Below are positions 1 through 64,000 of a stretch of 64,000 bases of DNA, in pieces. This DNA is from Hymenobacter sp. 5317J-9 (GTDB taxonomy: Bacteria > Bacteroidota > Bacteroidia > Cytophagales > Hymenobacteraceae): NCBI RefSeq assembly GCF_022921075.1, contig NZ_CP095050.1:2046001-2110000 (forward strand), in the 5' to 3' direction. Both the position numbers and the translations under genes were made by a program. Within the stretch, counting starts at the first letter, position 1; every line of letters begins with the position of its first letter. The notes under the pieces are model-generated. The model did no database searches and was not told where the DNA came from. It saw only the letters and a list, made by a program, of their open reading frames with translations.

Positions 1-2
1 CA

Positions 3-203
3 GTTAGTAGCGGCCCTGGTATTCCGTCGGTGCCACCGGCGGCGTTTGCCGGCGCGGCTGGACCTTACGTTGACCCCTACTTATTTGAAACCGGCTATTA
101 TGCCAGCCAGGCCGAATACAACGAGTTGCAGCGCACGGCTGCCTCACGTATCCGGCTGCGGGCTGATGCAGAAAATGCCCATCCCAAGCGCCGCCCCCGG
201 TAG
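3..203 (+). CDS. C-terminal end of an unidentified protein (partial)
   Basis: Frame 3 stays open from the window edge to a TAG at 201-203 and gives 66 residues. Composition is credible for a protein tail: a Pro/Gly/Ala stretch, then an aromatic patch (PYVDPYLFETGYYAS), a helical stretch rich in E, Q and R, and a basic end. The same DNA is open in frame 1, but that reading is rich in Cys, Arg and Pro and looks like a shadow. The start lies outside the window and no family is recognised. A weak hairpin with a T-run follows it. Confidence 0.5.
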   Translation, partial: VSSGPGIPSVPPAAFAGAAGPYVDPYLFETGYYASQAEYNELQRTAASRIRLRADAENAHPKRRPR

Positions 204-224
204 TTCAACTCAGCTGTGCTTATT

Positions 225-256
225 GCCCCGGGTGCTTCGGCAACCAGGGCTTTTTT
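225..256 (+). terminator. weak Rho-independent terminator after the partial gene
   Basis: GCCC and GGGC arms enclose a GC-rich loop and are followed by six T residues. The stem is imperfect, so strength is uncertain, but the place, just after the stop at 203, fits. Confidence 0.4.
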
Positions 257-273
257 ATGGTGTGAAAATAGAC

Positions 274-308
274 GTAGCTTATTTTTGAAATAACGAAAAA
301 TAAGCTAC
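274..308. promoter_or_regulatory. 13-bp perfect palindrome, probable operator of the XRE regulator
   Basis: The arm GTAGCTTATTTTT at 274-286 is repeated as its exact inverse complement at 296-308, with a 9-bp spacer. It ends 8 bp before the ATG of the XRE-family gene at 317. It is AT-rich in a GC-rich neighbourhood. Position and symmetry suit a dimeric HTH protein repressing its own gene. There is no T-run after it that would suggest a terminator. The operator role is inferred. Confidence 0.55.
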
Positions 309-316
309 ACTCGCTC

Positions 317-853
317 ATGCCCCGGAAATCTATTTCATCCAATACCCTAATGCAGGCTGTGCGCCGCTATTTCGGCTTGGAGCAGCAGGAATTGGCCACC
401 TATCTCGGCGTGACGCGTGCCCATGTTGCACATGTAGAGGCCGGCCGTCGTACCCTGTCCAGCGCCCTGCTGCTGCGCCTTACTCCCTTGGCCCGGCACC
501 TGCCAGCCGAATCCGAAAATGCGCCAGCCCTGACCGAAACCCTGCCGTCCTCCGCGCCAGCCCCAGACGCCCAAGAACTGGAGTGGCGGCAGCACCAGTG
601 CCGGCACCGGGCGGGGCGCCTACGCCGCGAGTTGGTCGCCCTACACCAGCGGGCTATTCACGCCGAGCGCTGGGCCGCGGCCCATCCCGAAGGGCCCGCC
701 CATGCCGCTACCCTCACTCCCGCCGACGTGGCCCGATACCACCTGCTGCGCCTGCAGGCCGAAGCCCTCGAAACCGAAGCCGCCGCGCTGGCCAGCCTGT
801 TGGAACCCGCCCGCAACTCACAATTCAGTGCTGGCGCTGATGCGGGCACGTAA
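317..853 (+). CDS. XRE-family helix-turn-helix transcriptional regulator
   Basis: The protein has 178 residues. An HTH_3/XRE-type domain spans about residues 10-60: helix LMQAVRRYFGLE, then QQELATYLGV, then the recognition helix TRAHVAHVEAGRRTLS, which matches the Cro/C1 pattern. The remainder (about 65-165) is predicted to be helical, rich in Arg, Glu and Ala, possibly coiled coil, and is not a domain I recognise; it may mediate dimerisation or ligand sensing. The gene follows a perfect 13-bp palindrome at 274-308, so autoregulation is likely. A small helical protein follows 53 bp downstream and may share the transcript. Confidence 0.75.
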   Translation: MPRKSISSNTLMQAVRRYFGLEQQELATYLGVTRAHVAHVEAGRRTLSSALLLRLTPLARHLPAESENAPALTETLPSSAPAPDAQELEWRQHQCRHRAGRLRRELVALHQRAIHAERWAAAHPEGPAHAATLTPADVARYHLLRLQAEALETEAAALASLLEPARNSQFSAGADAGT

Positions 854-906
854 GCAGGCCGGTAGGTTTGGGGCTTTACATTTTCCACTTAACCCCTACC
901 CGTTTT

Positions 907-1326
907 ATGGCTTTTGACCTCAACCTGCTTACCACCAAAGCCGAGTGCGACACCGTGCTGGCCGACCTTGCCGCTGAGCTGGATACCTACCAGCACCGCG
1001 ATTCTGCCCTGGATTATGCCGACCGGCAGGCTACCCGTACCAAGGACGACGTGACCGCCCGGCTGGCCGGCGTCGAGGCCGAAATTGCGGCCTACACCGC
1101 TATTCTGGCCACACCCAACCTTACGGCCACGTTGCGCACGCAGAACGAGAGCAAGCTGCGCCGCGCCAACGACCGCCGCGACAACCTGACCGAGCGGGGC
1201 CAGTCGCGCGCCGGAGCGGCCGCCTTCCTGGCCAGCATCGATGCCGACCAGATAGCCGCCCAGGTAGCGATACTCAGCGATGCCCAAGCCCAGGTGACCA
1301 CCCGCAAAGCCGCCCTGCCCGCGTAA
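907..1326 (+). CDS. small helical protein of unknown function
   Basis: The protein has 139 residues, starting at the ATG at 907 (MAFDLN). An in-frame start at 868 exists, but the residues before 907 look like translated leader. The sequence is almost wholly helix-forming, rich in Ala, Asp, Arg and Thr, with heptad-like stretches around ECDTVLADLAAELDTY and AEIAAYTAIL, so a coiled-coil bundle is likely. There is no signal peptide or membrane segment, which suggests a cytoplasmic protein. It lies just downstream of the XRE regulator on the same strand and is closed by a strong terminator. No family is recognised. Confidence 0.6.
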   Translation: MAFDLNLLTTKAECDTVLADLAAELDTYQHRDSALDYADRQATRTKDDVTARLAGVEAEIAAYTAILATPNLTATLRTQNESKLRRANDRRDNLTERGQSRAGAAAFLASIDADQIAAQVAILSDAQAQVTTRKAALPA

Positions 1327-1350
1327 TCGGCCCGGCCGCTAGCAAAACAA

Positions 1351-1382
1351 AAAAGGCCGCCCTTGCCGGGGCGGCCTTTTTT
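1351..1382. terminator. bidirectional Rho-independent terminator
   Basis: The arms AAAAGGCCGCCC and GGGGCGGCCTTTT flank a short loop and end in T residues on either strand. It lies between convergent genes (stop at 1326 on plus, stop at 1403 on minus) and probably serves both. Confidence 0.85.
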
Positions 1383-1402
1383 GGGTCTTAAGCACGGGCC
1401 GC

Positions 1403-2101
1403 CTAGCGCTGGCCGAAGCGGTAGCGCAGGCCCAGCGCGGCCGCGCCGGTGAGGCTGTTGAGCCCCCGGGAGGGGCGGCCGGTGAGCACCGAGTGGTTGA
1501 GGGTGTAGTCGAGGTTGAGGTCGAAGCGCGGGGTGAGGCGGTAGCGCACGCTGGCGCCCGCGCTCAACAGCAGCGTATTCTGCACGTAGCGCTGGTCGAA
1601 GTTGGTGACCTGGAGGTTATTGACGTAGCCCTGGGTTTCGGTGCCGCGGGCGTAGCCGTTGTAATGTTCTAGGGTGAGGCCGCCCAGCACGTCGAACTGC
1701 ACGCGGTGGGCGAGCTTGCGGGTGAGGGTGTAGCGGGCCAGCGCCGACACCGACGTGTTGCGCCGGGTGCTAGTGCTGGTGTAGTGGTAGTAGGCTTCTG
1801 GGGCGGCCGGGTCGGCGGTGAAGTAATAGCCTTCCACGTCGTAGCGGCTGGTGAAGCCGCTGTAGGCCACGCCCAGCTGCACGGCCAACCGCGGGCGCAG
1901 CTGGTAGCCGGCCGTGAGCTGCAGCGGCACCGGAAAGCCCTTCTCGTTCGAGAACCGGCCACCGAGGGACTGGTAGAAGCTGCCGTAGGCGCCCAGGCCC
2001 ACGTAGAATTTGGGGACGGGTGCGGGTTCGGTGGTTTGGGCGCGGCTGAGGCAGGGCAATGCCAGGAGCAGGGTGCCAAGGGCGAGACGGGGTGCGAGCA
2101 T
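1403..2101 (-). CDS. outer-membrane beta-barrel protein
   Basis: The protein has 232 residues from the ATG at 2101. The N-terminus is a clear signal peptide (basic MLAPR, hydrophobic LALGTLLLALPCL, cleavage after SRAQ). The rest alternates hydrophobic and polar residues with many Tyr, Arg and Gly, e.g. FYVGLGAYGSFYQSLGG, LTAGYQLRPRLAVQLGVAYSG and the final ALGLRYRFGQR, ending in an aromatic or basic residue as barrels do. This fits the small PorT/OmpA-like barrel families of Bacteroidota. Substrate and partner are unknown. Upstream in-frame starts would bury the signal peptide behind a Pro-rich leader, so they were not used. It diverges from the gene at 2376. Confidence 0.7.
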   Translation of the reverse strand: MLAPRLALGTLLLALPCLSRAQTTEPAPVPKFYVGLGAYGSFYQSLGGRFSNEKGFPVPLQLTAGYQLRPRLAVQLGVAYSGFTSRYDVEGYYFTADPAAPEAYYHYTSTSTRRNTSVSALARYTLTRKLAHRVQFDVLGGLTLEHYNGYARGTETQGYVNNLQVTNFDQRYVQNTLLLSAGASVRYRLTPRFDLNLDYTLNHSVLTGRPSRGLNSLTGAAALGLRYRFGQR

Positions 2102-2302
2102 GAACGGAGGCAGTAAAGGAATGAGTGGCTGCCGGGAGGAGCCTGCGGGCCCGGTAACGGTTGCATCAACGCGCCGGAAAGGGTTTTGGTGTGGGGGCCG
2201 GCCGCCGGGTGCAGGGGGAGGAGCACCCACAAATCCGGCCGCTGCACCGTCGGCCCCGGGCGCCGTTTCGTCCGGCGCAATCGACGCTTCGGCAACGGAA
2301 AA

Positions 2303-2333
2303 TTGGGGAGGAGCGGGGCGGCGGCCACTTTTG
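2303..2333 (+). promoter_or_regulatory. predicted Bacteroidota-type promoter
   Basis: TTG at 2303-2305 is followed after 20 bp by CACTTTTG at 2326-2333, close to the TTG / TAnnTTTG consensus. It would start a transcript about 35 nt before the ATG at 2376. The rest of the 274-bp divergent spacer (2102-2375) shows nothing else distinctive. Confidence 0.5.
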
Positions 2334-2375
2334 AATCATCAATCGCACAACGCTTCACCCCAACCCCCACGTCCC

Positions 2376-3080
2376 ATGAAAACCGCCGTTCTGACCCTCG
2401 CCCTGGCCGCTGCTTCTTTTGCCGCCCTGGCCCAAACGCCGGCCGCCGCCGTGGCCGCCCCCGCCACCGCCGCGCCCGCCGCCGATGCCTACACCACCAT
2501 GCTGGGCGCCACCATTGCCGAGCAAAACGCCATCACCCAGAAGGCCGACCTGCCCGCCAACATTGCCAAGCTGGAGCGCGCCGCCAGCGCCCGTCCCACC
2601 GACTGGCTGCCCCGCTACTACCAGGCCCGCGGCTACCTCAAAATGGGCTTTGCCGGCACCGACGGCGACGCCCAGGACAAGCTCTTCGACCAGGCCCAGG
2701 CCGCCCTCGACCAGGCCGCCAAGCTACCCGACGCCGAGCAGGCCGAAATCCTGGTGCTGCAGGCCTACATCTACCAGGGGCGCATCATGGTGAGCCCCAT
2801 GACGCGCGGCATGGTGTACTCGGGGCGCGTGGGCGAGGCCCTGGCCCGCGCCCAGGCCCTGGCCCCCGCCAACCCCCGCGTGTACCTGCTGCTCGGCAAC
2901 GACGCCTTCTACCGGCCCTCGATGTTCGGCGGCGGGGCCGATAAAGCCAAACCCTACTACGAAAAGGCCAAGGCCCTGTTTGCCACCTTCCGGCCCGCTA
3001 CGGCCCTGAGCCCCACCTGGGGCGCGGCCATGGCCGACGCCATGCTGGCCAAAGCCAGTGCCGCCGTGGCCGCCAAGTAA
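2376..3080 (+). CDS. secreted TPR-like helical repeat protein
   Basis: The protein has 234 residues from the ATG at 2376; a longer in-frame opening overlaps the divergent gene and lacks a signal. A signal peptide (MKTAVLTLALAAASFAALAQ) is followed by an Ala/Pro linker and then helical pairs that look like degenerate TPRs: a LERAASARPTDWLPRYYQARGYLKMG unit, a segment ending in LPDAEQAEILVLQAYIYQGR, and ALAPANPRVYLLLGND. The motif GxxDKAKPYYEKAKALF is typical of the last TPR helix. It probably acts in the periplasm as a protein-protein scaffold. It is followed by a long hairpin. The specific function is unknown. Confidence 0.65.
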   Translation: MKTAVLTLALAAASFAALAQTPAAAVAAPATAAPAADAYTTMLGATIAEQNAITQKADLPANIAKLERAASARPTDWLPRYYQARGYLKMGFAGTDGDAQDKLFDQAQAALDQAAKLPDAEQAEILVLQAYIYQGRIMVSPMTRGMVYSGRVGEALARAQALAPANPRVYLLLGNDAFYRPSMFGGGADKAKPYYEKAKALFATFRPATALSPTWGAAMADAMLAKASAAVAAK

Positions 3081-3096
3081 ACCACCCCGCCACCCC

Positions 3097-3147
3097 GCCG
3101 GCCGGAACGGGCCACCTTGCCCAAGGTGGCCGTTTCGGCCGGCTTTG
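3097..3147 (+). terminator. long terminator-like hairpin
   Basis: The arms at 3097-3119 and 3122-3143 pair almost completely (GCCGGCCG outer, CCACCTTG inner), followed by TTTGCCGTT. The T-run is weak, but position after the TPR gene and stem length suggest transcription termination. A TACTTTG box follows within 15 bp. Confidence 0.55.
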
Positions 3148-3158
3148 CCGTTACTTTG

Positions 3159-4277
3159 ATGCCTGTTTCCCTTCGCTTATCGTCTGTGCTGCCCGTGGCT
3201 TCGTCCGATTCTGCTGCTTCGTCTCTGGACGTGTTTCACCGGCCGGCCGGGTGGGCGGCCGTGCGCAAAGCCATGCGCGTCATCCTGCTCATGAGCGTGG
3301 TCATCAGCCTGCTGGTGAACCCGGGGGCGGTGCGCAGCTGGTCGGCCTTTGCCATCACCTACGCCTACACCGTGATGTACAGCACGGGGCTGTGGCTCAC
3401 CAACGGCTACGTGGTCGACTGGCTGAACCGCCGCTACACCTGGACGGTGCAGCCCGGGCGTCGGCTGCTGCTCACGCTGGCCGTGTCGCTGGGCGGCTCG
3501 GTGCTGGTGATTGTGCTCATGAACGCCGTGCTGCTGCTGCTGCTTGGCAAGCCGCTGGGGCGGCTGCTGTCGAGCAGCATGTACTGGCAGATACTCATAC
3601 CGGTGGCCATCACGGTCATTGTCTCGCTGTTCAACCACAGCCGCGCCTTCTTCCTGCAGTGGCGCGAGGCCGCCGTGCGGGCCGAGCGCCTCGAAAAGGA
3701 AACCGCCGTGGCCCGCCTCGACTCGCTGCGCCGGCAGGTCGACCCACACTTTTTGTTCAACTCCCTCAACGCCCTCACCAGCCTGGTGGAGGAAAACGAC
3801 CCCGCCCGGGCCGTGCGCTTCATCCGCCAGCTGAGCCAGGTGTACCGCTACGTGCTCGACTCCGAAAGCCAGGAGCTGGTGCCGCTGGCCGACGAGCTGA
3901 AGTTTGCCGAGAGCTACCTCTACCTGCAGAAAACCCGCCTCGGCGAGGCGCTGACTGTGGAAATGAGCCTGCCGCCCGCCGCCCTGGCCGGTTTCTACGT
4001 GCCGCCCCTGGCCCTGCAGCTGCTGCTCGAAAACGTGCTCAAGCACAACGCCGCCTACCAGGCCGACCCGCTGCACCTGCGCGTGTCGCTCGATGCCCAG
4101 GCCCACACCCTGACCGTGCGCAACACCCGGCGCCCGCGCCGCCTGGCCCCGGGCGAGTCGTCGGGCCGGGGCCTGGCCAACCTGGCCGCCCGCTACGCCT
4201 TCCTGACCGACCAGCCCCTGGTGAGCGGCGAAGAGAACGGCGAGTTCGTGGTGACGCTGCCGCTGCTGGTGCTGTAG
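3159..4277 (+). CDS. LytS/YpdA-type sensor histidine kinase
   Basis: The protein has 372 residues from the ATG at 3159. Four hydrophobic segments lie at about 38-55, 63-82, 103-130 and 143-158, then a linker coil and a His_kinase domain (PF06580) with the phospho-acceptor box VDPHFLFNSLN (His197). The ATP-binding part shows LLENVLKHN (N box) near 295 and a GRGLANLAARY G-box. Family members autophosphorylate this His and signal to LytTR regulators; the partner is almost certainly the gene at 4424, 146 bp away across a palindromic element. A TTACTTTG box directly abuts the ATG, so a GTG at 3186 is an alternative start. The ligand is unknown. Confidence 0.85.
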   Translation: MPVSLRLSSVLPVASSDSAASSLDVFHRPAGWAAVRKAMRVILLMSVVISLLVNPGAVRSWSAFAITYAYTVMYSTGLWLTNGYVVDWLNRRYTWTVQPGRRLLLTLAVSLGGSVLVIVLMNAVLLLLLGKPLGRLLSSSMYWQILIPVAITVIVSLFNHSRAFFLQWREAAVRAERLEKETAVARLDSLRRQVDPHFLFNSLNALTSLVEENDPARAVRFIRQLSQVYRYVLDSESQELVPLADELKFAESYLYLQKTRLGEALTVEMSLPPAALAGFYVPPLALQLLLENVLKHNAAYQADPLHLRVSLDAQAHTLTVRNTRRPRRLAPGESSGRGLANLAARYAFLTDQPLVSGEENGEFVVTLPLLVL

Positions 4278-4288
4278 GAACTGAAACG

Positions 4289-4401
4289 AAAAGAACGTCA
4301 TGCAGAGCGCAGCGAAGCATCTTTACTGCTCAAGCTAATCAAAACGATTGGTTTACTATTGCGGTAAAGATGCTTCGCTGCGCTCTGCATGACGTTCTTT
4401 T
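4289..4401. repeat. palindromic intergenic element, family A (113 bp)
   Basis: Perfect 38-bp inverted arms at 4289-4326 and 4364-4401 contain the core ACGTCATGCAGAGCGCAGCG and enclose a 37-bp AT-richer loop. Related copies lie at 16143, 30400, 31028 and 44097, and a short one at 23228. This copy splits a histidine kinase gene from its response regulator. Confidence 0.9.
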
Positions 4402-4423
4402 GTATCCAAACCACACCGTCCCA

Positions 4424-5227
4424 ATGCTCCTCCGCGCCCTCATCGTCGAAGACGAACCCCTCGCCGCCCGCCGCCTGGCCGACCTGCTGGCCCGCCAGCC
4501 CGAGCCGCTCGAAATTCTCGGCACCGCCGAGTCGGTGGCTCAGGCGGTGGGGCTGCTGCAAGCCGGCCCCGCACCCGACGTGCTGTTTCTCGATATCAAC
4601 CTGGCCGATGGCCTGAGCTTCGAGATTTTCGAGCAGGTGCCGGTGCGCTGCCCCGTCATCTTCACCACCGCCTACGACCAGTATGCGCTGCAAGCCTTCA
4701 AGGTGAACAGCGTGGATTACCTGCTCAAGCCCATTGACGAGGAAGAGCTGGCCGCCGCCCTGACCAAGCTGCGCGAGCGCCTGCCCGCCGCGCCCGCGCC
4801 GGCCGCCGCGCCGCCGGCGTTCGACCCCGCGCTGCTGGCCCAGCTCATGCAGCAGATGCAGCAAGCCACGCCGCCCGCCGCCAGCTACAAAACCCAGTTT
4901 GTGGTGCGCGTGGGCGAGCACCTGAAAGTGGTACCTGTGGAGCAGATTGCCTACTTCTTCAGCCTCGAAAAAGCCACCTTCCTGCAAACCACCGAAGGCC
5001 GCAAGTTCGTGGTGGACTACACCATGGACCAGCTCGAAGGGCTGCTCGACCCGCGCCGCTTTTTCCGCCTCAACCGCGCCTACCTGGCCCAGCAGGCCGC
5101 CATCCAGGACATCATTCACTACGCCAACTCCCGCCTCCAAACCGTGCTCAAGCCCACCGCCCCCGACGCCCAGGTGCTGGTGAGCCGCGAGAAGGTGAAC
5201 GTCTTCAAAAGCTGGCTGGACAGGTAG
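4424..5227 (+). CDS. LytTR-family response regulator
   Basis: The protein has 267 residues from the ATG at 4424. The receiver domain (1-120) has the acidic pair ED at 9-10, the phosphorylated Asp57 in VLFLDINL, the conserved Thr of FTTAYD and Lys102 in DYLLKPI. An Ala/Pro linker with a Gln/Met stretch (about 125-155) joins a LytTR DNA-binding domain (about 160-265: FVVRVGEHLKVVPVEQIAYF, then DPRRFFRLNRAYL and a final LVSREKVNVFKSWL). LytTR domains bind direct repeats in promoters. It pairs with the kinase at 3159 and is paralogous to the regulator at 5888-6688. A longer open frame upstream runs antisense-like through the kinase gene and was discarded. Confidence 0.9.
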   Translation: MLLRALIVEDEPLAARRLADLLARQPEPLEILGTAESVAQAVGLLQAGPAPDVLFLDINLADGLSFEIFEQVPVRCPVIFTTAYDQYALQAFKVNSVDYLLKPIDEEELAAALTKLRERLPAAPAPAAAPPAFDPALLAQLMQQMQQATPPAASYKTQFVVRVGEHLKVVPVEQIAYFFSLEKATFLQTTEGRKFVVDYTMDQLEGLLDPRRFFRLNRAYLAQQAAIQDIIHYANSRLQTVLKPTAPDAQVLVSREKVNVFKSWLDR

Positions 5228-5266
5228 GGGAGAAAGGAAGCGAGGGGGAGAGTAAGCAGGACGTGG

Positions 5267-5851
5267 CTACTCCATCCGCAGCCGCTTGAGTACTAAGCGG
5301 AAGCCGGGGAGCACCGGCCCGGCCACCAAATCCTGGTCGAAACCCACCACGGGGCGCACGGGCTGGCCGGGTTCGAAGATGTACACCGACTCGGTGGCGG
5401 GCGCGATGAGCCAACCCAGCCGGGCGCCGGCTTCAAGCCAGTGCTCCATTTTGCGCATGGTGTCGGTGAGGCGGTCGGTAGGCGAGAGCAGTTCCACCAC
5501 AAAATCGGGGCAAATGCGAGCAAAGCCGCGCCGGTCTTCCGAACTAAGTGCATTCCAGTTGGCCCAGGCTATCCAGCTAGCATCGGGCGAGAGCATGGCT
5601 CCGGTATCGAGGGTGAAGCCAGCGGAGGAATCGAAGGTTTTACCAAGCCCACTCTCAACGTTCCAATTAGCCAGTTGGCGGTTCAGCTCACTGTTGTAAG
5701 CACCGGTTTCGGAGTTGGTAGGCGGCATGATGGTAATTTGGTGCTGGGCATCGCGCTCAATGCGTTGGTCGCGGTTGTCCATGCAGAACTGGTAAAATTC
5801 CTCGTCGGTGAGGCGTTCGAGCACGGGGCTTTTTAGCTTGATGGCGGTCAT
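5267..5851 (-). CDS. Uma2-family (DUF820) predicted endonuclease
   Basis: The protein has 194 residues, the usual Uma2 length. The PD-(D/E)XK-like core is visible as LSPDASWI (about residue 90) followed by CPDFVVELLSPTD (about 115-127), then RKMEHWLEAGARLGWLI, the hallmark C-terminal block (K/RM..W...G..LGWLI.P). The nuclease role is inferred from the fold; few members have been tested, and the family is expanded in Cyanobacteria and Bacteroidota. It lies 36 bp downstream of the second LytTR regulator on the same strand, between two convergent LytS/LytTR systems, and may be read with the upstream pair. Confidence 0.8.
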   Translation of the reverse strand: MTAIKLKSPVLERLTDEEFYQFCMDNRDQRIERDAQHQITIMPPTNSETGAYNSELNRQLANWNVESGLGKTFDSSAGFTLDTGAMLSPDASWIAWANWNALSSEDRRGFARICPDFVVELLSPTDRLTDTMRKMEHWLEAGARLGWLIAPATESVYIFEPGQPVRPVVGFDQDLVAGPVLPGFRLVLKRLRME

Positions 5852-5887
5852 GGCAAAGCAAGTTGGAATACCAATATACGTCGGAAC

Positions 5888-6688
5888 CTACCCTTCCAGC
5901 CAGGCTTTCAGGGCCGGGGCTTTCTCGCGGCTCACCAGCACTTCTTCGGCCGGGGCGGGGTGCAGCTCCACCAGCAGCTTGCCGCCAAAGTGCGGAAGCA
6001 GGCGGCGCACGGCCGGCAGGTGGGCAATGACCTGGCGGTTGAGGCGGAAGAACTGGGCGGGGTCGAGCAGGCCTTCGAGCTGCTCCAGGGTGTAGTCGAG
6101 CACGAAGCGGCGCCCGTCGGCGGCCACCAGCGTCACGGTCTCGTGGCGGCTGATAAACCAAGCTGCTTCGGCCACGGGCAGGGGCAGCAATTGCTCGCCC
6201 TGGCGCACCAAAAACCGCGTTTTGTAGGGCCGGCCGGGGCGGGGCAGGGCGTCTAGGAGGCGCTCCAGGTTGGAGGTGGCCGGCGGAAGGGCCGCGCTAT
6301 CGGCGTTGCCTGGCTCGGCGGGCGGCGATGCGCCGGGCCACTGGCGCAGCTTGGCGAGGGCCGCCTGCAGCTCGGCCAGCTTCACCGGTTTCAGCAAATA
6401 CGCCACGCTGTTGGCCTGAAACGCCCGAATGGCATACGCATCAAACGCCGTGGTGAAAATGACCGGGCTGGGCACCACGGCCTGCTCCCAGATTTCCAGG
6501 CTGAGGCCATCGGCCAGCTGAATGTCGCTGAGAATGAGGGTGGGAGCGGGGTGGGCGGCCAGCCAGGTCAGGGCGCTGCTCACGGTGTCGAGCACGGCCA
6601 CCACCCGCGCTTCGGGCGCGGCCTGGGCCACGAGGCGCTGGAGGCGTTCGGCGGCCGGGTATTCGTCTTCGAGCAGCAGAATGGTCAT
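5888..6688 (-). CDS. LytTR-family response regulator
   Basis: The protein has 266 residues. The receiver has the acidic pair ED at 7-8, Asp55 in LILSDIQL, FTTAFD and YLLKPVK. After a Pro/Ala-rich linker, the LytTR domain (about 155-262) shows TRFLVRQGEQLLPLPVAEAAWF, DPAQFFRLNRQVIAHL and a final VSREKAPALKAWLEG. Its layout matches the regulator at 4424-5227 almost block for block, so they are paralogues. The start codon overlaps the kinase stop (6685-6688), giving translational coupling of a kinase-regulator pair. Confidence 0.9.
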   Translation of the reverse strand: MTILLLEDEYPAAERLQRLVAQAAPEARVVAVLDTVSSALTWLAAHPAPTLILSDIQLADGLSLEIWEQAVVPSPVIFTTAFDAYAIRAFQANSVAYLLKPVKLAELQAALAKLRQWPGASPPAEPGNADSAALPPATSNLERLLDALPRPGRPYKTRFLVRQGEQLLPLPVAEAAWFISRHETVTLVAADGRRFVLDYTLEQLEGLLDPAQFFRLNRQVIAHLPAVRRLLPHFGGKLLVELHPAPAEEVLVSREKAPALKAWLEG

Positions 6689-7734
6689 GGCAGGCGGGGG
6701 GCCGGGGCGGGCAGCAGGGGCAAGTCTACCACAAATTTTCCGTCGGCGACGCGGGTTTCCACCGGCTGCGCGGCCCCGAGCAGGGCGTAGCGGCGGCGCA
6801 CGTTGGCCAGGCCCGTGCCGGTGCCGGGGGCCAGGCCGGCGGGGCGGGGCCGCAGCGTGTTTTCGACGCGCAGCACGGCGGCGGTTTCATCGGCGCTCAG
6901 GCGCAGGTGCAGGGGGTGCTCGCGCGAGGCCACGTTGTGCTTCAGCGCGTTCTCCACCAGCAGCTGCACGCTGAGGGGCGCCACATGGCGGGCCAGCGCG
7001 GCGGGCGCCACCGTCATTTCCACCACCAGGTTATTGCGAAAGCGGGCCTTGTGCAGCCCCAGGTAGGTTTCCACAAATTCCAGCTCCTCGACCAGCGGCA
7101 CTGTGGCGCGGCCTTGGGCCAGCAGCACGTAGCGGTACACGTCGGCCAGGTGCTCCACAAACTGCTGGGCGGGCTCGTTCTCGGGCTCGATGAGGGCGGA
7201 GAGCGTATTGAGGGTATTGAACAGAAAATGCGGGTCGAGCTGGCCCTGCAGGGCGTCGAGCTGGGCCTGGGTGGACGCCCGGGCCAGGTGGTCGGCGCGG
7301 TGCAGGTTGGCCTTCCACTGCTCGAAGAAATACATGGCTTCGTAGAGCGTGAGCACGCCCACGGTGGGCACCAGGCTGAAACGCGTGCCCTGCCACAGCG
7401 CGGCCGGCGTGAGCGGAAAGTAGTCGGGGCGCAGCCAGTGCAGGGGCAGCGTGAGCACGAGCGTGGCCGCCGCCGTCACCAGCAGGGCCAGGCCGGCCAG
7501 CACCCAGAGGCGGCGCGGGGTTTGCTCGGGGCCGGGAAAGCGCCCGAGCAGCCCCCGCCACAGCTGGAAGTTGCTCAGCCAGTAGCCCGTGGTGAAATAC
7601 AGCGAAATCAGCCAGCTCACCAACACGTCGGGCCAGCTTTTGTCGGGTTGGCCCACCAGGCTGAAGGCCGTAATCAGCGCGCTCAGCAGCGGGATGCCTA
7701 GGAGCACAAAACGGCGGTCATGGCGGCGGAGCAT
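6685..7734 (-). CDS. LytS/YpdA-type sensor histidine kinase
   Basis: The protein has 349 residues from the ATG at 7734; the open frame extends upstream but without a plausible N-terminus. Four hydrophobic segments (about 9-27, 36-55, 76-98, 118-136) precede the phospho-acceptor box LDPHFLFNTLN (His169). The N box LVENALKHN and the TGLANVRRRYALLG segment complete the ATP-binding domain. It is a paralogue of the kinase at 3159 and forms an overlapping operon with the regulator at 5888-6688. The signal sensed is unknown. Confidence 0.87.
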   Translation of the reverse strand: MLRRHDRRFVLLGIPLLSALITAFSLVGQPDKSWPDVLVSWLISLYFTTGYWLSNFQLWRGLLGRFPGPEQTPRRLWVLAGLALLVTAAATLVLTLPLHWLRPDYFPLTPAALWQGTRFSLVPTVGVLTLYEAMYFFEQWKANLHRADHLARASTQAQLDALQGQLDPHFLFNTLNTLSALIEPENEPAQQFVEHLADVYRYVLLAQGRATVPLVEELEFVETYLGLHKARFRNNLVVEMTVAPAALARHVAPLSVQLLVENALKHNVASREHPLHLRLSADETAAVLRVENTLRPRPAGLAPGTGTGLANVRRRYALLGAAQPVETRVADGKFVVDLPLLPAPAPRLP

Positions 7735-7786
7735 GGCAACAAGCGTAAGGCCGGCAAGTGCGGCGCGGGTAAAAATAGCCGGTTTG

Positions 7787-8644
7787 CTAGTGCGCCGCCC
7801 ACAGCGGCCGCCCGGCCAGGGCCAGCGCAAACAGGGCGGCCACGGCCCCGGCATACAGCGCGGTGCCCGTCCAGGTGAGCGGCGTGGCCCAGCGCGGCGC
7901 CCAGCTGCTCAGCAGCCAGCCCAGCAGGGGCAGCACCTGCAGGGCGTGCATGCCCAGAAAATGGGCAATGCGCAGGTCGCCGGCGCGGGTGCTCCAGCCC
8001 AGGCCGGGCAGGCCGGGGCCGCCGTCGGGCGCCCCCACGGTGTGCTGCTGGTTGTGAATCATCATGCCGCCCAGCACGCTGCCCACCAGAAACACCAGCA
8101 GCCCCAGCCGCACGCCCCACACGTAGCCGGCCGGCCCGTGCAGTGGGTGGCGCCACACCAGGTACAGGGCCCACACCGTCATCAGCGTATTCACCAGGAT
8201 GAAAATGCCCATCAAGCTAAAGAGCGCGCCATTCAGCGCCGAGCCGGTGTTGTAGTGCGAGGTGGTGCCGCGGGCGGCCTGCACAAAAATCACGGCCTGC
8301 TCCACCACCATGCTCAGGGCCACGCCCCAGCTGATGAGCTGCACGGCCCGCTGCGCCGCCTGCGGCAAATCGGCCAGCAGCCAGGCCAGCGTCCAGACGA
8401 AGGCGGTGATGGACAGCGCAAACTTCAGGGGCTTCATCCAGGCCGGGGCGCCGGTTACCAGGCGGTGGTCGAGCAGCAGCCCGGCCACGGCCAGTGCGGC
8501 CAGGGCCACGTTCAGCCAGCCGGTCCAGGAGAGCACGGGGTTCACGCGGTGCAGCACCCGCAGCGCGGCGCCAACGGAACCAAACAAGGATTCCGCCGGC
8601 GCTTCCGGCGAGAGCAGGACGGTTTGCAGCAAGGCAGTTTTCAT
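7787..8644 (-). CDS. multi-pass membrane protein of unknown function
   Basis: The protein has 285 residues with about seven hydrophobic segments, e.g. WLNVALAALAVAGLLLD, FALSITAFVWTLAWLLADL, ALFSLMGIFILVNTLM, VRLGLLVFLVGSVLGGMMI and the last AGAVAALFALALAGRPL. Several conserved-looking His (HRVNP, MMIHNQQHT, IAHFLGMHALQ) sit near membrane faces, which might bind haem or metal; this is a guess. It lies 45 bp below the next membrane gene (8690-9169), and three small membrane proteins run together on this strand. No family is named with confidence. Confidence 0.55.
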   Translation of the reverse strand: MKTALLQTVLLSPEAPAESLFGSVGAALRVLHRVNPVLSWTGWLNVALAALAVAGLLLDHRLVTGAPAWMKPLKFALSITAFVWTLAWLLADLPQAAQRAVQLISWGVALSMVVEQAVIFVQAARGTTSHYNTGSALNGALFSLMGIFILVNTLMTVWALYLVWRHPLHGPAGYVWGVRLGLLVFLVGSVLGGMMIHNQQHTVGAPDGGPGLPGLGWSTRAGDLRIAHFLGMHALQVLPLLGWLLSSWAPRWATPLTWTGTALYAGAVAALFALALAGRPLWAAH

Positions 8645-8689
8645 GATGCGCAGTGAAAAGTGGAAAGTGAATGGGAAACCAGGGCCGCC

Positions 8690-9169
8690 TCAGCCAACGG
8701 CCCGCAGCAGCGAGAAAGCACGTAGCGCCGCCAGCCAGGCCAGCAGGTTGAGGGCCAGGCGCAGGTAGTTCAGCCGCAGCCACCAGCCAATGAGCCGGCT
8801 GGGGCTCGCCCCGGGGGCGGCGCGTTGCAGGCGCAGGGCGGTGGGAATGAAAAAGGCAAAGGTGCCCAGGCGCTCCAGCAGCGTGAGCAGGGCCGCGGCC
8901 AGCCACCAGGGGCCCAGCGGGGGCGGCGCCTGCCAGCCGGCCACCAGGCTCGCCAGCGTGAGCAAAGTGAGCGGCAGCGTGGTGACCATGCCCCAGAACC
9001 GGCGGCCCGTGTCGAGGGCGCGCATGGCCTCGCCGTTCACTTCGTAGCCCGCGGCCGTGCGGCCGAACCATTGCGGCAGCACAATGCGCGTTTCGAACAG
9101 GCCGGCGCCGGTGGCAAGGCCCAGGTTCACCACGAACAGCCACAGCAGAATTTCAGAAACAAGACTCAT
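8690..9169 (-). CDS. small integral membrane protein, DUF1772-like
   Basis: The protein has 159 residues from the ATG at 9169. Four membrane segments are evident (7-27, about 63-80, about 88-108, about 137-155). Features such as the early GLATGAGLFET, RFWGMVTTLPL and LRLNYLRLALNLLAW with an Asn/Arg before the last helix resemble DUF1772/anthrone-oxygenase-like proteins, but the match is by eye and tentative. It is the middle of three consecutive minus-strand membrane genes. Confidence 0.5.
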   Translation of the reverse strand: MSLVSEILLWLFVVNLGLATGAGLFETRIVLPQWFGRTAAGYEVNGEAMRALDTGRRFWGMVTTLPLTLLTLASLVAGWQAPPPLGPWWLAAALLTLLERLGTFAFFIPTALRLQRAAPGASPSRLIGWWLRLNYLRLALNLLAWLAALRAFSLLRAVG

Positions 9170-9207
9170 GGCGCGCAATGCAGGGGGAAGACAGGCAGGC
9201 AGAAACG

Positions 9208-9648
9208 TTAGGCCGCGACTTCGGCGGTGGCGTAGAATTGCCGCAGGCCGAAGTACAGCAGCAGCCCCACCGGCCCGAACAGGAAGGTGAGCAGCAGGCA
9301 AGGAATCAGCAGCCCGTGGGGCACGCCGCGCCGCTGGGCGTCGCGCAGCTCCCAGGCCCCCGTCCACATATCAAAGCAGAGGTAGTGCACCCAGCCCGCC
9401 AGCAGCGCCCACGGGTCGCGAAACAGCGCCGCCACCTCGGCCAGCGAGCCAAAGCCGCCTTCGTGGCCGTGCGGGCCCAGGTAGTGCGCCGTGATGAGCG
9501 CGGCGTAGGCCAGGGCCAGCAGCAGGGGCAGGGCCCCGCTCAGCACCACGGCGCGGGTGCCGCGCCAGCGCGGGGCCAGCACCAGCAGCGCCCAGCCCAG
9601 CAAGGCCACGGGGTTGGCAACAGAAAACAGGAAGTCGGGCGTGGGCAT
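9208..9648 (-). CDS. ABA4-like (DUF4281) membrane protein
   Basis: The protein has 146 residues from the ATG at 9648. The start PTPDFLFSVANPVALLGW followed by LVLAPRW is the signature of the ABA4-like family, whose plant members act in xanthophyll (neoxanthin) synthesis. WVHYLCFDMWTGAWELRDAQRRG and LLTFLFGPVGLLLYF are the other conserved blocks. Four membrane segments fit. Hymenobacters are usually carotenoid-pigmented, but the bacterial role of the family is not established and no carotenoid gene is nearby. Confidence 0.7.
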   Translation of the reverse strand: MPTPDFLFSVANPVALLGWALLVLAPRWRGTRAVVLSGALPLLLALAYAALITAHYLGPHGHEGGFGSLAEVAALFRDPWALLAGWVHYLCFDMWTGAWELRDAQRRGVPHGLLIPCLLLTFLFGPVGLLLYFGLRQFYATAEVAA

Positions 9649-9832
9649 AAGCGGCTGATGAGTTGCAATAGCTGGCTCAAACTTACGTTTTGGCCGCGCC
9701 GCCCACCCACGCAATCGGGGCGAAACGACGGATTTGACGGGTCAGGCAGCCATTGGGTAGGGGCGAAGCAACCCATTGCAAACCGGCCGAATCCTACTTT
9801 TCCAATCCTTTTTTCATTGTCACGCTGTTCGC

Positions 9833-11226
9833 ATGCTCCTTTCTCTGCCCGCGCTGGCCATGGGCGCCGCGCTGCGCCTGCTCCCCGCGCCACCTGCCAC
9901 GGCCACCTCGCCCACGCCCCGGCTGGCGATTCAATTCGGCTCGAATACCACCAGCACCTCTACCACCAGCGGGTGCGCACGGTGCTCAGCCCCGTCGGCG
10001 ATTTCAAGGTCACGGTGCCGGATTTGAAAGGCATCACGGGCATTACGTTTTCCTATGCGGGCCAGCGCACCAGCCTCTACCTCGCGCCCGGCGATGATGT
10101 GCGCATGACGCTCGACTTCCCGAACTTCGACGAAAGCCTGAAGTACACCGGGCGCGGGGCCAATGCCAGCAACTACATGGCGCAGGCGCTGTGGAAATTT
10201 GAGTTTAGCCCGGCCCGTGCTCCGCGCCCGGCGTCCACGGCCCGGCCCACGCTGGCCCAGATGCGGCAGGAGGCCGACGACAACCGCCAAGCCCGGCGCA
10301 GCTTCCTGACCACGTTTGCCAAGGCCCACCCGCTGCCCGCCGATTTTGTGCGCGACCGCACCCTCGACATCGACCTGACCTGGGCCAACCGCCTGCTGCT
10401 GTATTCCGGGGGCTACCCCACCATACCGGCCATGTATTTCGACTTTCTGCAGCAGCTGCCCCTGAAAAAATTTGACCAGTACCTCGGCGACCGGGGCCTC
10501 AACGGCAACATGGCCGTAATGAACTTCCTGACCAACTACAATTACCGCCTCGCGCCTTCGGGCAAACTCAGCACCGACCCCGCCGAAGCCCGCCGCCACT
10601 ACGCCCAGGCCCAGGCCGATTTCGGTCCCAGCACGGCCGCCCTCGACCGGGCCATGTATCAGTTCTACAGCTGGAAGCTCGATACCGACCTCGATGGCGT
10701 GCTAGCCGCCTATCCCACTTTCCGCACCCACAACCACGACTCCACCATGGCGCGCGACCTGCGCATCCTCATCGGCCGGCAGCTGGCGGTGAAGGTGGGC
10801 AACCCGGCCCCGAACTTCGCGCTGCTGAACCACGAGGGCAAAAAAGTGTCGCTGGCGGAGCTGCGCGGCAAGGTTATCTACCTCGATTTCTGGGGAACGT
10901 GGTGCGGCCCGTGCATGCAGGAGATGCCCGCCAGCAACGAGCTCAGGAAGAAGTTTGAGGGGCGCGACGTGGCCTTCGTCTACATCTCGGTGCGCGACAA
11001 AGAAGACAAGTGGCAGCAGGTGCTGGCCGCCGAGCACCTCACCGGCCCCAACAGCATTCACCTGCGCAGTCCCGAGGGCGACGACGTGGCCAACCGCTAC
11101 CAGGTAACGGGCTACCCCACCTACTGGCTCATCGGGCGCGATGGCCGCATCATCACCCGCTCGGCCCCGCGCCCCAGCGAAGGCCAGAAAGCCGTGGCTG
11201 CCATCACCGCCGAGTTGGCCCGATAA
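9833..11226 (+). CDS. TlpA-like thiol-disulfide oxidoreductase with an apparent frameshift near its N-terminus
   Basis: The C-terminal 140 or so residues form a thioredoxin/AhpC-TSA domain: VGNPAPNFALLNHEGKKVSLAELRGK, then the active site WGTWCGPC (about 10890-10915), and GYPTYWLIGRDGRI with the cis-Pro. Ahead of it lies the helical region typical of Bacteroidota TlpA proteins (about 9990-10760). The only credible signal peptide (MLLSLPALAMGAALRLL, ATG at 9833) lies in another frame than the mature protein (GDSIRLEY onward). The switch must fall near 9905-9935. It is either a sequencing error or a real frameshift that would prevent export. Members reduce or oxidise periplasmic disulfides. Confidence 0.65.
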
Positions 11227-11300
11227 CCACCGGCCGCCAACACGGTTACTATCCGGCAGCGGCTGCCACCCGCTGGCCAGTTTTTACGTATTTGGCGCCT

Positions 11301-11999
11301 ATGTCTTTGTTTTACTATTTGTTGGGTGGGCTGCTGCTGACTGCACCAGCGGCCTTGGCCCGCCCACCCGCTGCCGTGCCCCGCGACACCATCAAGGGCC
11401 GGCCGGCTGTTCCGCGCCTGCCGCGCAACCGGTTTGTGGCGCAGTACGATTCGCGCTACTCCATCGTCAACCACCACCTCACCACCATCAACGGCCTGAA
11501 GCTGGGCCTGGAATTCAAGAGCCGTTTCCGCACCGGGGCGGCCATTTATTTCCTGAGTACCGGAGTGCCCACCCGCCAGGCCAAGCCCGACAACGCCGCC
11601 GAAGACGCCGACGCCCAGCTCCGTTTTCGCTACCTGGCCGCCTACGCCGGCTACGTGCTGCTCGAAAAGCCCCGCTGGGAAATCAGCGCCAATATGCAGC
11701 TGGGCATGGGCTCGGTGTACGTGCTCTACGAGGCCAATGACGGCGACCTCGACAAAACCCCGCGCGACTTTCTGGGCGTGGTAGAGCCCGCCCTGGCGGC
11801 CCAATACCGCCTGCTGCATTGGGCCGGCTTCGGCACGGGGCTGGGGTGGCGGCAGCCAATGTTTGTGCCCCGCTCCGTGCAAAAGGAGCTCAACGGCCCG
11901 GTGTTCTACCTGCGCGCCAACGTGTTTTTGGGCGAGCTGGTGAAAGTGCTGAAGCAAAAGGACCCGCTTTTCTCGCAGGAAGGGCTGCGGCGCGAGTAA
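11301..11999 (+). CDS. secreted protein of unknown function, possible beta-barrel
   Basis: The protein has 232 residues from the ATG at 11301. A signal peptide (MSLFYYLLGGLLLTAPAALA) is followed by alternating strands such as NHHLTTINGLKLGLEFKSRFRTGAAIYFLST, LAAYAGYVLLEKPRWEISANMQLGMGSVYV and YRLLHWAGFGTGLGW, which suggest an outer-membrane barrel or lipocalin-like sheet. The end (LGELVKVLKQKDPLFSQEGLRRE) is helical and charged. It lies 74 bp after the TlpA-like gene on the same strand. No family is recognised. Confidence 0.55.
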   Translation: MSLFYYLLGGLLLTAPAALARPPAAVPRDTIKGRPAVPRLPRNRFVAQYDSRYSIVNHHLTTINGLKLGLEFKSRFRTGAAIYFLSTGVPTRQAKPDNAAEDADAQLRFRYLAAYAGYVLLEKPRWEISANMQLGMGSVYVLYEANDGDLDKTPRDFLGVVEPALAAQYRLLHWAGFGTGLGWRQPMFVPRSVQKELNGPVFYLRANVFLGELVKVLKQKDPLFSQEGLRRE

Positions 12000-12013
12000 G
12001 TGCCAAAGCAGCG

Positions 12014-12883
12014 CTATTTGCCCGTGCTGTAGGCAAACCCGACCGACAGCGTGCCGTTGGCCGGGCTGCGGTTTTGCACCACCACGCTTTCGTAGGAGTA
12101 GGTATAGGCCAGGTTCAGGGCCAGGTGCTGATAGAGCTTGATGGCCAGCACCGTGGCGCTGTTCAGGCGGTAGTCGCCGCCGGGGTCGCGCAGGCTGGGC
12201 TGGTAAAACAGCAGCTCCGAAAAGCTGGCCACGCCCCGGTTCAGGCGCAGCTTGAGGCGCGTGGAGCTGCGCACCACGTGCCGGAGCAGCGCCGGCTCGG
12301 AGTTGTAGTCGGTGCGCTCATTCAGCAAAAAAGTGCTTACGGCCAGTTCGTTGTGCAGCGTGTCGGCGTAGAGCTGGTAGCCCGCGCCGCCGCCCGTCAC
12401 CACGCGCTGCGCAATGGCGCGAAGGTTGCTGGTTTCAAACTCGCCCAGCGCGTAGAGCTTCCAGCGGCCCACGCGGTAGTCGGGCGTGGTCAGCAGCAGC
12501 AATTCCCGCTCGCGCAGGGCGCCGTCCTGTCGGCCGTAGCTATAGCTCAGCGCGGCCGGAAACTGCCAGTGCCCCACCACCAGCCCGCCCGTATGGCTGG
12601 TGCTGAAATACACCCGCTCCACCGTGCCGGTGGTGTAGAGGCCGGTGAGCGCGGCCGTGTAGCGCACGCCGGTGCCGTCCACGTTGTAGGTCTCAAACTC
12701 GGCCGAGGGCAGCCCGGCCGGCGGCGGGGCAAAGGTGCCGGCGCTCACGGCCGACGAATCGGCGGGGGCCGTGGCCGTCGAGTCGGTTTGGGCGCGCGCC
12801 GCCTGGCTGGCCAGCAGCAGCACGAGCAGCAGCAGCCCGGCGGCATGGCCGGTCAATTTCCTGAAAAAGGCGGGCCGCCTCAT
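12014..12883 (-). CDS. DUF481-like outer-membrane protein (YdiY type)
   Basis: The protein has 289 residues. A basic N-terminus and a hydrophobic core (AAGLLLLVLLLASQAARAQ) form the signal peptide. The mature part follows the DUF481 pattern: NVDGTGVRYTAALTGLYTTGTVERVYFSTSHTGG, repeated strand pairs with GRWKLYALGEFETSNLRAI, then RLNRGVASFSELLFYQPSL and a final Tyr/Asn-rich strand. DUF481 proteins are induced by salt or metal in some bacteria. Its ATG overlaps the menE stop by 4 bp, so it is co-translated with menE despite no known link to menaquinone. Confidence 0.65.
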   Translation of the reverse strand: MRRPAFFRKLTGHAAGLLLLVLLLASQAARAQTDSTATAPADSSAVSAGTFAPPPAGLPSAEFETYNVDGTGVRYTAALTGLYTTGTVERVYFSTSHTGGLVVGHWQFPAALSYSYGRQDGALRERELLLLTTPDYRVGRWKLYALGEFETSNLRAIAQRVVTGGGAGYQLYADTLHNELAVSTFLLNERTDYNSEPALLRHVVRSSTRLKLRLNRGVASFSELLFYQPSLRDPGGDYRLNSATVLAIKLYQHLALNLAYTYSYESVVVQNRSPANGTLSVGFAYSTGK

Positions 12884-13989
12884 GCCTGCGGCAGGCTGGC
12901 CAGCGTGCCCATCCGGTCGAGCTTGCCCGTGGCCGTCATCTTGAATTCGGGCACGTAGCGCAGCTGCTTGGGCTGCTCGTAGCGGCCCAGGCGCTCGGCC
13001 AGCAGCGTTTGCAGCCGTTGTTCGGCCTCGGGCGCCAGGGCAGTGCCTTCGATGAAGGCCGTCACGGCCTGGCCGAGGCGCTCGTCGGGCTGCCCGGCCA
13101 CAAAGCAGCGGCGCGACTCGCCAATTTCAGCCAAAGCCACGTCGAGTATCAGCTCTACCTTCTCGGCCGGCACTTTCACGCCGCCCGAGTTTATCACAAA
13201 ATCGGCCCGGCCCAGCCACTCGAAGGTGTGGGCGTCGAGCAGGTTTACCCGGTCGTTGGTGATGATGAGATGGTCATCGGTCACGTCGCCGCGCAGGGTG
13301 AGGCAGCCGCGCTCGTCCTGCCCCGCCGCAATGCCCGTGAACACCCGGAACGTCGGCCCGGCCTCGGGGCCGCTGAGGCGGCGCAGGGCCACGTGCGAGC
13401 AGGTTTCGGTCATGCCATAGGTGAGGTACACCGGCACGCGCAGCGGCTGCACCTCGTGCTGCAGGGCGGCATCGGCGGGCGCGCCGCCTATCAGAATGGC
13501 CTTCATCTGGTTGAGGCGCGGGGCCAGGCCGGCGGCCAGCACGGCCTTCAGCTGCAGGGGCACAAAGGCGGCAAAGTCAAATTCCGCGTCGGCATCCACG
13601 TACTCAAACGGGTTGGCGTGCGGCTCCACAATGGTGAGGTGCATGTTGCGCTCCAGGCCGCGCACCAGCATCATCATGCCGCCAATGTATTCGCAGTTGA
13701 GGCACACCAGGGCGCGGTCGCCGGGGCCAAGGTCGAAGTAGTCGGCCGTGCGCTGGGCCGAGGCTTCGAGCTGCCGCCGCCGCAGCGTGATGGGCGTGGG
13801 CGCGCCCGTGCTGCCCGAGGTGGTGAGACCAAATTCCTGGGTGCCCGTCAGCCACTGCCGCACAAAGTCCAGCACCTTGGCCTCGTAGCCGTTCACGGGC
13901 GCGGCCAGCTGGGCGGGGTATTGTTGGATGGCCGCGTAAGTGTATTCGCGGCCGTTGAGCAGGAGGGACGTGGGCAGGGCGTTGGTCAT
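12880..13989 (-). CDS. menE: o-succinylbenzoate--CoA ligase
   Basis: The protein has 369 residues and belongs to the AMP-forming acyl-CoA synthetase family, in the short form common in Bacteroidota. Motifs in order: the P-loop-like TTSGSTGAPTPI (about 56-67), NCEYIGGMMMLVRGLERN, ILIGGAP (about 165), YGMTETCSHVA (about 190), the hinge DFVINSGGVKVPAEKVE (about 265-280) and FKMTATGKLDR with the catalytic Lys near the end. It activates o-succinylbenzoate to its CoA thioester in menaquinone synthesis, in the cytoplasm. menB, menD, menF and menI lie upstream on the same strand. A TAGCTTTG box sits 4 bp before its ATG. Confidence 0.9.
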   Translation of the reverse strand: MTNALPTSLLLNGREYTYAAIQQYPAQLAAPVNGYEAKVLDFVRQWLTGTQEFGLTTSGSTGAPTPITLRRRQLEASAQRTADYFDLGPGDRALVCLNCEYIGGMMMLVRGLERNMHLTIVEPHANPFEYVDADAEFDFAAFVPLQLKAVLAAGLAPRLNQMKAILIGGAPADAALQHEVQPLRVPVYLTYGMTETCSHVALRRLSGPEAGPTFRVFTGIAAGQDERGCLTLRGDVTDDHLIITNDRVNLLDAHTFEWLGRADFVINSGGVKVPAEKVELILDVALAEIGESRRCFVAGQPDERLGQAVTAFIEGTALAPEAEQRLQTLLAERLGRYEQPKQLRYVPEFKMTATGKLDRMGTLASLPQA

Positions 13990-13993
13990 GCCG

Positions 13994-14001
13994 CAAAGCT
14001 A
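13994..14001 (-). promoter_or_regulatory. -7 promoter box of menE (leaderless-type)
   Basis: Read on the minus strand, TAGCTTTG matches TAnnTTTG exactly and is separated from the menE ATG by only CGGC. Transcription would begin at or within a few bases of the start codon. Confidence 0.6.
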
Positions 14002-14025
14002 CTTGCGCGGCCCGATGCCCGGGCG

Positions 14026-14475
14026 CTAGCTCAGCAGCCAGCGCTGGTAGGTGGTGGCCGACGGTGCCAGCCGCCAGCTCAGGGCCAGCAGCATGGCCGC
14101 GCCGGCCACGAGGTCGAACCACGAATGCGTGAACGCAAAAGAGGCCAGCATGGGCAGGGCCACCAGGCTGGCCAAGCTGTTGCGCAGGAAGATGCGGCCC
14201 AGGTAAATGCGCAGGTTTTCTTCGGCCGGCCGGCGCAGGCTGGGGCGTAGGCGCCGGTACAGGGCCACCAGCACCACGGCCAGCACCGGCACCGCCGCCA
14301 CCAAGCCCAGCAGCGCCGGCCACGTGGCCATTTGCGGCTCGGTGCTGCTGCCCGTGGCCGCGTGCGAGCCGGCTGCCAGCACCGCACCCGCCATCAGCAG
14401 GCCTTGCACCGGGTAGTGCAGCCAGTGCATCCGGCGAACGTAGCGAATGGCGCGGTGAAAGTCGGCGTCGGTCAT
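14026..14475 (-). CDS. small membrane protein of unknown function
   Basis: The protein has 149 residues from the ATG at 14475. Four membrane segments are apparent (about 24-40, 53-75, about 103-120, about 125-138). The N-terminus is soluble and charged (MTDADFHRAIRYVRRMHWLHYPVQ) with two His; the linker YRRLRPSLRRPAEENLRIYLGRIFLR is basic and probably cytoplasmic. It lies 36 bp upstream of menE on the same strand, but menE seems to have its own promoter. No family is recognised. Confidence 0.55.
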   Translation of the reverse strand: MTDADFHRAIRYVRRMHWLHYPVQGLLMAGAVLAAGSHAATGSSTEPQMATWPALLGLVAAVPVLAVVLVALYRRLRPSLRRPAEENLRIYLGRIFLRNSLASLVALPMLASFAFTHSWFDLVAGAAMLLALSWRLAPSATTYQRWLLS

Positions 14476-14595
14476 GGCGGTAGAAAAGCGGCGGCGCCGG
14501 GCCGGCAGCTGCGTCCGCAGCCCCAAGCCCAGGCAAAACACTTGACTTTACGGCAAATAATGGCTAATATAGGTTCTCCATCAAGCCCTTCCGCC

Positions 14596-14784
14596 ATGAA
14601 CTCCCACCCGCAAAGCCCGCCCTCCGCCGTGCCGGTTTCCAACCCGCAGCCCCAGGCCCTCACACCGGAACAGCAGCAAGCCCGCGCCCAGGCCAAGGCC
14701 GAAAAGAAAGAGCGCAAGCACGAGCGCCTGCGGTTTTTCTTTGGCTGGTGCGAGGGCTGCCGGGCCTTTGGGGAGGCCTTTTAG
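14596..14784 (+). CDS. 62-residue protein with a C-terminal WCEGC motif
   Basis: The start is the ATG at 14596 (MNSHPQ). A Pro/Gln-rich N-terminal half is followed by a highly charged helix (QAKAEKKERKHERLRFFF) and a C-terminus with the pair WCEGC, which could bind metal or be redox-active. The stop TAG at 14782-14784 overlaps the TAA of the convergent DUF2809 gene. The longer open frame upstream runs antisense through the membrane gene and was not used. No family is recognised. Confidence 0.45.
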   Translation: MNSHPQSPPSAVPVSNPQPQALTPEQQQARAQAKAEKKERKHERLRFFFGWCEGCRAFGEAF

Positions 14785-15176
14785 AAGGGCGACGACGCGG
14801 GTTCACCATCCGCCGCGCGAAGTTTTTCCGCGCCCAGAATGGCGGCAACGCCCGCCGCATACGTGAGCAGGTCGAGCCATGAAAAGGCCGTGCCCAGCAC
14901 CACCCGCGCCAGCGCCGAATGCTGGAGCCCCAACCACCGCAGCAGGTGAAAGTACTGGCCGGCCTCCACGGCGCAGGCCACCAGCAGGGCCAGGCCCGCC
15001 AGCGGCAGCACGCCCGCTTTCAGCACGCTGCGCAAAAAACAATACACCAGCACCACCGCCAGCATGTCGCCGAAATACGGCCGGATAAGCGCGTCGTGCA
15101 CGTAGCGCGCAATGATGATTTCAACCAGCAGCACGCCCACGCCCGCCCAGAAATAGCCGCTGCGGAAGGTGAGCAT
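14781..15176 (-). CDS. DUF2809 membrane protein
   Basis: The protein has 131 residues from the ATG at 15176 (MLTFRSGYFW); a start at 15275 would reach into the terminator hairpin. It follows the DUF2809 pattern: LLVEIIIARYVHDALIRPYFGDMLAVVLVYCFLRS, then ACAVEAGQYFHLLRWLGLQHSALARVVLGTAFSWLDLLTYAAG, with four membrane segments. The function of the family is unknown. It follows menB on the same strand but is separated from it by a strong terminator, and its stop overlaps that of the small plus-strand gene. Confidence 0.8.
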   Translation of the reverse strand: MLTFRSGYFWAGVGVLLVEIIIARYVHDALIRPYFGDMLAVVLVYCFLRSVLKAGVLPLAGLALLVACAVEAGQYFHLLRWLGLQHSALARVVLGTAFSWLDLLTYAAGVAAILGAEKLRAADGEPASSPF

Positions 15177-15237
15177 AGGGTACAGGTAATTGGGAAGAGT
15201 AAGCGGCTGCATCGGCCGGGGCAAAACTAACCTGTCC

Positions 15238-15272
15238 ACAAAAAAGGCCTGCACGTTGGTGCAGGCCTTTTT
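15238..15272. terminator. Rho-independent terminator after menB
   Basis: The arms AAAAAGGCCTGCAC and GTGCAGGCCTTTTT close a 4-nt loop, with A/T tracts on both sides. On the minus strand it lies 23 bp past the menB stop. Confidence 0.85.
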
Positions 15273-15295
15273 CATAAAGAGTCAACCGCCCGCGA

Positions 15296-16120
<825 letters not shown>

Positions 16121-16142
16121 AGGGGATGGAATGAATAAGAAA

Positions 16143-16238
16143 GAACGTCATGCAGAGCGCAGCGAAGCATCTTGCCCGCCACCAGTAATTAATCAGTTAC
16201 TGCGGTAAAGATGCTTCGCTGCGCTCTGCATGACGTTC
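16143..16238. repeat. palindromic intergenic element, family A (96 bp)
   Basis: Perfect 31-bp arms at 16143-16173 and 16208-16238 have the same core as the 4289 copy. The loop contains AGTAATTAATCAGTTACTGC, which recurs in altered form in the 31028 and 44097 copies. It separates menD from menB. Confidence 0.9.
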
Positions 16239-16247
16239 AATCAAAGG

Positions 16248-18128
16248 TTAAGAAAAGGCTTGTTTCACCGCCGCGCGGTATCGCTCAAAAAACGCCGCGT
16301 TGGTTTTAGAGTCGGTAAAGACCTCCAAAATTGCCGCGCCGGTTTCGGCTGCAAAGAAAACCGGCAGCGCGGCTTCAAGTTCAGCAAACGTCGAAACCGG
16401 GAAGTAGCGCAGGTTGAAATCGCGCGCCGTGTTCTCGGCCGTGAGCCCCTGGCGCGTCTCAAAAAACTCGTCCAGCTCCGGCTGCTGCCGCGGCCCGTCG
16501 ATGATGCGGAAAATGCCCCCGCCGTGGTTGTTGAACAGCACCACGCGCAGGTTGGGCGTGGGGTAGTTGTGCCAGAAGGCGTTGCGGTCGTAGAAAAACG
16601 CCACGTCGCCAGTCAGCAGCACCACCGGGCGGCCGGGCTGGGCCAGCGCCGCGCCCACGGCCGTGGAAGTGCAGCCGTCGATGCCGCTGGTGCCGCGGTT
16701 GGCAAACACCTCGATGTGCCGGCCGTGCGGCAGCCCCAGAATGTTGGCATAGCGCACGGCCATGCTGTTGGCCAGGTGCAGCGCGGTATAAATAGGCAGC
16801 GCGTTTAGGGACAGTCGGAAGGCCGAAAACTCATTGAACTCCGGCATCGGCCGCGCAAAAAAGTCGCCCAGTAACTGGGTTGCGGCGGCATCGGCCTTGT
16901 GCCAGGCATCTCCCAGGCCGGCCGGCCACCCACCCCGCGGAACCGAGGACAACCAGTGCGTGGCACCGGTGGGCGTGCCCGATTCGGTGGAATTAGCCGA
17001 AATTTGAATAGCGTAACCGACCTGCTGCGGCACGTCGGCGGGCGGCAGCTCCGCCGTGGCCAGCGCCTGGAAGAACGTGGCTGGTTCCAAGCGAATGATT
17101 TCCGTGGTGCGCCGAAACGTGTCCGACGCCGGCCCGCTGGCTTGAACGTGCCAATGTTGCTGGGGGGCTGCATCGCGCAGAAATAGCTTAAGGGCTTTTG
17201 AAATCAACGACTGCCCAAATGTGATAAGCAAATCTGGCTGCAACGCGGCTTTTTCATCGGCCGACAAGCCCGCCAGAAACACATCATGCCGATGCAAAGC
17301 AAAATCGTAAGCGGGATTTTCGGCGGCCGAACCGTTCAGTATTTCATCATGCAAAAGGTCCTGTTCGCCGCTCACGTTGGCAATGACGTCGGCAATTACC
17401 GGGAAGCCATGCTCGGCGGAAAGCGTGCGCAGCGCAACTTCCAAGTCGGCATCGGCTCGGTGTTGGCCGGCCACAATCAGCACGCGGCCGGCGGCTTTGG
17501 CGTCCTGCAGTGCCCCTGGCAAGGGGATGCCCGCTGGAAAAGGGTAATCCGTGTCGCGGATGATTTTTACGTCCTGCTCGTAGCGCGCTTCCTCGCCGGC
17601 CTTCGGGTAAAAAGGCTCGCGCAGGGGCACGTTCACCTGCACCGGACCGGCAGGGTAGGCGCTGGCCAGGTTGATTGCTTCGTTCACAATGCGCTCGGCG
17701 TGCCATTTGGCATCGGCGTGCGTGGTGTCCACGGGGAAATCAAACGCGCCCTTGGCGTGGCGCCCGTACAGGTTTTGTTGCCGAATGGTCTGGCCGTCGA
17801 GCTGGTCTATCCACTCGGGCGGCCGGTCGGCGGTGAGCACCAGCAGCGGCACCTGCTGAAAAAACGCCTCGGCCACGGCCGGCGCATAGTTCAGCCCCGC
17901 CGAGCCCGAGGTGCACACCAGCACCACCGGCCGCCGGGTGGCCTGCGCAATGCCTAGCCCAATGAAAGCCGCCGCGCGCTCATCGGGCACCACCCGCAGT
18001 TTGCCCGCGAACGCCGGGTGCCGGGCAAAGGCCAGCGTGAGCGGCGCCGAGCGCGAGCCGGGCGAAAGCACCACGTCGGTAATGCCGTGGCGGGCGCAGA
18101 TTTCGGCGATGTTGTAAACGGCCTGCAT
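16248..18128 (-). CDS. menD: 2-succinyl-5-enolpyruvyl-6-hydroxy-3-cyclohexene-1-carboxylate synthase
   Basis: The protein has 626 residues and is a thiamine-diphosphate enzyme. The N-terminal Pyr domain begins AEICARHGITDVVLSPGSRSAPLTLAFARHP with the conserved CTSGSAGLNYAPAVAEAF; the middle domain is more variable; the C-terminal PP domain has NRGTSGIDGCTSTAVGAALA and the cofactor/Mg motif GDVAFFYDRNAF. It adds a 2-oxoglutarate-derived succinic semialdehyde unit to isochorismate. It is slightly longer than E. coli MenD (556). A repeat-filled gap separates it from menF upstream, and a family A element follows it. Confidence 0.95.
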   Translation of the reverse strand: MQAVYNIAEICARHGITDVVLSPGSRSAPLTLAFARHPAFAGKLRVVPDERAAAFIGLGIAQATRRPVVLVCTSGSAGLNYAPAVAEAFFQQVPLLVLTADRPPEWIDQLDGQTIRQQNLYGRHAKGAFDFPVDTTHADAKWHAERIVNEAINLASAYPAGPVQVNVPLREPFYPKAGEEARYEQDVKIIRDTDYPFPAGIPLPGALQDAKAAGRVLIVAGQHRADADLEVALRTLSAEHGFPVIADVIANVSGEQDLLHDEILNGSAAENPAYDFALHRHDVFLAGLSADEKAALQPDLLITFGQSLISKALKLFLRDAAPQQHWHVQASGPASDTFRRTTEIIRLEPATFFQALATAELPPADVPQQVGYAIQISANSTESGTPTGATHWLSSVPRGGWPAGLGDAWHKADAAATQLLGDFFARPMPEFNEFSAFRLSLNALPIYTALHLANSMAVRYANILGLPHGRHIEVFANRGTSGIDGCTSTAVGAALAQPGRPVVLLTGDVAFFYDRNAFWHNYPTPNLRVVLFNNHGGGIFRIIDGPRQQPELDEFFETRQGLTAENTARDFNLRYFPVSTFAELEAALPVFFAAETGAAILEVFTDSKTNAAFFERYRAAVKQAFS

Positions 18129-18132
18129 AGGG

Positions 18133-18262
18133 TCAGTTGTCAGTTAATAGTTAACAGTGAGCAGTGAATGATTAATAGTGGACAGCTCGCAGGAGCAAGC
18201 AGAACGGCATTGTCTACCGGCAACTGCTCACTGTTCACTGATAATTATTCACTGCTTACTGC
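18133..18262. repeat. family B repeat block (CAGTGAACAGT-type)
   Basis: The block is built from variants of AACAGTGAGCAGTGAA on one side and TCACTGCTCACTGTTCACTG on the other, forming a loose inverted repeat around a unique centre (about 18185-18220). It fills the menF-menD gap, and its right end supplies the last codons and stop of menF. A related block lies at 22560-22670. Confidence 0.75.
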
Positions 18263-19488
18263 AGCACTGCTGCTACGGTTTGCAGCTTCATTTCGGTTTC
18301 CTGCCACTCGCGCTCGGGGTCGGAATCGACGGTGAGGCCGGTGCCGGCGTAGAGAATGGCCTCGTCGGCGCGGAGCTGCAGGCAGCGTAGGTTTACGTAG
18401 AGGCGGGCCACGCCGGGCGCGCTCACGTTTACCGGCCCTAGAAAGCCGCTGTAGTAGGCGCGGTCGTAGCCCTCGTGTGCTTGAATGAATTCCATGGCCG
18501 CCTGCCGGGGCATGCCGCCCACGGCCGAGGTGGGGTGCAGCAGGCGCAGCATGTCGGTGCCAAGATTGGGGAAGGGTACCTGCCGCAGGTTCACTTCAAA
18601 GTCGGTGCGCAGGTGCAGCAGCTGGCCGGCCACCACGGTGCGCGGGCCGGTTTCGTGGTACTCGCGCAGCCGCAGCTGCTTGAAACAGCTCACAATGTAG
18701 CGGGCCACCAGCGCCTGCTCTTCAATTTCCTTCTGGCGCCAGATGGCCGTGCGCGGCGTCACCTCGGCCGTCACGGGCTGGGTGGCGGCCAGCGCCATGG
18801 TGTGGAAGGTGCCGTCGGCCGTCACCTCGGCCAGCACTTCGGGCGTGGCGCCCAGCCAAGTGCCCACGCCCGGCACGCTCACCAGCGACACAAACGCTCG
18901 TGGGTATTGCTCAGCCAACTCCTCAAACGCGGCAAAGGCATCGAAGCCGGCCGGCAGGGGCCGCCGCGCCGCGCGCGAAGTCACCACCTTCACCACTTCT
19001 TTGGCCTCGATGGCCGCTACACCCTTCTCCACCAGCTGCGTGTACTCGGTATGAGTGGCGGGGTGGGGGGCTGGCTGCGGGCCGCGGTGCCAGGCCAGCT
19101 GGTCCAGGGTGGGGGCCGCCAGCCACGCGGCCAGCCCGGGGATGATGTCGCTGGCCGCTGGCGCCACCGTCACGGTGTCGGGTTCGGCCGCGTCGTAGCG
19201 CACGTCGGCGGGTAGAAAAAGGGCCGGGTTGTGGTCGGAGTCTCTAAAAGGAAAAAAGGCGAAGCCGGCCGGCGCCTGGGCGTCCAGGGCCGGGGGCAGG
19301 CCGGTGAAGGAGGATTCGAGGCTGCGCGCCACCAGCAGGCGCGGGTGCTCGGCACCAGGCTCGCGCCACAGGGCGAGCGGGCGGCCGGTGCGCAGCGCGC
19401 CAGCCGCCAGGTGCCGCAGCCGGGCCCGCGCGTCGAGGCCAGCCGCCGCGGCGGGCCAGCGCAATTGCCGAAGTTCAGGGCCCTGCAT
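18256..19488 (-). CDS. menF: isochorismate synthase
   Basis: The protein has 410 residues of the chorismate-binding family. After a variable N-terminal part (about 1-140) come the conserved blocks VVKVVTSRAARRPLP, FVSLVSVPGVGTWLGATPEVLAEV, FHTMALAATQPV, HLRTDFEVNL, LHPTSAVGGMPRQAAMEFIQAHEGYDRAYYSGFLGPV with catalytic acidic residues, and VNLRCLQLRADEAILYAGTGLTVDSDPEREWQETEMKL. It converts chorismate to isochorismate. In this men-gene setting, menaquinone rather than siderophore synthesis is the likely role. The thioesterase stop upstream abuts its start with no gap. Its last codons lie in a family B repeat. Confidence 0.92.
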   Translation of the reverse strand: MQGPELRQLRWPAAAAGLDARARLRHLAAGALRTGRPLALWREPGAEHPRLLVARSLESSFTGLPPALDAQAPAGFAFFPFRDSDHNPALFLPADVRYDAAEPDTVTVAPAASDIIPGLAAWLAAPTLDQLAWHRGPQPAPHPATHTEYTQLVEKGVAAIEAKEVVKVVTSRAARRPLPAGFDAFAAFEELAEQYPRAFVSLVSVPGVGTWLGATPEVLAEVTADGTFHTMALAATQPVTAEVTPRTAIWRQKEIEEQALVARYIVSCFKQLRLREYHETGPRTVVAGQLLHLRTDFEVNLRQVPFPNLGTDMLRLLHPTSAVGGMPRQAAMEFIQAHEGYDRAYYSGFLGPVNVSAPGVARLYVNLRCLQLRADEAILYAGTGLTVDSDPEREWQETEMKLQTVAAVLQ

Positions 19489-19920
19489 CTACGCTCGCTT
19501 TTCGCCGCCGGGCAGGTCGATGACGGCCATTGTGATGCGGCTGATGCAGACCAGTGCCCCGGTTTCTTCGTGCGTAATGCGGATTTCCCACACCTGCGTG
19601 CTGCGGCCCACGTGCACTGGCGTGGCGCGGCCGCGCACCCAGCCGTCGCGCACGCCCTTCAGGTGGTTGGCGTTGATTTCGAGGCCCACGCAGGCCTGCT
19701 TGCTGCGGTCCACGCGCAAAGCGGCGGCAATGCTGCCCAGCGTTTCGGCCAGGGCCACCGAGGCGCCGCCGTGCAGCAGGCCCATGGGCTGGTGGGTGCG
19801 GCCGTCCACGGGCATGCGGCCTTCGAGGGCGTCTTCCGACACGGCCGTGATTTCGATGCCAAGGGCGTGGGCCAGGTTGGGCCGCGAATCCGTCCAGCGC
19901 TTCACTTCTTCCAGGGTCAT
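19489..19920 (-). CDS. menI: 1,4-dihydroxy-2-naphthoyl-CoA hydrolase (hotdog thioesterase)
   Basis: The protein has 143 residues from the ATG at 19920 (MTLEEV); an in-frame start at 19992 adds a tail absent from relatives. It is a PaaI/YdiI-type hotdog protein: LEGRMPVDGRTHQPMGLLHGGASVALAETLGS contains the conserved catalytic Glu after HGGAS, and CVGLEINANHLKGVRDGWVRGRATPVHVGRSTQVWEI is very close to E. coli YdiI/MenI as I recall it. That enzyme releases CoA from DHNA-CoA. The gene directly abuts menF, which supports the assignment. A CAGCTTTG box lies 11 bp before the ATG. A general thioesterase role remains possible. Confidence 0.82.
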   Translation of the reverse strand: MTLEEVKRWTDSRPNLAHALGIEITAVSEDALEGRMPVDGRTHQPMGLLHGGASVALAETLGSIAAALRVDRSKQACVGLEINANHLKGVRDGWVRGRATPVHVGRSTQVWEIRITHEETGALVCISRITMAVIDLPGGEKRA

Positions 19921-20060
19921 GGGGGCAGGGGCAAAGCTGCTCAAAAACGCAAAACGGCCTTTGAACAGCGGGTTGAGGGGTAGGTGGTCCAACGGCCGGG
20001 GCTAAAACCCCGTACTTTGAACGATTGTTGACGGATTGTACCGCAAAACTACCACGCAAC

Positions 20061-20675
20061 GTGAGGCCCCGGACCATCTTCCTGCTGCGCCACGGCCAGA
20101 CCGATTTCAACGTGCGCGGCATTGTGCAGGGCAGCGGCGTCGATTCGAGCCTGAACGACACCGGCCGCCGCCAGGCCGCGCAGTTTTTCGCGGCCTACGG
20201 GCACGTGCCCTTCGATAAGGTATATACCTCGGCCCTGCGCCGCACCCACGAGTCGGTGCAGCAGTTCCTCGACCTCGGCCTGCCCCACGAAGCACATGCC
20301 GGCCTCAACGAGATAAGCTGGGGCGTGCGCGAGGGCACCCGCATCACGATGGAAGAAGACGCCGAGTACCGCCAAGTGCTGCACGACTGGGTGAGCGGCC
20401 GCACCGACGCCCGCCTGACCGGTGGCGAAAGCCCCGACGAAGTAGCCGCCCGCCAGCGCCCCTTCATCGAGCTGCTGAAATCCCGTGCCGACGAGCAAAC
20501 CGTGCTGGTGTGCATGCACGGCCGCGCCATGCGGGTGATGCTTTGCCAGCTGCTCAACTACCCGCTCAGCGCCATGGAGGGCTTCGAGCACAGCAACTTA
20601 TGCCTGTACAAGCTGGAGTACACGGGTACGGTGTTTACGGTGAAGAATTTTCTCGATGTGGCGCATTTGCAATAG
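20061..20675 (+). CDS. histidine phosphatase superfamily protein
   Basis: The protein has 204 residues from the GTG at 20061. The RHG signature (IFLLRHGQTDFN) lies at its N-terminus, as is usual. Other family residues are in VYTSALRRTHESVQQF, the acid/base region LNEISWGVREG, and VLVCMHGRAMRVMLCQLL with the second catalytic His. It is close to the phosphoglycerate-mutase/CobC type; the substrate cannot be told. A TTG at 20025 is an alternative start, and a GTACTTTG box ends 5 bp before it (20012-20019), which fits the leaderless arrangement seen elsewhere. It diverges from menI, and its stop lies at the edge of a 34-bp palindrome. Confidence 0.82.
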   Translation: MRPRTIFLLRHGQTDFNVRGIVQGSGVDSSLNDTGRRQAAQFFAAYGHVPFDKVYTSALRRTHESVQQFLDLGLPHEAHAGLNEISWGVREGTRITMEEDAEYRQVLHDWVSGRTDARLTGGESPDEVAARQRPFIELLKSRADEQTVLVCMHGRAMRVMLCQLLNYPLSAMEGFEHSNLCLYKLEYTGTVFTVKNFLDVAHLQ

Positions 20676-20772
20676 CGCAAGGTTTCGCGAGGTGAAAAGA
20701 GGTTTCGCAATGGATGTGATGGCGGCTGGTTTTGCCCCGCGAAACCTCTTTTCACCTCGCGAAACCTTGCGC
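20675..20772. repeat. 34-bp perfect inverted repeat
   Basis: The arms at 20675-20708 and 20739-20772 are exact inverse complements (core AAGGTTTCGCGAGGTGAAAA) around a 30-bp loop. The first base is the last base of the phosphatase stop codon. Each arm contains GGTTTCGC twice. It may act as a terminator before the E2 gene at 20835, or it may be a further mobile palindrome. Confidence 0.85.
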
Positions 20773-20834
20773 TGATTGTCTGGCCAACTTTTCGGGCTAA
20801 TTTTGGCCTCCTCAATCCAAGCGCGACAAATCTG

Positions 20835-22556
20835 ATGGCCGAAATCATAAAAATGCCCAAAATGAGCGACACGATGACCGAAGGGACCATCGCGGCCTGG
20901 CTCAAAAAGGTGGGTGATAAAGTTAAGTCCGGGGACATCCTGGCCGAAGTCGAGACCGACAAAGCCACCATGGAGCTGGAGAATTACGAAGACGGCACCC
21001 TGCTCTACATCGGCCCGAAAGAGAAAGAATCGGTGGCCGTCGATGGCATTCTGGCCATTGTAGGTAAGGAAGGCGAGGACTTTTCGGCCCTGCTGTCGGG
21101 CGCCCAGGGCGGCGCCGCGGCCCCGGCTCCGGCCGCTGCTCCTGCGCCCGAAGCTCCCAAGGCGGAAGCACCGGCGGCTCCTGCGCCGGCCCCGGCTCCG
21201 ACCGCTCCGTCGCCGGCCGCTGCTCCCGCTGCCCCGGCCAATGGCAAAAAAGCCACCGTGGTGCGCATGCCCAAAATGAGCGACACGATGACCGAAGGCA
21301 CCATTGCCGCGTGGTTGAAAAACGTGGGCGACAAAGTGAAATCGGGCGACGTGCTGGCCGAAGTCGAGACCGACAAAGCCACCATGGAGCTGGAAAACTA
21401 CGAAGACGGCACCCTGCTCTACACCGGCCCTAAAGCCGGCGAAGCCGTGGCCGTCGACGGCATCCTGGCCATCATTGGCGAGGAAGGAGCCGACATTCAG
21501 GCCCTGCTGGGCGGCCAAAGCGGCGGTGCCGCTGCGGCACCCGCCCCGGCTGCTGCACCTGCAGAAGCTGCTGCTCCGGCCGCTGCGCCTGCTGCCCCGG
21601 CTCAGCCGGCTGCAGCTGCGCCGGCGGTTAATGGCGGCCGCATCCTGGCCTCGCCGCTGGCCAAGAGCATTGCCAAAGAAAAAGGCATCAACCTGGCCCA
21701 GGTGGTGGGCTCGGGCGACAACGGCCGCATTGTGCAGCGCGACGTGGAGAACTTCCAGCCCGGTGCTGCTCCGGCCGCTGCGCAGGCGGCGCCCGCTGCC
21801 GCTCCTACTTCGGCCCCGGCCCCGCAAGCAGCCGCCCCGGCCGCTGCCCCGGCTGCCAGCGCCCCGGCCTCGACCGATACGTACACCGACACGCCCGTGT
21901 CGCAGATGCGTAAGGTGATTGCCAAGCGCCTGTCCGAGAGCCTGTTCACGGCCCCGCATTTCTATCTCACGATGGAAATCAACATGGACAAGGCCATGGA
22001 AGCCCGCGTAAAGCTCAACGAGCTGTCGCCGGTGAAGCTGAGCTTCAACGACCTGGTGCTGAAATCAGCGGCCATTGCGCTGCGCTCGCACCCAGCCGTG
22101 AACTCCTCGTGGCTAGGCGACAAAATCCGCCAGAACAAGGTCATCAACATCGGCGTGGCCGTGGCCGTGGACGAAGGTCTGCTGGTACCCGTGATTCGCA
22201 ACGCCGACCAAAAAGGCCTGGCCACCATCGCCAACGAGGTGAAAGAGCTGGCCGGCAAAGCCAAGAGCAAGAAGCTGCAGCCAGCCGAGTGGGAGGGCAG
22301 CACCTTCACCATCTCGAACCTGGGCATGTTTGGCATCGATGAGTTTACCGCCATCATCAACCCGCCCGATGCCTGCATCCTGGCCGTGGGCGGCATCAAG
22401 CAAACCGCCATTGTGAAAGACGGCCAGCTGGCCATCGGCAACATCATGAAGGTGACCTTGAGCTGCGACCACCGCGTGGTGGACGGCGCCACCGGTGCCG
22501 CCTTCCTGCAAACGCTGAAAAGCCTGCTGGAAGACCCCATGCGCTTGATGATTTGA
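20835..22556 (+). CDS. pyruvate dehydrogenase complex dihydrolipoyl acetyltransferase (E2)
   Basis: The protein has 573 residues. Two lipoyl domains lie at about 2-77 and 142-216, each with the lipoylation site ETDKATMELE (Lys43 and Lys181) and almost the same sequence. Ala/Pro linkers lead to a peripheral-subunit-binding domain (about 269-307: ILASPLAKSIAKEKGINLAQVVGSGDNGRIV) and the catalytic domain (about 352-573) with the active-site motif DHRVVDGA. It transfers acetyl groups from E1 to CoA. The TDTPVSQMRKVIAKRL start and DHRVVDGA favour pyruvate over 2-oxoglutarate specificity. E1 and E3 genes are not adjacent. No clear -7 box was found. Confidence 0.92.
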   Translation: MAEIIKMPKMSDTMTEGTIAAWLKKVGDKVKSGDILAEVETDKATMELENYEDGTLLYIGPKEKESVAVDGILAIVGKEGEDFSALLSGAQGGAAAPAPAAAPAPEAPKAEAPAAPAPAPAPTAPSPAAAPAAPANGKKATVVRMPKMSDTMTEGTIAAWLKNVGDKVKSGDVLAEVETDKATMELENYEDGTLLYTGPKAGEAVAVDGILAIIGEEGADIQALLGGQSGGAAAAPAPAAAPAEAAAPAAAPAAPAQPAAAAPAVNGGRILASPLAKSIAKEKGINLAQVVGSGDNGRIVQRDVENFQPGAAPAAAQAAPAAAPTSAPAPQAAAPAAAPAASAPASTDTYTDTPVSQMRKVIAKRLSESLFTAPHFYLTMEINMDKAMEARVKLNELSPVKLSFNDLVLKSAAIALRSHPAVNSSWLGDKIRQNKVINIGVAVAVDEGLLVPVIRNADQKGLATIANEVKELAGKAKSKKLQPAEWEGSTFTISNLGMFGIDEFTAIINPPDACILAVGGIKQTAIVKDGQLAIGNIMKVTLSCDHRVVDGATGAAFLQTLKSLLEDPMRLMI

Positions 22557-22559
22557 TAA

Positions 22560-22670
22560 TCAGTGGACAGTTGACAGTGAGCAGTGAACAGTGGCCCCGG
22601 CTACATTCACTGCTCACTTTGCTTTTATGGCGCTCAACTGTTCACTGCTCACTGTTCACTGTTCACTGAA
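22560..22670. repeat. family B repeat block abutting the hslV start codon
   Basis: The left part has CAGTGGACAGTTGACAGTGAGCAGTGAACAG-type units; the right part repeats TTCACTGCTCACTGTTCACT in inverse orientation. The block begins 3 bp after the E2 stop and its last base precedes the hslV ATG directly, so it forms the whole 5' untranslated region. Confidence 0.8.
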
Positions 22671-23207
22671 ATGAAGATTCGCTCAACAACCGTCCTCGGC
22701 ATCCGGCACAACGGCGAAATCGCCCTCGGCGCCGACGGGCAGGCCACCATGGACAAGCACGTGGCCAAGAACAACGTGCGCAAAGTCCGCAAGCTGCTCG
22801 ATGGCAAAGTCGTAACCGGTTTTGCCGGCTCTACGGCCGATGCGTTCATGCTGCTCGACCGCTTCGAGGAGAAGCTGACCAGCTACGGCGGCAACCTCAA
22901 GCGCGCCGCCATTGAGCTGGCCAAGGACTGGCGCAAAGACCAGTACCTGCGCAAGCTCGAAGCCATGATGGTGGTAGCCGACAAGGACGAGCTGCTCATC
23001 CTCAGCGGCACCGGCGACGTATTGGAGCCGGACTCCGACGTGGCCGCCATCGGCTCGGGCGCGATGTATGCGCAGGCGGCGGCGTTGGCGCTTAAGAAGC
23101 ACGCGCCGCACCTCACCGCCCGCCAGATGGTGGAAGAGGGCCTCAACATCGCGGCCGACATCTGCATCTACACCAATCATAATTTGATGATTGAGTCGCC
23201 GTCGTAG
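22671..23207 (+). CDS. hslV: ATP-dependent protease subunit HslV
   Basis: The protein has 178 residues, typical for HslV. The catalytic Thr is in RSTTVLGIRHNGEIALGADGQATM; aligned to E. coli (MTTIVSV), Thr6 is the nucleophile, so the first five residues must be removed. Other family blocks are VRKLLDGKVVTGFAGSTADAFMLLDRFEEKL, AIELAKDWRKDQYLRKLEAMMVVAD, LSGTGDVLEPDSDVAAIGSGAMYAQAAALAL and the C-terminal ADICIYTNHNLMIE. It forms dodecamers and works with the unfoldase HslU, which is not in this window. The whole 5' leader is repeat DNA, so its promoter must be inside or beyond the repeat. Confidence 0.95.
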   Translation: MKIRSTTVLGIRHNGEIALGADGQATMDKHVAKNNVRKVRKLLDGKVVTGFAGSTADAFMLLDRFEEKLTSYGGNLKRAAIELAKDWRKDQYLRKLEAMMVVADKDELLILSGTGDVLEPDSDVAAIGSGAMYAQAAALALKKHAPHLTARQMVEEGLNIAADICIYTNHNLMIESPS

Positions 23208-23227
23208 CGCTTGTCATCGTTTAAGAA

Positions 23228-23264
23228 GAACGTCATGCTTCGACTGCGCTCAGCATGACCGTTC
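23228..23264. repeat. short or deleted copy of family A palindrome
   Basis: GAACGTCATGC at 23228-23238 pairs with GCATGACCGTTC ending at 23264, with TTCGACTGCGCTCA in the loop; this loop matches the inner arm of the longer family A copies. It looks like an element that lost its left inner arm and centre. Confidence 0.7.
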
Positions 23265-23299
23265 GATACAACCCGGAAAACAACACAACTCCCCAACCC

Positions 23300-24271
23300 A
23301 TGCACGTTTCCAACTTCATCCGCCACCACTTCCGCCACTTCAACGCTGCCGCCCTTGTGGACGCGGCCGATGGCTACAACAAGCACCTCGCCGATGGCGG
23401 CAAGATGATGATAACCCTGGCCGGCGCCATGAGCACCGCCGAAATGGGCATTCAGCTGGCCGAGCTGATTCGGCAGGACAAGGTGCAGATTATCAGCTGC
23501 ACCGGCGCCAACCTGGAGGAGGATATCTTCAACCTGGTGGCCCACGACTTCTACGAGCGGGTGCCGCACTACCGCGACCTCACCGCCGCCGACGAGCAGG
23601 CCCTGCTGGCCCGCCACATGAACCGCGTGACCGATACCTGCATTCCCGAGGAAGAGGCCATGCGCCGCCTGGAGCACTCGGTGCTGAAGTTCTGGGAGAA
23701 GGCCGATAAGGCCGGCGAAAGCTATTTCCCCCACGAATTCTTCTACCAGATTCTGCTGAGCGGCGAGCTGGAGCAGTACTACCAGATTGACCCCAAAGAC
23801 TCCTGGATGCTGGCCGCAGCCGAGAAAAACCTGCCCATCATCTGCCCCGGCTGGGAAGACTCCACGCTCGGCAACATCTACGCCGGCCACGTGATGACCG
23901 GCGACGTGAAGAACGTGCACACCATGCGCACGGGCATTCAGTACATGATGTACCTGGCCGACTGGTACACCCAGAACGCCACCGAAGAAAGCAAGGTGGG
24001 CTTCTTCCAGATTGGCGGCGGCATTGCCGGCGACTTCCCCATCTGCGTGGTGCCCATGCTGCACCAGGATTTGCAGCGCCACGAGGTGCCGCTGTGGGGC
24101 TATTTCTGCCAGATTTCGGACTCCACCACCAGCTACGGCAGCTACTCCGGCGCCGTGCCCAACGAGAAAATCACCTGGGGCAAGCTGGGCGAGAAAACCC
24201 CGAAGTACATCATCGAGTCGGACGCCACCATCGTGGCGCCGTTGGTGTTCGCCATCGTGCTGGGGCAGTAA
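23300..24271 (+). CDS. deoxyhypusine synthase family protein, non-canonical active site
   Basis: The protein has 323 residues from the ATG at 23300. The Rossmann-like DHS fold is recognisable: MMITLAGAMSTAEMGIQLAELIRQDKVQIISCTGANLEED, PIICPGWEDSTLGN and the C-terminal DSTTSYGSYSGAVPNEKITWGK plus SDATIVAPLVFAIVL, which parallel the NAD- and spermidine-binding parts of DHS. The catalytic-lysine motif GGGxxKHH is replaced by GGGIAGDF (239-246), so the usual Lys is absent. Bacteria lack eIF5A; other members make homospermidine. Here the reaction is unknown, perhaps another polyamine or guanidine transfer. A strong terminator follows. Confidence 0.8.
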   Translation: MHVSNFIRHHFRHFNAAALVDAADGYNKHLADGGKMMITLAGAMSTAEMGIQLAELIRQDKVQIISCTGANLEEDIFNLVAHDFYERVPHYRDLTAADEQALLARHMNRVTDTCIPEEEAMRRLEHSVLKFWEKADKAGESYFPHEFFYQILLSGELEQYYQIDPKDSWMLAAAEKNLPIICPGWEDSTLGNIYAGHVMTGDVKNVHTMRTGIQYMMYLADWYTQNATEESKVGFFQIGGGIAGDFPICVVPMLHQDLQRHEVPLWGYFCQISDSTTSYGSYSGAVPNEKITWGKLGEKTPKYIIESDATIVAPLVFAIVLGQ

Positions 24272-24288
24272 TTGCCGCTGTATCAACG

Positions 24289-24327
24289 AAAAAAAAGCCC
24301 GTCGCTGGTACAGCGGCGGGCTTTTTT
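24289..24327. terminator. bidirectional Rho-independent terminator
   Basis: AAAAAAGCCCG..CGCTG pairs with CAGCG..CGGGCTTTTTT around GTA. It lies between convergent genes ending at 24271 and 24347. Confidence 0.88.
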
Positions 24328-24346
24328 ATTTTTGGGGTGGGGGCGG

Positions 24347-25276
24347 TTAGCGCGTGGCCGCCGCCGTTGCCTTCTTGGGAACAGCTTTTGGCCGCAGGTC
24401 CGGCCGCTCGTTTAGCACTTGCACCGTGAGCACGATGATGCACACCATGGCCGCTAATAGCAGCACCACAATTTGCAGTAGCGAAATGCCCAGCGCCCGG
24501 CTGTAGCGCCGCACTGCGGTAAAGGTGGGAGCAGCCTGCAAGAGCTGCGCGTGTACCCAGAACGAATAAATCAGCGTTGGGATAAAGACCAGTTGCGAGG
24601 CCGACTTTAGGAAGGCGGGGTTGCCGGCCAGCAGTGCGGGAAGCATCACGGCCAGATTGATGACGGTGAGGGTGCCCCCGATGAAGCAGTTGGCCAGCAA
24701 TATTTCGGCGTAGTTGTAACCCGCTCGTTTCAGCAGCCACCACGCTACTAAGGCGTTGAGCGGCATGAGCACCAACTGCATCAGGTAGGGGTGCTTCATG
24801 GTGGTGGACAGGTAACGCTCCATCACCACTGACATCAGCCCCATGGATGGCGAACCCGCGCTAGTGGGCTGCGACGACAGCATGGCCTGCTGCAGGTCGA
24901 ACTGAAAAGCCGACATGACCAGCGCCGATAGGCCAACCAACAGCAGCAGGTAGCTCACCGGACGGAACTGCCGCGTGCGCTGCCCGGCCAGGTACCCCCG
25001 GATGGTAAGGCCCGGGCGCGTCAGCATTTGATAGAAAGTGTACACCAGCCCCTTGTCGACGTGCCAGACGGAGTGCGGCAGGTCGTGCAGCAGCAGGTGC
25101 TTCAGCGTGATGCGGTGCGTGTCGGCTGGCTGGCCGCAATGAGCGCAAAACTTGTCGGTCAGGGCCGCGCCGCAGTCGAGGCAGGCGTGGTGGGCCTGGG
25201 GGCCACCGCTGGGGGCCGATTCAAGGGCGTCGACGGCCACCAGTGCCGTCAGTTGCGTGGAGTAGTCAAGCAGCAT
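24347..25276 (-). CDS. DUF3667 zinc-ribbon membrane protein
   Basis: The protein has 309 residues. A zinc ribbon (CLDCGAALTDKFCAHCGQ, about 33-50) is followed by the DUF3667 block ITLKHLLLHDLPHSVWHVDKGLVYTFYQMLTRPGLTIRGYLAGQRTRQFRPVSYLLLL, then four or five membrane segments (about 112-130, 165-195, 205-225, 232-250, 270-292). The family is found mostly in Bacteroidota, and its function is unknown. The first ATG places the ribbon about 32 residues in, which is acceptable. It converges on the DHS-like gene. Confidence 0.85.
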   Translation of the reverse strand: MLLDYSTQLTALVAVDALESAPSGGPQAHHACLDCGAALTDKFCAHCGQPADTHRITLKHLLLHDLPHSVWHVDKGLVYTFYQMLTRPGLTIRGYLAGQRTRQFRPVSYLLLLVGLSALVMSAFQFDLQQAMLSSQPTSAGSPSMGLMSVVMERYLSTTMKHPYLMQLVLMPLNALVAWWLLKRAGYNYAEILLANCFIGGTLTVINLAVMLPALLAGNPAFLKSASQLVFIPTLIYSFWVHAQLLQAAPTFTAVRRYSRALGISLLQIVVLLLAAMVCIIVLTVQVLNERPDLRPKAVPKKATAAATR

Positions 25277-25422
25277 AGGCGTTGAATAGCAGAAAATGAG
25301 GTGTTAAATAGCTAAATATAAAGGGTGCGCAGCGGAGGACAAGTTATTTTTTGGTGCAGAAAGTTGCTGCGCGGGTGGCCGCTATTGCCTTTCCGCCACG
25401 CCAATTACAGGGGGCGCACTAC

Positions 25423-25461
25423 AAAAAAGAGCCGCCCGCTGAGGAAGCGGCCGGCTCTTTT
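25423..25461. terminator. bidirectional Rho-independent terminator
   Basis: AAAAAAGAGCCG and CGGCTCTTTTA arms flank GCGG/CCGC inner pairs. It lies 40 bp past the stop of the YwqK-like gene read on the minus strand. Confidence 0.85.
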
Positions 25462-25500
25462 AGCTTCCATAAGTACTGTTTCTAACGGGATGAGTGCGGG

Positions 25501-26301
25501 TTACTTGAATGTGAAAGAATGCCCCCAGCTTTGTTTGTTGTCCATTTGATTGGTAGTTAGAATATAAAGGCTGATTTTGCTCGGGTCATTATATCCTTTT
25601 GCCTTAAGCAAAGCAGAAACATCCGTTTCTAATTTCCCATTTTCTGAAAAATCGACGTGTATTTGCACTTTGCCTGTCGCGGATATCGTTAACGTGCTGC
25701 AATAAGCAGGTTTGTTGTTCGACTTATTTTTGAAAACAGGCACGATAGTTAAATTATTGATGTCGCTCATGCTGATACGGGCGTCTTTTTCAAGAATATT
25801 GCCGTTTAGAATAAAGTTGATTTTCCACGCTTCGTTGAGGGAGCGTTCGGGTACTTGTTTCAGGAAGGTGCCATCTTTCCAATATTCTTTGGTGATGACC
25901 TTGCCCGTTTCAGAATAGAAAACCCACTCGCCGGTTTTGGCCCAGCATAAGCCCCGGTCATAGACGTCGTCCCATTTGCCAGTGTCATTTTCCCGATGCT
26001 GTCCCGTTATTTTTAGTTTGCCGCTCGGGTAATATTCGTTATAAAAGCCAACGCCGCAATCGGTATATTGAACGGCTTTGGTGTATAAATGGCCGTCCTT
26101 ATCGTATCGCGCCAAAATACATGGCGTGCATTTGCTAACGCTTTCGAAACCGCTTGGGCCATGGGAATACACCAGCGTTTTTAAGCCTGGGTATGCTGTC
26201 TTCAGATTCTCAGACTGTCCGTTACATAGGGTGGCTGTAGACAACAGAAAGAACAGCGCAACAGCTGAAACCAGTGGAGAAAAAGCGCGGGAATATGTCA
26301 T
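25501..26301 (-). CDS. secreted YwqK/MORN-like repeat protein
   Basis: The protein has 266 residues. A signal peptide (LVSAVALFFLLSTATLCNGQ) precedes MORN-like strands: LARYDKDGHLYTKAVQYTDCGVGFYNEYYPSGKLKITGQHRENDTGKWDD, then GEWVFYSETGKVITKEYWKDGTF, as in YwqK-like proteins. The C-terminal part (about 160-266) is a separate, possibly Ig-like sheet with a Lys/Asn-rich surface. The gene is clearly AT-richer than its neighbours and uses A/T at third positions, which suggests recent acquisition. Four Cys (CTPC and others) may form disulfides. The function is unknown. Confidence 0.6.
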   Translation of the reverse strand: MTYSRAFSPLVSAVALFFLLSTATLCNGQSENLKTAYPGLKTLVYSHGPSGFESVSKCTPCILARYDKDGHLYTKAVQYTDCGVGFYNEYYPSGKLKITGQHRENDTGKWDDVYDRGLCWAKTGEWVFYSETGKVITKEYWKDGTFLKQVPERSLNEAWKINFILNGNILEKDARISMSDINNLTIVPVFKNKSNNKPAYCSTLTISATGKVQIHVDFSENGKLETDVSALLKAKGYNDPSKISLYILTTNQMDNKQSWGHSFTFK

Positions 26302-26341
26302 TCTGAATGGACTGCATTCAACAACATTGGCAGGAAAGCAA

Positions 26342-26388
26342 ATGCCTTGGTTGGGTTAGACAATATATCGTCAACCCAACCAAGGCAT
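26342..26388. terminator. 16-bp perfect hairpin downstream of the PLP-enzyme gene
   Basis: ATGCCTTGGTTGGGTT at 26342-26357 pairs with its inverse at 26373-26388. On the minus strand it follows the stop at 26410, but no clear T-run follows, so it may be a pause or stability element and not a classical terminator. Confidence 0.55.
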
Positions 26389-26409
26389 ACTGTGTCAATA
26401 AACAAAAAA

Positions 26410-27717
26410 CTACGCCATTTCCAGCGCCCGCTCCTTCACCACGCCCACGGCCGCAAATGCCTGTTCCAAATCCAGCATCAGGTCGCGCGGGTCTTCCACG
26501 CCGATGCTGAGGCGAATCATTTGGGCCGTGATGCCCATTTCGGCCTGCTCGGGCACCGAGATGTCGGAGTGCGTCATGGTGGCGGGGTGCTCGGCCAGGC
26601 TTTCGGTGCCGCCCAAGCTCACGGCCAGCTTGATGAGGCGCAGGGCGTTGAGGAAGCGGAAGGCTTCGGGCTCGCCGCCCTTAATATCAAAGGAAATCAT
26701 GGAGCCGGGCGAGAGGCAGTGGCGGCGGTAGATATCCTGTTGGGCGGGGTTGTGCTCAAGGTGGGTGAGGTAGTAGGTGCGGGCCACCAGCGGGTGCTGG
26801 CGCAGCCAGTCGGCAATGGTCTGGGCCGATTGGGCGGCGCGCTCCATGCGCAGCTTCAGCGTTTCGAGCGAGCGCATGAGCATCCAGCCGGTGTTGGGGT
26901 CGCACATGGTGCCCATGAAGGTGCGCATGGCTTTGATTTCCTTCATCAGCGGCTTGCTGGCCAGGGCTGCGCCGGCAATGAGGTCGGAGTGGCCGCCCAG
27001 AAACTTGGTGGCCGAGTAGAGCACCACGTCGGCCCCGTGCTTGAGCGGATGCTGGAAAACTGGCCCGAGAAAAGTATTGTCCACCACCAGCCGAATGGGG
27101 TGCTCCGGGGTGCCGTGCTGGCGGGCCAGGGCGGCGCAGGCTTCCAGGTCGACGAGGTGGTTGGTGGGGTTGGCGGGGGTTTCGACGAAAATCATGGCCA
27201 GGCGGCCCTGCTCGATGCCGGCCACCTGGGCGGTGAGTTCCTCGGGGGTGGCGGTGGGGCGGAAGCCCACGGCGGTGATGCCGAACTTGGGCAGCACGTT
27301 TTTCAGGAAGAAGTCGGAGCCGCCGTACACCGGCTCGGAGTGCAGCACCACGTCGCCGGGCTTGAGCAGGGCCAGCAGCGTGGTGCTGATGGCGGCCATG
27401 CCGCTGGCGAAGCTGGCCGCTTCCTCGGCGCCGTCCCAGAGGGTGAGGCGGTGCTCCAGGATTTCCAGGCTGGGGTTGTTGAGGCGGGAGTAGATGAGGC
27501 CCATCTCCTCGTCGGGGTTGGCCTGGCGCAGGCCGTAGGCCAGCTCGAAGTAGGCCTTGCCCTGCTCGGCGCTATTGAAGACGAAGGTAGACGTCTGAAA
27601 AATAGGGGGTTTGATGGCGCCCTCGCTCCAGGCGGGGGTGTAGCCGTAGCTCATCATCAAACTTTCGGGGCGCAGGGGTTGGCCGCCGATGTGGGCATGG
27701 TCGTGAAGGGTGGGCAT
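26410..27717 (-). CDS. PLP-dependent trans-sulfuration enzyme (cystathionine gamma-synthase / methionine gamma-lyase family)
   Basis: The protein has 435 residues from the ATG at 27717. Cys/Met-metabolism PLP family blocks: AIKPPIFQTSTFVF, GLIYSRLNNPSLEILEHRLTLWDGAEEAASFASGMAAIS, LHSEPVYGGSDFFLKNVLP, LVVDNTFLGPVFQHPLKHGADVVLYSATKFLGGHSD with the PLP Lys, and LIKLAVSLGGTESLAEHP...SIGVEDP. Insertions such as ELAYGLRQANPDEEMG make it longer than E. coli MetB (386), as in a distinct subfamily common in Bacteroidota. Synthase and lyase activities cannot be separated by eye. A hairpin in the leader (27790-27822) may regulate it. Confidence 0.85.
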   Translation of the reverse strand: MPTLHDHAHIGGQPLRPESLMMSYGYTPAWSEGAIKPPIFQTSTFVFNSAEQGKAYFELAYGLRQANPDEEMGLIYSRLNNPSLEILEHRLTLWDGAEEAASFASGMAAISTTLLALLKPGDVVLHSEPVYGGSDFFLKNVLPKFGITAVGFRPTATPEELTAQVAGIEQGRLAMIFVETPANPTNHLVDLEACAALARQHGTPEHPIRLVVDNTFLGPVFQHPLKHGADVVLYSATKFLGGHSDLIAGAALASKPLMKEIKAMRTFMGTMCDPNTGWMLMRSLETLKLRMERAAQSAQTIADWLRQHPLVARTYYLTHLEHNPAQQDIYRRHCLSPGSMISFDIKGGEPEAFRFLNALRLIKLAVSLGGTESLAEHPATMTHSDISVPEQAEMGITAQMIRLSIGVEDPRDLMLDLEQAFAAVGVVKERALEMA

Positions 27718-27789
27718 GAAATGATAATTGGGTGGGAAGAGAAGATTGGGAGCGTGAAGGTAGGATTTTGTTTTGGAGGAGAAACGCAC

Positions 27790-27822
27790 AAAAGCCCCGC
27801 CGCGAGGGTGTGGCGGGGCTTT
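27790..27822 (-). promoter_or_regulatory. leader hairpin before the PLP-enzyme gene, possible attenuator
   Basis: The arms at 27790-27801 (AAAAGCCCCGCC) and 27812-27822 pair perfectly over 11 bp and are followed on the minus strand by TTTTGTG. It could be a terminator of upstream reading or an attenuator. No known SAM-riboswitch consensus was seen. Confidence 0.45.
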
Positions 27823-28030
27823 GGAGTTGAAAATGAGCCGGTTTATGGCGCTCCCGGCCGGGGGGCGCCCGCCTGGCCCACCGCAGTTTCACCTTCTCGT
27901 GCATGGCCGCCTCAACGCTGCCCCATTTCAGCACAAGCAGGATAAGTAGTGTCAACAGCGGCCAGAGCTTCGGGCTTAACAAGGAAGTTTATCGGCATCG
28001 AAAAGGGCGTGCCTTGGGATGAGCACCAAT

Positions 28031-28066
28031 AAAAAAGCCTTCCCATGACAACACAGGAAGGCTTTT
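28031..28066. terminator. Rho-independent terminator
   Basis: AAAAAAGCCTTCC and GGAAGGCTTTT close a 12-nt loop. On the minus strand it lies 26 bp past the stop of the small gene at 28092, which supports that gene being real. Confidence 0.85.
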
Positions 28067-28091
28067 GACGTCTCAGGAAAAAAGAAATAAG

Positions 28092-28265
28092 CTACTGGCC
28101 ACTGGCTTTGCGCAGCCGGTAAGAATCTACCTGCTGGCGCAGCACGGCCAGCAGACTGCCGTAGCGTTTCTGGGCTTCCTTTTTGTTTTCGAGCCGCTGC
28201 AAGCGCGCGTTTATCAAATCGGAAAAATCCTCTACGGTATAGGTGCGTTTTGGCGCGGTAGGCAC
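28092..28265 (-). CDS. small hypothetical protein (57 residues)
   Basis: The frame opens after a stop at 28329-28331 and ends with TAG at 28092-28094. The only reasonable start is a GTG at 28265. The product is charged and helical: RTYTVEDFSDLINARLQRLE, then KKEAQKRYGSLLAVLRQQVD, ending in KASGQ. Codon usage is plausible and a strong terminator follows. A TATTTTG box at about 28293-28299 lies 27 bp before the start. No family is recognised. Confidence 0.45.
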   Translation of the reverse strand: MPTAPKRTYTVEDFSDLINARLQRLENKKEAQKRYGSLLAVLRQQVDSYRLRKASGQ

Positions 28266-28356
28266 GGGAAGTTGGTCAGTAGATTGCCGGGCAAAATAGC
28301 AGAAGGGCTGCGGAGCGTGCTCAGCCCTTCAAACTTAGCAGGTAAAACCTGAAAAC

Positions 28357-28815
28357 CTAGAAACGGAACAGCGGGCGTGCCGGATTCCAGATGCCCCACG
28401 GAATCATGAGGAGCACCAGCAGCAGCGCCACGCCGAAGTACAGCAGGGCCTTGCGGTGCTTCTGGGTGCTGTCGGCGGTTTTCTTGACGGCGATGCGGCC
28501 CACCTGGGCCACAATGGCGGCCAGAATCATGACAACCACGTGCTCCATGCCGAAAAAGCGGGCGGTGGGGTCTTTCATGGCGCCGGCCTGCTTCATGGCG
28601 TTCAGGCCCCAGGGGCTCAGGCCGAAGTACAGGCCCAGGCCGATGAGCACCTGCAGCCACATAAAGCCTGAGAAGGCGGCGCTCATGCCGTTGTCGGCGC
28701 TCACAAACGGCCGGCGGCCGGAGTAGCCCACAAAGGCGCGGTACACGGCAATGAGGCCGAAAATTACCACGAGCCAGCGCGACCAGGAGTGCAGAATGAG
28801 AAGGGTTTGGTACAT
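28357..28815 (-). CDS. small membrane protein, 'cytochrome B'-like family of Bacteroidota
   Basis: The protein has 152 residues with four membrane segments (about 3-25, 46-66, 88-108, 124-142). It begins MYQTLLILHSWSRWLVVIFGLIAVYRAF and has the block FMWLQVLIGLGLYFGLSPWG and ARFFGMEHVVVMILAAIVAQVGRIAVKK; the His in ILHSW and MEH could be haem ligands. Similar proteins are often labelled cytochrome B in Bacteroidota, but haem binding is not shown. A TACTTTCG-like box lies about 40 bp before the ATG. Confidence 0.65.
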   Translation of the reverse strand: MYQTLLILHSWSRWLVVIFGLIAVYRAFVGYSGRRPFVSADNGMSAAFSGFMWLQVLIGLGLYFGLSPWGLNAMKQAGAMKDPTARFFGMEHVVVMILAAIVAQVGRIAVKKTADSTQKHRKALLYFGVALLLVLLMIPWGIWNPARPLFRF

Positions 28816-28868
28816 AAGAGAGGGAAGAGGGTAAACGAAACGGGCAACAGCGCCGCCGCGAAAGTAGC

Positions 28869-29057
28869 TTAGGCGACGGCCAGTTTCTTCTGGTCGCGGC
28901 GCACCACCGCCATAACCACAAACAGCGACACGTAGGGCAGCGCGCAGCCAATGCCAAACCAGCGCCAGAACGAGCGGCCGTGGTTGTAGGCCATAAACGC
29001 CGTCATCAATGGCATGAAAAATAGCGGCGTTAAAATAACAATAAGGGCTTCCAGCAT
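28869..29057 (-). CDS. 62-residue membrane protein, paralogue of the next gene
   Basis: The start is the ATG at 29057. Two hydrophobic stretches (about 2-23 and 36-52) flank AYNHGRSFWRWFGIG; the end is basic (VVRRDQKKLAVA). The central block matches AYNYGRSFWRWFAFG of the protein at 29173-29394, so the two are tandem duplicates. A perfect TACCTTTG box (29119-29126) lies about 60 bp upstream, so it has its own promoter. The function is unknown; a small membrane regulator or partner subunit is possible. Confidence 0.6.
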   Translation of the reverse strand: MLEALIVILTPLFFMPLMTAFMAYNHGRSFWRWFGIGCALPYVSLFVVMAVVRRDQKKLAVA

Positions 29058-29118
29058 CTCAATAATCAGAAAACAGCCGTCGCTTTGCAGCGTCCGCACC
29101 ACGGCATTCAGACTGCCA

Positions 29119-29126
29119 CAAAGGTA
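29119..29126 (-). promoter_or_regulatory. -7 promoter box (TACCTTTG)
   Basis: A perfect TAnnTTTG match on the minus strand lies between the two small paralogous membrane genes. Confidence 0.5.
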
Positions 29127-29172
29127 GGCCCTGGCCCCGGGCCGCCGCTGCCAATACCTACGTTGGGGCGCC

Positions 29173-29394
29173 TCAGGCCCTGGGGGGCTGCCGCTGCCGG
29201 GCTTCGGCTTGCTCCTCAGCGGCCCGCTCGCGCATGGCCACAAACAGCGCCACGAACACCGAGAAAAACGGCACCACCATGCCAAACGCAAACCATCGCC
29301 AGAACGAGCGGCCGTAGTTGTAGGCGATGTAGCCCGTGATGGGCGCAAAAACCAGCAGGGAAACGGCGAAAACGAGAACGAAGCGAAGGAACAC
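29173..29394 (-). CDS. 73-residue membrane protein, paralogue of the previous gene
   Basis: MFLRFVLVFAVSLLVFAPI forms the first membrane helix, then AYNYGRSFWRWFAFGMVVPFFSVFVALFVAM, then a polar Glu/Gln/Arg tail (about 53-73). Shared block and order with the 62-residue neighbour show duplication followed by divergence of the tails. It lies 47 bp beyond the DUF58 stop on the same strand. The function is unknown. Confidence 0.6.
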   Translation of the reverse strand: MFLRFVLVFAVSLLVFAPITGYIAYNYGRSFWRWFAFGMVVPFFSVFVALFVAMRERAAEEQAEARQRQPPRA

Positions 29395-29441
29395 AGCAGC
29401 GAAATAAAGACGGAGAGCAAGCCCGGAGCCGGCCCAAATGT

Positions 29442-30359
29442 TTAGCGCACTTTGCCGCGCTTCACCAGGTAAGCATACAGCACCTTCTCGAACGGCTCGC
29501 GCACATCCACGGGCACAAAGTCGATGCGCAGCTGCCCGCAGCGCTGGGCCAGTTCCTGCTCGTAGGCCGTCATGGCGGCGCGGTACTGCTCGCGTATCTG
29601 GGAGGGCTGCAGCTTGATTTCCTGACCGGTTTCCACGTCTTCGAAGATGTAGGGCCGCTCGGCAAAGTCGAAATCGGCTTCGGTGGCGCGGTCGAGCACG
29701 TGGAAAAGCAGCACTTCGTGGTGCTGATGCTTGAGGTGCTGCAGGGCGGCCAGGGCGGCCTCCTGCTCGGCCGCGCCGCGCCCCAGCATGTCGCTGAACA
29801 GGATGACCAGGGAGCGTTTCGGAATCTGCTGGGCAATGGCGTGCACGGTGCCGGCTACGTCGGTGCCACGCACGGTTTTGGGCGCCGGCGGGCGCTCCAG
29901 CAGTTGTTGCAGGGCCAGCAACAGGGTGTGGCGGTGCGTGCTGGTGGAGCGCACCGGCGTCTGCAGCTCCACGGTTTCGGCGAAGGTGACAAGGCCCACG
30001 GCGTCGCGCTGCCGGGTGAGCAGGGTAGTGAGGGCCGCCGCGGCCAGAATGCTGAATTTCAGCTTGTCGTGGCCCGGTGCGGGGTAATACATGCTGGGGC
30101 TCACGTCGAGCAGCAAGTGGGCGCGCAGGTTGGTTTCTTCCTCGTAGCGCTTCACGAAGAGCTTGTCGGTGCGGGCAAACACCTTCCAGTCGATGTGGCG
30201 CGTGCTTTCGCCGGGGTTGTAGAGGCGGTGCTCCGAAAATTCCACCGAAAACCCGTGGTAGGGCGACTGGTGCAGGCCGGTAATGAACCCATCGACCAGC
30301 TGGCGGGCCAGAAATTCGATGTTTTCGAAAGAGCGGATGGCGGCGAGGTCGATGGGCAT
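29442..30359 (-). CDS. DUF58 protein with von Willebrand A-like domain
   Basis: The protein has 305 residues from the ATG at 30359; starts further up would lie in a repeat. The DUF58 signature HRLYNPGESTRHIDWKVFARTDKLFVKRYEEETNL (about 45-78) is followed by a vWA-like core with the MIDAS-type DVSPSM (about 85-90), LLTRQRDAVGLVTF, and LVILFSDMLGRG. Such proteins usually sit with MoxR-type AAA ATPases; none is adjacent here. It probably has a chaperone or assembly role in the cytoplasm. A family A repeat lies 41 bp upstream of its start. Confidence 0.85.
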   Translation of the reverse strand: MPIDLAAIRSFENIEFLARQLVDGFITGLHQSPYHGFSVEFSEHRLYNPGESTRHIDWKVFARTDKLFVKRYEEETNLRAHLLLDVSPSMYYPAPGHDKLKFSILAAAALTTLLTRQRDAVGLVTFAETVELQTPVRSTSTHRHTLLLALQQLLERPPAPKTVRGTDVAGTVHAIAQQIPKRSLVILFSDMLGRGAAEQEAALAALQHLKHQHHEVLLFHVLDRATEADFDFAERPYIFEDVETGQEIKLQPSQIREQYRAAMTAYEQELAQRCGQLRIDFVPVDVREPFEKVLYAYLVKRGKVR

Positions 30360-30399
30360 GGGGTGGCAGGTGGGGAGGCGGTAGGGCAAATAAAAGCTT

Positions 30400-30490
30400 C
30401 TGTCATCCTGAGCGCAGCGAAGGACCTTATCGCCGTTGGGCACAACCGATGCAAACGTGAGAAGGTCCTTCGCTGCGCTCAGGATGACAG
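30400..30490. repeat. palindromic intergenic element, family A variant (91 bp)
   Basis: Perfect 29-bp arms at 30400-30428 and 30462-30490 have the core CTGTCATCCTGAGCGCAGCG. It shares GAGCGCAGCGAAG with other copies, but GGACC replaces CATCT, and the loop is different, so it is a subfamily. Confidence 0.85.
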
Positions 30491-30629
30491 GCGGCTTGTA
30501 TCACTAAGGTTCAAAGATACCCCAACACCCGGCCCGCCCCCGCCGTTTATCTTTACAGCACAATTCGTAAGTTGGCCGTCTCATTCAACCATCGACGCTA
30601 TTTCCCACCCATACCCCCAACCCATCCCT

Positions 30630-30998
30630 GTGGACGACCGTCACGACCAGGAAGAAATTTATTCCCAACGCATTAAAGCCGGCAAGCGCACGTATTTCTT
30701 CGACGTGAAAGCCACCCGCGGCCAGGACTACTACCTGACCATCACCGAAAGCAAGCGCCGCCAGCACGGCGACGACTCGGTAAGCTACGAAAAGCACAAA
30801 ATCTTCCTCTACAAGGAAGATTTCCTCAAGTTTGTGGACGCCCTGCAGGACGCGGTGGACTACGTGCGCGAAGAACTGCTGACCCCCGAAGAAGTGGCCG
30901 AACTCGACCGCCCGCGCGACTACGACGACCGGGACCAGCCCCGCCGCGATTTTGACCGCCCCGCCTTCGACCCCAACCGCAGCGACGACAGCTTCTAG
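30630..30998 (+). CDS. PUR-alpha-like DNA/RNA-binding protein (DUF3276)
   Basis: The protein has 122 residues from the GTG at 30630 (the upstream open frame is antisense to the DUF58 gene). The PUR-like block EEIYSQRIKAGKRTYFFDVKATRGQDYYLTITESKRR is followed by HKIFLYKEDFLKFVDALQDAVDYVREEL, the beta-beta-beta-beta-alpha unit of PUR repeats. The tail is Asp/Arg-rich (RDYDDRDQPRRDFDRPAFDPNRSDDSF), a disordered segment. Homologues in spirochaetes and Bacteroidota dimerise and bind nucleic acid. It lies between two family A palindromes. Confidence 0.87.
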   Translation: MDDRHDQEEIYSQRIKAGKRTYFFDVKATRGQDYYLTITESKRRQHGDDSVSYEKHKIFLYKEDFLKFVDALQDAVDYVREELLTPEEVAELDRPRDYDDRDQPRRDFDRPAFDPNRSDDSF

Positions 30999-31027
30999 AG
31001 CGTCCGTTTGGGCCAACAGCCTCGAAA

Positions 31028-31122
31028 AACGTCATGCTGAGCGAAGTCGAAGCATCTCTCCCGCGCAAGTAATTCATTTACTATGGCACGCGAGATGCTT
31101 CGACTTCGTTCAGCATGACGTT
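31028..31122. repeat. palindromic intergenic element, family A (95 bp)
   Basis: 31-bp arms at 31028-31058 and 31092-31122 pair throughout except one mismatch (core ACGTCATGCTGAGCGAAGTC); the loop begins with CCGCGCAAGTAATTCATTTA. It lies between the PUR-like gene and ychF. Confidence 0.9.
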
Positions 31123-31154
31123 CTTTTTTACAACCGAACCCGATGCCCAGGCCG

Positions 31155-31162
31155 TACCTTTG
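31155..31162 (+). promoter_or_regulatory. -7 promoter box of ychF (TACCTTTG)
   Basis: A perfect TAnnTTTG match 54 bp before the ychF ATG, just after a family A palindrome. Confidence 0.55.
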
Positions 31163-31216
31163 CGGCCGAATTGCCTGCAATTCACTCATTCACTCAGTCA
31201 CTCATTCACCCAAAAT

Positions 31217-32317
31217 ATGGGCCTCCGCTGCGGTATCGTCGGCTTGCCAAACGTCGGCAAATCGACTCTTTTCAACGCTCTTTCTAACGCCAAGGCCGAA
31301 TCGGCCAACTACCCGTTCTGCACCATCGAGCCCAACGTGGGCGTGATTACCGTGCCGGATGAGCGCCTGCAAATCCTTGAAGCGCTGGTGAACCCCAAGC
31401 GCGTGCTGCCCACCATTATCGAGTTTGTCGACATCGCCGGCCTCGTGAAGGGCGCCAGCAAGGGCGAGGGCCTGGGCAATAAATTCCTGGCCAACATCCG
31501 CGAGGTCGACGCCATCATTCACGTGGTGCGCTGCTTCGACGACCCCAACATCGTGCACGTGGCCGGCGGCGTGGACCCCGTCTTCGACAAAGACGTTATC
31601 GACACCGAGCTGCAGCTCAAGGACCTGGAAAGCGTGGAGAAGAAGCTGCAGAAGTCGGAGCGCAGCGCCAAGGCCGGCGATGCCGTGGCCAAGAAGGAAG
31701 TGGTGTCGCTGCAGAAATTCAAAGCCGCTCTGGAAGCGGGCCAGAATGCCCGCGCCGTGGCCGCTTCCGAAGATGACCTGGCCGCCATTGCCGACCTGCA
31801 GCTGCTCACCGTCAAGCCCGTGATTTACGTGGCCAACGTGGACGAAGCCAGCATTGCCAGCAATGGCAACAAGCACGTGGAAGCCCTGCGCGAGCACGTG
31901 AAAGCCGAAGGCGCCCAGGTGGTGCTGGTGTCGGCCGCCATCGAAGCCCAGATTGCCGAGATGGAAGACCCCGAGGAAAAAGCCATGTTCCTGGGCGAAT
32001 ACGGTCTCACCGAATCGGGCCTGAACAAGCTCATCCGGGCCAGCTACGAGCTGCTGAACCTCATTACCTACTTCACCGCCGGCGTGCAGGAAGTGCGCGC
32101 CTGGACCATCCACCGCGGCGACAAAGCGCCCGCCGCGGCCGGCGTCATCCACTCCGATTTCGAGAAGGGCTTCATCCGCGCCGAAGTCATCAAGCTGCCG
32201 GATTATCAGGAGTACAAGACCGAGGTAAAAATCAAAGAAGCCGGCAAAATGGCCGTGGAAGGCAAAGACTACGTGGTGCAGGACGGCGACATCATGCACT
32301 TCCGGTTTAATGTGTAA
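31217..32317 (+). CDS. ychF: redox-regulated ATPase/GTPase YchF (OLA1 family)
   Basis: The protein has 366 residues from the ATG at 31217, the family's normal length. G1 is GLPNVGKST, switch and G3 regions are [14 protein letters not shown] and [20 protein letters not shown], and the specificity motif is NVDE (instead of NKxD), which is why members prefer ATP. A coiled-coil insert (about 125-195) and the C-terminal TGS domain (about 280-366, with [16 protein letters not shown] and [10 protein letters not shown]) complete it. It binds ribosomes and has been linked to stress control. It is monocistronic, with its own promoter and terminator. Confidence 0.96.
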
Positions 32318-32335
32318 TTGCTTTCAAAAGAAAGT

Positions 32336-32370
32336 AAAAAGGCCTGACGTGTGAGCGTCAGGCCTTTTTT
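32336..32370. terminator. bidirectional Rho-independent terminator after ychF
   Basis: AAAAAGGCCTGACG and CGTCAGGCCTTTTTT close a 6-nt loop. It is shared with the convergent M48 protease gene. Confidence 0.9.
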
Positions 32371-32397
32371 ATTATGGGCTAGCAAGAGCAGACCCTG

Positions 32398-33852
32398 CTA
32401 CTTCGCAATCTTAAACAACGTGCCTTTGGGAAGCTGCGTGCTGGTTTTCATGCCGTTGAGAATGGCCATTTCCTCGTAGCGCTTGCTGGGGATGCCGTTG
32501 GCGGCCAAGGCCGAGGCCAAGGTGGTGTTGCTGGCGGCCGATTTAATGCGGATATGCTCGGGCTGGCGGTTCAGCTTGCTGGCGTCGGTGAGGCGGGCGT
32601 AGCCCTGGGCGGCGCGCTGGAACTGGGGCGCGTAAGTACCGAAGTTGGAAGCCGCGGCTAGGCCCACGAAAGCGTACACGGTTTGGCCGTCCTGCAGCAG
32701 CTGGGCCAGCACGTGGGCGCCCTGCTGGCCGTCCTGTGCCGCCTGGTCGCCTTCAAACACGAGGGCCGGGAAGCCGTTAATGGTGGTTTTCTGGGCGCTG
32801 GCTCCCTGCACGCCAATGGCTTTGGCCAGGTCCTGCGCGGCGGCGTCGAGCGAGCCGTTGCCGGCGCCCAGGAACACCAGCAGCGCCTTGCCGTTGGGCT
32901 CGGCCATCTGGAACTTGTCGGGCGAGTTTTGCGACTTCCAGCCCGAGGGGATGGGGAAGCGGAACTTCAGGTCGGGGTGGTAGAACACGCCGCCTTCCAC
33001 ATAGCCCTGGCGCGGGTCTTCGCCGTAGGTGAGGCCCTCAATGGCTTTGAGGTACTGGTTGCGATTGATGGCCAGCGGGCGGTTGCCCACCGACTGCTTG
33101 GCTTGCGCGGCCAGGCTTTTCACGCGGGTGTAGCGGTCGGCCGAGTTGGGGTGGGTGCTCAGGAAGGTGGGGATGCTGCTGCCGCTTTGCTCCTCGGTAC
33201 GTTGCAGTGTCTGGAAGAAGTCGGCCATGTGGCTGGCGTCGTAGCCGATTTTGGTCGAGTACTTCACGCCCAGGGCGTCGGATTCGTTCTCGTCGTCGCG
33301 GCCGTACTTGAGCATGCCCAGGCCCACCACCTGCTGGGCCACGCCGCCCACCGACTGCATCACGCGCGGCGCCAGCACCGAGCCCAGTATCATGCCGATG
33401 CCGGCAATGGTGCTGCGGGTTTGCTGCTTTTTGCCGTGCTGGGCGGTGATGTGGCCCAACTCGTGGCCGAGCACGCCGGCAAACTGGGCTTCATCATTGA
33501 AATACGCCATGATGCCGCGCGTGAAATACACGTGGCCGTCGGGCGTGGCAAAGGCATTGATAACCGGCGAGTCGACTACGGTGAAGCCGTAATCGCCGGG
33601 GCGGTCTGAAATGGCCGTCATCTGCTTGCCTTTGGCGTCGATGAGTTTCTGGAGCGAGGCGCTGTTGTAGAGGCCAAACTGGGCAATGACGGCCGGGTCG
33701 GGCTTGGCGCCCTGCAGGGGGCGGGCGGCGGGGGTGCGGGGAGCGGCCGGCGTGCGCGCGGCCCAGTCGGTGAGGCTCGAAGAGCTGGCCAGGGGCAGCA
33801 GCAAGGTCAGCAGCGCGCCAGTGCGCAGGCCGCGAAGAAGAGAGGTATTCAT
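32398..33852 (-). CDS. secreted M48-family zinc metalloprotease
   Basis: The protein has 484 residues. A signal peptide (LRTGALLTLLLPLASSSS) precedes the M48 domain: VINAFATPDGHVYFTRGIMAYFNDEAQFAGVLGHELGHITAQHGKK with the HELGH zinc motif (about 132), and ENESDALGVKY with the third ligand Glu; STHPNSADR matches BepA-like proteins. The middle (about 280-400) is an unknown domain with RFPIPSGWKSQNSPDKFQM, and the end (about 430-484: IKSAASNTTLASALAANGI...LPKGTLFKI) resembles a peptidoglycan-binding LysM-like tail. Likely role: periplasmic quality control of outer-membrane proteins. Confidence 0.88.
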   Translation of the reverse strand: MNTSLLRGLRTGALLTLLLPLASSSSLTDWAARTPAAPRTPAARPLQGAKPDPAVIAQFGLYNSASLQKLIDAKGKQMTAISDRPGDYGFTVVDSPVINAFATPDGHVYFTRGIMAYFNDEAQFAGVLGHELGHITAQHGKKQQTRSTIAGIGMILGSVLAPRVMQSVGGVAQQVVGLGMLKYGRDDENESDALGVKYSTKIGYDASHMADFFQTLQRTEEQSGSSIPTFLSTHPNSADRYTRVKSLAAQAKQSVGNRPLAINRNQYLKAIEGLTYGEDPRQGYVEGGVFYHPDLKFRFPIPSGWKSQNSPDKFQMAEPNGKALLVFLGAGNGSLDAAAQDLAKAIGVQGASAQKTTINGFPALVFEGDQAAQDGQQGAHVLAQLLQDGQTVYAFVGLAAASNFGTYAPQFQRAAQGYARLTDASKLNRQPEHIRIKSAASNTTLASALAANGIPSKRYEEMAILNGMKTSTQLPKGTLFKIAK

Positions 33853-34072
33853 AGGAACAAATAAAGCGGCTTACGCCGGTGAAGGGCAACGAATGGGCTT
33901 GCAACGGAGCGGGCGGGGGCTAAGGTTGCGCTTACGCCCCGCGGCGTTTCTACTGCTGGCCTAGAAGCAGCATAGCTATTTCCCTGCCAGCTTGGGCAAC
34001 GGCGCGTTTTTATTCATGGGAAGCACATGCACGCAATGAAAATATTGCGGCTCTTTCCTTTCGTGTTGGGCT

Positions 34073-34921
34073 ATGAAACGTGGTATGTGTGTGTGGCGGG
34101 CGGCGGTAGTGCCGGCCGTGCTGCTTGCGGGAATAATGGGCTGCAGCCGGCACCCGGTGGCCAGCAATGCCGGCCGTTTCGCGGCCGTGCCGCCGGTCAT
34201 CGACGGGTTGGCCACCGACTGGACCGACTCGCTCCGCTACGACCCCGGCAGCAAGCTGCAGTACCAGGTGCTAAACGACGGCCGCCACGTGTACCTGCGC
34301 CTCAAGGCCGCCGACCTGGCCACCCAGGCCCGAATACTGCGCCTGGGCCTCACGGTGTGGCTCGACACCACGGGCCGCAACCAGCATCAATTTGGGGTGC
34401 ATTATCCGCTGGGCAACCAACCCGGCACCGGCGCCCCAACGCGTCCCGACGGCCCGGCGGCTGGCTCCGCTGCTGGCCCCAACGACCGGCGCGAGAGCAT
34501 GGCCCAGGCCATCGGGCAGATGCGTGAAATGGAGTTGCTGCACTACAAAGGCAGCGCCGAGCCCACTCTGACCGATACCCAGTCGCAGCTGGGCGTGAAA
34601 GCCGCCATGAGCCTCGACGCGCAGGAAAGCCTGGTTTATGAGTTGGCCGTTCCCCTGCGCTTGCTTTACCGCACGCTGCGCACCCTCACCGGCCGCCCGG
34701 CCGTGGTGGGTTTCACCCTGGCCGGGGGCAAACTGGTAATGCCCGCACAAGGCGGCAGTATGCAGGGGCCGGGCATGCGCGGGGGAGGCATGGGAGGGAT
34801 GCGCGGCGGCCACGGCGGCGGGGGAGGCATGCGGGGCGGCGGCATGCGGGGCGGCTATGGCGGCGGCCAGCAGGCCTCGGCCATTAGCCTGAAAACCAGT
34901 CTGCAGATAAGCAGCCGATAG
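34073..34921 (+). CDS. lipoprotein with CBM9-like domain and Gly-Met-Arg-rich tail
   Basis: The protein has 282 residues. The N-terminal lipobox AGIMGC suggests lipidation at Cys23. Residues about 38-220 look like a carbohydrate-binding family 9-like sheet (PPVIDGLATDWTDS, YQVLNDGRHVYLRLKAADLATQARI, LRLGLTVWLDTTGRNQ, LVYELAVPL), found in Bacteroidota outer-membrane lipoproteins. From about 228 it becomes a low-complexity tail of GGM/MRGGG/GGHGGGG units, then a final SAISLKTSLQISSR strand. Tail and domain together are unusual; ligand unknown. The stop lies 11 bp from the stop of the convergent T9SS plug gene. Confidence 0.6.
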   Translation: MKRGMCVWRAAVVPAVLLAGIMGCSRHPVASNAGRFAAVPPVIDGLATDWTDSLRYDPGSKLQYQVLNDGRHVYLRLKAADLATQARILRLGLTVWLDTTGRNQHQFGVHYPLGNQPGTGAPTRPDGPAAGSAAGPNDRRESMAQAIGQMREMELLHYKGSAEPTLTDTQSQLGVKAAMSLDAQESLVYELAVPLRLLYRTLRTLTGRPAVVGFTLAGGKLVMPAQGGSMQGPGMRGGGMGGMRGGHGGGGGMRGGGMRGGYGGGQQASAISLKTSLQISSR

Positions 34922-34932
34922 GCGCCGCGTGG

Positions 34933-36273
34933 TTATTGTCGGCTGTTCATGTCCACGGTCTGGTAGCCGATGAGCAGGTCGGTGCGAGTGCCGGGCGGGC
35001 GGTAGTACACCAGCAGGTCGTACTGGTTTTCGGTTTGCTGGTGCGTGCCTTCGAAGTACACTTCGTCGGGCGCCGTGCCGCGGGCGCCGGCCACGGCAAA
35101 ATCGTAGTTGTAATACCCCTGCTTGAGCAGGGCGTGGCCGGTGTACAGCTGCTTGGCTTCGTCGTAGGTCAGCCGGAATTCGTCCTTCAGCTGCCAGTCG
35201 GTCATGGCCCCGAAGGCGTATACCGGGCCGGGAGCGGGCTGGTCGGCCTTCAGCTGGAAGGTCACATCGAAATAGTCGGCGTTGGTGGCGCCGTTGCCGT
35301 ACTCGCGGCTCTCGAACACGCGCTGGCCGTTGGCGTCCTGGTACTGGTTGTAGGCCAGCTTCTGGCGCGAGGTTTCGGGCTGCAGCTCCACAGCGGTGGG
35401 GTTGGCGCGCGGGTCGACGTGCAGCACGCCGATGCCCACGCTCTGGGCCGCGCGGGTGTCGAAGTAACGGTACTCGCTCAGGCCCGGAAACGCGTTTTCG
35501 AAGTTGAAATACTGGTATTCGAGCCGGCGCTCGGCGTCGCGCACGAAGGTGGGGCGCAGGTTGACCTTGGCGTTGTCCCAACGGAAGTTCTGGCGCAGTA
35601 TCACCTTCACTTCGGCCGCGGGGTTCACCAGGTCCACCCCCGCGTAGCCAATGGCAAAATCGAGCTGCTGCAGGGTGTAGCGCTCCTGGCCGCCCACCAC
35701 GAAGCCGGGCTTGAGGCCCACCTGCACCTGGTTTTCGTACACCAGCAGCCGGCGCGACACGACGGGCACCCCGCCGCTGCTCTGCACCACCAGCAGGTAA
35801 TTGCCGCTGATTTTAACGCCCGGCGCCCGCAGGCGGTAGTGGAAATACGGCACCTTGGTGCCCGTGCCCACCCGGTAGTCGGTGATGAGAAACTCGTTTA
35901 TCTCGTTCAGAAACTGCATGTCGGTCAGCACCGAGGGCTGCCAGTCCACGTCGCAGTGAATGAGCTTGGCCGTGTAGCGCTGGCTCTGGCTGCCCAGCAC
36001 GTCAAACTCCAGCATAATGGCCTGGCTCTGGCCCAGCGGCACCACCGGCGGCTGAAACACCTCGTTGGGCTGGCCCGTGCCCACGTAGCACTGCACGCTG
36101 CGCACGTCGGGCGAGTAGGTGTAGTCCTGGTAGCGCAGGGTTTTGTCGGCGTAGTATTCGGGGGGCTTGGCGGTGCCCGCGCCCGCGCGGGCGGCGTTGG
36201 GGTCGGTGATGGGCGTGCCCAGCGGCACGCAGGCGGTGGCCAGCAGGAGGGAAGCGAGGGGAAGGAAGCGCAT
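34933..36273 (-). CDS. type IX secretion system plug protein (DUF5103)
   Basis: The protein has 446 residues. A lipoprotein-like signal ends LLLATACV. The DUF5103 architecture is clear: TLRYQDYTYSPDVRSVQCYVGTGQPNEVFQPPVVPLGQSQAIMLEFDVLG, LIHCDVDWQPSVLTDMQFLNEINEFLITDYRVGTGTKVPYFHYRL (first domain), NQVQVGLKPGFVVGGQERYTLQQLDF, then a C-terminal Ig/CBM48-like part with YAFGAMTDWQLKDEFRLTYDEAKQLYTG. In Flavobacterium this protein plugs the SprA translocon. No other T9SS gene is adjacent. The start lies 4 bp after a TACTTTCG box on the minus strand, again a nearly leaderless layout. Confidence 0.88.
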   Translation of the reverse strand: MRFLPLASLLLATACVPLGTPITDPNAARAGAGTAKPPEYYADKTLRYQDYTYSPDVRSVQCYVGTGQPNEVFQPPVVPLGQSQAIMLEFDVLGSQSQRYTAKLIHCDVDWQPSVLTDMQFLNEINEFLITDYRVGTGTKVPYFHYRLRAPGVKISGNYLLVVQSSGGVPVVSRRLLVYENQVQVGLKPGFVVGGQERYTLQQLDFAIGYAGVDLVNPAAEVKVILRQNFRWDNAKVNLRPTFVRDAERRLEYQYFNFENAFPGLSEYRYFDTRAAQSVGIGVLHVDPRANPTAVELQPETSRQKLAYNQYQDANGQRVFESREYGNGATNADYFDVTFQLKADQPAPGPVYAFGAMTDWQLKDEFRLTYDEAKQLYTGHALLKQGYYNYDFAVAGARGTAPDEVYFEGTHQQTENQYDLLVYYRPPGTRTDLLIGYQTVDMNSRQ

Positions 36274-36330
36274 GGGGCGAAAGTACGCCTGCGGTGCTTT
36301 CTCCGTGCCCCCGGCGGGCCCGGCGCTCCT

Positions 36331-36338
36331 TACATTTG
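36331..36338 (+). promoter_or_regulatory. -7 promoter box (TACATTTG)
   Basis: A perfect TAnnTTTG match 25 bp before the GTG of the gene at 36364. Confidence 0.5.
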
Positions 36339-36363
36339 GGCGAAATCCTAAGCCCGTTCCGCC

Positions 36364-37323
36364 GTGAAGCCCTCCCGAACCCGAACCCTGCTCCTTGGGC
36401 TGACCGCGGGAGTACTTTATGCTTTTCTGGCTATGCTCATAGTCTCGGCCAATCGGAAAGGCGTTTCGTTGGCCTACATCTACGTGCTGCCGCTGGTGCT
36501 GGGCGCCATTCCCGTGTTGTTTTCCACCCGCGAACAGCTGCAGGCTTACAAGGATTATGTGCTGCTGCCTTGGGGCATCGTGATGACCTTCTTTTTTCTG
36601 TGTTTTATCAACGGGTTCGAGGGCATGATATGCCTGGTCATCATCGTGGGGCCTTTTGTGCTGTTGGCCAGCTTCGGGGCGTTTATCAGCCGGCTGGCCA
36701 AGCTACGCAACGAAGCCAACGGCACGAAGCTCTACGTGTCGCTGCTCCTGCTGCCCTTTTTCACGCTTTTGGTAGAAAGCTTCAGCAAGCCCACAGACCG
36801 GTTTTACACCGTCGCGACCTCAGTTCGCATCAAGGCCGGACGGGCGCAGGTGTGGCCCGCCATCAAAAACGTGCGCAACATCAACGCCAGCGAGATTGCG
36901 CCGCACTTCGTCCACCTCATCGGCGTGCCTAAGCCCCTCGACGGCCGGCTCGACCACGACGGCATCGGCGGTGTTCGGCGCATTACCTGGGAGAAAGGCA
37001 TCCGGTTTCAGGAGCGCATCACGGCCTGGCACGACAGCACCGGCTTTGCCTACGACATCGACGTCGACCCGGCATCCATCACGCCCACCACGCTCGATGA
37101 GCACGTGATGATTGGCGGCGAATATTTCGACGTGGTGCGGGGCAGCTACCACATTGCGCCCGCCGGCCCCGGCCACTGCCTCGTCACCCTGAGCTGTACC
37201 TACCGCATCACCACCAACTTGCCCACCTACAGCCGGTGGTGGGCCGATTTCGTGCTTGACGATTTTAATGCAATGATATTGGAAGTCATCAAGCACCGCA
37301 GCGAGCAAACGGCCAACCTGTAG
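36364..37323 (+). CDS. membrane protein with C-terminal SRPBCC/START-like domain
   Basis: The protein has 319 residues from the GTG at 36364. Four membrane segments lie at about 9-27, 37-53, 72-88 and 95-115, plus one at about 132-142. The C-terminal half (about 155-315) resembles the polyketide-cyclase/SRPBCC fold: RAQVWPAIKNVRNINASEIAPHFVHLIGVPKPLDGRLDHDGIGGVRRITWEKGIRFQERITAWHD, then HIAPAGPGHCLVTLSCTYRITTNLPTYSRWWADFVL. Such domains bind hydrophobic ligands. A similar domain order occurs in some proteins annotated only as hypothetical. The function is unknown. Confidence 0.65.
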   Translation: MKPSRTRTLLLGLTAGVLYAFLAMLIVSANRKGVSLAYIYVLPLVLGAIPVLFSTREQLQAYKDYVLLPWGIVMTFFFLCFINGFEGMICLVIIVGPFVLLASFGAFISRLAKLRNEANGTKLYVSLLLLPFFTLLVESFSKPTDRFYTVATSVRIKAGRAQVWPAIKNVRNINASEIAPHFVHLIGVPKPLDGRLDHDGIGGVRRITWEKGIRFQERITAWHDSTGFAYDIDVDPASITPTTLDEHVMIGGEYFDVVRGSYHIAPAGPGHCLVTLSCTYRITTNLPTYSRWWADFVLDDFNAMILEVIKHRSEQTANL

Positions 37324-37366
37324 TTATTGGCCCCTGCATTCTCTCAATTTTCTCTACACTACTCAC

Positions 37367-37804
37367 ATGCTACAACTCGGACGCTGGATTGGCCAATACA
37401 CCTTCAGTAATAAAGCTTACAACGAGATGCGTGGCTTCGAGCACACCACCTTCACCATTGATATTGACGACAGCAGCGGCAGCAGATTTACTGGTCGGGT
37501 ACAGGACGATTTAACAACCGGCGGGACCGAAGGAATTGGCGAAATCAGTGGCAAAGTCAACGGTAGTGTCGTCGAGTTTGTGAAGCAAATGCCCGTTATG
37601 ACGCTACTATTCAGCGACAGCGGGGAAAGCAGAACCTACAATAGAAAGCACAACAACATCTATTATTCGGGCAGGTTATCTGCAGATGGAAAATCAATTA
37701 GCGGAAGCTGGAAATTCAAATTTTCTATTATCTGGATTGGCTTCCTTCCCTATTTTTCAAAAGGAGTGGGCGGTACCTGGAATATGCAGTTGGTAGAAGA
37801 ATAG
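37367..37804 (+). CDS. small sheet-rich hypothetical protein
   Basis: The protein has 145 residues without signal peptide. It alternates short strands and turns (GRWIGQYTFSNKAYNEM, FTIDIDDSSGSRFTGRVQDDL, GEISGKVNGSVVEFVKQMPV, IYYSGRLSADGKSISGSWKFKF), as in lipocalin- or avidin-like barrels. Composition is AT-richer than neighbours, with more Asn, Ser and Ile, so recent transfer is possible. A strong terminator follows. Confidence 0.55.
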   Translation: MLQLGRWIGQYTFSNKAYNEMRGFEHTTFTIDIDDSSGSRFTGRVQDDLTTGGTEGIGEISGKVNGSVVEFVKQMPVMTLLFSDSGESRTYNRKHNNIYYSGRLSADGKSISGSWKFKFSIIWIGFLPYFSKGVGGTWNMQLVEE

Positions 37805-37863
37805 ATTGGCAGGTGAGCAGCAATGGTGAGCCGGGCTGCATAAATTTCACTGCGAAAGCCCAT

Positions 37864-37906
37864 AAAAAAAGCCTCTTCCGAAGCAGTTGCTTCAGAAGAG
37901 GCTTTT
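37864..37906. terminator. bidirectional Rho-independent terminator
   Basis: AAAAAAGCCTCTTC and GAAGAGGCTTTT arms with a GAAGCA/TGCTTC inner stem. It lies between convergent genes ending at 37804 and 37928. Confidence 0.88.
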
Positions 37907-37927
37907 GAATTTTGGAGCAAGTTGTAA

Positions 37928-39838
37928 TTACACTTCCGCCAGCATTTCCCAACGGTCATTGAGTTGAGCCAGCTCCTTTTTTACCTGTTCAAATTTCATC
38001 GTTGCGTCTTTCAGCTGCGACGCATTCTCGTAGATTTTGGGGTCGGCAAGCTGCTTTTCGTAGCCAGCCAATTCCTTTTCCAATACGTCGATTTTAGCTT
38101 CGACTTCGGCCAGCTCTTTCAGGGCTTTTTTCTGGTCGGGCGAAGAGGTTTTGGCGGGCGTAGGGTCGGCTTTTTTCTCCTCCTTGGGCTGGGGTTTGTT
38201 GGCCGAAGGGCTGGGCAGGCCGGCTTTCTTGGCGGCCTTCTCGCGGTCTTCCTGCCACTGCTCGTACTCGACGTAGGTGCCGGGGTACTCTTTCAGCTGA
38301 TAATCCTCGATAAACCAGATTTTGGTGGCCACGTTTTCCACGAAGTACCGGTCGTGGCTGATGACGATGAACGTGCCTTCGTACTGCTCCAGGGCCTGAA
38401 TCAGGATGTTTACCGACACCATGTCCAGGTGGTTGGTCGGTTCGTCGAGCAGCAGGAAGTTGGCTTCCGAAATCAGGGTTTTGGCCAGGGCCACGCGGCT
38501 TTTCTCACCACCCGAGAGGACTTTGATTTTCTTGAAAACTTCCTCGCCAGTGAACAGGAAGGAGCCCAGCACCGAGCGCAATTCCATGTCGTTGCGCTTC
38601 GAGCCGGCCTCGCTCATCTCCTGCAGAATCTCGTTGTCGAGCGTGAGCGACTCCAGCTGGTGCTGGGCATAGAACGACATAATCACGTTGTGGCCCAGCT
38701 GGTGCTTGCCCGCGGTAGGCGCCTCGGTGCCGGCCACCAGGCGCATGAGCGTGGATTTGCCCTTGCCGTTGGCCCCGATGAGGGCAATTTTGTCGCCGCG
38801 CTCGATGTGCACGTTGGTGTCGCGGAAAATCAGTTTTTGGTCGTACTTCTTGGTCACGTGCTCCATGCGGAGGATGTGGCGGCCGGGCTCGACTTTGAAG
38901 GTGAACTTCATGTTGATTTTGGCGGCATCCTGGGCCACGTCCTCAATGCGCTCCAGCTTGTCCAGCGCCTTTACGCGGCTCTGGGCCTGCTTGGCCTTGC
39001 TGGCCTTGGCCTTGAAACGCTCGATGAAGCGCTCGGCCTGCCGAATCTGGGCCTGCTGGTTTTCAAAAGCTCCCTTCTGGATGAGGTTGCGCTCCTCTTT
39101 CTCTTCGAGGTAGTAGCTGTAGTTGCCGGCGTAGGGCACCAGCTTGCCGCCCAGCACCTCCACGGTGGTGTTGGTGGTGCGGTCGAGGAAGGCGCGGTCG
39201 TGGCTCACGATGATAACGGCGCCTTCGTAGTCAGCCAGGTAGTTCTCAATCCACTTAATGGAAGGCAAGTCCAGGTGGTTGGTCGGTTCGTCGAGGAGCA
39301 GGAGGGAAGGCTGCTGGAGCAGGATTTTGGCCAGCATCACGCGCATGCGCCAGCCACCCGAAAAGCTTTTCAGCGGCTTGGCCAGCTCTTCGGTGGTGAA
39401 GCCCAGGCCTTCGAGGATTTCCTCGGCGCGGGCCTGCATGGTGTAGCCGCCCAGGGCCTCAAATCGCTCCTGCATGGTGGCCAGCTTGTCCACCAAATCG
39501 TCGGAGTAGTCGGTTTCGAACTGCACCAGGATTTCGTCAATCTTCTTCTGCAAGTCCAGCGCTTCCTCAAACGCCTGCATGGCCACGTGCAGGATGCTCT
39601 CGTGCGTGTCGTAGCTCAGCAGGTCCTGGTTCAGGAAGCCCAGGCTCACGTCCTTGCTCATCGAAATCGAGCCTCCGTCGGCCTTGTACTCGCCCACCAA
39701 CAGGCGCAACAAAGTCGATTTGCCGGTGCCATTGAGGCCAATGAGGCCGATTTTGTCCTTGGGCTTGATGTGCAGACTCGCGTTGTCGTAGAGCGTGCGG
39801 GAGCCAAAGTGGAAGTCGAGGTCGGAAATAGAAATCAT
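37928..39838 (-). CDS. ABC-F family ATPase (duplicated ABC cassette)
   Basis: The protein has 636 residues from the ATG at 39838 (MISISDLDFHFG). Cassette 1: Walker A GLNGTGKSTL, signature LKSFSGGWRMRV, Walker B LLLLDEPTNHLD. Then a linker (about 230-320) rich in Lys/Glu/Gln, as in ABC-F proteins. Cassette 2: GANGKGKSTL, LSGGEKSRV, FLLLDEPTNHLD. The tail (about 530-636) is a charged coiled coil, found in Uup-type members. It has no membrane segments: ABC-F proteins act on the ribosome (translation factor or antibiotic protection). Regulation: a perfect TACCTTTG box lies 21 bp before the ATG. Confidence 0.93.
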   Translation of the reverse strand: MISISDLDFHFGSRTLYDNASLHIKPKDKIGLIGLNGTGKSTLLRLLVGEYKADGGSISMSKDVSLGFLNQDLLSYDTHESILHVAMQAFEEALDLQKKIDEILVQFETDYSDDLVDKLATMQERFEALGGYTMQARAEEILEGLGFTTEELAKPLKSFSGGWRMRVMLAKILLQQPSLLLLDEPTNHLDLPSIKWIENYLADYEGAVIIVSHDRAFLDRTTNTTVEVLGGKLVPYAGNYSYYLEEKEERNLIQKGAFENQQAQIRQAERFIERFKAKASKAKQAQSRVKALDKLERIEDVAQDAAKINMKFTFKVEPGRHILRMEHVTKKYDQKLIFRDTNVHIERGDKIALIGANGKGKSTLMRLVAGTEAPTAGKHQLGHNVIMSFYAQHQLESLTLDNEILQEMSEAGSKRNDMELRSVLGSFLFTGEEVFKKIKVLSGGEKSRVALAKTLISEANFLLLDEPTNHLDMVSVNILIQALEQYEGTFIVISHDRYFVENVATKIWFIEDYQLKEYPGTYVEYEQWQEDREKAAKKAGLPSPSANKPQPKEEKKADPTPAKTSSPDQKKALKELAEVEAKIDVLEKELAGYEKQLADPKIYENASQLKDATMKFEQVKKELAQLNDRWEMLAEV

Positions 39839-39859
39839 GGGGTCGGGGGTATTCGGGGG

Positions 39860-39867
39860 CAAAGGTA
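39860..39867 (-). promoter_or_regulatory. -7 promoter box of the ABC-F gene (TACCTTTG)
   Basis: A perfect TAnnTTTG match on the minus strand, 21 bp upstream of the ATG at 39838. Confidence 0.55.
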
Positions 39868-39919
39868 CGGAACCCCGGCCCGGCGTTTTTCGCTTCCGCC
39901 TGATTTCTGCCCGCCTGCC

Positions 39920-40016
39920 CCGGTCCGACGGCGCAGCCGTCTGACCGGTCGTCGTTGTTTATCGGCACGTTCTGATAACCTGACGGACCGGTCCGACGGC
40001 TAGGCCGTCGGACCGG
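39920..40016. repeat. family C: two GTCCGACGGC hairpins 39 bp apart
   Basis: Hairpin 1 (39920-39948) is CCGGTCCGACGGC with loop GCA and a nearly perfect return arm. Hairpin 2 (39988-40016) has the same 13-bp arm, loop TAG and a perfect return arm. The same unit thus occurs twice in direct repeat, each unit self-complementary. It fills the gap between the ABC-F gene start and the stop of the AsmA-like gene. Confidence 0.85.
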
Positions 40017-40029
40017 AGCGCAGCCGGTG

Positions 40030-42717
40030 CTATTTCGGCAGCGGCGCCTCGTCTTTGCTTTCGCTCAGCTTCTGGGCCAGCTTCTGGGGCACGCCCACGT
40101 TGTCGAACAGGCCGCTCACCACGCTCTGCCGCCAGAGGGTGAACACCGAAAAGCGCGGCTCGCGCGTCGAAATCATCTTCCCGGTCACCAACTCGCCGCG
40201 CTTGCGCGGGTTCTGGTCGCGGATGACGATGACGTTGACCGCCTTTGAGATGACGCGCTTCAGCAGCGGCTTTTTAATTTCCTCGTCCTTATAGCCCAGC
40301 AGCTGCAGCTGCAGCCCGGTGTATTCGGCCCGCATGGTGCCGGTGGTGCCATGGCGGTCGGCCTTCATATCGAAGCGGATGCGCTGCACGTCGCCCTTCT
40401 TAAATTTCACCAGCCGCGTGGGCACGGTCATGGAATTCAGAATGCCGAACGGCGCCGGCCCAAACACGCCCCACACCCGGTGCTGCCCCCGCGGGTCGAG
40501 CGTATACATCGACACCTGCGCATCGAGGCGGCACTTATTCTGAAGGTAGGTGGTGGCCCGGCCCGTGAGTGGGGTGGCCGCGGTCTGGCGTTTGGGGTCG
40601 TTGCTGAGGTTGAAGAAGCTGCCCGTGAAGCGGTTGATGCTCATGGTGCCGGGCAGGGGCGTGAGGGGGCTGCGGTACCTGGTGGCAAGGGTGCCGCTCA
40701 CGATGTCGAGCCGGCGCACGTCCACCGTCATGGGCAGGTTGCGCATTTCTTCGGGCGAAATCTTGGAGCGGTTGGGGTTGATGGGGCCGCGGCCGTCGGA
40801 GGCAATGCGCACCTGCGGGCGCAGCACCCGCACGCGGGCCACCCGCACGTCGGCGCGCCGCACCAGGCCCGGAAATTCTAATCCGCTGAACGTCAGAGAC
40901 GGAATTTTGACGCGCACGGCGGGCACCTGGTAGCCCTTGTGCAGGTTCATGCCCACGGGCGAGTAGCGCGGCGTCAGGGCCAGTTGGTCGAAGCTGAATG
41001 TTTGGGCGTCGGTATCGAGGCGGGCGCGCTGGCTGGTGGCTCGGTAGTAGGGCGGGTCGAAAGGCGCCGAAATGAGGCCGGAGCTGGCTTTCCAAGCCCG
41101 GGCGTAGGCAATGCGCCGCGGCTCCAGCGCCGCCAGCGAGTCGATGCGGATGCCCCGGCCGGTGAGGTCGATGCCGTTGATTTCGGGCGAGTGGCGCAGG
41201 CCGCCAATCTGCAGGAAGCTGTGCCGAATGCGCAACTCGGCCAAATCGGTGCGCCGCACGGCTTTCGAGAGCAGCTTCCACACCGGTGGCGGCGCCTGCC
41301 TGGGCGGCGTAAAAGTGAGCCGGGCGCCCTCAATCAGCAGCGAGGAAGCCCGCAGCTGCCGCCGCTGCTGCACCTCGGCGGCATCGAAGCCGCGCAGCAT
41401 CAGGCTGGGCAGGGTCAGGTCGACGCGTACCGCGCCGGGCTTGCCTTGGCCCGGTCCTGGCGGCCGCACGCGCACGGCGTTCAGGCCCAACGTGCCGGCC
41501 TCAGTTGAGAGCTTTAGCCCGCCCAGCTGCACAGCGTGGCCCGCTGCGGTAGCGTTGCTGCGGCCCAGCCCCAGCGTCCAGGCCTTGGCAAAAAAGAGTT
41601 TTTTGGCGTTCGGCGCTTGGCCGGAATCAAGGCGAATGGCGGTGCCAGCCAGCTCAATGCTGCGCATAACGGCGCGCAGGGCGTTGTCTTTCACCTGCAA
41701 AAAACCCTGGTGCACGGCCAGGTGCGCCAGGTCAATTTCACGGGCGTAGGTGCCGAGGCCCGCGCCGCCCGTGGCTTTTTGAGCCGCCGGCACCACGGTC
41801 AGCTGCGGGGCCTGCAGCAGTAGCGAATCGGCGCGGAAGGTGCGCTGGTGCAGCAGGCGGGCCGCCTTCAGCCCGGTGAGGCGCAGGCGGGGCAGCGCCA
41901 GGCTCACGCGCGGCAGGTTGCCCGGCACGGTGCTCCCCGGCTGCACCGCCACCGAATCAAGCTGGATTTCGCCGTCGGCGGTGGAAACCAGCAGGTGTTT
42001 GAACTGTAGGTGGTGGCCTTGCGCCCGGCCCTTCGCCTGCTGCAATAGTAGTCGCCAGTCGGTGGCGTAGGCCAGGCGCTGGGTATCGGCCGCCCCGGCG
42101 GGGCTGATGAGCAGGTCGTGTGCGCTCAGGTCGGCGCGGCGCAGTTGGGCGGCATCCGGCGTGCCGGGTAGGTATGCCACCTGGGTGTGCAGCAGGCCAA
42201 GGTAGCCGATGTCCAGCCCTTTCAGCTTGAGTGGCAGCTGCTCGTGCAGGGGTTTGCCGGCGTTGCGGGTGGGGCGCCGGGCCAGGGCCAGCACTTGAAT
42301 AGTAGCCGAATCAAGCACGATACTGTCGACGGGCACCACGGCTTTGCGCAGCAGCGCCAGCAGGCCCACGCCCGTCACGTTGAGGCGAGCGGCATCGAGG
42401 CGCAGCCGCGGCAGGGTGTCGGCCACCTGGGCGGCGGGGCGCAGGCGCACGTTGCGCAGGCGCACGGCGCGCTGCCACAGGCTGGCTTCCAGCGCGCCGA
42501 CGCGCAAGTGGTACTGGCCGTGGGTTTGGGTGCTCACCTGCTGTTCCAGCTTGCGGCGGAGCCAGGGGTCGAGGTAGTGCTGCACCAACAGCGCCGCGCC
42601 TAGCAGCAGGGCCACCACGCCCAGCAGCCACCACAGCCACGTTGGCACCCGCGAGGGTGCGGCCGGGGGCGCTGGGGACGAGGCGGAAGAGGGAGCGGTA
42701 ACGACGGTTTCGGGCAC
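40030..42717 (-). CDS. large AsmA-like membrane-anchored protein
   Basis: The protein has 895 residues from the GTG at 42717. The N-terminus has a Ser/Pro/Ala leader and one membrane helix (WLWWLLGVVALLLGAALLVQHYL, about 28-50), then a long periplasmic part made of repeating units of beta strands. Recurrent blocks of the type PxxRLRLTGLKAARLLHQRTFRADSLLLQAPQLTVVP, PSLMLRGFDAAEVQQRRQLRASSLLIEGARLTF and PSLTFSGLEFPGLVRRADVRVARVRVLRPQVRI repeat about every 140-150 residues. This suits the AsmA/DUF748 type proposed to move lipid between membranes. A TATCCTTTG box precedes the GTG by 10 bp. Confidence 0.6.
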   Translation of the reverse strand: MPETVVTAPSSASSPAPPAAPSRVPTWLWWLLGVVALLLGAALLVQHYLDPWLRRKLEQQVSTQTHGQYHLRVGALEASLWQRAVRLRNVRLRPAAQVADTLPRLRLDAARLNVTGVGLLALLRKAVVPVDSIVLDSATIQVLALARRPTRNAGKPLHEQLPLKLKGLDIGYLGLLHTQVAYLPGTPDAAQLRRADLSAHDLLISPAGAADTQRLAYATDWRLLLQQAKGRAQGHHLQFKHLLVSTADGEIQLDSVAVQPGSTVPGNLPRVSLALPRLRLTGLKAARLLHQRTFRADSLLLQAPQLTVVPAAQKATGGAGLGTYAREIDLAHLAVHQGFLQVKDNALRAVMRSIELAGTAIRLDSGQAPNAKKLFFAKAWTLGLGRSNATAAGHAVQLGGLKLSTEAGTLGLNAVRVRPPGPGQGKPGAVRVDLTLPSLMLRGFDAAEVQQRRQLRASSLLIEGARLTFTPPRQAPPPVWKLLSKAVRRTDLAELRIRHSFLQIGGLRHSPEINGIDLTGRGIRIDSLAALEPRRIAYARAWKASSGLISAPFDPPYYRATSQRARLDTDAQTFSFDQLALTPRYSPVGMNLHKGYQVPAVRVKIPSLTFSGLEFPGLVRRADVRVARVRVLRPQVRIASDGRGPINPNRSKISPEEMRNLPMTVDVRRLDIVSGTLATRYRSPLTPLPGTMSINRFTGSFFNLSNDPKRQTAATPLTGRATTYLQNKCRLDAQVSMYTLDPRGQHRVWGVFGPAPFGILNSMTVPTRLVKFKKGDVQRIRFDMKADRHGTTGTMRAEYTGLQLQLLGYKDEEIKKPLLKRVISKAVNVIVIRDQNPRKRGELVTGKMISTREPRFSVFTLWRQSVVSGLFDNVGVPQKLAQKLSESKDEAPLPK

Positions 42718-42874
42718 GAGAGCAGGGCAAAGGATATCGTAACGCGAAAGGCTCCGGCGAGGATGGGCCGCGGCAGGGCTAAGTCGATATAAACCGGCAT
42801 TTTGCCGACCGGCGCGCTCCGGAGAAGGCCGCAACGGCCCCAGTTGTTTTGCGCAATGCACTGCCGGCGTGAAG

Positions 42875-42882
42875 TATTTTTG
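42875..42882 (+). promoter_or_regulatory. -7 promoter box (TATTTTTG), leaderless type
   Basis: A perfect TAnnTTTG match only 5 bp (GCGCC) from the ATG at 42888. Confidence 0.6.
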
Positions 42883-42887
42883 GCGCC

Positions 42888-43445
42888 ATGGCTACTTCAC
42901 TTGCTCCCGACGCGTTGGGCCCGGCCGTATTGGCCACCGTGCGCCACGGCTATCAGTCCTCCAAAAGCCTGGCCGACCGGGCCTTGGCCCAAATTTCCGC
43001 CGCCGAATGGTTGCAGTGCCCCGCGCCCGGCTCCAACAGCGCCGCCGTCATTGTGCAACATATGGCCGGCAACCTGCGCTCACGCTTCACTGATTTCTTT
43101 ACCTCCGACGGCGAAAAACCGAACCGCCGGCGCGACCAGGAGTTTGAAGAGCCCACCGCCGTGGCGGCCATTGCCCCGCTGCAAGGCGAGTGGGAAGCCG
43201 CTTGGCGCGTCCTCTTCGACCTTCTGGACCGCCTGCAGCCCGCCGACCTGCTGCGCACCGTCACCATTCGGGGCGAGGCGCACACGGTGCTGGCGGCCCT
43301 GCAGCGGCAACTCACCCACTACGCCTACCACACCGGCCAGCTGGTGCAACTGGCCAAGGGCCTGCGCGGCGAGGCGTTCAAGTCGCTGAGCATCCCGCGC
43401 GGGCAAAGCGAACAATTTAATCAGCAAATGACCCAACAGCATTGA
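42888..43445 (+). CDS. DinB-like protein (DUF1572)
   Basis: The protein has 185 residues and a four-helix DinB-like fold. Conserved points: the helix ATVRHGYQSSKSLADRALAQI, PGSNSAAVIVQHMAGNLRSRFTDFFTSDGEK with the His ligand, RRRDQEFEE, and LTHYAYHTGQLVQLAKGL with the second pair of His. These His residues would bind a metal, as in bacillithiol/mycothiol-dependent DinB enzymes. Substrate is unknown. The stop overlaps an ATG of the following 2H-phosphoesterase frame (43443-43447), suggesting coupling. Confidence 0.8.
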   Translation: MATSLAPDALGPAVLATVRHGYQSSKSLADRALAQISAAEWLQCPAPGSNSAAVIVQHMAGNLRSRFTDFFTSDGEKPNRRRDQEFEEPTAVAAIAPLQGEWEAAWRVLFDLLDRLQPADLLRTVTIRGEAHTVLAALQRQLTHYAYHTGQLVQLAKGLRGEAFKSLSIPRGQSEQFNQQMTQQH

Positions 43446-43513
43446 TGTCAGCCGGTTCTCAACTTTCTGCTGCAGCTTTCGGCGCGCCGCCCGTTTCCTC
43501 CGTACCCATTGCC

Positions 43514-44062
43514 ATGCTTGCCATTACTTCCCTGCTCAGTCCGCCGCACGTATTGCGCATCAACGCCATCATCAAAAGCCTGGAAGAAAAGTTCGGCCTC
43601 GACGACGTGCAGGCCACCCTCGACCCGCACCTGACCTATCAGCTGGCCGGCGTCAAAAAGCTCAGCTCGCTGAAGAAAGTGCTGGCCGAAGTGGCCGCCA
43701 CCACCGAGCCGTTTCCGGCCTTCACCACCGGCCTGGGCGTGTTTCCGGGCGAGCGGCCGGTCATCTACATCCCCGTGCTGCGCTCCGACGCCCTCAATGC
43801 GCTGCACCGCCGCATCCGCGAAGTCACCGCGCCGCTCTGCCTGCGCACCGATAAGTTCAGCGGGCCCGACTGCTGGCTGCCGCACATCTCGCTGGCCCTG
43901 CACGACACCACCGCCGACCTGCTGGGTCCCGTGCTGGCCTACCTCAACCAGGAAACCTACAACCTCAAAATCATCATCGACAACCTCGCCATCCTGCGGC
44001 AGGATGGCGAGCTGTTTGTGCGCGAGGAAGTATTTAAAATGGGGGCGAAGGTGCCGGCGTAG
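43514..44062 (+). CDS. 2'-5' RNA ligase / 2H phosphoesterase family protein
   Basis: The protein has 182 residues from the ATG at 43514. The two catalytic HxT/S motifs of the 2H superfamily are DPHLTYQL (about 41-48) and LPHISLAL (about 120-127). Between them is the sheet TTGLGVFPGERPVIYIPVLRS. An in-frame ATG at 43445 overlaps the DUF1572 stop and would add 23 residues of low-complexity leader; either is possible. Members cleave or join 2',5'- or cyclic phosphodiesters of RNA or nucleotides. A family A palindrome follows. Confidence 0.85.
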   Translation: MLAITSLLSPPHVLRINAIIKSLEEKFGLDDVQATLDPHLTYQLAGVKKLSSLKKVLAEVAATTEPFPAFTTGLGVFPGERPVIYIPVLRSDALNALHRRIREVTAPLCLRTDKFSGPDCWLPHISLALHDTTADLLGPVLAYLNQETYNLKIIIDNLAILRQDGELFVREEVFKMGAKVPA

Positions 44063-44096
44063 GGGCAGGTTTTCAGCAGAAATAAAAAAGTAAAAG

Positions 44097-44192
44097 GAAC
44101 GTCATGCTGAGCCTGTCGAAGCATCTCTGCCGCAATAGTAATTAGTTATGTTGCGCGGTAGAGATGCTTCGGCTGCGCTCAGCATGACGTTC
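44097..44192. repeat. palindromic intergenic element, family A (96 bp)
   Basis: Inverted arms with a few mismatches: GAACGTCATGCTGAGC at 44097-44112 pairs with the end at 44192, and CGAAGCATCTCT pairs with AGAGATGCTTCG. The loop has ATAGTAATTAGTTATG. It lies between convergent genes and is followed by a T-run, so it may double as a terminator. Confidence 0.88.
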
Positions 44193-44203
44193 TTTTTTTC
44201 TCG

Positions 44204-44842
44204 TTACTCCACCGTGGGCGGAGTCTGCGTGCCGTTGTCGAGGCTTTGCCAGAGGTATTTGCAGGCCAGCGTGCGGTAGGGGCGCCAGGCTTCGGCAATG
44301 GCCAGCATGCGCTTTTGCAGGGCGCGGCCGGTTTCTTCCAGGCCGTAGAGCTTGCGCATGGCGTTCTGCACGCCGAGGTCGCCTTCGGAGAAAACGTCGG
44401 GCTGGTCGAGGGCAAACATTTGCAGCATCTGGGCCGTCCAGCGGCCCACGCCCCGAATGGCGGTGAGGTGCTGCGTGAAGGCTTCCTCCGATAGTCCGGT
44501 GAGGTGGTCGTAGTCGAGCAGGCCCCGCTCGTTGTACTCGGCAATGGCCTTGAGGTAGCCGGCTTTCTGGCGCGAGAGGCCCACGGCGCGCAGCTCGTCT
44601 TCAGATAGGGCCAGCACTTCGCGCGGCTCGGGGTAGCCCTCGGGCGGAAACAGGGATTGGAACCGCTTCCAGATGGCCGCCGCCGCCTTGGTCGAAATCT
44701 GCTGGCTCACGATGGCGCGCAGCAGGGCCAGGTACAGGTCTTCGTGGGGGCGCGGGTGAATTTCGCGGCCCCGGGCAATTAGCTGGCCCAGCAAGGGGTC
44801 GGCAGCGGTGAGGTATTCGATGGCGGCTTGGTTGAGCATCAA
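44204..44842 (-). CDS. DNA-3-methyladenine glycosylase (AlkA-type, HhH-GPD)
   Basis: The protein has 212 residues, the short form of the family without the N-terminal AlkA domain. Features: YLALLRAIVSQQISTKAAAAIWKRF, LSRQKAGYLKAIAEY, the helix-hairpin-helix LTAIRGVGRWTAQMLQMF, and the catalytic Asp in VFSEGDLGVQNAMRKLYG. The end, EAWRPYRTLACKYLW, is the typical AlkA close. It removes alkylated bases in base excision repair. It is the downstream neighbour of a phosphatase gene on the minus strand (26-bp gap). Confidence 0.92.
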   Translation of the reverse strand: MMLNQAAIEYLTAADPLLGQLIARGREIHPRPHEDLYLALLRAIVSQQISTKAAAAIWKRFQSLFPPEGYPEPREVLALSEDELRAVGLSRQKAGYLKAIAEYNERGLLDYDHLTGLSEEAFTQHLTAIRGVGRWTAQMLQMFALDQPDVFSEGDLGVQNAMRKLYGLEETGRALQKRMLAIAEAWRPYRTLACKYLWQSLDNGTQTPPTVE

Positions 44843-44868
44843 AACAGCGGAATGATGGAAGCGGAAGG

Positions 44869-45525
44869 CTACTCTAGTAAGTCTTCGATGTGAACAGGAA
44901 TCAGAATGATGTCGAGCGGCCGGCCGGTAGGCGTGAGGCGCAGCCCCGTTAGGTTGCCGCCGAACACGGCGCCGGTGTCAATGTAGAGGCTGTTGGTGGC
45001 TTTGTCGAATTTCGGCTCGCCCTTGGTCATGGGGGTGTGGCCCACCACCTGCAGCTGCGGCAGGCGCCGGAGCGGCGTGCGGGTCCACAGCAGTCCGTCG
45101 GAGCTGTCGGGGTTGTAGGCCTGGTCGGAAGTGCTGATGCCGGCGTGGCTCACCAGCACGTGGTCGTTTTCCCAAAAAAGGGGGCGCTGTTCCAACCAGA
45201 GCAGGTGATGGGCCAGCAGGTCGGGGCGGGTACGGTATTGGTCGGTAGTGCTGTCGCCGCCCCAGTGCAGCCAGCCGGGGTAGGGGCCATCGGGGCCAAA
45301 ATGGTGCAGCAGGGCATGCTCGTGGTTGCCCATGAGGAAGGTGGTCGAATCGGGGTACTGTTCGCTTAGTCGGCGGGCGGCCTCCACGGTTTCGGGTATG
45401 AAGGCGCCGCGGTCCACCAGGTCGCCCACCTGAATGAGGTGCTCGGTGGCCGGGTCCCAGCGCGTGAGCAGTTCCCGAAAGGTGTGGTAGCACCCGTGCA
45501 CGTCGCCGATGATGAACAGATTCAT
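44869..45525 (-). CDS. serine/threonine-protein-phosphatase-like metallophosphoesterase
   Basis: The protein has 218 residues. All metal-binding motifs are present: GDVHG (7-11), GDLVDRG (about 34-40), GNHEHALL (about 66), HAG (about 128) and the later GHTPM (about 164) with DTGAVFGGNLTGLRL. This is the PrpA/ApaH-like phosphatase type. It could act on phosphoproteins or dinucleoside tetraphosphates. The minus-strand leader has TACTTTTT two bases before CTATG-type start, in keeping with the short-leader pattern. Confidence 0.88.
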   Translation of the reverse strand: MNLFIIGDVHGCYHTFRELLTRWDPATEHLIQVGDLVDRGAFIPETVEAARRLSEQYPDSTTFLMGNHEHALLHHFGPDGPYPGWLHWGGDSTTDQYRTRPDLLAHHLLWLEQRPLFWENDHVLVSHAGISTSDQAYNPDSSDGLLWTRTPLRRLPQLQVVGHTPMTKGEPKFDKATNSLYIDTGAVFGGNLTGLRLTPTGRPLDIILIPVHIEDLLE

Positions 45526-45577
45526 AGAAAAAGTACGTCAGATGGCGGGTTTGGGTGCCGTCAGGCCGGGGCGTTTT

Positions 45578-46870
45578 TTAGTGTGACTTGACTGCGGGCT
45601 CCGAGCTGTTGGCCGGAGTGGGCTGCCCCACGCCCAGCCAGCGCACCAGCGGCCCAATGGTGAGCCCTTGGCCCACAATGGAAAAAACCACAATCACATA
45701 CGTGACGCCCACTATCAACTCGCGCGGCATGGTGGGTGGCAAACTCAGCGCCAGCGCCACCGACAAGCCGCCCCGCAGCCCGCCCCAGGTGAGCACGGCC
45801 ACGCCGTGGTCGGAAGGCTGGAACGTGGGCAGCAGCCGCAGAAACACCAGCGGTATCGACACGGCCACCCAGCGCGCCAGCAGCACCACCACAATGGCCG
45901 CCAGCCCCACCAGCACCGTGCGCCCCGGAATGTCGAGCACCAGCACTTCCAGCCCCATCAGCACAAACAGCAGCGCGTTCAGCACCTCGTCGACCAGCTC
46001 CCAGAACTTGTCCACGTAGTCCTGCGACTCGTTCGACATCACCCCGCGCTTGCGGCTGAAGTGGCCCACCAGCAGGCCGGCCATCACCATGGCCAGCGGC
46101 CCCGACGTGTGCAGGCGGGCGGCCAGCGCCGTGCCCCCGGCCACCACGGCCAGCGTCAGCAGCACTTCCACCTGGTAGTTGTCGATGGTGCGCAGCAGCC
46201 AGGCCGTGCCCAGTCCCAGCGCCGTGCCCAGGGCCAGCCCGCCGAGGGTTTCGCGGGCAAAAACGGCCAGCGCGTGGCCCACGGTGAAATCCTGCGTGCC
46301 CAACAGCGCCACTTCCAGCGTCACCACAAACAGCACTACGCCCACGCCGTCGTTGAACAGCGACTCACCCACAATCTTGGTTTCCAGCGACTTCGAAATG
46401 TTGGCCTTGGTCAGAATGCTGAGCACGGCAATGGGGTCGGTGGGCGAAATGAGCGCCCCGAACAGCAGGCAGTAGATAAACGGCGTGGGCAGGTCGAAGA
46501 GCGGCAGCAGAAAAAACATGGCCGTGGCCACCAGCACGGTGCTCACCGGCGTGCCCACCAGCGCCAGGGCGCCCACCGGCCAGCGCAGCTTGCCCAGCCG
46601 CCCGGCATCGACGTGAATGGCCCCCGCAAATAACAGAAAGCCCAGCATCACCTGCATCACGATGCGGCTAAAATCGAGCTTGCCCACCACGCCGGCCAGC
46701 TTCAGCACGGGCTGCACGTCAAACTTGGCCAGCAGTACCAACGTCAGCGACGCCGCCAGGCCCAGCACCATCAGCCCAATGGCCGGCGGCATGCGCAAAA
46801 AGCGGTGGTTGACGTAAGCAAAGCCGGCGGCGGTGACCAGCAGTAGCGCCAAAGCGTTGTATAAATCCAT
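45578..46870 (-). CDS. cation:proton antiporter, CPA1 (NhaP-type)
   Basis: The protein has 430 residues with about 12 membrane segments. The substrate-binding region shows ISPTDPIAVLSIL and the ND motif SLFNDGVGVVLFVVTLEVAL, typical of electroneutral CPA1 Na+/H+ exchangers; AVLTWGGLRGGLSVALALSLP with the conserved Arg/Gly is near the C-terminus. No cytoplasmic regulatory domain follows, so it is a minimal transporter. It exchanges Na+ or K+ for H+ across the inner membrane. It ends 52 bp from the start of the phosphatase gene, which it precedes on the same strand. Confidence 0.92.
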   Translation of the reverse strand: MDLYNALALLLVTAAGFAYVNHRFLRMPPAIGLMVLGLAASLTLVLLAKFDVQPVLKLAGVVGKLDFSRIVMQVMLGFLLFAGAIHVDAGRLGKLRWPVGALALVGTPVSTVLVATAMFFLLPLFDLPTPFIYCLLFGALISPTDPIAVLSILTKANISKSLETKIVGESLFNDGVGVVLFVVTLEVALLGTQDFTVGHALAVFARETLGGLALGTALGLGTAWLLRTIDNYQVEVLLTLAVVAGGTALAARLHTSGPLAMVMAGLLVGHFSRKRGVMSNESQDYVDKFWELVDEVLNALLFVLMGLEVLVLDIPGRTVLVGLAAIVVVLLARWVAVSIPLVFLRLLPTFQPSDHGVAVLTWGGLRGGLSVALALSLPPTMPRELIVGVTYVIVVFSIVGQGLTIGPLVRWLGVGQPTPANSSEPAVKSH

Positions 46871-46955
46871 AGAAAAACGACTGAACAGAAAGTAGAGAGT
46901 AATGAACGAGAAGGTTGGGCTGCGCTTGAGCTTACGCAGTCACTCCGGCTTTCGC

Positions 46956-48002
46956 TCATTCGCCCAATGACGAAAGCGCCGTCTCCACGCGGGCCAGCAT
47001 GGCATCGTTTACGTCCAGGTGCGTCACGAAGCGTATCCACTGCGGCCCAAAGCTGCTGGCCCGAATGCCCTGCCGCTCCAGCGCCGCCAGAAACCCGGCG
47101 GCCGGCTGGCGGTCGTGCAGCCGGAAGATGACGAGGTTGGTTTCGGGTGCCAGTACTTCGGCCACGTAGGGCTGGGCCTGCAGCACTGCGGCCAGCCGGG
47201 CCGCCCGGCGGTGGTCGTCGGCCAGGCGTGCCACGTTGTTTTCTAACGCGTAAATGCCCGCCGCGGCCAGGTAGCCGGCCTGCCGCCACCCGCCGCCCAT
47301 CACCTTGCGGATGCGCTTGCACTTCTTGATAAAGGCAGCCGAGCCTAGCAGCACCGAGCCCACCGGCGTGCCCATGCCTTTGGAAAGGCACACCGAAATC
47401 GAGTCGAACAACTGCCCGTAGTCCTCACTGCGCTGCCCAGTAGCTACCAGCGCGTTGAAAATGCGGGCCCCGTCGAGGTGCCGGGCAATGCCGTGCCGCG
47501 TGGCCACCTCGCTGATGGCCCGCAGCTCGTCGAGCGCGTAGCAGGTACCGCCGCCGCGGTTGTGCGTGTTTTCGAGGGAAACCAGGCGGGTGGTGGGGTA
47601 ATGCACGTTTTCGGGCCGGATGGCCGCTTCCACCTGCGCCGCCGTCAGGCGCCCGCGCTGCCCCGGCAGCAGTGCCACCGAGGCGCCCGAGTGAAACGCA
47701 ATGCCGCCCACTTCCCACAAATAAATGTGCGACGTCTGCTCGCAAATCACCTCGCTCAGCGGCTCGGTGTGGGCTTTGATGGCAATCTGGTTGGTCATGG
47801 TGCCCGAGGGGCAAAACAAGCCGGCTTCGAGGCCGAAGCGGGCGGCGGCCATTTCCTCCAGGCGGCGCACGGTGGGGTCTTCGTCGTACACGTCGTCGCC
47901 CACCGGGGCGGCAAACATGGCTTCCAGCATGGCCGGCGTGGGCCGCGTCACGGTGTCGGAGCGCAGGTCAACAGTAGGAAGCGAAGCAGCAGTAGCAGTC
48001 AT
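46956..48002 (-). CDS. low-specificity L-threonine aldolase
   Basis: The protein has 348 residues from the ATG at 48002. PLP family blocks: VDLRSDTVTRPTPAMLEAMFAAPVGDDVYDEDPTVRRLE, GLFCPSGTMTNQIAIKAH, VSLENTHNRGGGTCYALDEL, LHLDGARIFNALVA-type (HLDGARI), and the PLP Lys in VCLSKGMGTPVGSVLLG followed by IRKVMGGGWRQAGYLAAAG. It cleaves L-threonine/allo-threonine to glycine and acetaldehyde. The start at 48161 would overlap the divergent promoter and adds a leader rich in Trp/Pro, so it was rejected. Confidence 0.93.
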   Translation of the reverse strand: MTATAASLPTVDLRSDTVTRPTPAMLEAMFAAPVGDDVYDEDPTVRRLEEMAAARFGLEAGLFCPSGTMTNQIAIKAHTEPLSEVICEQTSHIYLWEVGGIAFHSGASVALLPGQRGRLTAAQVEAAIRPENVHYPTTRLVSLENTHNRGGGTCYALDELRAISEVATRHGIARHLDGARIFNALVATGQRSEDYGQLFDSISVCLSKGMGTPVGSVLLGSAAFIKKCKRIRKVMGGGWRQAGYLAAAGIYALENNVARLADDHRRAARLAAVLQAQPYVAEVLAPETNLVIFRLHDRQPAAGFLAALERQGIRASSFGPQWIRFVTHLDVNDAMLARVETALSSLGE

Positions 48003-48149
48003 AGCAAAGGGTAAAACGAAAAAGCGGAATATGATAAAAAGGCGCTGTTTGGCGGGCCATGCAGGCCTTGGTGGCAAAAGTAGCCCCCAAACGGCCGGGC
48101 CGCTGCCGGGCCTCGAAAGCGCAGTAATCCAGCAAAATGCCTCATGGGC

Positions 48150-48180
48150 TTGCACTTTCAAAATGAAAGCCCTACTTTTG
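48150..48180 (+). promoter_or_regulatory. strong Bacteroidota-type promoter
   Basis: TTG at 48150-48152, a 20-bp spacer and TACTTTTG at 48173-48180 match the Bacteroidota sigma consensus. The leader to the ATG at 48222 is about 35 nt. Confidence 0.65.
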
Positions 48181-48221
48181 CCCTCCGTTTCGTAAGCTTA
48201 GACTTTAACCATCCCGGCACC

Positions 48222-48596
48222 ATGTCCGTTACCCGCCTCAAGCGCAAGCACCGCAAGAACATTGCCCGCGCTAACAACAAACAGCACATCATCAAGGAAT
48301 TGCTCCGCACGCCCGTTCTGAAAAACGTGGACATCGAGGAGCTGAAGTCGCGCTTTGCCACCACCGGTGGCGTGGCCGGTGCCGTGGCTGCCGTGAAGAA
48401 AACCGCCTCCGCTGCTGCCGACAAGGTGAAAGAAGTGGTGGCCGACGCCGTTGAAACCGTGAAAGAGGCTGTAACGCCCGCTACCGACGACACCGCCGCC
48501 AACGCCGAAGCTTTCGACGCCGCCGAAGCCGTAACCAAGCCCGTGAACGAAGACGGCCAGGAGGGCGAGCACCCCAAGCCCGAAATCGCGCTGTAA
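48222..48596 (+). CDS. small basic/acidic bipolar protein of unknown function
   Basis: The protein has 124 residues from the ATG at 48222. The first 45 residues are very basic (TRLKRKHRKNIARANNKQHIIKEL, then LRTPVLKNVDIEELKSRF), like a ribosome- or nucleic-acid-binding segment. The rest is Ala/Val/Lys-rich with repeated helix-forming motifs (AVKKTASAAADKVKEVVADAVETVKEAV), similar to late-embryogenesis-like or PHA-binding helices, and ends acidic. It has one of the best promoters in the window, so it may be strongly expressed. No family is recognised. Confidence 0.6.
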   Translation: MSVTRLKRKHRKNIARANNKQHIIKELLRTPVLKNVDIEELKSRFATTGGVAGAVAAVKKTASAAADKVKEVVADAVETVKEAVTPATDDTAANAEAFDAAEAVTKPVNEDGQEGEHPKPEIAL

Positions 48597-48664
48597 TACC
48601 GCCGCCCTCGCCGAGTGAGCGGAGCCATCCGGCCCGCTTGCCGCGGCCAGTGCCTCATAATGTG

Positions 48665-48700
48665 AAAAGCCCCAGCTCTGCAAACGAGTCGGGGCTTTTT
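48665..48700. terminator. Rho-independent terminator
   Basis: AAAAGCCCC and GGGGCTTTTT arms with a shorter inner GCTC/GAG stem lie between convergent genes. Confidence 0.75.
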
Positions 48701-48726
48701 GGTTTGCGGGTGGCGCCGGGCTTGCG

Positions 48727-49230
48727 CTAGCCGGCCCGCTTGCCCAGCTCCACGGCCTGCAGCTCCACCACCCGGCCGGCCTCGATGCCGAAGCGCAGCA
48801 GCGTGCGCACCTGGTGGAAGCCGTGCCGCCCGGCCGCGCCCGGATTCAGGTGCAGCAGGCCCAGCTTTTTATCCGGCATCACGCGCAAAATGTGGGAGTG
48901 GCCGGTGATGAACAGGCCCGGCCGTGCCTCGGCCAGCAGGGGCCGGGCGGCGGGCGCGTAGTGCCCCGGGTAGCCGCCAATGTGCGTCATTAATACCCGA
49001 AGGCCTTCGACTTCAAACTGTTGCACCAGGGGTTGAGTGCGGCGCACGTCCGTGCCGTCGATATTGCCGTACACGCCCCGAAAGCGCGGCGCCAAGGCCT
49101 GCAGTTCGTCCACCACGCGGGCATCGCCAAAGTCTCCGGCGTGCCATATTTCGTCGCAGCCGCGCAGATGATGCGCAATTCGCTCGTCGAAGTAGCCGTG
49201 GGTGTCGGAAAGCAGGCCAATGCGTGTCAT
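48727..49230 (-). CDS. YfcE/MJ0936-type metallophosphoesterase
   Basis: The protein has 167 residues. Motifs: LLSDTHGYFDERI (DxH), EIWHAGDFGDARVVDEL (GD), VYGNIDGTDVRR (GNxD), HIGGYPGH and FITGHSHILRV (GHxH), as in calcineurin-like PF12850 enzymes. It probably hydrolyses phosphodiesters with Mn2+ or Ni2+. It starts 4 bp from a CATCTTTG box on the minus strand, so the mRNA may be leaderless. Confidence 0.9.
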   Translation of the reverse strand: MTRIGLLSDTHGYFDERIAHHLRGCDEIWHAGDFGDARVVDELQALAPRFRGVYGNIDGTDVRRTQPLVQQFEVEGLRVLMTHIGGYPGHYAPAARPLLAEARPGLFITGHSHILRVMPDKKLGLLHLNPGAAGRHGFHQVRTLLRFGIEAGRVVELQAVELGKRAG

Positions 49231-49234
49231 GCCG

Positions 49235-49242
49235 CAAAGATG
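49235..49242 (-). promoter_or_regulatory. -7-like box (CATCTTTG), leaderless type
   Basis: On the minus strand CATCTTTG-CGGC-ATG; the same 15 bases precede menC (59138-59152). The first base departs from the TAnnTTTG consensus. Confidence 0.5.
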
Positions 49243-49366
49243 CAGCGCTCCGGCAAATCGGCCGGGCCCCGTATCTTGCGCCCGCTGCCCAAAGCATCCC
49301 TCTCAATTTCTTTCTGATTTCGGCGGCCCCGTTGCCCGTTATCGTTTCCCCAAGCCGCTTTTCCCG

Positions 49367-50071
49367 ATGAATATTTTCATCAACGACATCCCGCTGGTCA
49401 TCAAAAAACTCAGCGAGAAAGTGTACAAGCACAAGTTCGACCTAGTGCTCAATCCCGACGATGACTTCACGTCGAAAGACTTGGTGGGCGACGTGCTGGT
49501 GAAAGACGCCGGCCCGCTGTTCATCGACCGCCTCCTGCGCCTGATGGAGGTGAAAAAGCTCAAAAAGCTGAAGTCGCTGACCATGCTGGTCAAAAAGAAA
49601 AAGCACGTCATCCTGCACCTCAAAGACCAGTTCAAAATTGCCAAAGCCGGCGGCGGATTGGTGGTGAAAGGCGACCAGGTGCTCATGATTTACCGCCTCG
49701 GCAAGTGGGACCTGCCCAAGGGCAAGCTCAAAAGCGACGAGGACACGGCCGCCGGCGCCCTGCGCGAGGTGGAAGAAGAAACGAACATCAAGCTCGAACT
49801 GGGCGAAAAGCTGCCCAGCACCTGGCACAGCTATGCCTACAAGGGCAACAAGATGCTGAAAAAGACCAATTGGTACCTCATGAAGTGTCTCGACGACAGC
49901 CTCATGAAGCCCCAAACCGAGGAGTACATCGAGGAAGTGCGCTGGATGTCGCCGCAGGAAGCCCTGGCCAAGCTTGAAGATTCCTACGCTTCCATTGCGC
50001 TGGTGGTGCGGTATTATCTCAGCCATATGACTGGGAAACAAGCCAAAGAGGCCTCCGCCACCGGAAAATAG
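49367..50071 (+). CDS. Nudix hydrolase with an unusual N-terminal domain
   Basis: The protein has 234 residues from the ATG at 49367. Residues 1-95 are a basic, helical or mixed domain (MNIFINDIPLVIKKLSEKV... VKKLKKLKSLTMLVKKKKHVILHLK) not part of the catalytic fold. The Nudix part (about 100-215) has the box GKLKSDEDTAAGALREVEEETNI: all catalytic Glu are present, but the usual Gly near the end is Asn. TNWYLMKCLDD and YIEEVRWMSPQEAL follow. It may use RNA caps or nucleotide derivatives; the substrate is unknown. Confidence 0.83.
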   Translation: MNIFINDIPLVIKKLSEKVYKHKFDLVLNPDDDFTSKDLVGDVLVKDAGPLFIDRLLRLMEVKKLKKLKSLTMLVKKKKHVILHLKDQFKIAKAGGGLVVKGDQVLMIYRLGKWDLPKGKLKSDEDTAAGALREVEEETNIKLELGEKLPSTWHSYAYKGNKMLKKTNWYLMKCLDDSLMKPQTEEYIEEVRWMSPQEALAKLEDSYASIALVVRYYLSHMTGKQAKEASATGK

Positions 50072-50087
50072 CAGTATATTGCGGTCT

Positions 50088-50570
50088 ATGCGACCGATTC
50101 TGGCAGGGCTATTGGCTACGATGATGGGAGTGGGTGCTTGTTCGGGCTCGCACGAGCCGGGGCACGCCACACTGTCGCGGGCTCCGGCGGCCCGGCCGGC
50201 CCAGCCGGGTGTCGACGTGCCCGCTCTGCTCAGCCTGAATATTGATGAGATGACCGCGCGGGTGGGGCCGCTGCTGCCCGTGCCAACCGGCTTTGTGGAC
50301 CCCACCGTCACCTCCCAAAGCCAACGCAGCGGCCCCATCGACTCGATTGCCCTGTTCCGGAGCCGCGGGCTGGCCATGGTGGTGGCCTACGACAGCCGCT
50401 CGCGCGAGGTGAACGACCTGTTGCTGCTGGGCAGCAACGAAAGCGACCTCATGAACCGCGCCCGATTGCAGCTCGGGGCCGACCGCTACCTGGTGCTGCC
50501 GGTATTTCAGGAGCGGCGGCCCACCCAGCTGATGGGCCTGCGGGTGCTGCCCGTGGCCCTCAATCAGTAG
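50088..50570 (+). CDS. putative lipoprotein of unknown function
   Basis: The protein has 160 residues from the ATG at 50088. A short signal ends in the lipobox GVGAC (Cys near 18). A Ser/Pro/Ala linker leads to a small sheet domain: VGPLLPVPTGFVDPTVTSQ, SIALFRSRGLAMVVAYDSRSREVNDLLLLGSNESDLMNRARLQLGADRYLVLPVFQERRPTQLMGLRVLPV. This looks like a surface-facing or periplasmic module. A TATATTG box lies 6 bp before the ATG. No family is recognised. Confidence 0.6.
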   Translation: MRPILAGLLATMMGVGACSGSHEPGHATLSRAPAARPAQPGVDVPALLSLNIDEMTARVGPLLPVPTGFVDPTVTSQSQRSGPIDSIALFRSRGLAMVVAYDSRSREVNDLLLLGSNESDLMNRARLQLGADRYLVLPVFQERRPTQLMGLRVLPVALNQ

Positions 50571-50584
50571 GGCGCCGGCAGGAA

Positions 50585-51052
50585 TTAGCTGCCGAGCGGT
50601 GGCATGGGGTAAGGCAGAAACGCATCCACATTGCCCCCGAAGCGGTGAATGTCGCGGATGATGGTGCTGCTCACCGCTCCCAGGGCGGGTGAGGTGAGCA
50701 AAAACACGGTTTCCAGGTCGGGATTGACGTGCTGATTGCCGTAGGCAATGGGCTTTTCGTATTCGAAATCGGGGCTGTTGCGCAGGCCGCGCAGCAGGTA
50801 GCGGGCACCCGTCTCGCGGGCAAATTCTGCGGTGAGACCCTTGAACGTGCGCACCGAGACGCGGGGCTCGTGCTCGAACACCCCCGCGATGAGGCCCACC
50901 ATCTGCTCCACGGGCAGGTAGCGCTGCTTGCTGCTGTTGGTGCCAATGGCCACTATCACCTCGTCGAAAAGCTGTACGCCGCGCTGCACCACGTCGAGGT
51001 GCCCGTTGGTGAAGGGGTCGAAGGAGCCGGGGAAAATGGCGATGCGGGGCAT
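50585..51052 (-). CDS. coaD: pantetheine-phosphate adenylyltransferase
   Basis: The protein has 155 residues from the ATG at 51052. The nucleotidyltransferase fold shows IAIFPGSFDPFTNGHLDVVQRG with the TxGH-type motif (TNGH), VAIGTNSSKQ, RYLLRGLRNSPDFEYE and LLTSPALGAVSSTIIRDIHRFGG (SSTxIR). It transfers AMP to 4'-phosphopantetheine, the penultimate step of coenzyme A synthesis. The DUF3822 gene lies 16 bp upstream on the same strand, a pair found across Bacteroidota. Confidence 0.95.
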   Translation of the reverse strand: MPRIAIFPGSFDPFTNGHLDVVQRGVQLFDEVIVAIGTNSSKQRYLPVEQMVGLIAGVFEHEPRVSVRTFKGLTAEFARETGARYLLRGLRNSPDFEYEKPIAYGNQHVNPDLETVFLLTSPALGAVSSTIIRDIHRFGGNVDAFLPYPMPPLGS

Positions 51053-51068
51053 GGGAATCAGGTAGGGT

Positions 51069-51944
51069 TCAGCAAAAATGCAGGCTGAACAGGTCGAAAT
51101 ACCGGTACTCGAACACATCGTTGAGGCGGTAGCTGTACTGCACGTTGCCGGGGCGCGGGCCGAAGCGTACGTTGCGCACATAGGTGCGCAGCAGACTGAA
51201 AATAGCCGAGTCGGGCATGAGCTCGCCCCACACGGTTACCTCGTCCTGGTCGGGGTCGAGGTGCAGCTCCTGCATCACGAGGATGGTGTAGTACACCACG
51301 TCCTCGGCCGTGGTGCAGGAAAACACATTGCAATATTCCAGGTGCTGGCCCAGCACCACCAGCGTCAGTTCCTGGGGGCCGGGGTTGAGGTAGAGGCGGC
51401 GCGGAGCCGCGGCCCCGCGCTGGTGCACCAGGCCGGCCAGCAGGGTGCTGGTGTGGTGCAGCAGGCGGCCGCTGGCGCCGTGCGTGGCCGCCAGCCAGTC
51501 GGCCTGGCGCGCGTCGGCCGCAAACACGTTCACCAGCTCCAGGCCCGGGTGGGTGGTGTGGCGCACGGTTTCGGCGGGGGAGGGGGCATGGTGCAGGCGC
51601 AGGGCCGCTTCTTCGTCGCCGGGCCGGAACAGGGGCGCGGGCAGCAGGGTGAAGCCGCGGCCCGTGACGGCGAGGCGCACGGCATTCCAGCCGCGCTGGC
51701 CCAGGCAGTCGTGCTGCACGGCCAGCGCCTCCAGCCCGCCGGCGGCCAGCGCATGCTCTTCCAGCAGCACAAACTTGTGCCGCTCCACGTCGACGGCGGC
51801 CAGCTGCAGGCGCGTGGGGCTGGCCATCGAGTAGAGGTTATAGGCCCCCAGGTTGGCGGGGTCGAAGGTTTCGTCGCGCAGGCGCAGCAGGGCGCCGGAC
51901 GTGGCCGCCGAAGCGGAAGAAGCAGAAGAAACGGAGGCAGGCAC
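51069..51944 (-). CDS. DUF3822 protein
   Basis: The protein has 291 residues. After a Ser/Ala N-terminal leader, the DUF3822 pattern is visible: LRDETFDPANLGAYNLYSMASPTRLQLAAVD, VTGRGFTLLPAPLFRPGDEEAALRLHH, LYLNPGPQELTLVVLGQHLEYCNVFSCTTAEDVVYYTILVMQELHLDPDQDEVTVWGEL. The family has an actin-like ATPase resemblance and unknown role. It is coupled to coaD (16 bp). In other Bacteroidota an rsmD methyltransferase gene often lies between the two; here it does not. Confidence 0.82.
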   Translation of the reverse strand: MPASVSSASSASAATSGALLRLRDETFDPANLGAYNLYSMASPTRLQLAAVDVERHKFVLLEEHALAAGGLEALAVQHDCLGQRGWNAVRLAVTGRGFTLLPAPLFRPGDEEAALRLHHAPSPAETVRHTTHPGLELVNVFAADARQADWLAATHGASGRLLHHTSTLLAGLVHQRGAAAPRRLYLNPGPQELTLVVLGQHLEYCNVFSCTTAEDVVYYTILVMQELHLDPDQDEVTVWGELMPDSAIFSLLRTYVRNVRFGPRPGNVQYSYRLNDVFEYRYFDLFSLHFC

Positions 51945-52151
51945 GAATTCGAAGCGAAACAGGCCCAGTGGCCGGGGCTAAAGATAACGCTTCGGCTGCT
52001 GCCGAAGACAGAATGCGCGCAGAAGAATCCGGAAAGTAGCCGTCATCTGGCGCGCAGAACCTGGGCTCAGTCGTGTGCTCGGCAACTGTGCAAAGCAGGT
52101 GCTGCCGTCACGCGTGTAGGATAGCAGATGGCGTCGGTGCACCGGCTTAGC

Positions 52152-52655
52152 TCACACGAAGCGCACTTGCGGCACAAACACGTCGTCGGTGCTGAGAATG
52201 TGCTGCAGCACGGGGTGCACCTGGGCCGGGGGCAATTGCAGCAGCTGCCGCGGCGTGAGCCAGGCCAGGTCGACGAGCAATTGCTGGTCGGTGGCGTGCT
52301 CGGGGTCGTGGCCGAGCTGGGGCTGGGCCGCGCCGTCGGCCAGCACTTCAAAAAACAGCTCCAGCGCCTGCAGCTTGTCGGTGCTGAATTCGTGCAGGTG
52401 CAAAAACCGGCCTACCTGCACCGTAAGGCCGGTTTCTTCGTGAAACTCGCGGACGAGCGCCGCCTTCAGGCTTTCACCAAACTGCCAGCCACCGCCGGGC
52501 GGCGACCAGAAGGGGGCGCCGTGGGGCAGCAGGCCCCGGTGGCCCGCCAGCAGCAGGGCCCCGTCGCGGAGCAGCAGCCCACCTGCTCGCACCCGCACGC
52601 GGCCCGCATAGGCGGCCAGCAGGGCATCGGGGGAGGAGGGAGTAGAATCGAACAT
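52152..52655 (-). CDS. Nudix hydrolase
   Basis: The protein has 167 residues. The Nudix box GGGWQFGESLKAALVREFHEETGL matches the consensus well, and the preceding LLAGHRGLLPHGAPFWSPPGGG forms the entry strand. FLHLHEFSTDKLQALELFFEVLADG follows. It is of the ADP-ribose pyrophosphatase/MutT-like type; the substrate cannot be told. The 207 bp before the DUF3822 gene (51945-52151) shows no feature I can support. Confidence 0.87.
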   Translation of the reverse strand: MFDSTPSSPDALLAAYAGRVRVRAGGLLLRDGALLLAGHRGLLPHGAPFWSPPGGGWQFGESLKAALVREFHEETGLTVQVGRFLHLHEFSTDKLQALELFFEVLADGAAQPQLGHDPEHATDQQLLVDLAWLTPRQLLQLPPAQVHPVLQHILSTDDVFVPQVRFV

Positions 52656-52774
52656 GGGTGTGGGGTGGTGCGGGGCGTGTTCGAGTGGCAGGAGCGCCTT
52701 CGTGTACGGCTAACGCCGGGCAAACGACATTGTTTTGAGCCCCACCCTAAAATAGTAGGCCCGACAGTGACGCG

Positions 52775-53359
52775 CTAGGTGGTGTGGCGGCGCTGACGCC
52801 AGCGCCGCAGCCGGCTCAGAATGACGCCGACGAGCACCACCACCAGCCCCGCGGCCAGCAGTGGCAGCAGCAGCGTAAGCACCACTCCACCCACGGCCAC
52901 GGTGTTTTCCACGGTGGCCAGCACGGGATTGGCCAGGCCGCCCGTGGTGGCGGTGGAGGCGCCGCGCAGTAGGGCGGTGCCGGTTTGCACCAGGCCCGCC
53001 GTGCCGCCTCCCACCAGCACGCCCAGCGTCCAGCGCAGGGTGGGGTCGAGGTGGGGCAGGGCAGAAGTCATGAGGATGGTACCGGCCACGAACGACGCTG
53101 GGGTGGTGAGGGTGTCGAGCAAGTGGTCGACCACCGGAATGTAATAACCGGCTATTTCGGCTAGCGTGGCCACGGCCAGCGTGAGCAGGGCCGCCCAACT
53201 CCCCAACCACGCAAACCCCGCCGCAGGCGTGAGGTAGCCCGTGTGATACGCCAGGCTGGCCGCTAGCAGCGGCACAAATACCCGAAAGCCGCTACACGCC
53301 GCCAGGCCCACTCCCAGCGCCAGGGCCACCCCATACTGCATTGCCGAAACGTGTTCCAT
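52775..53359 (-). CDS. DUF4126 membrane protein
   Basis: The protein has 194 residues with about six membrane segments. The DUF4126 hallmark is GVALALGVGLAACSGFRVFVPLLAASLAYHTGYLTPAAGFAWLGSWAALLTLAVATLAEIAGYYIPVVDHLLDTLTTPASFVAGTILMTSALP, followed by GVLVGGGTAGLVQTGTALLRGASTATTGGLANPVLATVEN. The tail is basic (RLRRWRQRRHTT). Function unknown. An ATG at 53341 (MQYGVAL) is an alternative start. Confidence 0.85.
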   Translation of the reverse strand: MEHVSAMQYGVALALGVGLAACSGFRVFVPLLAASLAYHTGYLTPAAGFAWLGSWAALLTLAVATLAEIAGYYIPVVDHLLDTLTTPASFVAGTILMTSALPHLDPTLRWTLGVLVGGGTAGLVQTGTALLRGASTATTGGLANPVLATVENTVAVGGVVLTLLLPLLAAGLVVVLVGVILSRLRRWRQRRHTT

Positions 53360-53417
53360 GAAGCAAATAGGTTAAATGCGAAATGCACCGGGCAAAGCGG
53401 GCAGGGCCACTAGCCAG

Positions 53418-53425
53418 TACCTTTG
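53418..53425 (+). promoter_or_regulatory. -7 promoter box (TACCTTTG)
   Basis: A perfect TAnnTTTG match about 140 bp before the thioesterase GTG. The long leader contains no other feature I can name. Confidence 0.4.
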
Positions 53426-53566
53426 CCCGGTGCGGGCTTCCTGTGCCACCACAACACTCGCAAGGCGCTTTTGGAGTATTAAGAAGTTCTAGGGCTTATG
53501 CGAAAGTACAAGCCCGTACAAAACCGTGGCCGTCCATTTTTCTTCAAGCAAACATAACCGATTCCC

Positions 53567-54010
53567 GTGTCCCTCAATCCTTTCGAACCTACTACTGCCG
53601 CCCCCGACCTCGAAGCCCGCATCCGTCGCAAACTCACGCGCCAGCGCTTCATGCACCTCATCGGGGCCGACTTGACGGTGATAACCCCGGGCCGGGTAGA
53701 GGCCGAACTCATCTTGGGCGAGCAGCACCAGCAGCAGCGCGGCTTTGCCCACGGCGGCCTCATCGCCACCATGGCCGATTTGGTGGCCGGCTTTGCCGGC
53801 GTCACGCTCATTCCCGACGACCACAGCCTGGTGACTTCCGACCTGAAAATTTCTTACCTGCACCCCGGCGTGGGGCAGAAATTAAAAGCCATCGGTTGGG
53901 TGTTGAAAGCCGGGCGCCGCCTTCAGTTTTGCGAAGCAGAGGTGTGGTGCGACGACCTGCTCATTGCCAAAGCCAGCGGCACCATGGTGGTGATTGAACC
54001 ACAGAGCTAG
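53567..54010 (+). CDS. PaaI-type hotdog thioesterase
   Basis: The protein has 147 residues from the GTG at 53567. The hotdog core shows RFMHLIGADLTVITPGRVEAELILGEQHQQQRGFAHGGLIATMADLVAGFAG with the HGG motif and the catalytic Asp after it, then SLVTSDLKISYLHPGVGQKLKAIGWVLKAGRRLQFCEAEVW. It is related to but distinct from the MenI-like protein at 19489-19920. Acyl-CoA substrate is unknown. The helicase gene follows 59 bp later. Confidence 0.87.
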   Translation: MSLNPFEPTTAAPDLEARIRRKLTRQRFMHLIGADLTVITPGRVEAELILGEQHQQQRGFAHGGLIATMADLVAGFAGVTLIPDDHSLVTSDLKISYLHPGVGQKLKAIGWVLKAGRRLQFCEAEVWCDDLLIAKASGTMVVIEPQS

Positions 54011-54069
54011 ATGAAGCCATCATCTCGCATTCGCGGCTAGCATTTCATTTTTAGCAGCTACAAGCATCC

Positions 54070-55500
54070 ATGCTCTCCCTCCGCACCCCCTCGGTCCGCG
54101 ACTATTTCCCCTACGAACCCACCGAGGACCAGGCGCAGCTGTTCACGCAGCTCGACGCTTTTTTGAAAGACCAACTGCCGGGGCGCAAGATTTTTGTGTT
54201 GCGCGGCTACGCCGGCACCGGCAAAACCACCGTGGTAAGCGCCCTGGTGCAGTGGCTGCACAAGTTGCAGCGCAAGTACACGCTCATGGCACCCACCGGC
54301 CGCGCCGCCAAGGTGATGGCGGGCTACGCCGGCGTGCCGGCCAGCACCATTCACAAGAAAATCTACCGCCAAACGTCGGGCGCGCCTTCTGAGCGGCTCA
54401 ACTTCCAGCGCCAGCCCAACCGGACGGAGCAAACGCTGTACATCGTGGACGAGGCCTCGATGATATCGGACGAGAAAGCGTTTGGCGAAAACGGTTTGCT
54501 CGATGATTTGATGGGCTTTGTGTTTGAGAAAACCAGCAACAAGCTGCTGCTCATCGGCGATACGGCGCAGCTGCCGCCCGTGGGCCAGCTCCTGAGCCCG
54601 GCCCTCGACCCCGATTTGCTGGCGCACCGCTTCCGGGCCACGGTGGGCAGCGTGGAGCTGCGCCAGGTGATGCGCCAGGCCCAGCAGTCGGGCATCTTGG
54701 TGAACGCCACGGAGCTGCGCGAGGAGCTGCGCGAGGAGGCCCCTAACATTCAGCTGCATACCAAGGGCTTTCGCGACATTTTTAAGATGGGCGGCGACAA
54801 GCTGGAGGACGGCCTGCGCTGGGCCTACCGCAACTTCGGGCACGAAAACACCACCATCATCTGCCGTTCCAACCGCAACGCCAACCAATATAACCAGCTC
54901 ATTCGGCGGGCGTTGTTTGATGCGGAGGAGGAGATTGAGGGCGGCGACTACCTGATGGTGGTGCGCAACAACTACTTCTGGCTGCCCAAAGACTCCGAAA
55001 TCGGCTTCCTGGCCAACGGCGACTTTCTGGAAATCCGCAAGGTCATCCGGCGGGAGGAGATGTACGGCTTCCACTTTGCGCAGGCCCACGTGCGCCTCGT
55101 GGACTATCCCGACGAGCCCGAAATCGAAGTTAAGCTGCTGCTCGACACCCTGCACACCGAAAGCCCGGCCCTGCCCTCCGACCGCAACAACGCCCTGTAT
55201 ATGGCCGTGAGCGAAGACTACGCCCACCTCAAAACCAAGGCCGAGCGCTACAAGGAAATGCGCAAAGACCCGTACCTGAACGCCTTGCAGGTGAAGTTTG
55301 CCTACGCCCTCACCTGCCACAAGGCGCAGGGCGGGCAGTGGCAGGCTGTGTTTGTCGACCACGGTTTTCTGAAACCCGACGAGCCGCTGGCGGGCGAGTT
55401 TGCGCGCTGGCTGTACACGGCCATCACGCGCGCCTCGGAGCGGCTTTTTTTGCTCAATTTCCAGCAAAAGCTCATCAGCGACCCCGTGGAGGAGGAATAG
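54070..55500 (+). CDS. RecD-like/Pif1-like SF1B DNA helicase
   Basis: The protein has 476 residues. Motif I is VLRGYAGTGKTT (about 44-55), motif Ia APTGRAAKVM, motif II IVDEASMISDE (about 130), motif III LLLIGDTAQLPPVG, motif V/VI near CHKAQGGQWQAVFVDHG and RWLYTAITRASERLFLL. It is an AAA_30 plus UvrD_C_2 layout, as in Dda/RecD2-type helicases of Bacteroidota. It unwinds DNA 5' to 3' in relatives. It is not linked to RecBC here, so it acts outside RecBCD. Confidence 0.9.
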   Translation: MLSLRTPSVRDYFPYEPTEDQAQLFTQLDAFLKDQLPGRKIFVLRGYAGTGKTTVVSALVQWLHKLQRKYTLMAPTGRAAKVMAGYAGVPASTIHKKIYRQTSGAPSERLNFQRQPNRTEQTLYIVDEASMISDEKAFGENGLLDDLMGFVFEKTSNKLLLIGDTAQLPPVGQLLSPALDPDLLAHRFRATVGSVELRQVMRQAQQSGILVNATELREELREEAPNIQLHTKGFRDIFKMGGDKLEDGLRWAYRNFGHENTTIICRSNRNANQYNQLIRRALFDAEEEIEGGDYLMVVRNNYFWLPKDSEIGFLANGDFLEIRKVIRREEMYGFHFAQAHVRLVDYPDEPEIEVKLLLDTLHTESPALPSDRNNALYMAVSEDYAHLKTKAERYKEMRKDPYLNALQVKFAYALTCHKAQGGQWQAVFVDHGFLKPDEPLAGEFARWLYTAITRASERLFLLNFQQKLISDPVEEE

Positions 55501-55620
55501 TGTCGGCGGTTTTTGTTCTGCTTTTCAGTGGTTTAGATGCTGGATGGAATGAAATGGCCCAGCGGCGGGTTCCTTTAACTTCATGGGTTCTTCAGAGGCG
55601 GCCTCTAGTTTGGTCGTAAA

Positions 55621-55651
55621 TTTGTGAGTCCCTGCGAAACCGCTAAATTTG
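55621..55651 (+). promoter_or_regulatory. Bacteroidota-type promoter with a second overlapping -7 box
   Basis: TTTG at 55621-55624, 19 bp, then TAAATTTG at 55644-55651 forms one full promoter. The TTTG itself ends another TAAATTTG (55617-55624), so two start sites 27 bp apart are possible. The ATG at 55696 is 44 bp downstream. Confidence 0.65.
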
Positions 55652-55695
55652 TTATAACCCAACCCTTCTCAACCAATCGTAAAAAGCCTCAACTC

Positions 55696-56226
55696 ATGAA
55701 AAAAACCTTGCTCCTCGCCCTGAGCCTGACGGCTGCCGCCCTCTCGGCACAAGCCCAGGCGCCGGCCGCCAAAGCTGGCCAGACGGCCGGCCCCGCCATC
55801 ACGTTCGAAGAGTCGAAATATGACTTCGGTTCTGTCGTGCAGGGCGGCACCGTGGACCACACCTTCAAGTTCAAGAACACCGGCACCGCGCCCCTCATCA
55901 TCTCCAACATTGGCGTGAGCTGCGGCTGCACCACCCCGGAGTGGACCAAAGACCCCGTGGCTCCCGGCAAAACCGGCACCATCTCGGCCCACTTCAACTC
56001 GACCGGCAAAATGGGCATGCAGAACAAAGTGCTGACCATTGAGTCGAACGCCACCGCCGGTGCCGCCACCGTGTCGCTGGTAGGCGAAGTGAAAGACCCC
56101 ACCGTGGCCTCGAACGCCGCTCCGGCCATGAAAGTAGAAGCCTCAGGCGGCGCCTCGGTGCGCCCCGAAGCCAAAAAAGTGAAAGAGAAAGCCGGCGACA
56201 CCAAGGTGAAAGCCAAAGTGAAGTAA
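55696..56226 (+). CDS. DUF1573 periplasmic protein
   Basis: The protein has 176 residues. A signal peptide (MKKTLLLALSLTAAALSAQAQ) precedes a DUF1573 Ig-like domain (about 35-140): ITFEESKYDFGSVVQGGTVDHTFKFKNTGTAPLIISNIGVSCGCTTPEWTKDPVAPGKTGTISAHFNSTGKMG. The Cys pair SCGCT is the family hallmark. The tail is Lys/Val-rich (KKVKEKAGDTKVKAKVK). It is common in Bacteroidota, and its role is unknown. It has a good promoter and terminator, so it is a single transcription unit. Confidence 0.88.
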   Translation: MKKTLLLALSLTAAALSAQAQAPAAKAGQTAGPAITFEESKYDFGSVVQGGTVDHTFKFKNTGTAPLIISNIGVSCGCTTPEWTKDPVAPGKTGTISAHFNSTGKMGMQNKVLTIESNATAGAATVSLVGEVKDPTVASNAAPAMKVEASGGASVRPEAKKVKEKAGDTKVKAKVK

Positions 56227-56243
56227 TCTTCGCGCTGAATAAT

Positions 56244-56281
56244 AAAAAGGGCGGCCCGCATCAGCAGGCCGCCCTTTTTTT
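56244..56281. terminator. Rho-independent terminator after the DUF1573 gene
   Basis: AAAAAGGGCGGCC and GGCCGCCCTTTTTTT arms around a 9-nt loop; strong on both strands between convergent genes. Confidence 0.9.
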
Positions 56282-56305
56282 GTGCGCTACGGTCGGGCCG
56301 GCGGC

Positions 56306-56683
56306 CTACAGCTCGCGCACGGCCAGCACCAAGCTCAGCCAGCCGGCCACAAACAGCAGCCCGCCGAGGGGGGCCACCGCGCCCAGCTTGGTGATGCCCG
56401 TGAAGCACAGCGTGTAGAGCGAGCCGCTGAACAGCACAATGCCGCCCAGCCACAGCCAGCCGGTGGTGCCCAGGCTGCGCAGCTCGGGGCGGGCGGCCCA
56501 GAGCACACCCACCGCCACCATGGCCAGCACGTGGTAGAACTGGTAGCGCACGGCGGTTTCGAAAGTGTCGAGGCGGCCGGCTTTGGCCAGCGTGTCGTGC
56601 AGGGCGTGGGCCCCGAAGGCGCCAATGGCCACGCCCAGGGCGCCAAACACGCCGGCGAGTTGCAACAGAAGTCGAGCAGTCAT
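56306..56683 (-). CDS. DUF423 (YwdK-like) membrane protein
   Basis: The protein has 125 residues from the ATG at 56683. DUF423 pattern: MTARLLLQLAGVFGALGVAIGAFGAHALHDTLAKAGRLDTFETAVRYQFYHVLAMVAVGVLW, then LWLGGIVLFSGSLYTLCFTGITKLGAVAPLGGLLFVAGWLSLV. Four membrane segments. Function unknown. A perfect TACCTTTG box (56715-56722) lies 31 bp before the ATG. Confidence 0.9.
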   Translation of the reverse strand: MTARLLLQLAGVFGALGVAIGAFGAHALHDTLAKAGRLDTFETAVRYQFYHVLAMVAVGVLWAARPELRSLGTTGWLWLGGIVLFSGSLYTLCFTGITKLGAVAPLGGLLFVAGWLSLVLAVREL

Positions 56684-56714
56684 AACAGAGCAAAAAGGTA
56701 AGCAGAACGAGCCG

Positions 56715-56722
56715 CAAAGGTA
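56715..56722 (-). promoter_or_regulatory. -7 promoter box of the DUF423 gene (TACCTTTG)
   Basis: A perfect TAnnTTTG match on the minus strand, 31 bp before the ATG at 56683. Confidence 0.55.
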
Positions 56723-56743
56723 CACCGGGCCGCCGGCGCGAAC

Positions 56744-58003
56744 TCAGATTTGCCGCTTCAGGCGCAGCGACACGGTGTGAAGGTCGCCGTTTTGCCGGCG
56801 CAGCACCATAAAAAGGGAGCGGCCATCTTCGGACCGCAGCATGCGGCTGAGCTGGGTGAGCGAAAAGGCCTCGACGGGCAGGAAATTGATGCTGAGCAGT
56901 TCCTCTGTGGGCTCGATGCCGGCCACGTAGGCCGGCGAGTCGGGCTCGACGCGCAGCACCACGAAGCGGTGGTAGTCGGGGCCGGTGGCCAGCAGGTCGA
57001 GGCCGCACATGTCGTGCTCGAAGGGCTCGTTCAGGCGCAGGTTGGGGCGCAGCAGCAGGCGCTGGTGCGGGTAGTCGATGACGAGGGAAAAGCGCTTGAG
57101 CAGCTCGTAGCCCACGTTGCCGTTGCGGGGCACGTCCACGCGGCGGTGCACGTCGGCCTCATCAGGGAACGAGGTAAGCACCGACCGGAGCTGGTGCCGG
57201 CCCAGCTGCAGGGACGGCACCCGGCCCAGGTAGCCGCGCACCACGCCGCCCAGGCCCTGGCCGAGCTCGGCAGGCAGGCGCCGGGCGGGGCCCCGCATGC
57301 GCGGGTCCGAGTCGGTTTCGAGCGACAGGGCGTGGCTGGCGCCGGTGTCGAGCACCAGCTTCAGGTCCATGGTCAGGGAGTCGCTGAGCTGCACGGGGGC
57401 CGTGAAATAGGCCTTGCCTTTCTCGAGCGACAGCGGCAGGCTTGACCAGCGCCGGCCCTTGGGGGCCTGGTAGGTGGCCGGGTCGCTCAGCATCATGTTC
57501 TGCTCTTCGGTGTGCAGTGCCACCACAAAGCTGCGAAACAGCTCGGAGCCCAGAATGCCGTGGATGGGCGTGCCCACGTAGCCCGAGAGGTTGAGCACGT
57601 CGCTTTCGAGCACCAGCGGGGCCAGGCAGGGGGCCTCCACGCCGCCGAGGGTCACGCGCACGTCGTTGGTCTGGTAGGCCATCAGGCCGATGTCGGAGCC
57701 GCCCGCGCCCACCACCCGGTACCGCTCGCCGTGCTTCAGGCCCAGCGAATCGGCCACGGTGGGCGACGTGATGATGGTGGTGGCCACGCCCGTGTCGAGC
57801 AGAAAGTTAAAAGGCCCCAACCCGTTGAGCTGGCAGCTCACCACCAGCAGGTTGCGCTGCACCTGGATGGGCACTTTGGCCTCTTGCCGCTTGGGGTTGC
57901 GAAACACAAACGGCGCGGCGGCCGGCTGCGCGTGCGCAAGCTGGCCCATTTCCCCGCCAAAGACGAGGAAAACCACCAACCAGATGATGCGCGCAACCAG
58001 CAT
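56744..58003 (-). CDS. secreted aspartic protease with two DTG motifs and a PDZ domain
   Basis: The protein has 419 residues from the ATG at 58003, chosen because a TTG start further up lies inside the -7 box. A signal-type helix (IIWLVVFLVFGG, cleavage near AHAQ) is followed by two retropepsin-like lobes: FNFLLDTGVATTI with Asp70 and LKLVLDTGASHAL with Asp219, each with HGILGSELF or NGNVGYELLKRF-type flap/closing strand. A PDZ domain occupies about 320-415 (LRVEPDSPAYVAGIEPTEELLSIN). The two lobes give a single-chain pair like pepsin. Substrate unknown. It precedes the DUF423 gene on the same strand. Confidence 0.82.
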   Translation of the reverse strand: MLVARIIWLVVFLVFGGEMGQLAHAQPAAAPFVFRNPKRQEAKVPIQVQRNLLVVSCQLNGLGPFNFLLDTGVATTIITSPTVADSLGLKHGERYRVVGAGGSDIGLMAYQTNDVRVTLGGVEAPCLAPLVLESDVLNLSGYVGTPIHGILGSELFRSFVVALHTEEQNMMLSDPATYQAPKGRRWSSLPLSLEKGKAYFTAPVQLSDSLTMDLKLVLDTGASHALSLETDSDPRMRGPARRLPAELGQGLGGVVRGYLGRVPSLQLGRHQLRSVLTSFPDEADVHRRVDVPRNGNVGYELLKRFSLVIDYPHQRLLLRPNLRLNEPFEHDMCGLDLLATGPDYHRFVVLRVEPDSPAYVAGIEPTEELLSINFLPVEAFSLTQLSRMLRSEDGRSLFMVLRRQNGDLHTVSLRLKRQI

Positions 58004-58039
58004 GGCCAAACAAGTGCTACCGAGGCGGTAAAGTAAGCG

Positions 58040-58047
58040 CAAAGATG
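58040..58047 (-). promoter_or_regulatory. -7-like box of the aspartic protease gene (CATCTTTG)
   Basis: On the minus strand CATCTTTG lies 36 bp before the ATG at 58003 and in the 66-bp gap after menC. It differs from TAnnTTTG at the first base. Confidence 0.45.
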
Positions 58048-58069
58048 CGCCACCACCGCAAAGGCCGCC

Positions 58070-59140
58070 TTAGTCCGGCAGCTCCCAGGTGCCGGCCGGG
58101 TCGTAGCGCAGCGCGCCGCCGCCAATGTGCAGGGGCGCCGCCACGTTGTTGTGGTAGAGCTGGCCCGTGCCCAGGCCCTGCGCAAAGCCGCGCACGTCGT
58201 ATTCGCCCGTGAGCTGGGCCACGGCGTTGAGGCCGACGTTGGACTCCAGCGCCGACGTAATCCACCAGCCGATGCCGCGCGCCTCGGCCAGCGCAATCCA
58301 GCGGCGGGTGGCCGCGTGCCCGCCCAGCAGCGTGGGCTTTAGGACCACGTAGGCCGGGCGCACCGCGTCGAGCAGCGCGGCCTGGCGGGCCGGGTCTTCC
58401 ACGCCGATGAGCTCTTCGTCGAGGGCAATGGGCAGGGGCGAGGTGCGGCATAATTCAGCCAATGCGTCGGTTTGGCCGGCCGCGATGGGCTGCTCGATGG
58501 AGTGAATGCTGAAAGCGGCCATCTGCGCCAGCTTGTGCGGGGCGTCGGCCGGGGCAAAGGCGCCGTTGGCGTCCACGCGCAGCGTGAGGCGTTCGGGGCC
58601 GGCCGCGGCCCTGATTTCGGCCAGCAGGCTCAGCTCCGTCTCGAAATCCAGGCTGCCGATTTTGAGCTTCAGGCAGTCGTAGCCCGCCGCCAGCTTCTGC
58701 CCAATCTGCTCGCGCATGAAGGGGGCGTCGCCCATCCACACCAGCCCGTTGATGGGCAGCGCGGCCTCGCCGCGGCTGAAGGCGTTGTCGTAGAGCTGCC
58801 GTCGCCCGGCGCGGGCCAGGTCGAGCAGGGCCGTTTCGAGGGCAAACACCAGCGACGGCAGGCCCGGCCCCACGAAGGCCGGCGCATCGGCCACGTCGAA
58901 GGCCGCAAACCCGGCCGCGTTGAACCGCTCGCAGAGCCGGGCCACGGCGGCCGGGAAATCGGGGCCGTATTCCGGGCTGAGGCCGGCCAGGGGCGCGGCC
59001 TCGCCCAGCCCCGCGGCGTCGGGATGGGCGTCGTGGGTGAGGTGCAGGTACCAGGCCACGTGTTCGGCCAGGGCGCCGCGCGAGGTGCGGGCCGGAAAGT
59101 TGAAGCGCAGGGCGCGATGCAAAAAGCGGAGGCGAAGCAT
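58070..59140 (-). CDS. menC: o-succinylbenzoate synthase
   Basis: The protein has 356 residues and belongs to the enolase superfamily. Motifs: catalytic Lys in LKLKIGS (about 160), DANGAF (first metal Asp, about 190), SIEQPI (Glu, about 215), ALDEEL (Glu/Asp, about 240) and VVLKPTLLGG with the second Lys (about 264), then TSALESNVGLNAVAQL. It dehydrates SHCHC to o-succinylbenzoate in menaquinone synthesis. The N-terminal GLGEAAPLAGLSPE fits MenC and not a general racemase. It is about 38 kb from the other men genes, next to an aspartic protease gene, and starts 4 bp from a CATCTTTG box. Confidence 0.9.
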   Translation of the reverse strand: MLRLRFLHRALRFNFPARTSRGALAEHVAWYLHLTHDAHPDAAGLGEAAPLAGLSPEYGPDFPAAVARLCERFNAAGFAAFDVADAPAFVGPGLPSLVFALETALLDLARAGRRQLYDNAFSRGEAALPINGLVWMGDAPFMREQIGQKLAAGYDCLKLKIGSLDFETELSLLAEIRAAAGPERLTLRVDANGAFAPADAPHKLAQMAAFSIHSIEQPIAAGQTDALAELCRTSPLPIALDEELIGVEDPARQAALLDAVRPAYVVLKPTLLGGHAATRRWIALAEARGIGWWITSALESNVGLNAVAQLTGEYDVRGFAQGLGTGQLYHNNVAAPLHIGGGALRYDPAGTWELPD

Positions 59141-59144
59141 GCCG

Positions 59145-59152
59145 CAAAGATG
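59145..59152 (-). promoter_or_regulatory. -7-like box of menC (CATCTTTG), leaderless type
   Basis: CATCTTTG-CGGC-ATG on the minus strand, identical to the arrangement at 49228-49242. Confidence 0.5.
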
Positions 59153-59195
59153 CGCGACAAGCTTCGCCTCCGCTTGCGGAAGGCAGGGCCCGAAA

Positions 59196-59453
59196 TTACT
59201 TGGTGCCCGAAGTATTGGTCTTGCCCCGACGGCTCACCAAGCCGCCCTTGCGGCCGGCGTCGCGGGCCTCTTCGGCCGAAAAGCGGTGGCCGCGGCCGCT
59301 GGCGTGCGAAGCCTTGCCGCCCTCGCTGGCGATGCGCCGCTGGGTTTCGGGGCTCATGGCGGCGAAACCGCGGCGGCTTTTGGTGCCCACGCGGTTAGCA
59401 GGGCGGGTGGCCGACTTGGCGGCGGCAGGGGCGGAAGTGGAAGCTGTTGCCAT
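59196..59453 (-). CDS. KGG-motif stress protein (YciG/Con-10-like)
   Basis: The protein has 85 residues. Two KGG-type units are visible: MSPETQRRIASEGGKASHASG and FSAEEARDAGRKGGLVS, with the RRGFAAM start. The N-terminal third is Ala/Thr/Ser/Pro-rich and the ends are basic, so it is probably disordered and cytoplasmic. Relatives are induced by general stress, drought or conidiation. It lies just upstream of menC on the same strand (55-bp gap). Confidence 0.85.
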   Translation of the reverse strand: MATASTSAPAAAKSATRPANRVGTKSRRGFAAMSPETQRRIASEGGKASHASGRGHRFSAEEARDAGRKGGLVSRRGKTNTSGTK

Positions 59454-59740
59454 AGTGGTGGTGTGAGAAGGGATTGAGTGAAAACAATTAGCAACTGCAA
59501 TGGTAGGAACCCATACGCCGTAATCCTACCCTTATGCATTGGTTTAGTTGTGATTCAGAGGCTAAAAACTCATAAATACCACTTAGTACTGAGGAGCTTC
59601 TACGTAGTAATTGGCGGGGCCTGCGTGTTTGTGTACGCGGATGCGGCCAGTCGGTGCGGGCACATTTCGTCGGGCGGGTGCAACCTCAACGGTGCTAAGC
59701 CGGTTAGTGAACCGGTGCCCTCCTGTGGGCCCACCGCATT
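59454..59740. other. 287-bp divergent intergenic region, AT-richer than its surroundings
   Basis: It separates the KGG-protein gene (minus) from egtB (plus). An open frame crosses it, but its composition is not protein-like. No hairpin or clear -7 box was identified. The AT-rich part is about 59480-59620 and probably holds both promoters. Confidence 0.5.
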
Positions 59741-61042
59741 ATGCCCCAACTCGACGTTGCGCCGGTGGCCCCCGTGGCCGCCACTCCCTGGCTGGCTCGC
59801 TACCACGCCGTGCGCGCCCAAAGCACGGCCCTGTGCGCGCCCCTGCTGCCCGAAGACACGGTGGTGCAGCCCATGCTCGACGTGAGCCCGCCGAAGTGGC
59901 ACCTGGCCCACACCACCTGGTTTTGGGAAACGTTTCTGCTAAAAGAGTACGCAGCCAGTTACCAGCTTTTTCACCCGGACTACGCTTTCCTGTTCAATTC
60001 CTACTATAACTCGCTGGGCTCGCGCGTGAACCGCGCCGACCGCGGCACGCTCTCGCGCCCGCCCCTGGCCGACGTGCTGGCCTACCGCGCCCACGTCGAC
60101 GAGGCCCTGAGCGCCTTGCTGAACGAGCGCGCCGACGAGTTGCCCGCCGCGTTTTTTGAGCTGCTGGAACTGGGCCTGCAGCACGAGCAGCAGCACCAGG
60201 AGCTGCTGGCCACCGACATTAAATACATTCTGAGTACCAGCCCGCTGGCACCAGAGTATCTGCCCGCCACGGAGTTGCCGGCGCCGATTACGCACGCCGC
60301 GCCGGGGGCCTGGCTGCCGGTGCCCGGTGGCATCAACCGGATTGGCTTTCAGGAAGAGGAAGGGTTCTGTTTCGACAATGAGCTGGGCGTCCACGAGGTG
60401 CTCATTGCGCCTTTCGAGCTGCAAAACCGCTTAGTGACCAACGCCGAGTACATCGCCTTCATCGAGGCCGGCGGCTACCGCGACTTCCGCTACTGGATGG
60501 GGGAGGGCTGGGACCTGGCCCAGGCGCAGGGCTGGGAGGCGCCGCTGTACTGGGTGCAGAAAGATGGCCAGTGGCACCGCTTCACGCACCACGGCCTGCA
60601 GCCCGTGGATGGGGCCGCGCCCGTCACGCACGTCAGCTTCTACGAGGCCGACGCCTACGCCAACTGGGCCGGCGCCCGCCTGCCCACCGAGGCTGAGTGG
60701 GAAACCGCTGCCCGCCACTTTGGCGCCACGCCCGCGGAGGGCACCTGGCTCGAAAGCAGCCGCCTCGACCCCCAGCCCTTGCCCGCCGATGCCGACCCTA
60801 CCCAGTGCCACCAGCTGCTGGGCGACTGCTGGGAGTGGACCTATTCGGCCTACCACGCTTACCCCGGCTACGCCCGCGCCGCCGGTGCCCTGGGCGAGTA
60901 CAACGGCAAGTTCATGGTGAACCAGCTGGTGCTGCGCGGCGGCTCCTGCGCCACGCCCGAAAGCCACATTCGCGTGAGCTACCGCAACTTCTTTCACGCC
61001 GACAAACGCTGGCAGTTCACCGGCATCCGGTTGGCGCGCTAA
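59741..61042 (+). CDS. egtB: ergothioneine biosynthesis protein EgtB (hercynine sulfoxide synthase type)
   Basis: The protein has 433 residues from the ATG at 59741. The N-terminal DinB-like domain (about 20-165) has WHLAHTTWFWETF and the iron-binding HxxxHxE in LGLQHEQQHQELL. The C-terminal FGE-sulfatase domain (about 185-433) shows PVPGGINRIGFQEEEGFCFDNELGVHEVLIAPFELQNRLVTNAEYIAFIEAGGY, ARLPTEAEWE and VNQLVLRGGSCATPESHIRVSYRNFFHADKRWQFTGIRLAR. It is a non-haem iron enzyme joining a thiol to hercynine (His betaine) with O2. No egtA or egtC lies nearby, so cysteine may be the sulfur donor. egtD follows after a terminator. Confidence 0.92.
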   Translation: MPQLDVAPVAPVAATPWLARYHAVRAQSTALCAPLLPEDTVVQPMLDVSPPKWHLAHTTWFWETFLLKEYAASYQLFHPDYAFLFNSYYNSLGSRVNRADRGTLSRPPLADVLAYRAHVDEALSALLNERADELPAAFFELLELGLQHEQQHQELLATDIKYILSTSPLAPEYLPATELPAPITHAAPGAWLPVPGGINRIGFQEEEGFCFDNELGVHEVLIAPFELQNRLVTNAEYIAFIEAGGYRDFRYWMGEGWDLAQAQGWEAPLYWVQKDGQWHRFTHHGLQPVDGAAPVTHVSFYEADAYANWAGARLPTEAEWETAARHFGATPAEGTWLESSRLDPQPLPADADPTQCHQLLGDCWEWTYSAYHAYPGYARAAGALGEYNGKFMVNQLVLRGGSCATPESHIRVSYRNFFHADKRWQFTGIRLAR

Positions 61043-61060
61043 GCTGATACCCGTTTTTTC

Positions 61061-61091
61061 GGGCCTTCCCCGGCGGGGGAAGGCCCTTTTG
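61061..61091 (+). terminator. Rho-independent terminator between egtB and egtD
   Basis: GGGCCTTCCCC pairs with GGGGAAGGCCC around CGGCG and is followed by TTTT. A CATCTTTG box starts 2 bp later, so egtD has its own promoter. Confidence 0.8.
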
Positions 61092-61092
61092 C

Positions 61093-61100
61093 CATCTTTG
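61093..61100 (+). promoter_or_regulatory. -7-like box of egtD (CATCTTTG)
   Basis: It lies 40 bp before the ATG at 61141, immediately after the egtB terminator. It differs from TAnnTTTG at the first base. Confidence 0.45.
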
Positions 61101-61140
61101 CCCGGCGTCGCCCGGGCGCTTTTGCAATCTATTCTGCTGC

Positions 61141-62121
61141 ATGACGACTTCTTCCCTGTTGACCCCTTCCGTAGCCGAGCTGGCGCAGCACGTGGCCGAA
61201 GGCCTGCGCAAAACGCCCAAAACTCTGTCGTCGATGTATTTCTACGACGACGCGGGCAGCCGTCTGTTCCAGCAAATCATGGACTTGCCGGAGTACTACC
61301 CCACGCGGGCCGAGTTTGCCATTTTTCGGGAGCACGGTGCGGCGCTGGCGACGGCCCTGAGCCCGGGGGCAGGCCAGGCTTTTTCGCTGGTGGAGCTGGG
61401 GGCGGGCGACGGTGCCAAAACCAAGCTGCTGCTGCGCGAGCTGCTGAATGCCGGCACCGAGTTCACCTACGCGCCGGTCGACATTTCCTCGGGGGCCATG
61501 ACGGGGCTGGTGGACACGCTGCGGCGCGAGCTGCCGGCCCTGCGCGTGGCGCCGGTGGTGGAGGATTACGCCACCGCCCTCACGCAGCTGCGCACCTGGC
61601 CCGGCAGCAAGGCCGTGCTGTTTCTGGGGTCCAACATCGGCAACTTCGGCCCCAACGAGCGACTGAATTTCCTGCGCCAGCTGGCCGCCCCCCTCGCGCC
61701 CGCCGACCGCCTGCTCATCGGTTTCGACCTGCAGAAGGACCCACGCCGCATCCGCGCCGCCTACGACGATGCCCAGGGCGTGACCGCCGCGTTCAACCTC
61801 AACCTGCTCACCCGCCTCAACCGCGAGCTGGGCGCCGATTTTGACCTCGCCCACTGGCAGCACTACACCGACTACAGCCCGCTCACCGGCGCGGTGCGCT
61901 CCTTCCTGGTGAGCACCCGCGCCCAGCAGGTGCGTTTCGCGGCGCTGGATGAAACCGTCGAGTTTGCGGCCTGGGAAGTCATTCACACCGAGAATTCCTA
62001 CAAGTTCACGCCCGCCCAAATCGAGGCCCTGGCCGCCGAAGCGGGTCTGCGCGTGGTGCAAACCTTCACCGATGCCGCCGGCGATTTTGCCGATGTCGTC
62101 CTGGCCGCCCGTCCTGAATAA
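61141..62121 (+). CDS. egtD: L-histidine N(alpha)-methyltransferase
   Basis: The protein has 326 residues. EgtD blocks: LSSMYFYDDAGSRLFQQIMDLPEYYPTRAEFAI (substrate side), VELGAGDGAKTKLLL (SAM-binding), PVDISSGAM, LFLGSNIGNFGPNER, LLIGFDLQKDP and FNLNLLTRLNRELGADFDL; the tail FAAWEVIHTENSYKFTPAQIEALAAEAGL is typical. It methylates histidine three times to hercynine, the first step of ergothioneine synthesis. The PLP enzyme at 62129 follows after 7 bp, so both are read together. Confidence 0.94.
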   Translation: MTTSSLLTPSVAELAQHVAEGLRKTPKTLSSMYFYDDAGSRLFQQIMDLPEYYPTRAEFAIFREHGAALATALSPGAGQAFSLVELGAGDGAKTKLLLRELLNAGTEFTYAPVDISSGAMTGLVDTLRRELPALRVAPVVEDYATALTQLRTWPGSKAVLFLGSNIGNFGPNERLNFLRQLAAPLAPADRLLIGFDLQKDPRRIRAAYDDAQGVTAAFNLNLLTRLNRELGADFDLAHWQHYTDYSPLTGAVRSFLVSTRAQQVRFAALDETVEFAAWEVIHTENSYKFTPAQIEALAAEAGLRVVQTFTDAAGDFADVVLAARPE

Positions 62122-62128
62122 ACCCGCT

Positions 62129-63259
62129 ATGAGCACGCCCCCTGCAACGGTCAGCCTGGCCTCGGGCTATGGGAATTTTGCGGTGCCCGAAGTGGCCCTT
62201 CGCGCCGCCAATGCCGCCCTGGCCGCCGCTCACAGCCAGCACGCGCCGCTGGCCGTGGCACCGCCCGCCGGCCTGCCCGAACTGCGCGAAGCGCTGGCCC
62301 AACGCTACCGCCAGCGCGGCGCCCCCGCCGTGACGGCCGAGCAGGTGGTCGTAACCAGCGGTGCTAAAACCGCCCTTTTTGCGGTGCTAAGCGAAGTGCT
62401 GACGCCCGGCGACGACGTGCTGATGCCCACGCCCAACTGGTTTGGCTTTGTAGAGCTGGTGCACCGGGCCGGCGGCGCGCTGCGCACGCTGCCCCTGTCG
62501 GCCGCCCACCAGTACGCCCTCACGCCGGAGGCCCTGCGGGCCGCCCTCACGCCGGCCACCCGGCTGCTGCTGCTCAGCAACCCCAACAACCCCACCGGCC
62601 GCGTGTATTCGCGCGCCGAGTGGGCCGCGCTGCTGGCCGTGACTGCCGACTTTCCGAAGCTGTGGGTGCTCAGCGACGAGATTTACGAAGGCATCTGCTT
62701 CGGGGTCGAGCCGGTGCCCACGCTGCTGGCCTGGCCCGACCCGCACGGCCGGCACGTGGTGGTGAGCGGCTTCTCGAAGTCGCTGGCCCTGGCGGGCTGG
62801 GGCGTGGGCTGCGTGGTGGCGCCGGCTGCGCTGGCCCGCGCCGTCACGGCCCGGCTGTTTGCCACGGGCGTGGCCGTGCCGGTGCCCAGCCAGGCTGCCG
62901 CCCTGGCCGCCACCCGCCACGCCGACGAAATCAGCCCGGCGCTGTGCGCGCAGCTGCGGCCCAACCGCGAGCGGCTGTTGGCTGCGCTGGCCGCATTGCC
63001 GGGCGCCGCTGCTGTAGTGGCCCCGGAAGGTACGTACTACGTGTTTGCCGATTTTACCCGTTTTCTGGCGCCGGGCGTGCCGGCTGCCGAGGCTTCGGCG
63101 CAGCTGGTGCGCCAGCTGGCCGAAGCTGGCGTGGAAGTGGTGGACGGCGCCACCTGGGGCGCTGCGGGCTTCGTGCGCCTGTCCTATGCCGTGGCGCCCG
63201 AGGCCCTGGAGGAGGCGCTCCAGCGCATCGGCTCCGTGCTGGCGCCGGTGTCGCGCTAG
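62129..63259 (+). CDS. class I PLP-dependent aminotransferase-fold enzyme, candidate ergothioneine C-S lyase
   Basis: The protein has 376 residues from the ATG at 62129, 7 bp after egtD. Fold-type I blocks: QVVVTSGAKTALFAVLSEVLTPGDDVLMPTPNW, LLLLSNPNNPTGRVYSRAEW (NPNNPTG), VLSDEIYEGICF with the cofactor Asp/Tyr, the PLP Lys in VVVSGFSKSLALAGWGVGC, and a C-terminal Arg (FVRLSYAVAPEALEEAL). By sequence it is an aspartate-aminotransferase-like protein. Its coupling to egtD suggests it may act as the C-S lyase that releases ergothioneine (EgtE role), though known EgtE proteins are class V. An ordinary amino acid transaminase is the alternative. Confidence 0.8.
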   Translation: MSTPPATVSLASGYGNFAVPEVALRAANAALAAAHSQHAPLAVAPPAGLPELREALAQRYRQRGAPAVTAEQVVVTSGAKTALFAVLSEVLTPGDDVLMPTPNWFGFVELVHRAGGALRTLPLSAAHQYALTPEALRAALTPATRLLLLSNPNNPTGRVYSRAEWAALLAVTADFPKLWVLSDEIYEGICFGVEPVPTLLAWPDPHGRHVVVSGFSKSLALAGWGVGCVVAPAALARAVTARLFATGVAVPVPSQAAALAATRHADEISPALCAQLRPNRERLLAALAALPGAAAVVAPEGTYYVFADFTRFLAPGVPAAEASAQLVRQLAEAGVEVVDGATWGAAGFVRLSYAVAPEALEEALQRIGSVLAPVSR

Positions 63260-63304
63260 CGCCTTACCGCAGGCTGCCAGCCCGGGGCTTGGCGGTGGTG
63301 CCCG

Positions 63305-63312
63305 TACCTTTG
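63305..63312 (+). promoter_or_regulatory. -7 promoter box of the MATE gene (TACCTTTG)
   Basis: A perfect TAnnTTTG match 24 bp before the ATG at 63337. Confidence 0.5.
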
Positions 63313-63336
63313 TCGGCCTGCTGAGGGCGAAGAATT

Positions 63337-64000
63337 ATGTTGCAGAATATCCGGCCGCACCTGCGGCCTACCTTGCTTTTGGCCTACCCCGTGGTGCTTT
63401 CCCAGTTGGGGCACATCCTGGTGGGCTTTGTCGATTCGGTGCTGGTGGGGCGCACGGGCACGGTGCCGCTGGCCGCCGTGAGCCTGGGCGTGAGCAGCAC
63501 CACGGTGCTCATGATACTGGGCATCGGCCTGAGCATGGGCAGCGTGCCGCTGGTGGCCTCGGCCCACGGCCGGCGCGACTTGCCCGACCTGGGCCGGCTG
63601 CTGGCCTCCTCGGTGTGGCTAAGCGCGCTGGCGGGCCTGCTGCTGGCCGGGGTGGGACAGGTGGTGCCCTACCTGCTGCACTACCTGGGCCAGTCGCCCG
63701 AGGTGGAGGCGCTGGCCGCGCCCTGGGTGCGGGTCATCAGCTGGTCGCTGCTGCCGCTGATGGTGTACCAGGGCTTTCGCGAGTTTGCCGAAGGCCTGGG
63801 GCTGACGCGGCAGGCCATGTGGCTCTCCGTGCTGGCCAACGTGGTGAATGCCCTGCTGTGCTACGCCCTGGTGTTTGGCCACTGGGGCGCGCCCCGCATG
63901 GGGCTGATGGGGTCGGCCTGGGCCACGCTCATTGCCCGCGTGCTGATGGCGGTGCTCATGGCGGCCTACGTGCTGCTGGCGCCGCGCCTGCACGAATACC
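63337..64000 (+). CDS. MATE-family efflux transporter (N-terminal part, cut by the window end)
   Basis: The frame runs from the ATG at 63337 to the edge with no stop, giving 221 residues, about half a MATE protein. The first helices read LLLAYPVVLSQLGHILVGFVDSVLVGRTGTVPLAAVSLGVSSTTVLMILGIGLSMGSVPLVASAHGRRDLPDLGRLL, typical of NorM-like members, and VISWSLLPLMVYQGFREFAEGLGLTRQAM is another family block. It exports small molecules against Na+ or H+. Although it follows the egt genes, it has its own promoter, so a link to ergothioneine is only possible. Confidence 0.88.
   Translation, partial: MLQNIRPHLRPTLLLAYPVVLSQLGHILVGFVDSVLVGRTGTVPLAAVSLGVSSTTVLMILGIGLSMGSVPLVASAHGRRDLPDLGRLLASSVWLSALAGLLLAGVGQVVPYLLHYLGQSPEVEALAAPWVRVISWSLLPLMVYQGFREFAEGLGLTRQAMWLSVLANVVNALLCYALVFGHWGAPRMGLMGSAWATLIARVLMAVLMAAYVLLAPRLHEY

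Follow-up and report, generated by a model that had tools for sequence, protein, structure and literature searches.

In the 64,000-nucleotide stretch of the Hymenobacter sp. 5317J-9 genome analysed here (the window), repeats fill two gaps between genes and touch the neighbouring reading frames so closely that the question arises whether they are parts of those genes or elements that have come to lie between them. The genes concerned are presumably menF (18256..19488, minus strand), menD (16248..18128, minus strand), a dihydrolipoamide acyltransferase gene, here E2 (20835..22556, plus strand), and hslV (22671..23207, plus strand), names that join the labels of a preliminary description to general family knowledge. 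Genes were called, in the congeners too, with a small finder based on codon usage, for which the window served as training set. The preliminary description gave the repeats a single span, 18133-22670; they are indeed present at its two ends, where they form not one block but two elements with four predicted genes between them (menF, two small genes and E2).

Each of the two gap blocks is a single palindrome, in which tandem heptads of the form CAGTKRN run into an unrepeated core and come back as an inverted right arm. The earlier claim of CAGTKRN-type units in both gaps is thus borne out (18134-18261 and 22561-22668, far above chance), while the picture of plain direct repeats yields to one of inverted arms round a core. 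The first element (18134..18261, no strand assigned) lies in the menF-menD gap proper (18129-18255) and extends over the final codon of menF and its stop; its menD-side arm (18134..18168, plus strand) reads, by eye, CAGTTGT, CAGTTAA, TAGTTAA, CAGTGAG and CAGTGAA, and its menF-side arm (18222..18261, minus strand) reads on the minus strand CAGTAAG, CAGTGAA, TAATTAT, CAGTGAA, CAGTGAG and CAGTT. The second (22561..22668, likewise unstranded) occupies the E2-hslV gap (22557-22670), with a left arm of five heptads, CAGTGGA, CAGTTGA, CAGTGAG, CAGTGAA and CAGTGG (22561..22594, plus strand), and a right arm of inverted heptads (22636..22668, minus strand). Between these arms stands an inner inverted copy, TTCACTGCTCACT (22606..22627, minus strand), which by eye could pair with 22575-22588 in place of the outer arm; the resulting inner hairpin is followed, again by eye, by TTTGCTTTTA. 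In a computed fold, the gap forms one long hairpin.

Inverted arms, dispersed copies and a tight fit to genes recur throughout the genome. Counted over the whole genome, the pattern has 262 matches with at most 2 mismatches as against 6 for the reversed pattern, and 118 exact CAGTKRN matches as against 0 for the control. Under a rule of at least 4 units and at least 2 steps of 7 nt, 25 arrays were recognized among the first of these matches, so that the family is larger than 25; three of the 25 regions fetched (L041, L058 and L059) gave none. The elements are mostly about 60–130 nt long, and 22 of the 25 arrays carry units in both orientations, the single-armed ones being L055, L056 and L062. 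Close contact with the genes on both sides is common in the family: 17/25 arrays fill a whole gap with both edges at most 20 nt from a predicted gene, as do 9 of 20 arrays at fresh loci from six congeners, two of these loci (L313 and L307) being orthologues of loci in the own genome. The remaining 8/25 own and 11/20 fresh arrays are not snug between genes, and the L062 array sits inside a predicted gene. By raw counts, the 17 gap-fillers have co-directional neighbours in 15 cases, convergent ones in 2 and divergent ones in 0, against a window background of 40/12/11 among 63 adjacent gene pairs. Right arms hold TAACTGA and TCACTGA units, and several, that before hslV included, stop 0–6 nt before a start codon.

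Some copies can be aligned through the core: the element at L048 aligns, for the greater part of its length and with the core included, to about nine other own sites at 73–79% identity, to which the arms contribute much, and to congener G034 at 89% identity over 100 nt. Long heptad arrays occur as well, at G115:C217 (137 unit matches counted) and at C1:5150643-5150873 in the own genome. In a two-sided test on 17/25 arrays, the two arms of one element resemble each other only slightly more than arms of different elements do, a weak effect (0.904 vs 0.860, 6 of 10,000, when register shifts of 7 nt are allowed; 0.803 vs 0.781, 631 of 10,000, when they are not; 770 of 10,000 for variable positions only).

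The menF end offers a direct view of what the repeats contribute to a gene. The menF stop TAA (18256..18258, minus strand) falls within a repeat unit, and the proposal that the repeat supplies the last menF codons and stop is correct insofar as CAGTAAG overlaps the final CAG codon and TAA. The repeat is not needed for that end, and the stronger claim that it sets the 3' end of menF finds no support in this genome, since in G046 and G099, whose gaps are nearly empty, the protein has the same C-terminus and stops at the same ...AVLQ. Two further congeners with a nearly empty gap (G033 and G094) have a MenF that stops one residue before this end, and a third (G074) one that stops seven residues after it. 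Extensions of 2–7 residues occur in 11/70 congeners, one of which, G074, has the empty gap; by eye, the added codons are repeat units in G039, G095, G113, G061 and G029. On the other side of the gap, the menD start codon lies inside a TTAAATG-like unit in 7/70 (by eye).

Across the genus, the same gaps are found nearly empty or occupied by unrelated palindromes; one palindrome nested in another is seen, by eye, at L304, in G078 and at L068 of H. elongatus. Reading of the menF-menD gap covered 70 of 120 congeners, chosen because the loci had already been located, the gene matches were apparently close or one match was listed; in several of the other 50 the two genes are >2 kb apart. The gap is nearly empty (17–22 nt) in 5/70 (G033, G046, G074, G094 and G099), and an inverted repeat beats all 40 shuffles in 45 of the 64 testable remaining gaps, with many unrelated words. 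In the other 19/64 it does no better than shuffles, G039 being among them probably because its left arm lies partly inside menF. The E2-hslV gap and two further gaps behave in the same way. Short gaps stand opposite the filled own gaps 4278-4423 and 16121-16247 (in G008) and 44063-44203 (in G057); with words and filled or empty status assigned by eye at L048, L051 and E2-hslV, the L051 gap is short in 4/10 readable relatives and the L048 gap is filled by unrelated families in all 11 readable relatives of 16 searched. Some short gaps (G094, and G099 and G020 at L051) look like decayed elements and not like original empty sites. A permutation test of gap co-occupation, with a score cut-off of 15 fixed after the scores were seen, gave 25 pairs where permutation gave 12.4 (1 of 20,000), a count in which ordinary terminators and shared descent also figure; 15/25 of these pairs have no common 11-mer and 10/25 are related. 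Heptad matches occur in 86/120 genomes and matches to the reversed-pattern control in 16/120, so the former figure counts genomes with a match, not an excess. Two regularities were considered and dropped: one word per genome, because palindromes built from several different words are found in each of G039, G043 and H. sp. ASUV-10 (L066), and a common motif, YBGTTC, at the start of the core behind the left arm, seen in the menF-menD gap but, by eye, in only about three fresh-locus elements.

That sister-species gaps so often hold unrelated hairpin repeats, or next to nothing, makes the repeats look like recurring insertions and not like gene parts. Family B, as the preliminary description terms it, is probably a set of REP/MITE-like miniature palindromes with degenerate heptad-tandem arms that recurrently occupy the same gaps. 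Such elements would be non-autonomous, copied in trans by some enzyme, and would survive mainly where insertion is harmless, directly behind a stop and directly ahead of a start, between co-directional or convergent pairs. Slippage would add or remove arm length while the words drift, and old elements would decay to one arm or receive a new palindrome inside them. In the menF case, the element adjoins a gene end that does not depend on it; in the hslV case, it has come to be the whole leader, and the transcript of this gap would fold into a long hairpin.

As previously proposed, the hslV leader, a putative ribosome-binding region, is essentially the element, which accounts for 108 of the 114 nt from the E2 stop to the ATG; the element does not, as had been stated, end on the base before the ATG, since two bases separate its last base (22668) from the ATG, which begins at 22671. 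Relatives of hslV were taken from tblastn (best 80 of 588), and in six named congeners where E2 does not adjoin hslV, no Shine-Dalgarno sequence was seen by eye before hslV, and a TATTTTTG-like box stands right upstream of its ATG, also by eye. Within the region, terminator-like sites number 12 against 5.7 expected from shuffles in a consensus search with loops of 3–8; that search called none in 22557-22670 and one, a weak consensus match, inside the core of the first element, between menF and menD (18205..18219, minus strand; stem CGGTA/TGCCG, tail TTCTGCTTGC). A search of Rfam 15 returned 24 matches at E values up to 1 in 15000–25000, none of which reached the gathering score. As a separate observation, promoter-like consensus sites number 2 in 17900-22900 against 0.6 expected, and one of them (18151-18179) falls within the menF-menD element, where it is antisense.

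Signs of mobility were sought at the element ends and in neighbouring genes. For 21 elements, no target-site duplication was detected (mean 2.05 vs 2.30 permuted, 4418 of 5000) and no GTAG or CGTC end tag was seen by eye in the flanks, which have TT/AT before CAGT in 15 and AT/AA after ACTG in 15 (by eye). REP/REPIN elements are reportedly associated with RAYT transposases, according to Bertels and Rainey in 2011. A search for RAYTs as PF01797 in 17 congeners, picked mainly for many heptad matches, found them in 15/17 at 43 places; 30 of these and 2 own places made 32 loci, from which L237, L241, L242 and L248 were dropped for want of a central gene model (at L229 the gene model is too long). 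None of the 28 loci read, with 170 nt on each side, has heptad arms, and mobilization by RAYTs was therefore discarded; the RAYTs read in the genus mostly adjoin other palindromes. By eye, no transposase was seen beside the G115 and G352 sites. The missing target-site duplication and linked transposase and the weak arm-match difference count against the REP/MITE-like reading, as do the 19/64 menF-menD gaps that do not beat shuffles, the non-snug arrays, the array inside a gene at L062 and the short gaps that resemble decayed elements.

Also counting against it is the near-constant filling of some gaps, which exceeds what mere tolerance predicts. A different and less likely view is that certain co-directional gaps in Hymenobacter operons are slots needing an mRNA hairpin, as a partial terminator, RNA-end protector or decoupler, where landing palindromes of unrelated mobile families are kept and repeatedly replaced while the sequence turns over. 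The rarity of nearly empty menF-menD gaps, the complete occupation at L048 and the excess of co-occupation agree with such selection, as does the hairpin followed by T-rich sequence in the E2-hslV gaps of several word groups. The E2-hslV gap may even be a slot working as a putative attenuator, since its left arm could pair with the outer arm or, alternatively, with the inner copy, behind which the T-rich stretch lies; by eye, this layout is seen in three word groups, and a similar three-part arrangement in G083, in G010 and in the GTTGTCA group. Against required hairpins stand the genomes that manage without one at menF-menD and L051, the 19/64 gaps whose inverted repeat is no better than shuffles, and the terminator search, which called no site in 22557-22670 and a single weak one in the menF-menD core; moreover, constraint and insertion preference yield an identical pattern here.

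Two further explanations are considerably less probable. Pure slippage, with short heptad tracts arising gap by gap and mirrored by template switching, would require no mobile element; this doubtful scenario gains from the long arrays, from words that vary between loci and species, and from the lack of duplication at element ends, and loses because some elements align through their non-repetitive core between distant sites and because congeners show short gaps and nested elements. Least likely of all, and quite improbable, is translational control through a repeat-binding protein, by analogy with the role proposed for the TAACTGA repeats of Beggiatoaceae. The TAACTGA and TCACTGA units ending close before start codons would suit it, and against it are the presence of units on both strands in inverted arms, the 2/17 gap-fillers between convergent genes, where there is no start codon, and the unrelated palindromes that sit in the same leaders.

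The REP/MITE-like reading can also be set beside known repeat systems. In Nostoc, small mobile dispersed repeats are said by Elhai and co-workers to be tied to heptameric tandem repeats. TAACTGA heptamer repeats are described from Beggiatoaceae, Cyanobacteria and five Bacteroidetes as direct repeats, one indirect in BOGUAY, with no predicted RNA structure (MacGregor 2015, PMC4679880). On one strand their heptad is identical to ours (rotation and complement of CAGTTAT), and they too are mostly intergenic, mixed with related heptamers and patchy in phylogeny, lying in BOGUAY chiefly just upstream of start codons; tandem units of this type, CAGTTAT and CAGTTAA, are found in the Hymenobacter arms, in a family with 17/25 arrays as intergenic gap-fillers. 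The difference is that their arrays are direct, whereas in Hymenobacter the units form palindrome arms. REP/REPIN sequences are small palindromes near 3' ends, mainly in co-directional or convergent gaps, that at times give a stop codon (PMC3733652; Di Nocera 2013). The heptad elements share their extragenic palindromic form and their place between co-directional or convergent genes (15/2/0 of 17) and differ in the tandem-heptad arms, in lacking by eye the GTAG/CGTC tag and in having no linked RAYT. The BrickBuilt MITE of Porphyromonas gingivalis has a 23-nt tandem unit and small inverted ends and lies 49–591 nt from genes (Klein 2015, PMC4596501). It too is an intergenic element of Bacteroidota with a tandem array within a miniature inverted-repeat element, while in Hymenobacter the heptad arrays are themselves the inverted arms and lie a few nt from genes. 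Of the traits of MITEs, the heptad elements have terminal inverted repeats and dispersed copies and lack target-site duplication.

The genus offers a natural experiment in which one gene gap carries different hairpin repeats across sister species. Hairpins that are no more than tolerated would show how, in compact genomes, miniature repeats become gene leaders and sometimes gene ends. Hairpins that are needed would be a case of an RNA shape being kept while its sequence is swapped wholesale, something that conservation-based annotation would miss; were the slots real, conservation of function would lie in the form and not in the sequence. To the TAACTGA heptamers of Beggiatoaceae and Cyanobacteria, themselves unexplained, the elements also add a form that is inverted and element-like.

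The repeat blocks that the preliminary description reported in the menF-menD gap and in the gap between the dihydrolipoamide acyltransferase gene (E2) and hslV are real, as the window sequence confirms. Each is a single palindrome in which CAGTKRN heptads on the left and their inverted complement on the right enclose an unrepeated core; Tandem Repeats Finder returned both as fragments only. The menF-menD element (18134-18261) extends over the final codon and the stop of menF and carries one terminator-like site in its core by consensus scan. The E2-hslV element (22561-22668) lies 4 bases past the E2 stop and 2 bases ahead of the hslV ATG, and the consensus scan called no terminator in that gap.

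The preliminary description called for a genome-wide copy count and a test of preference for gene boundaries. Three successive units with at most 2 mismatches matched 262 times in this genome versus 6 for the reversed control heptad TGACNRK, and exact matches numbered 118 versus 0. From the window and 25 regions fetched around sites among the matches listed, 25 arrays were obtained (at least 4 units, at least 2 steps of 7 nt). In 17 of these, counting L050, where the predicted gene end runs 20 nt into the array, each edge had a predicted gene at most 20 nt away; the other 8 do not fit snugly. Flanking genes of the 17 were co-directional in 15, convergent in 2 and divergent in none, against 40, 12 and 11 among the 63 adjacent gene pairs of the window. 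Three arrays are single-armed (L055, L056 and L062, the last within a predicted gene). Fresh loci from six congeners, 20 in number, behaved alike: in 9 of 20 arrays a gene lay no more than 20 nt from each edge. Two of these loci are orthologues of loci sampled here.

Sequence comparison argues that part of the family, at minimum, is spread by copying, because in BLAST the element at locus L048 aligned with about 9 other sites of the genome along most of its extent and through the core (73-79% identity, with arms a large share of the matched sequence), a copy of it occurs in congener G034 (89% over 100 nt), and the L044 element is unchanged across a 113-nt gap in the orthologue of G008, the closest genome in the menF-menD and E2-hslV searches (~90% DNA identity). 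The strict palindromic pattern was found in 5 of 395 genomes drawn across the phylum, this one among them. One contig of a distant Bacteroidota genome (L300 and L354, G352:C43) carries four CAGTKRN palindromes with a core in common, and locus L353 (G115:C217; 5597-6587 in locus coordinates) holds an array with a short left arm and ~137 CAGTKRN-type unit matches, flanked by two convergent predicted genes. TGACNRK heptads reach up to 82 matches in some congeners (G012, G036, G075, G092, G098 and 11 others), which may harbor a second heptad word family.

Relatives often fill the same gaps with unrelated palindromes. Among the best 80 of 588 HslV matches, the 12 at 85-98% identity were all from Hymenobacter, H. 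artigasi being nearest, and Pontibacter followed at 84% or less; whole-genome searches supplied 120 Hymenobacter genomes, including this one. The menF-menD gap was covered in 70 of the 120, measuring 17-22 nt in 5, 26-60 in 3, 61-200 in 61 and longer in 1. Sixty-four gaps measured 40-210 nt; in 45 of them an inverted repeat beat all 40 dinucleotide shuffles, and in the other 19 none did so. By eye, the arms fall into many word classes: CAGTKRN (5 genomes, including this one), CAATKRN (2, with a further one-arm remnant in G094), AATTAAA-like (5), TTAACA/TTAAATG-like, octads (GTGAACTG, for example), and longer palindromes, among them TCATGCTGAGC and TCATTGCGAGG. At E2-hslV, the search retrieved 30 loci, with both gene ends found in 23 and the genes adjacent in 21; the occupants, classed by eye, were the CAGTKRN word in 1, mixed CAATGAG in 2, GTTGTCA in 8, TCATCCTGAGC in 5, TTAACAATT in 3, and two further words in one genome each. 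Likewise by eye, the L048 gap held a palindrome in all 11 readable relatives of 16, of several unrelated kinds, with the 5317J-9 element inherited by descent in G008 and G099, and the L051 gap was filled in 6 and short in 4 of 10 readable relatives of 16.

Across 31 window gaps with orthologues in congeners G008, G043 and G039, strong inverted repeats occupied 8 gaps in this genome and 3, 9 and 13 in the others, respectively. They coincided within one gap for 25 species pairs, versus 12.4 under permutation (1 of 20,000); 15 of these pairs had no common 11-mer and 10 had one. Some palindrome-bearing gaps also have short counterparts, of 23 and 22 nt in G008 for 4278-4423 and 16121-16247, and of 14 nt in G057 for 44063-44203. 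Nesting reveals order: at L304 of G001, a TCATTC palindrome lies, by eye, within the core of a heptad palindrome, and similar nesting occurs in G078 and H. elongatus.

Other repeats also lie in the window. Long palindromes, nearly perfect and of the TCATGCWGAGC or TCATCCTGAGC kind, occupy the gaps 4278-4423, 16121-16247, 31017-31216, 44063-44203 and 30360-30584; palindromes of this sort are common in the compared gaps of congeners as well. A separate long palindrome (CGCAAGGTTTCGCGAGGTG...) lies at 20676-20771, between a small gene (20061-20675) and E2; the orthologous gaps in G008, G043 and G039 showed no such palindrome. At 31180-31209, a single-armed octad array (ATTCACTC) resembling octad arms of other species lies a few bases ahead of a predicted start codon.

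The preliminary claim that the repeats set gene ends holds in this genome for the hslV leader, which the element constitutes, and is not supported for menF: the same MenF ...AVLQ C-terminus occurs in G046 and G099 with nearly empty gaps. Relative to this genome, the MenF C-terminus coincides in 45 of 70, stops one residue short in 4, and runs one residue further in 10 and two to seven further in 11. Added codons resemble repeat units in 5 of those 11 (G039, G095, G113, G061, G029), and the menD start codon apparently lies, by eye, inside a TTAAATG-like unit in 7 of the 70. Repeats likely set gene ends in some congeners. They are not the sole cause of extension, because MenF of G074 is seven residues longer with an empty gap. 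In six congeners with hslV apart from E2 (L064, L066, L069, L071, L072, L122), a TATTTTTG-like box, which resembles the Bacteroidota promoter box, directly precedes the ATG; none was seen in the hslV leader of this genome.

The CAGTKRN elements are most likely REP/MITE-like miniature palindromes that would insert or survive directly after a stop and directly ahead of a start, with slippage lengthening and shortening their arms. Arms matched slightly better within than between elements when 7-nt register shifts were allowed (6 of 10,000), an advantage confined to the shifted test (631 of 10,000 without shifts). No target-site duplication was found at 21 elements. RAYT genes (PF01797) number two in this genome, and 15 of the 17 congeners selected had a match; heptad arms flanked the gene in 0 of 28 readable loci. 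Hymenobacter RAYT-like genes (L224, L225, L226-L255) are mostly flanked by palindromes with words of their own, and the hslV leader of H. artigasi (L064) has a palindrome whose word is that beside the RAYTs of L235 and L243.

Published accounts describe TAACTGA heptamers as direct repeats found in five Bacteroidetes as well as in Beggiatoaceae and Cyanobacteria, and lying mostly ahead of start codons in BOGUAY (PMC4679880); REPs chiefly between co-directional and convergent genes, where they may supply stop codons (PMC3733652); and a Porphyromonas MITE containing a tandem array (PMC4596501). The TAACTGA heptamer itself is present in right arms of CAGTKRN elements, and the REP placement agrees with theirs. 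Inverted heptad arms combined with same-gap replacement by unrelated palindromes do not feature in the accounts of these three systems consulted here. For a handful of gaps, our comparisons show repeated occupation by some palindrome, for which insertion preference, tolerance or need would be candidate causes.
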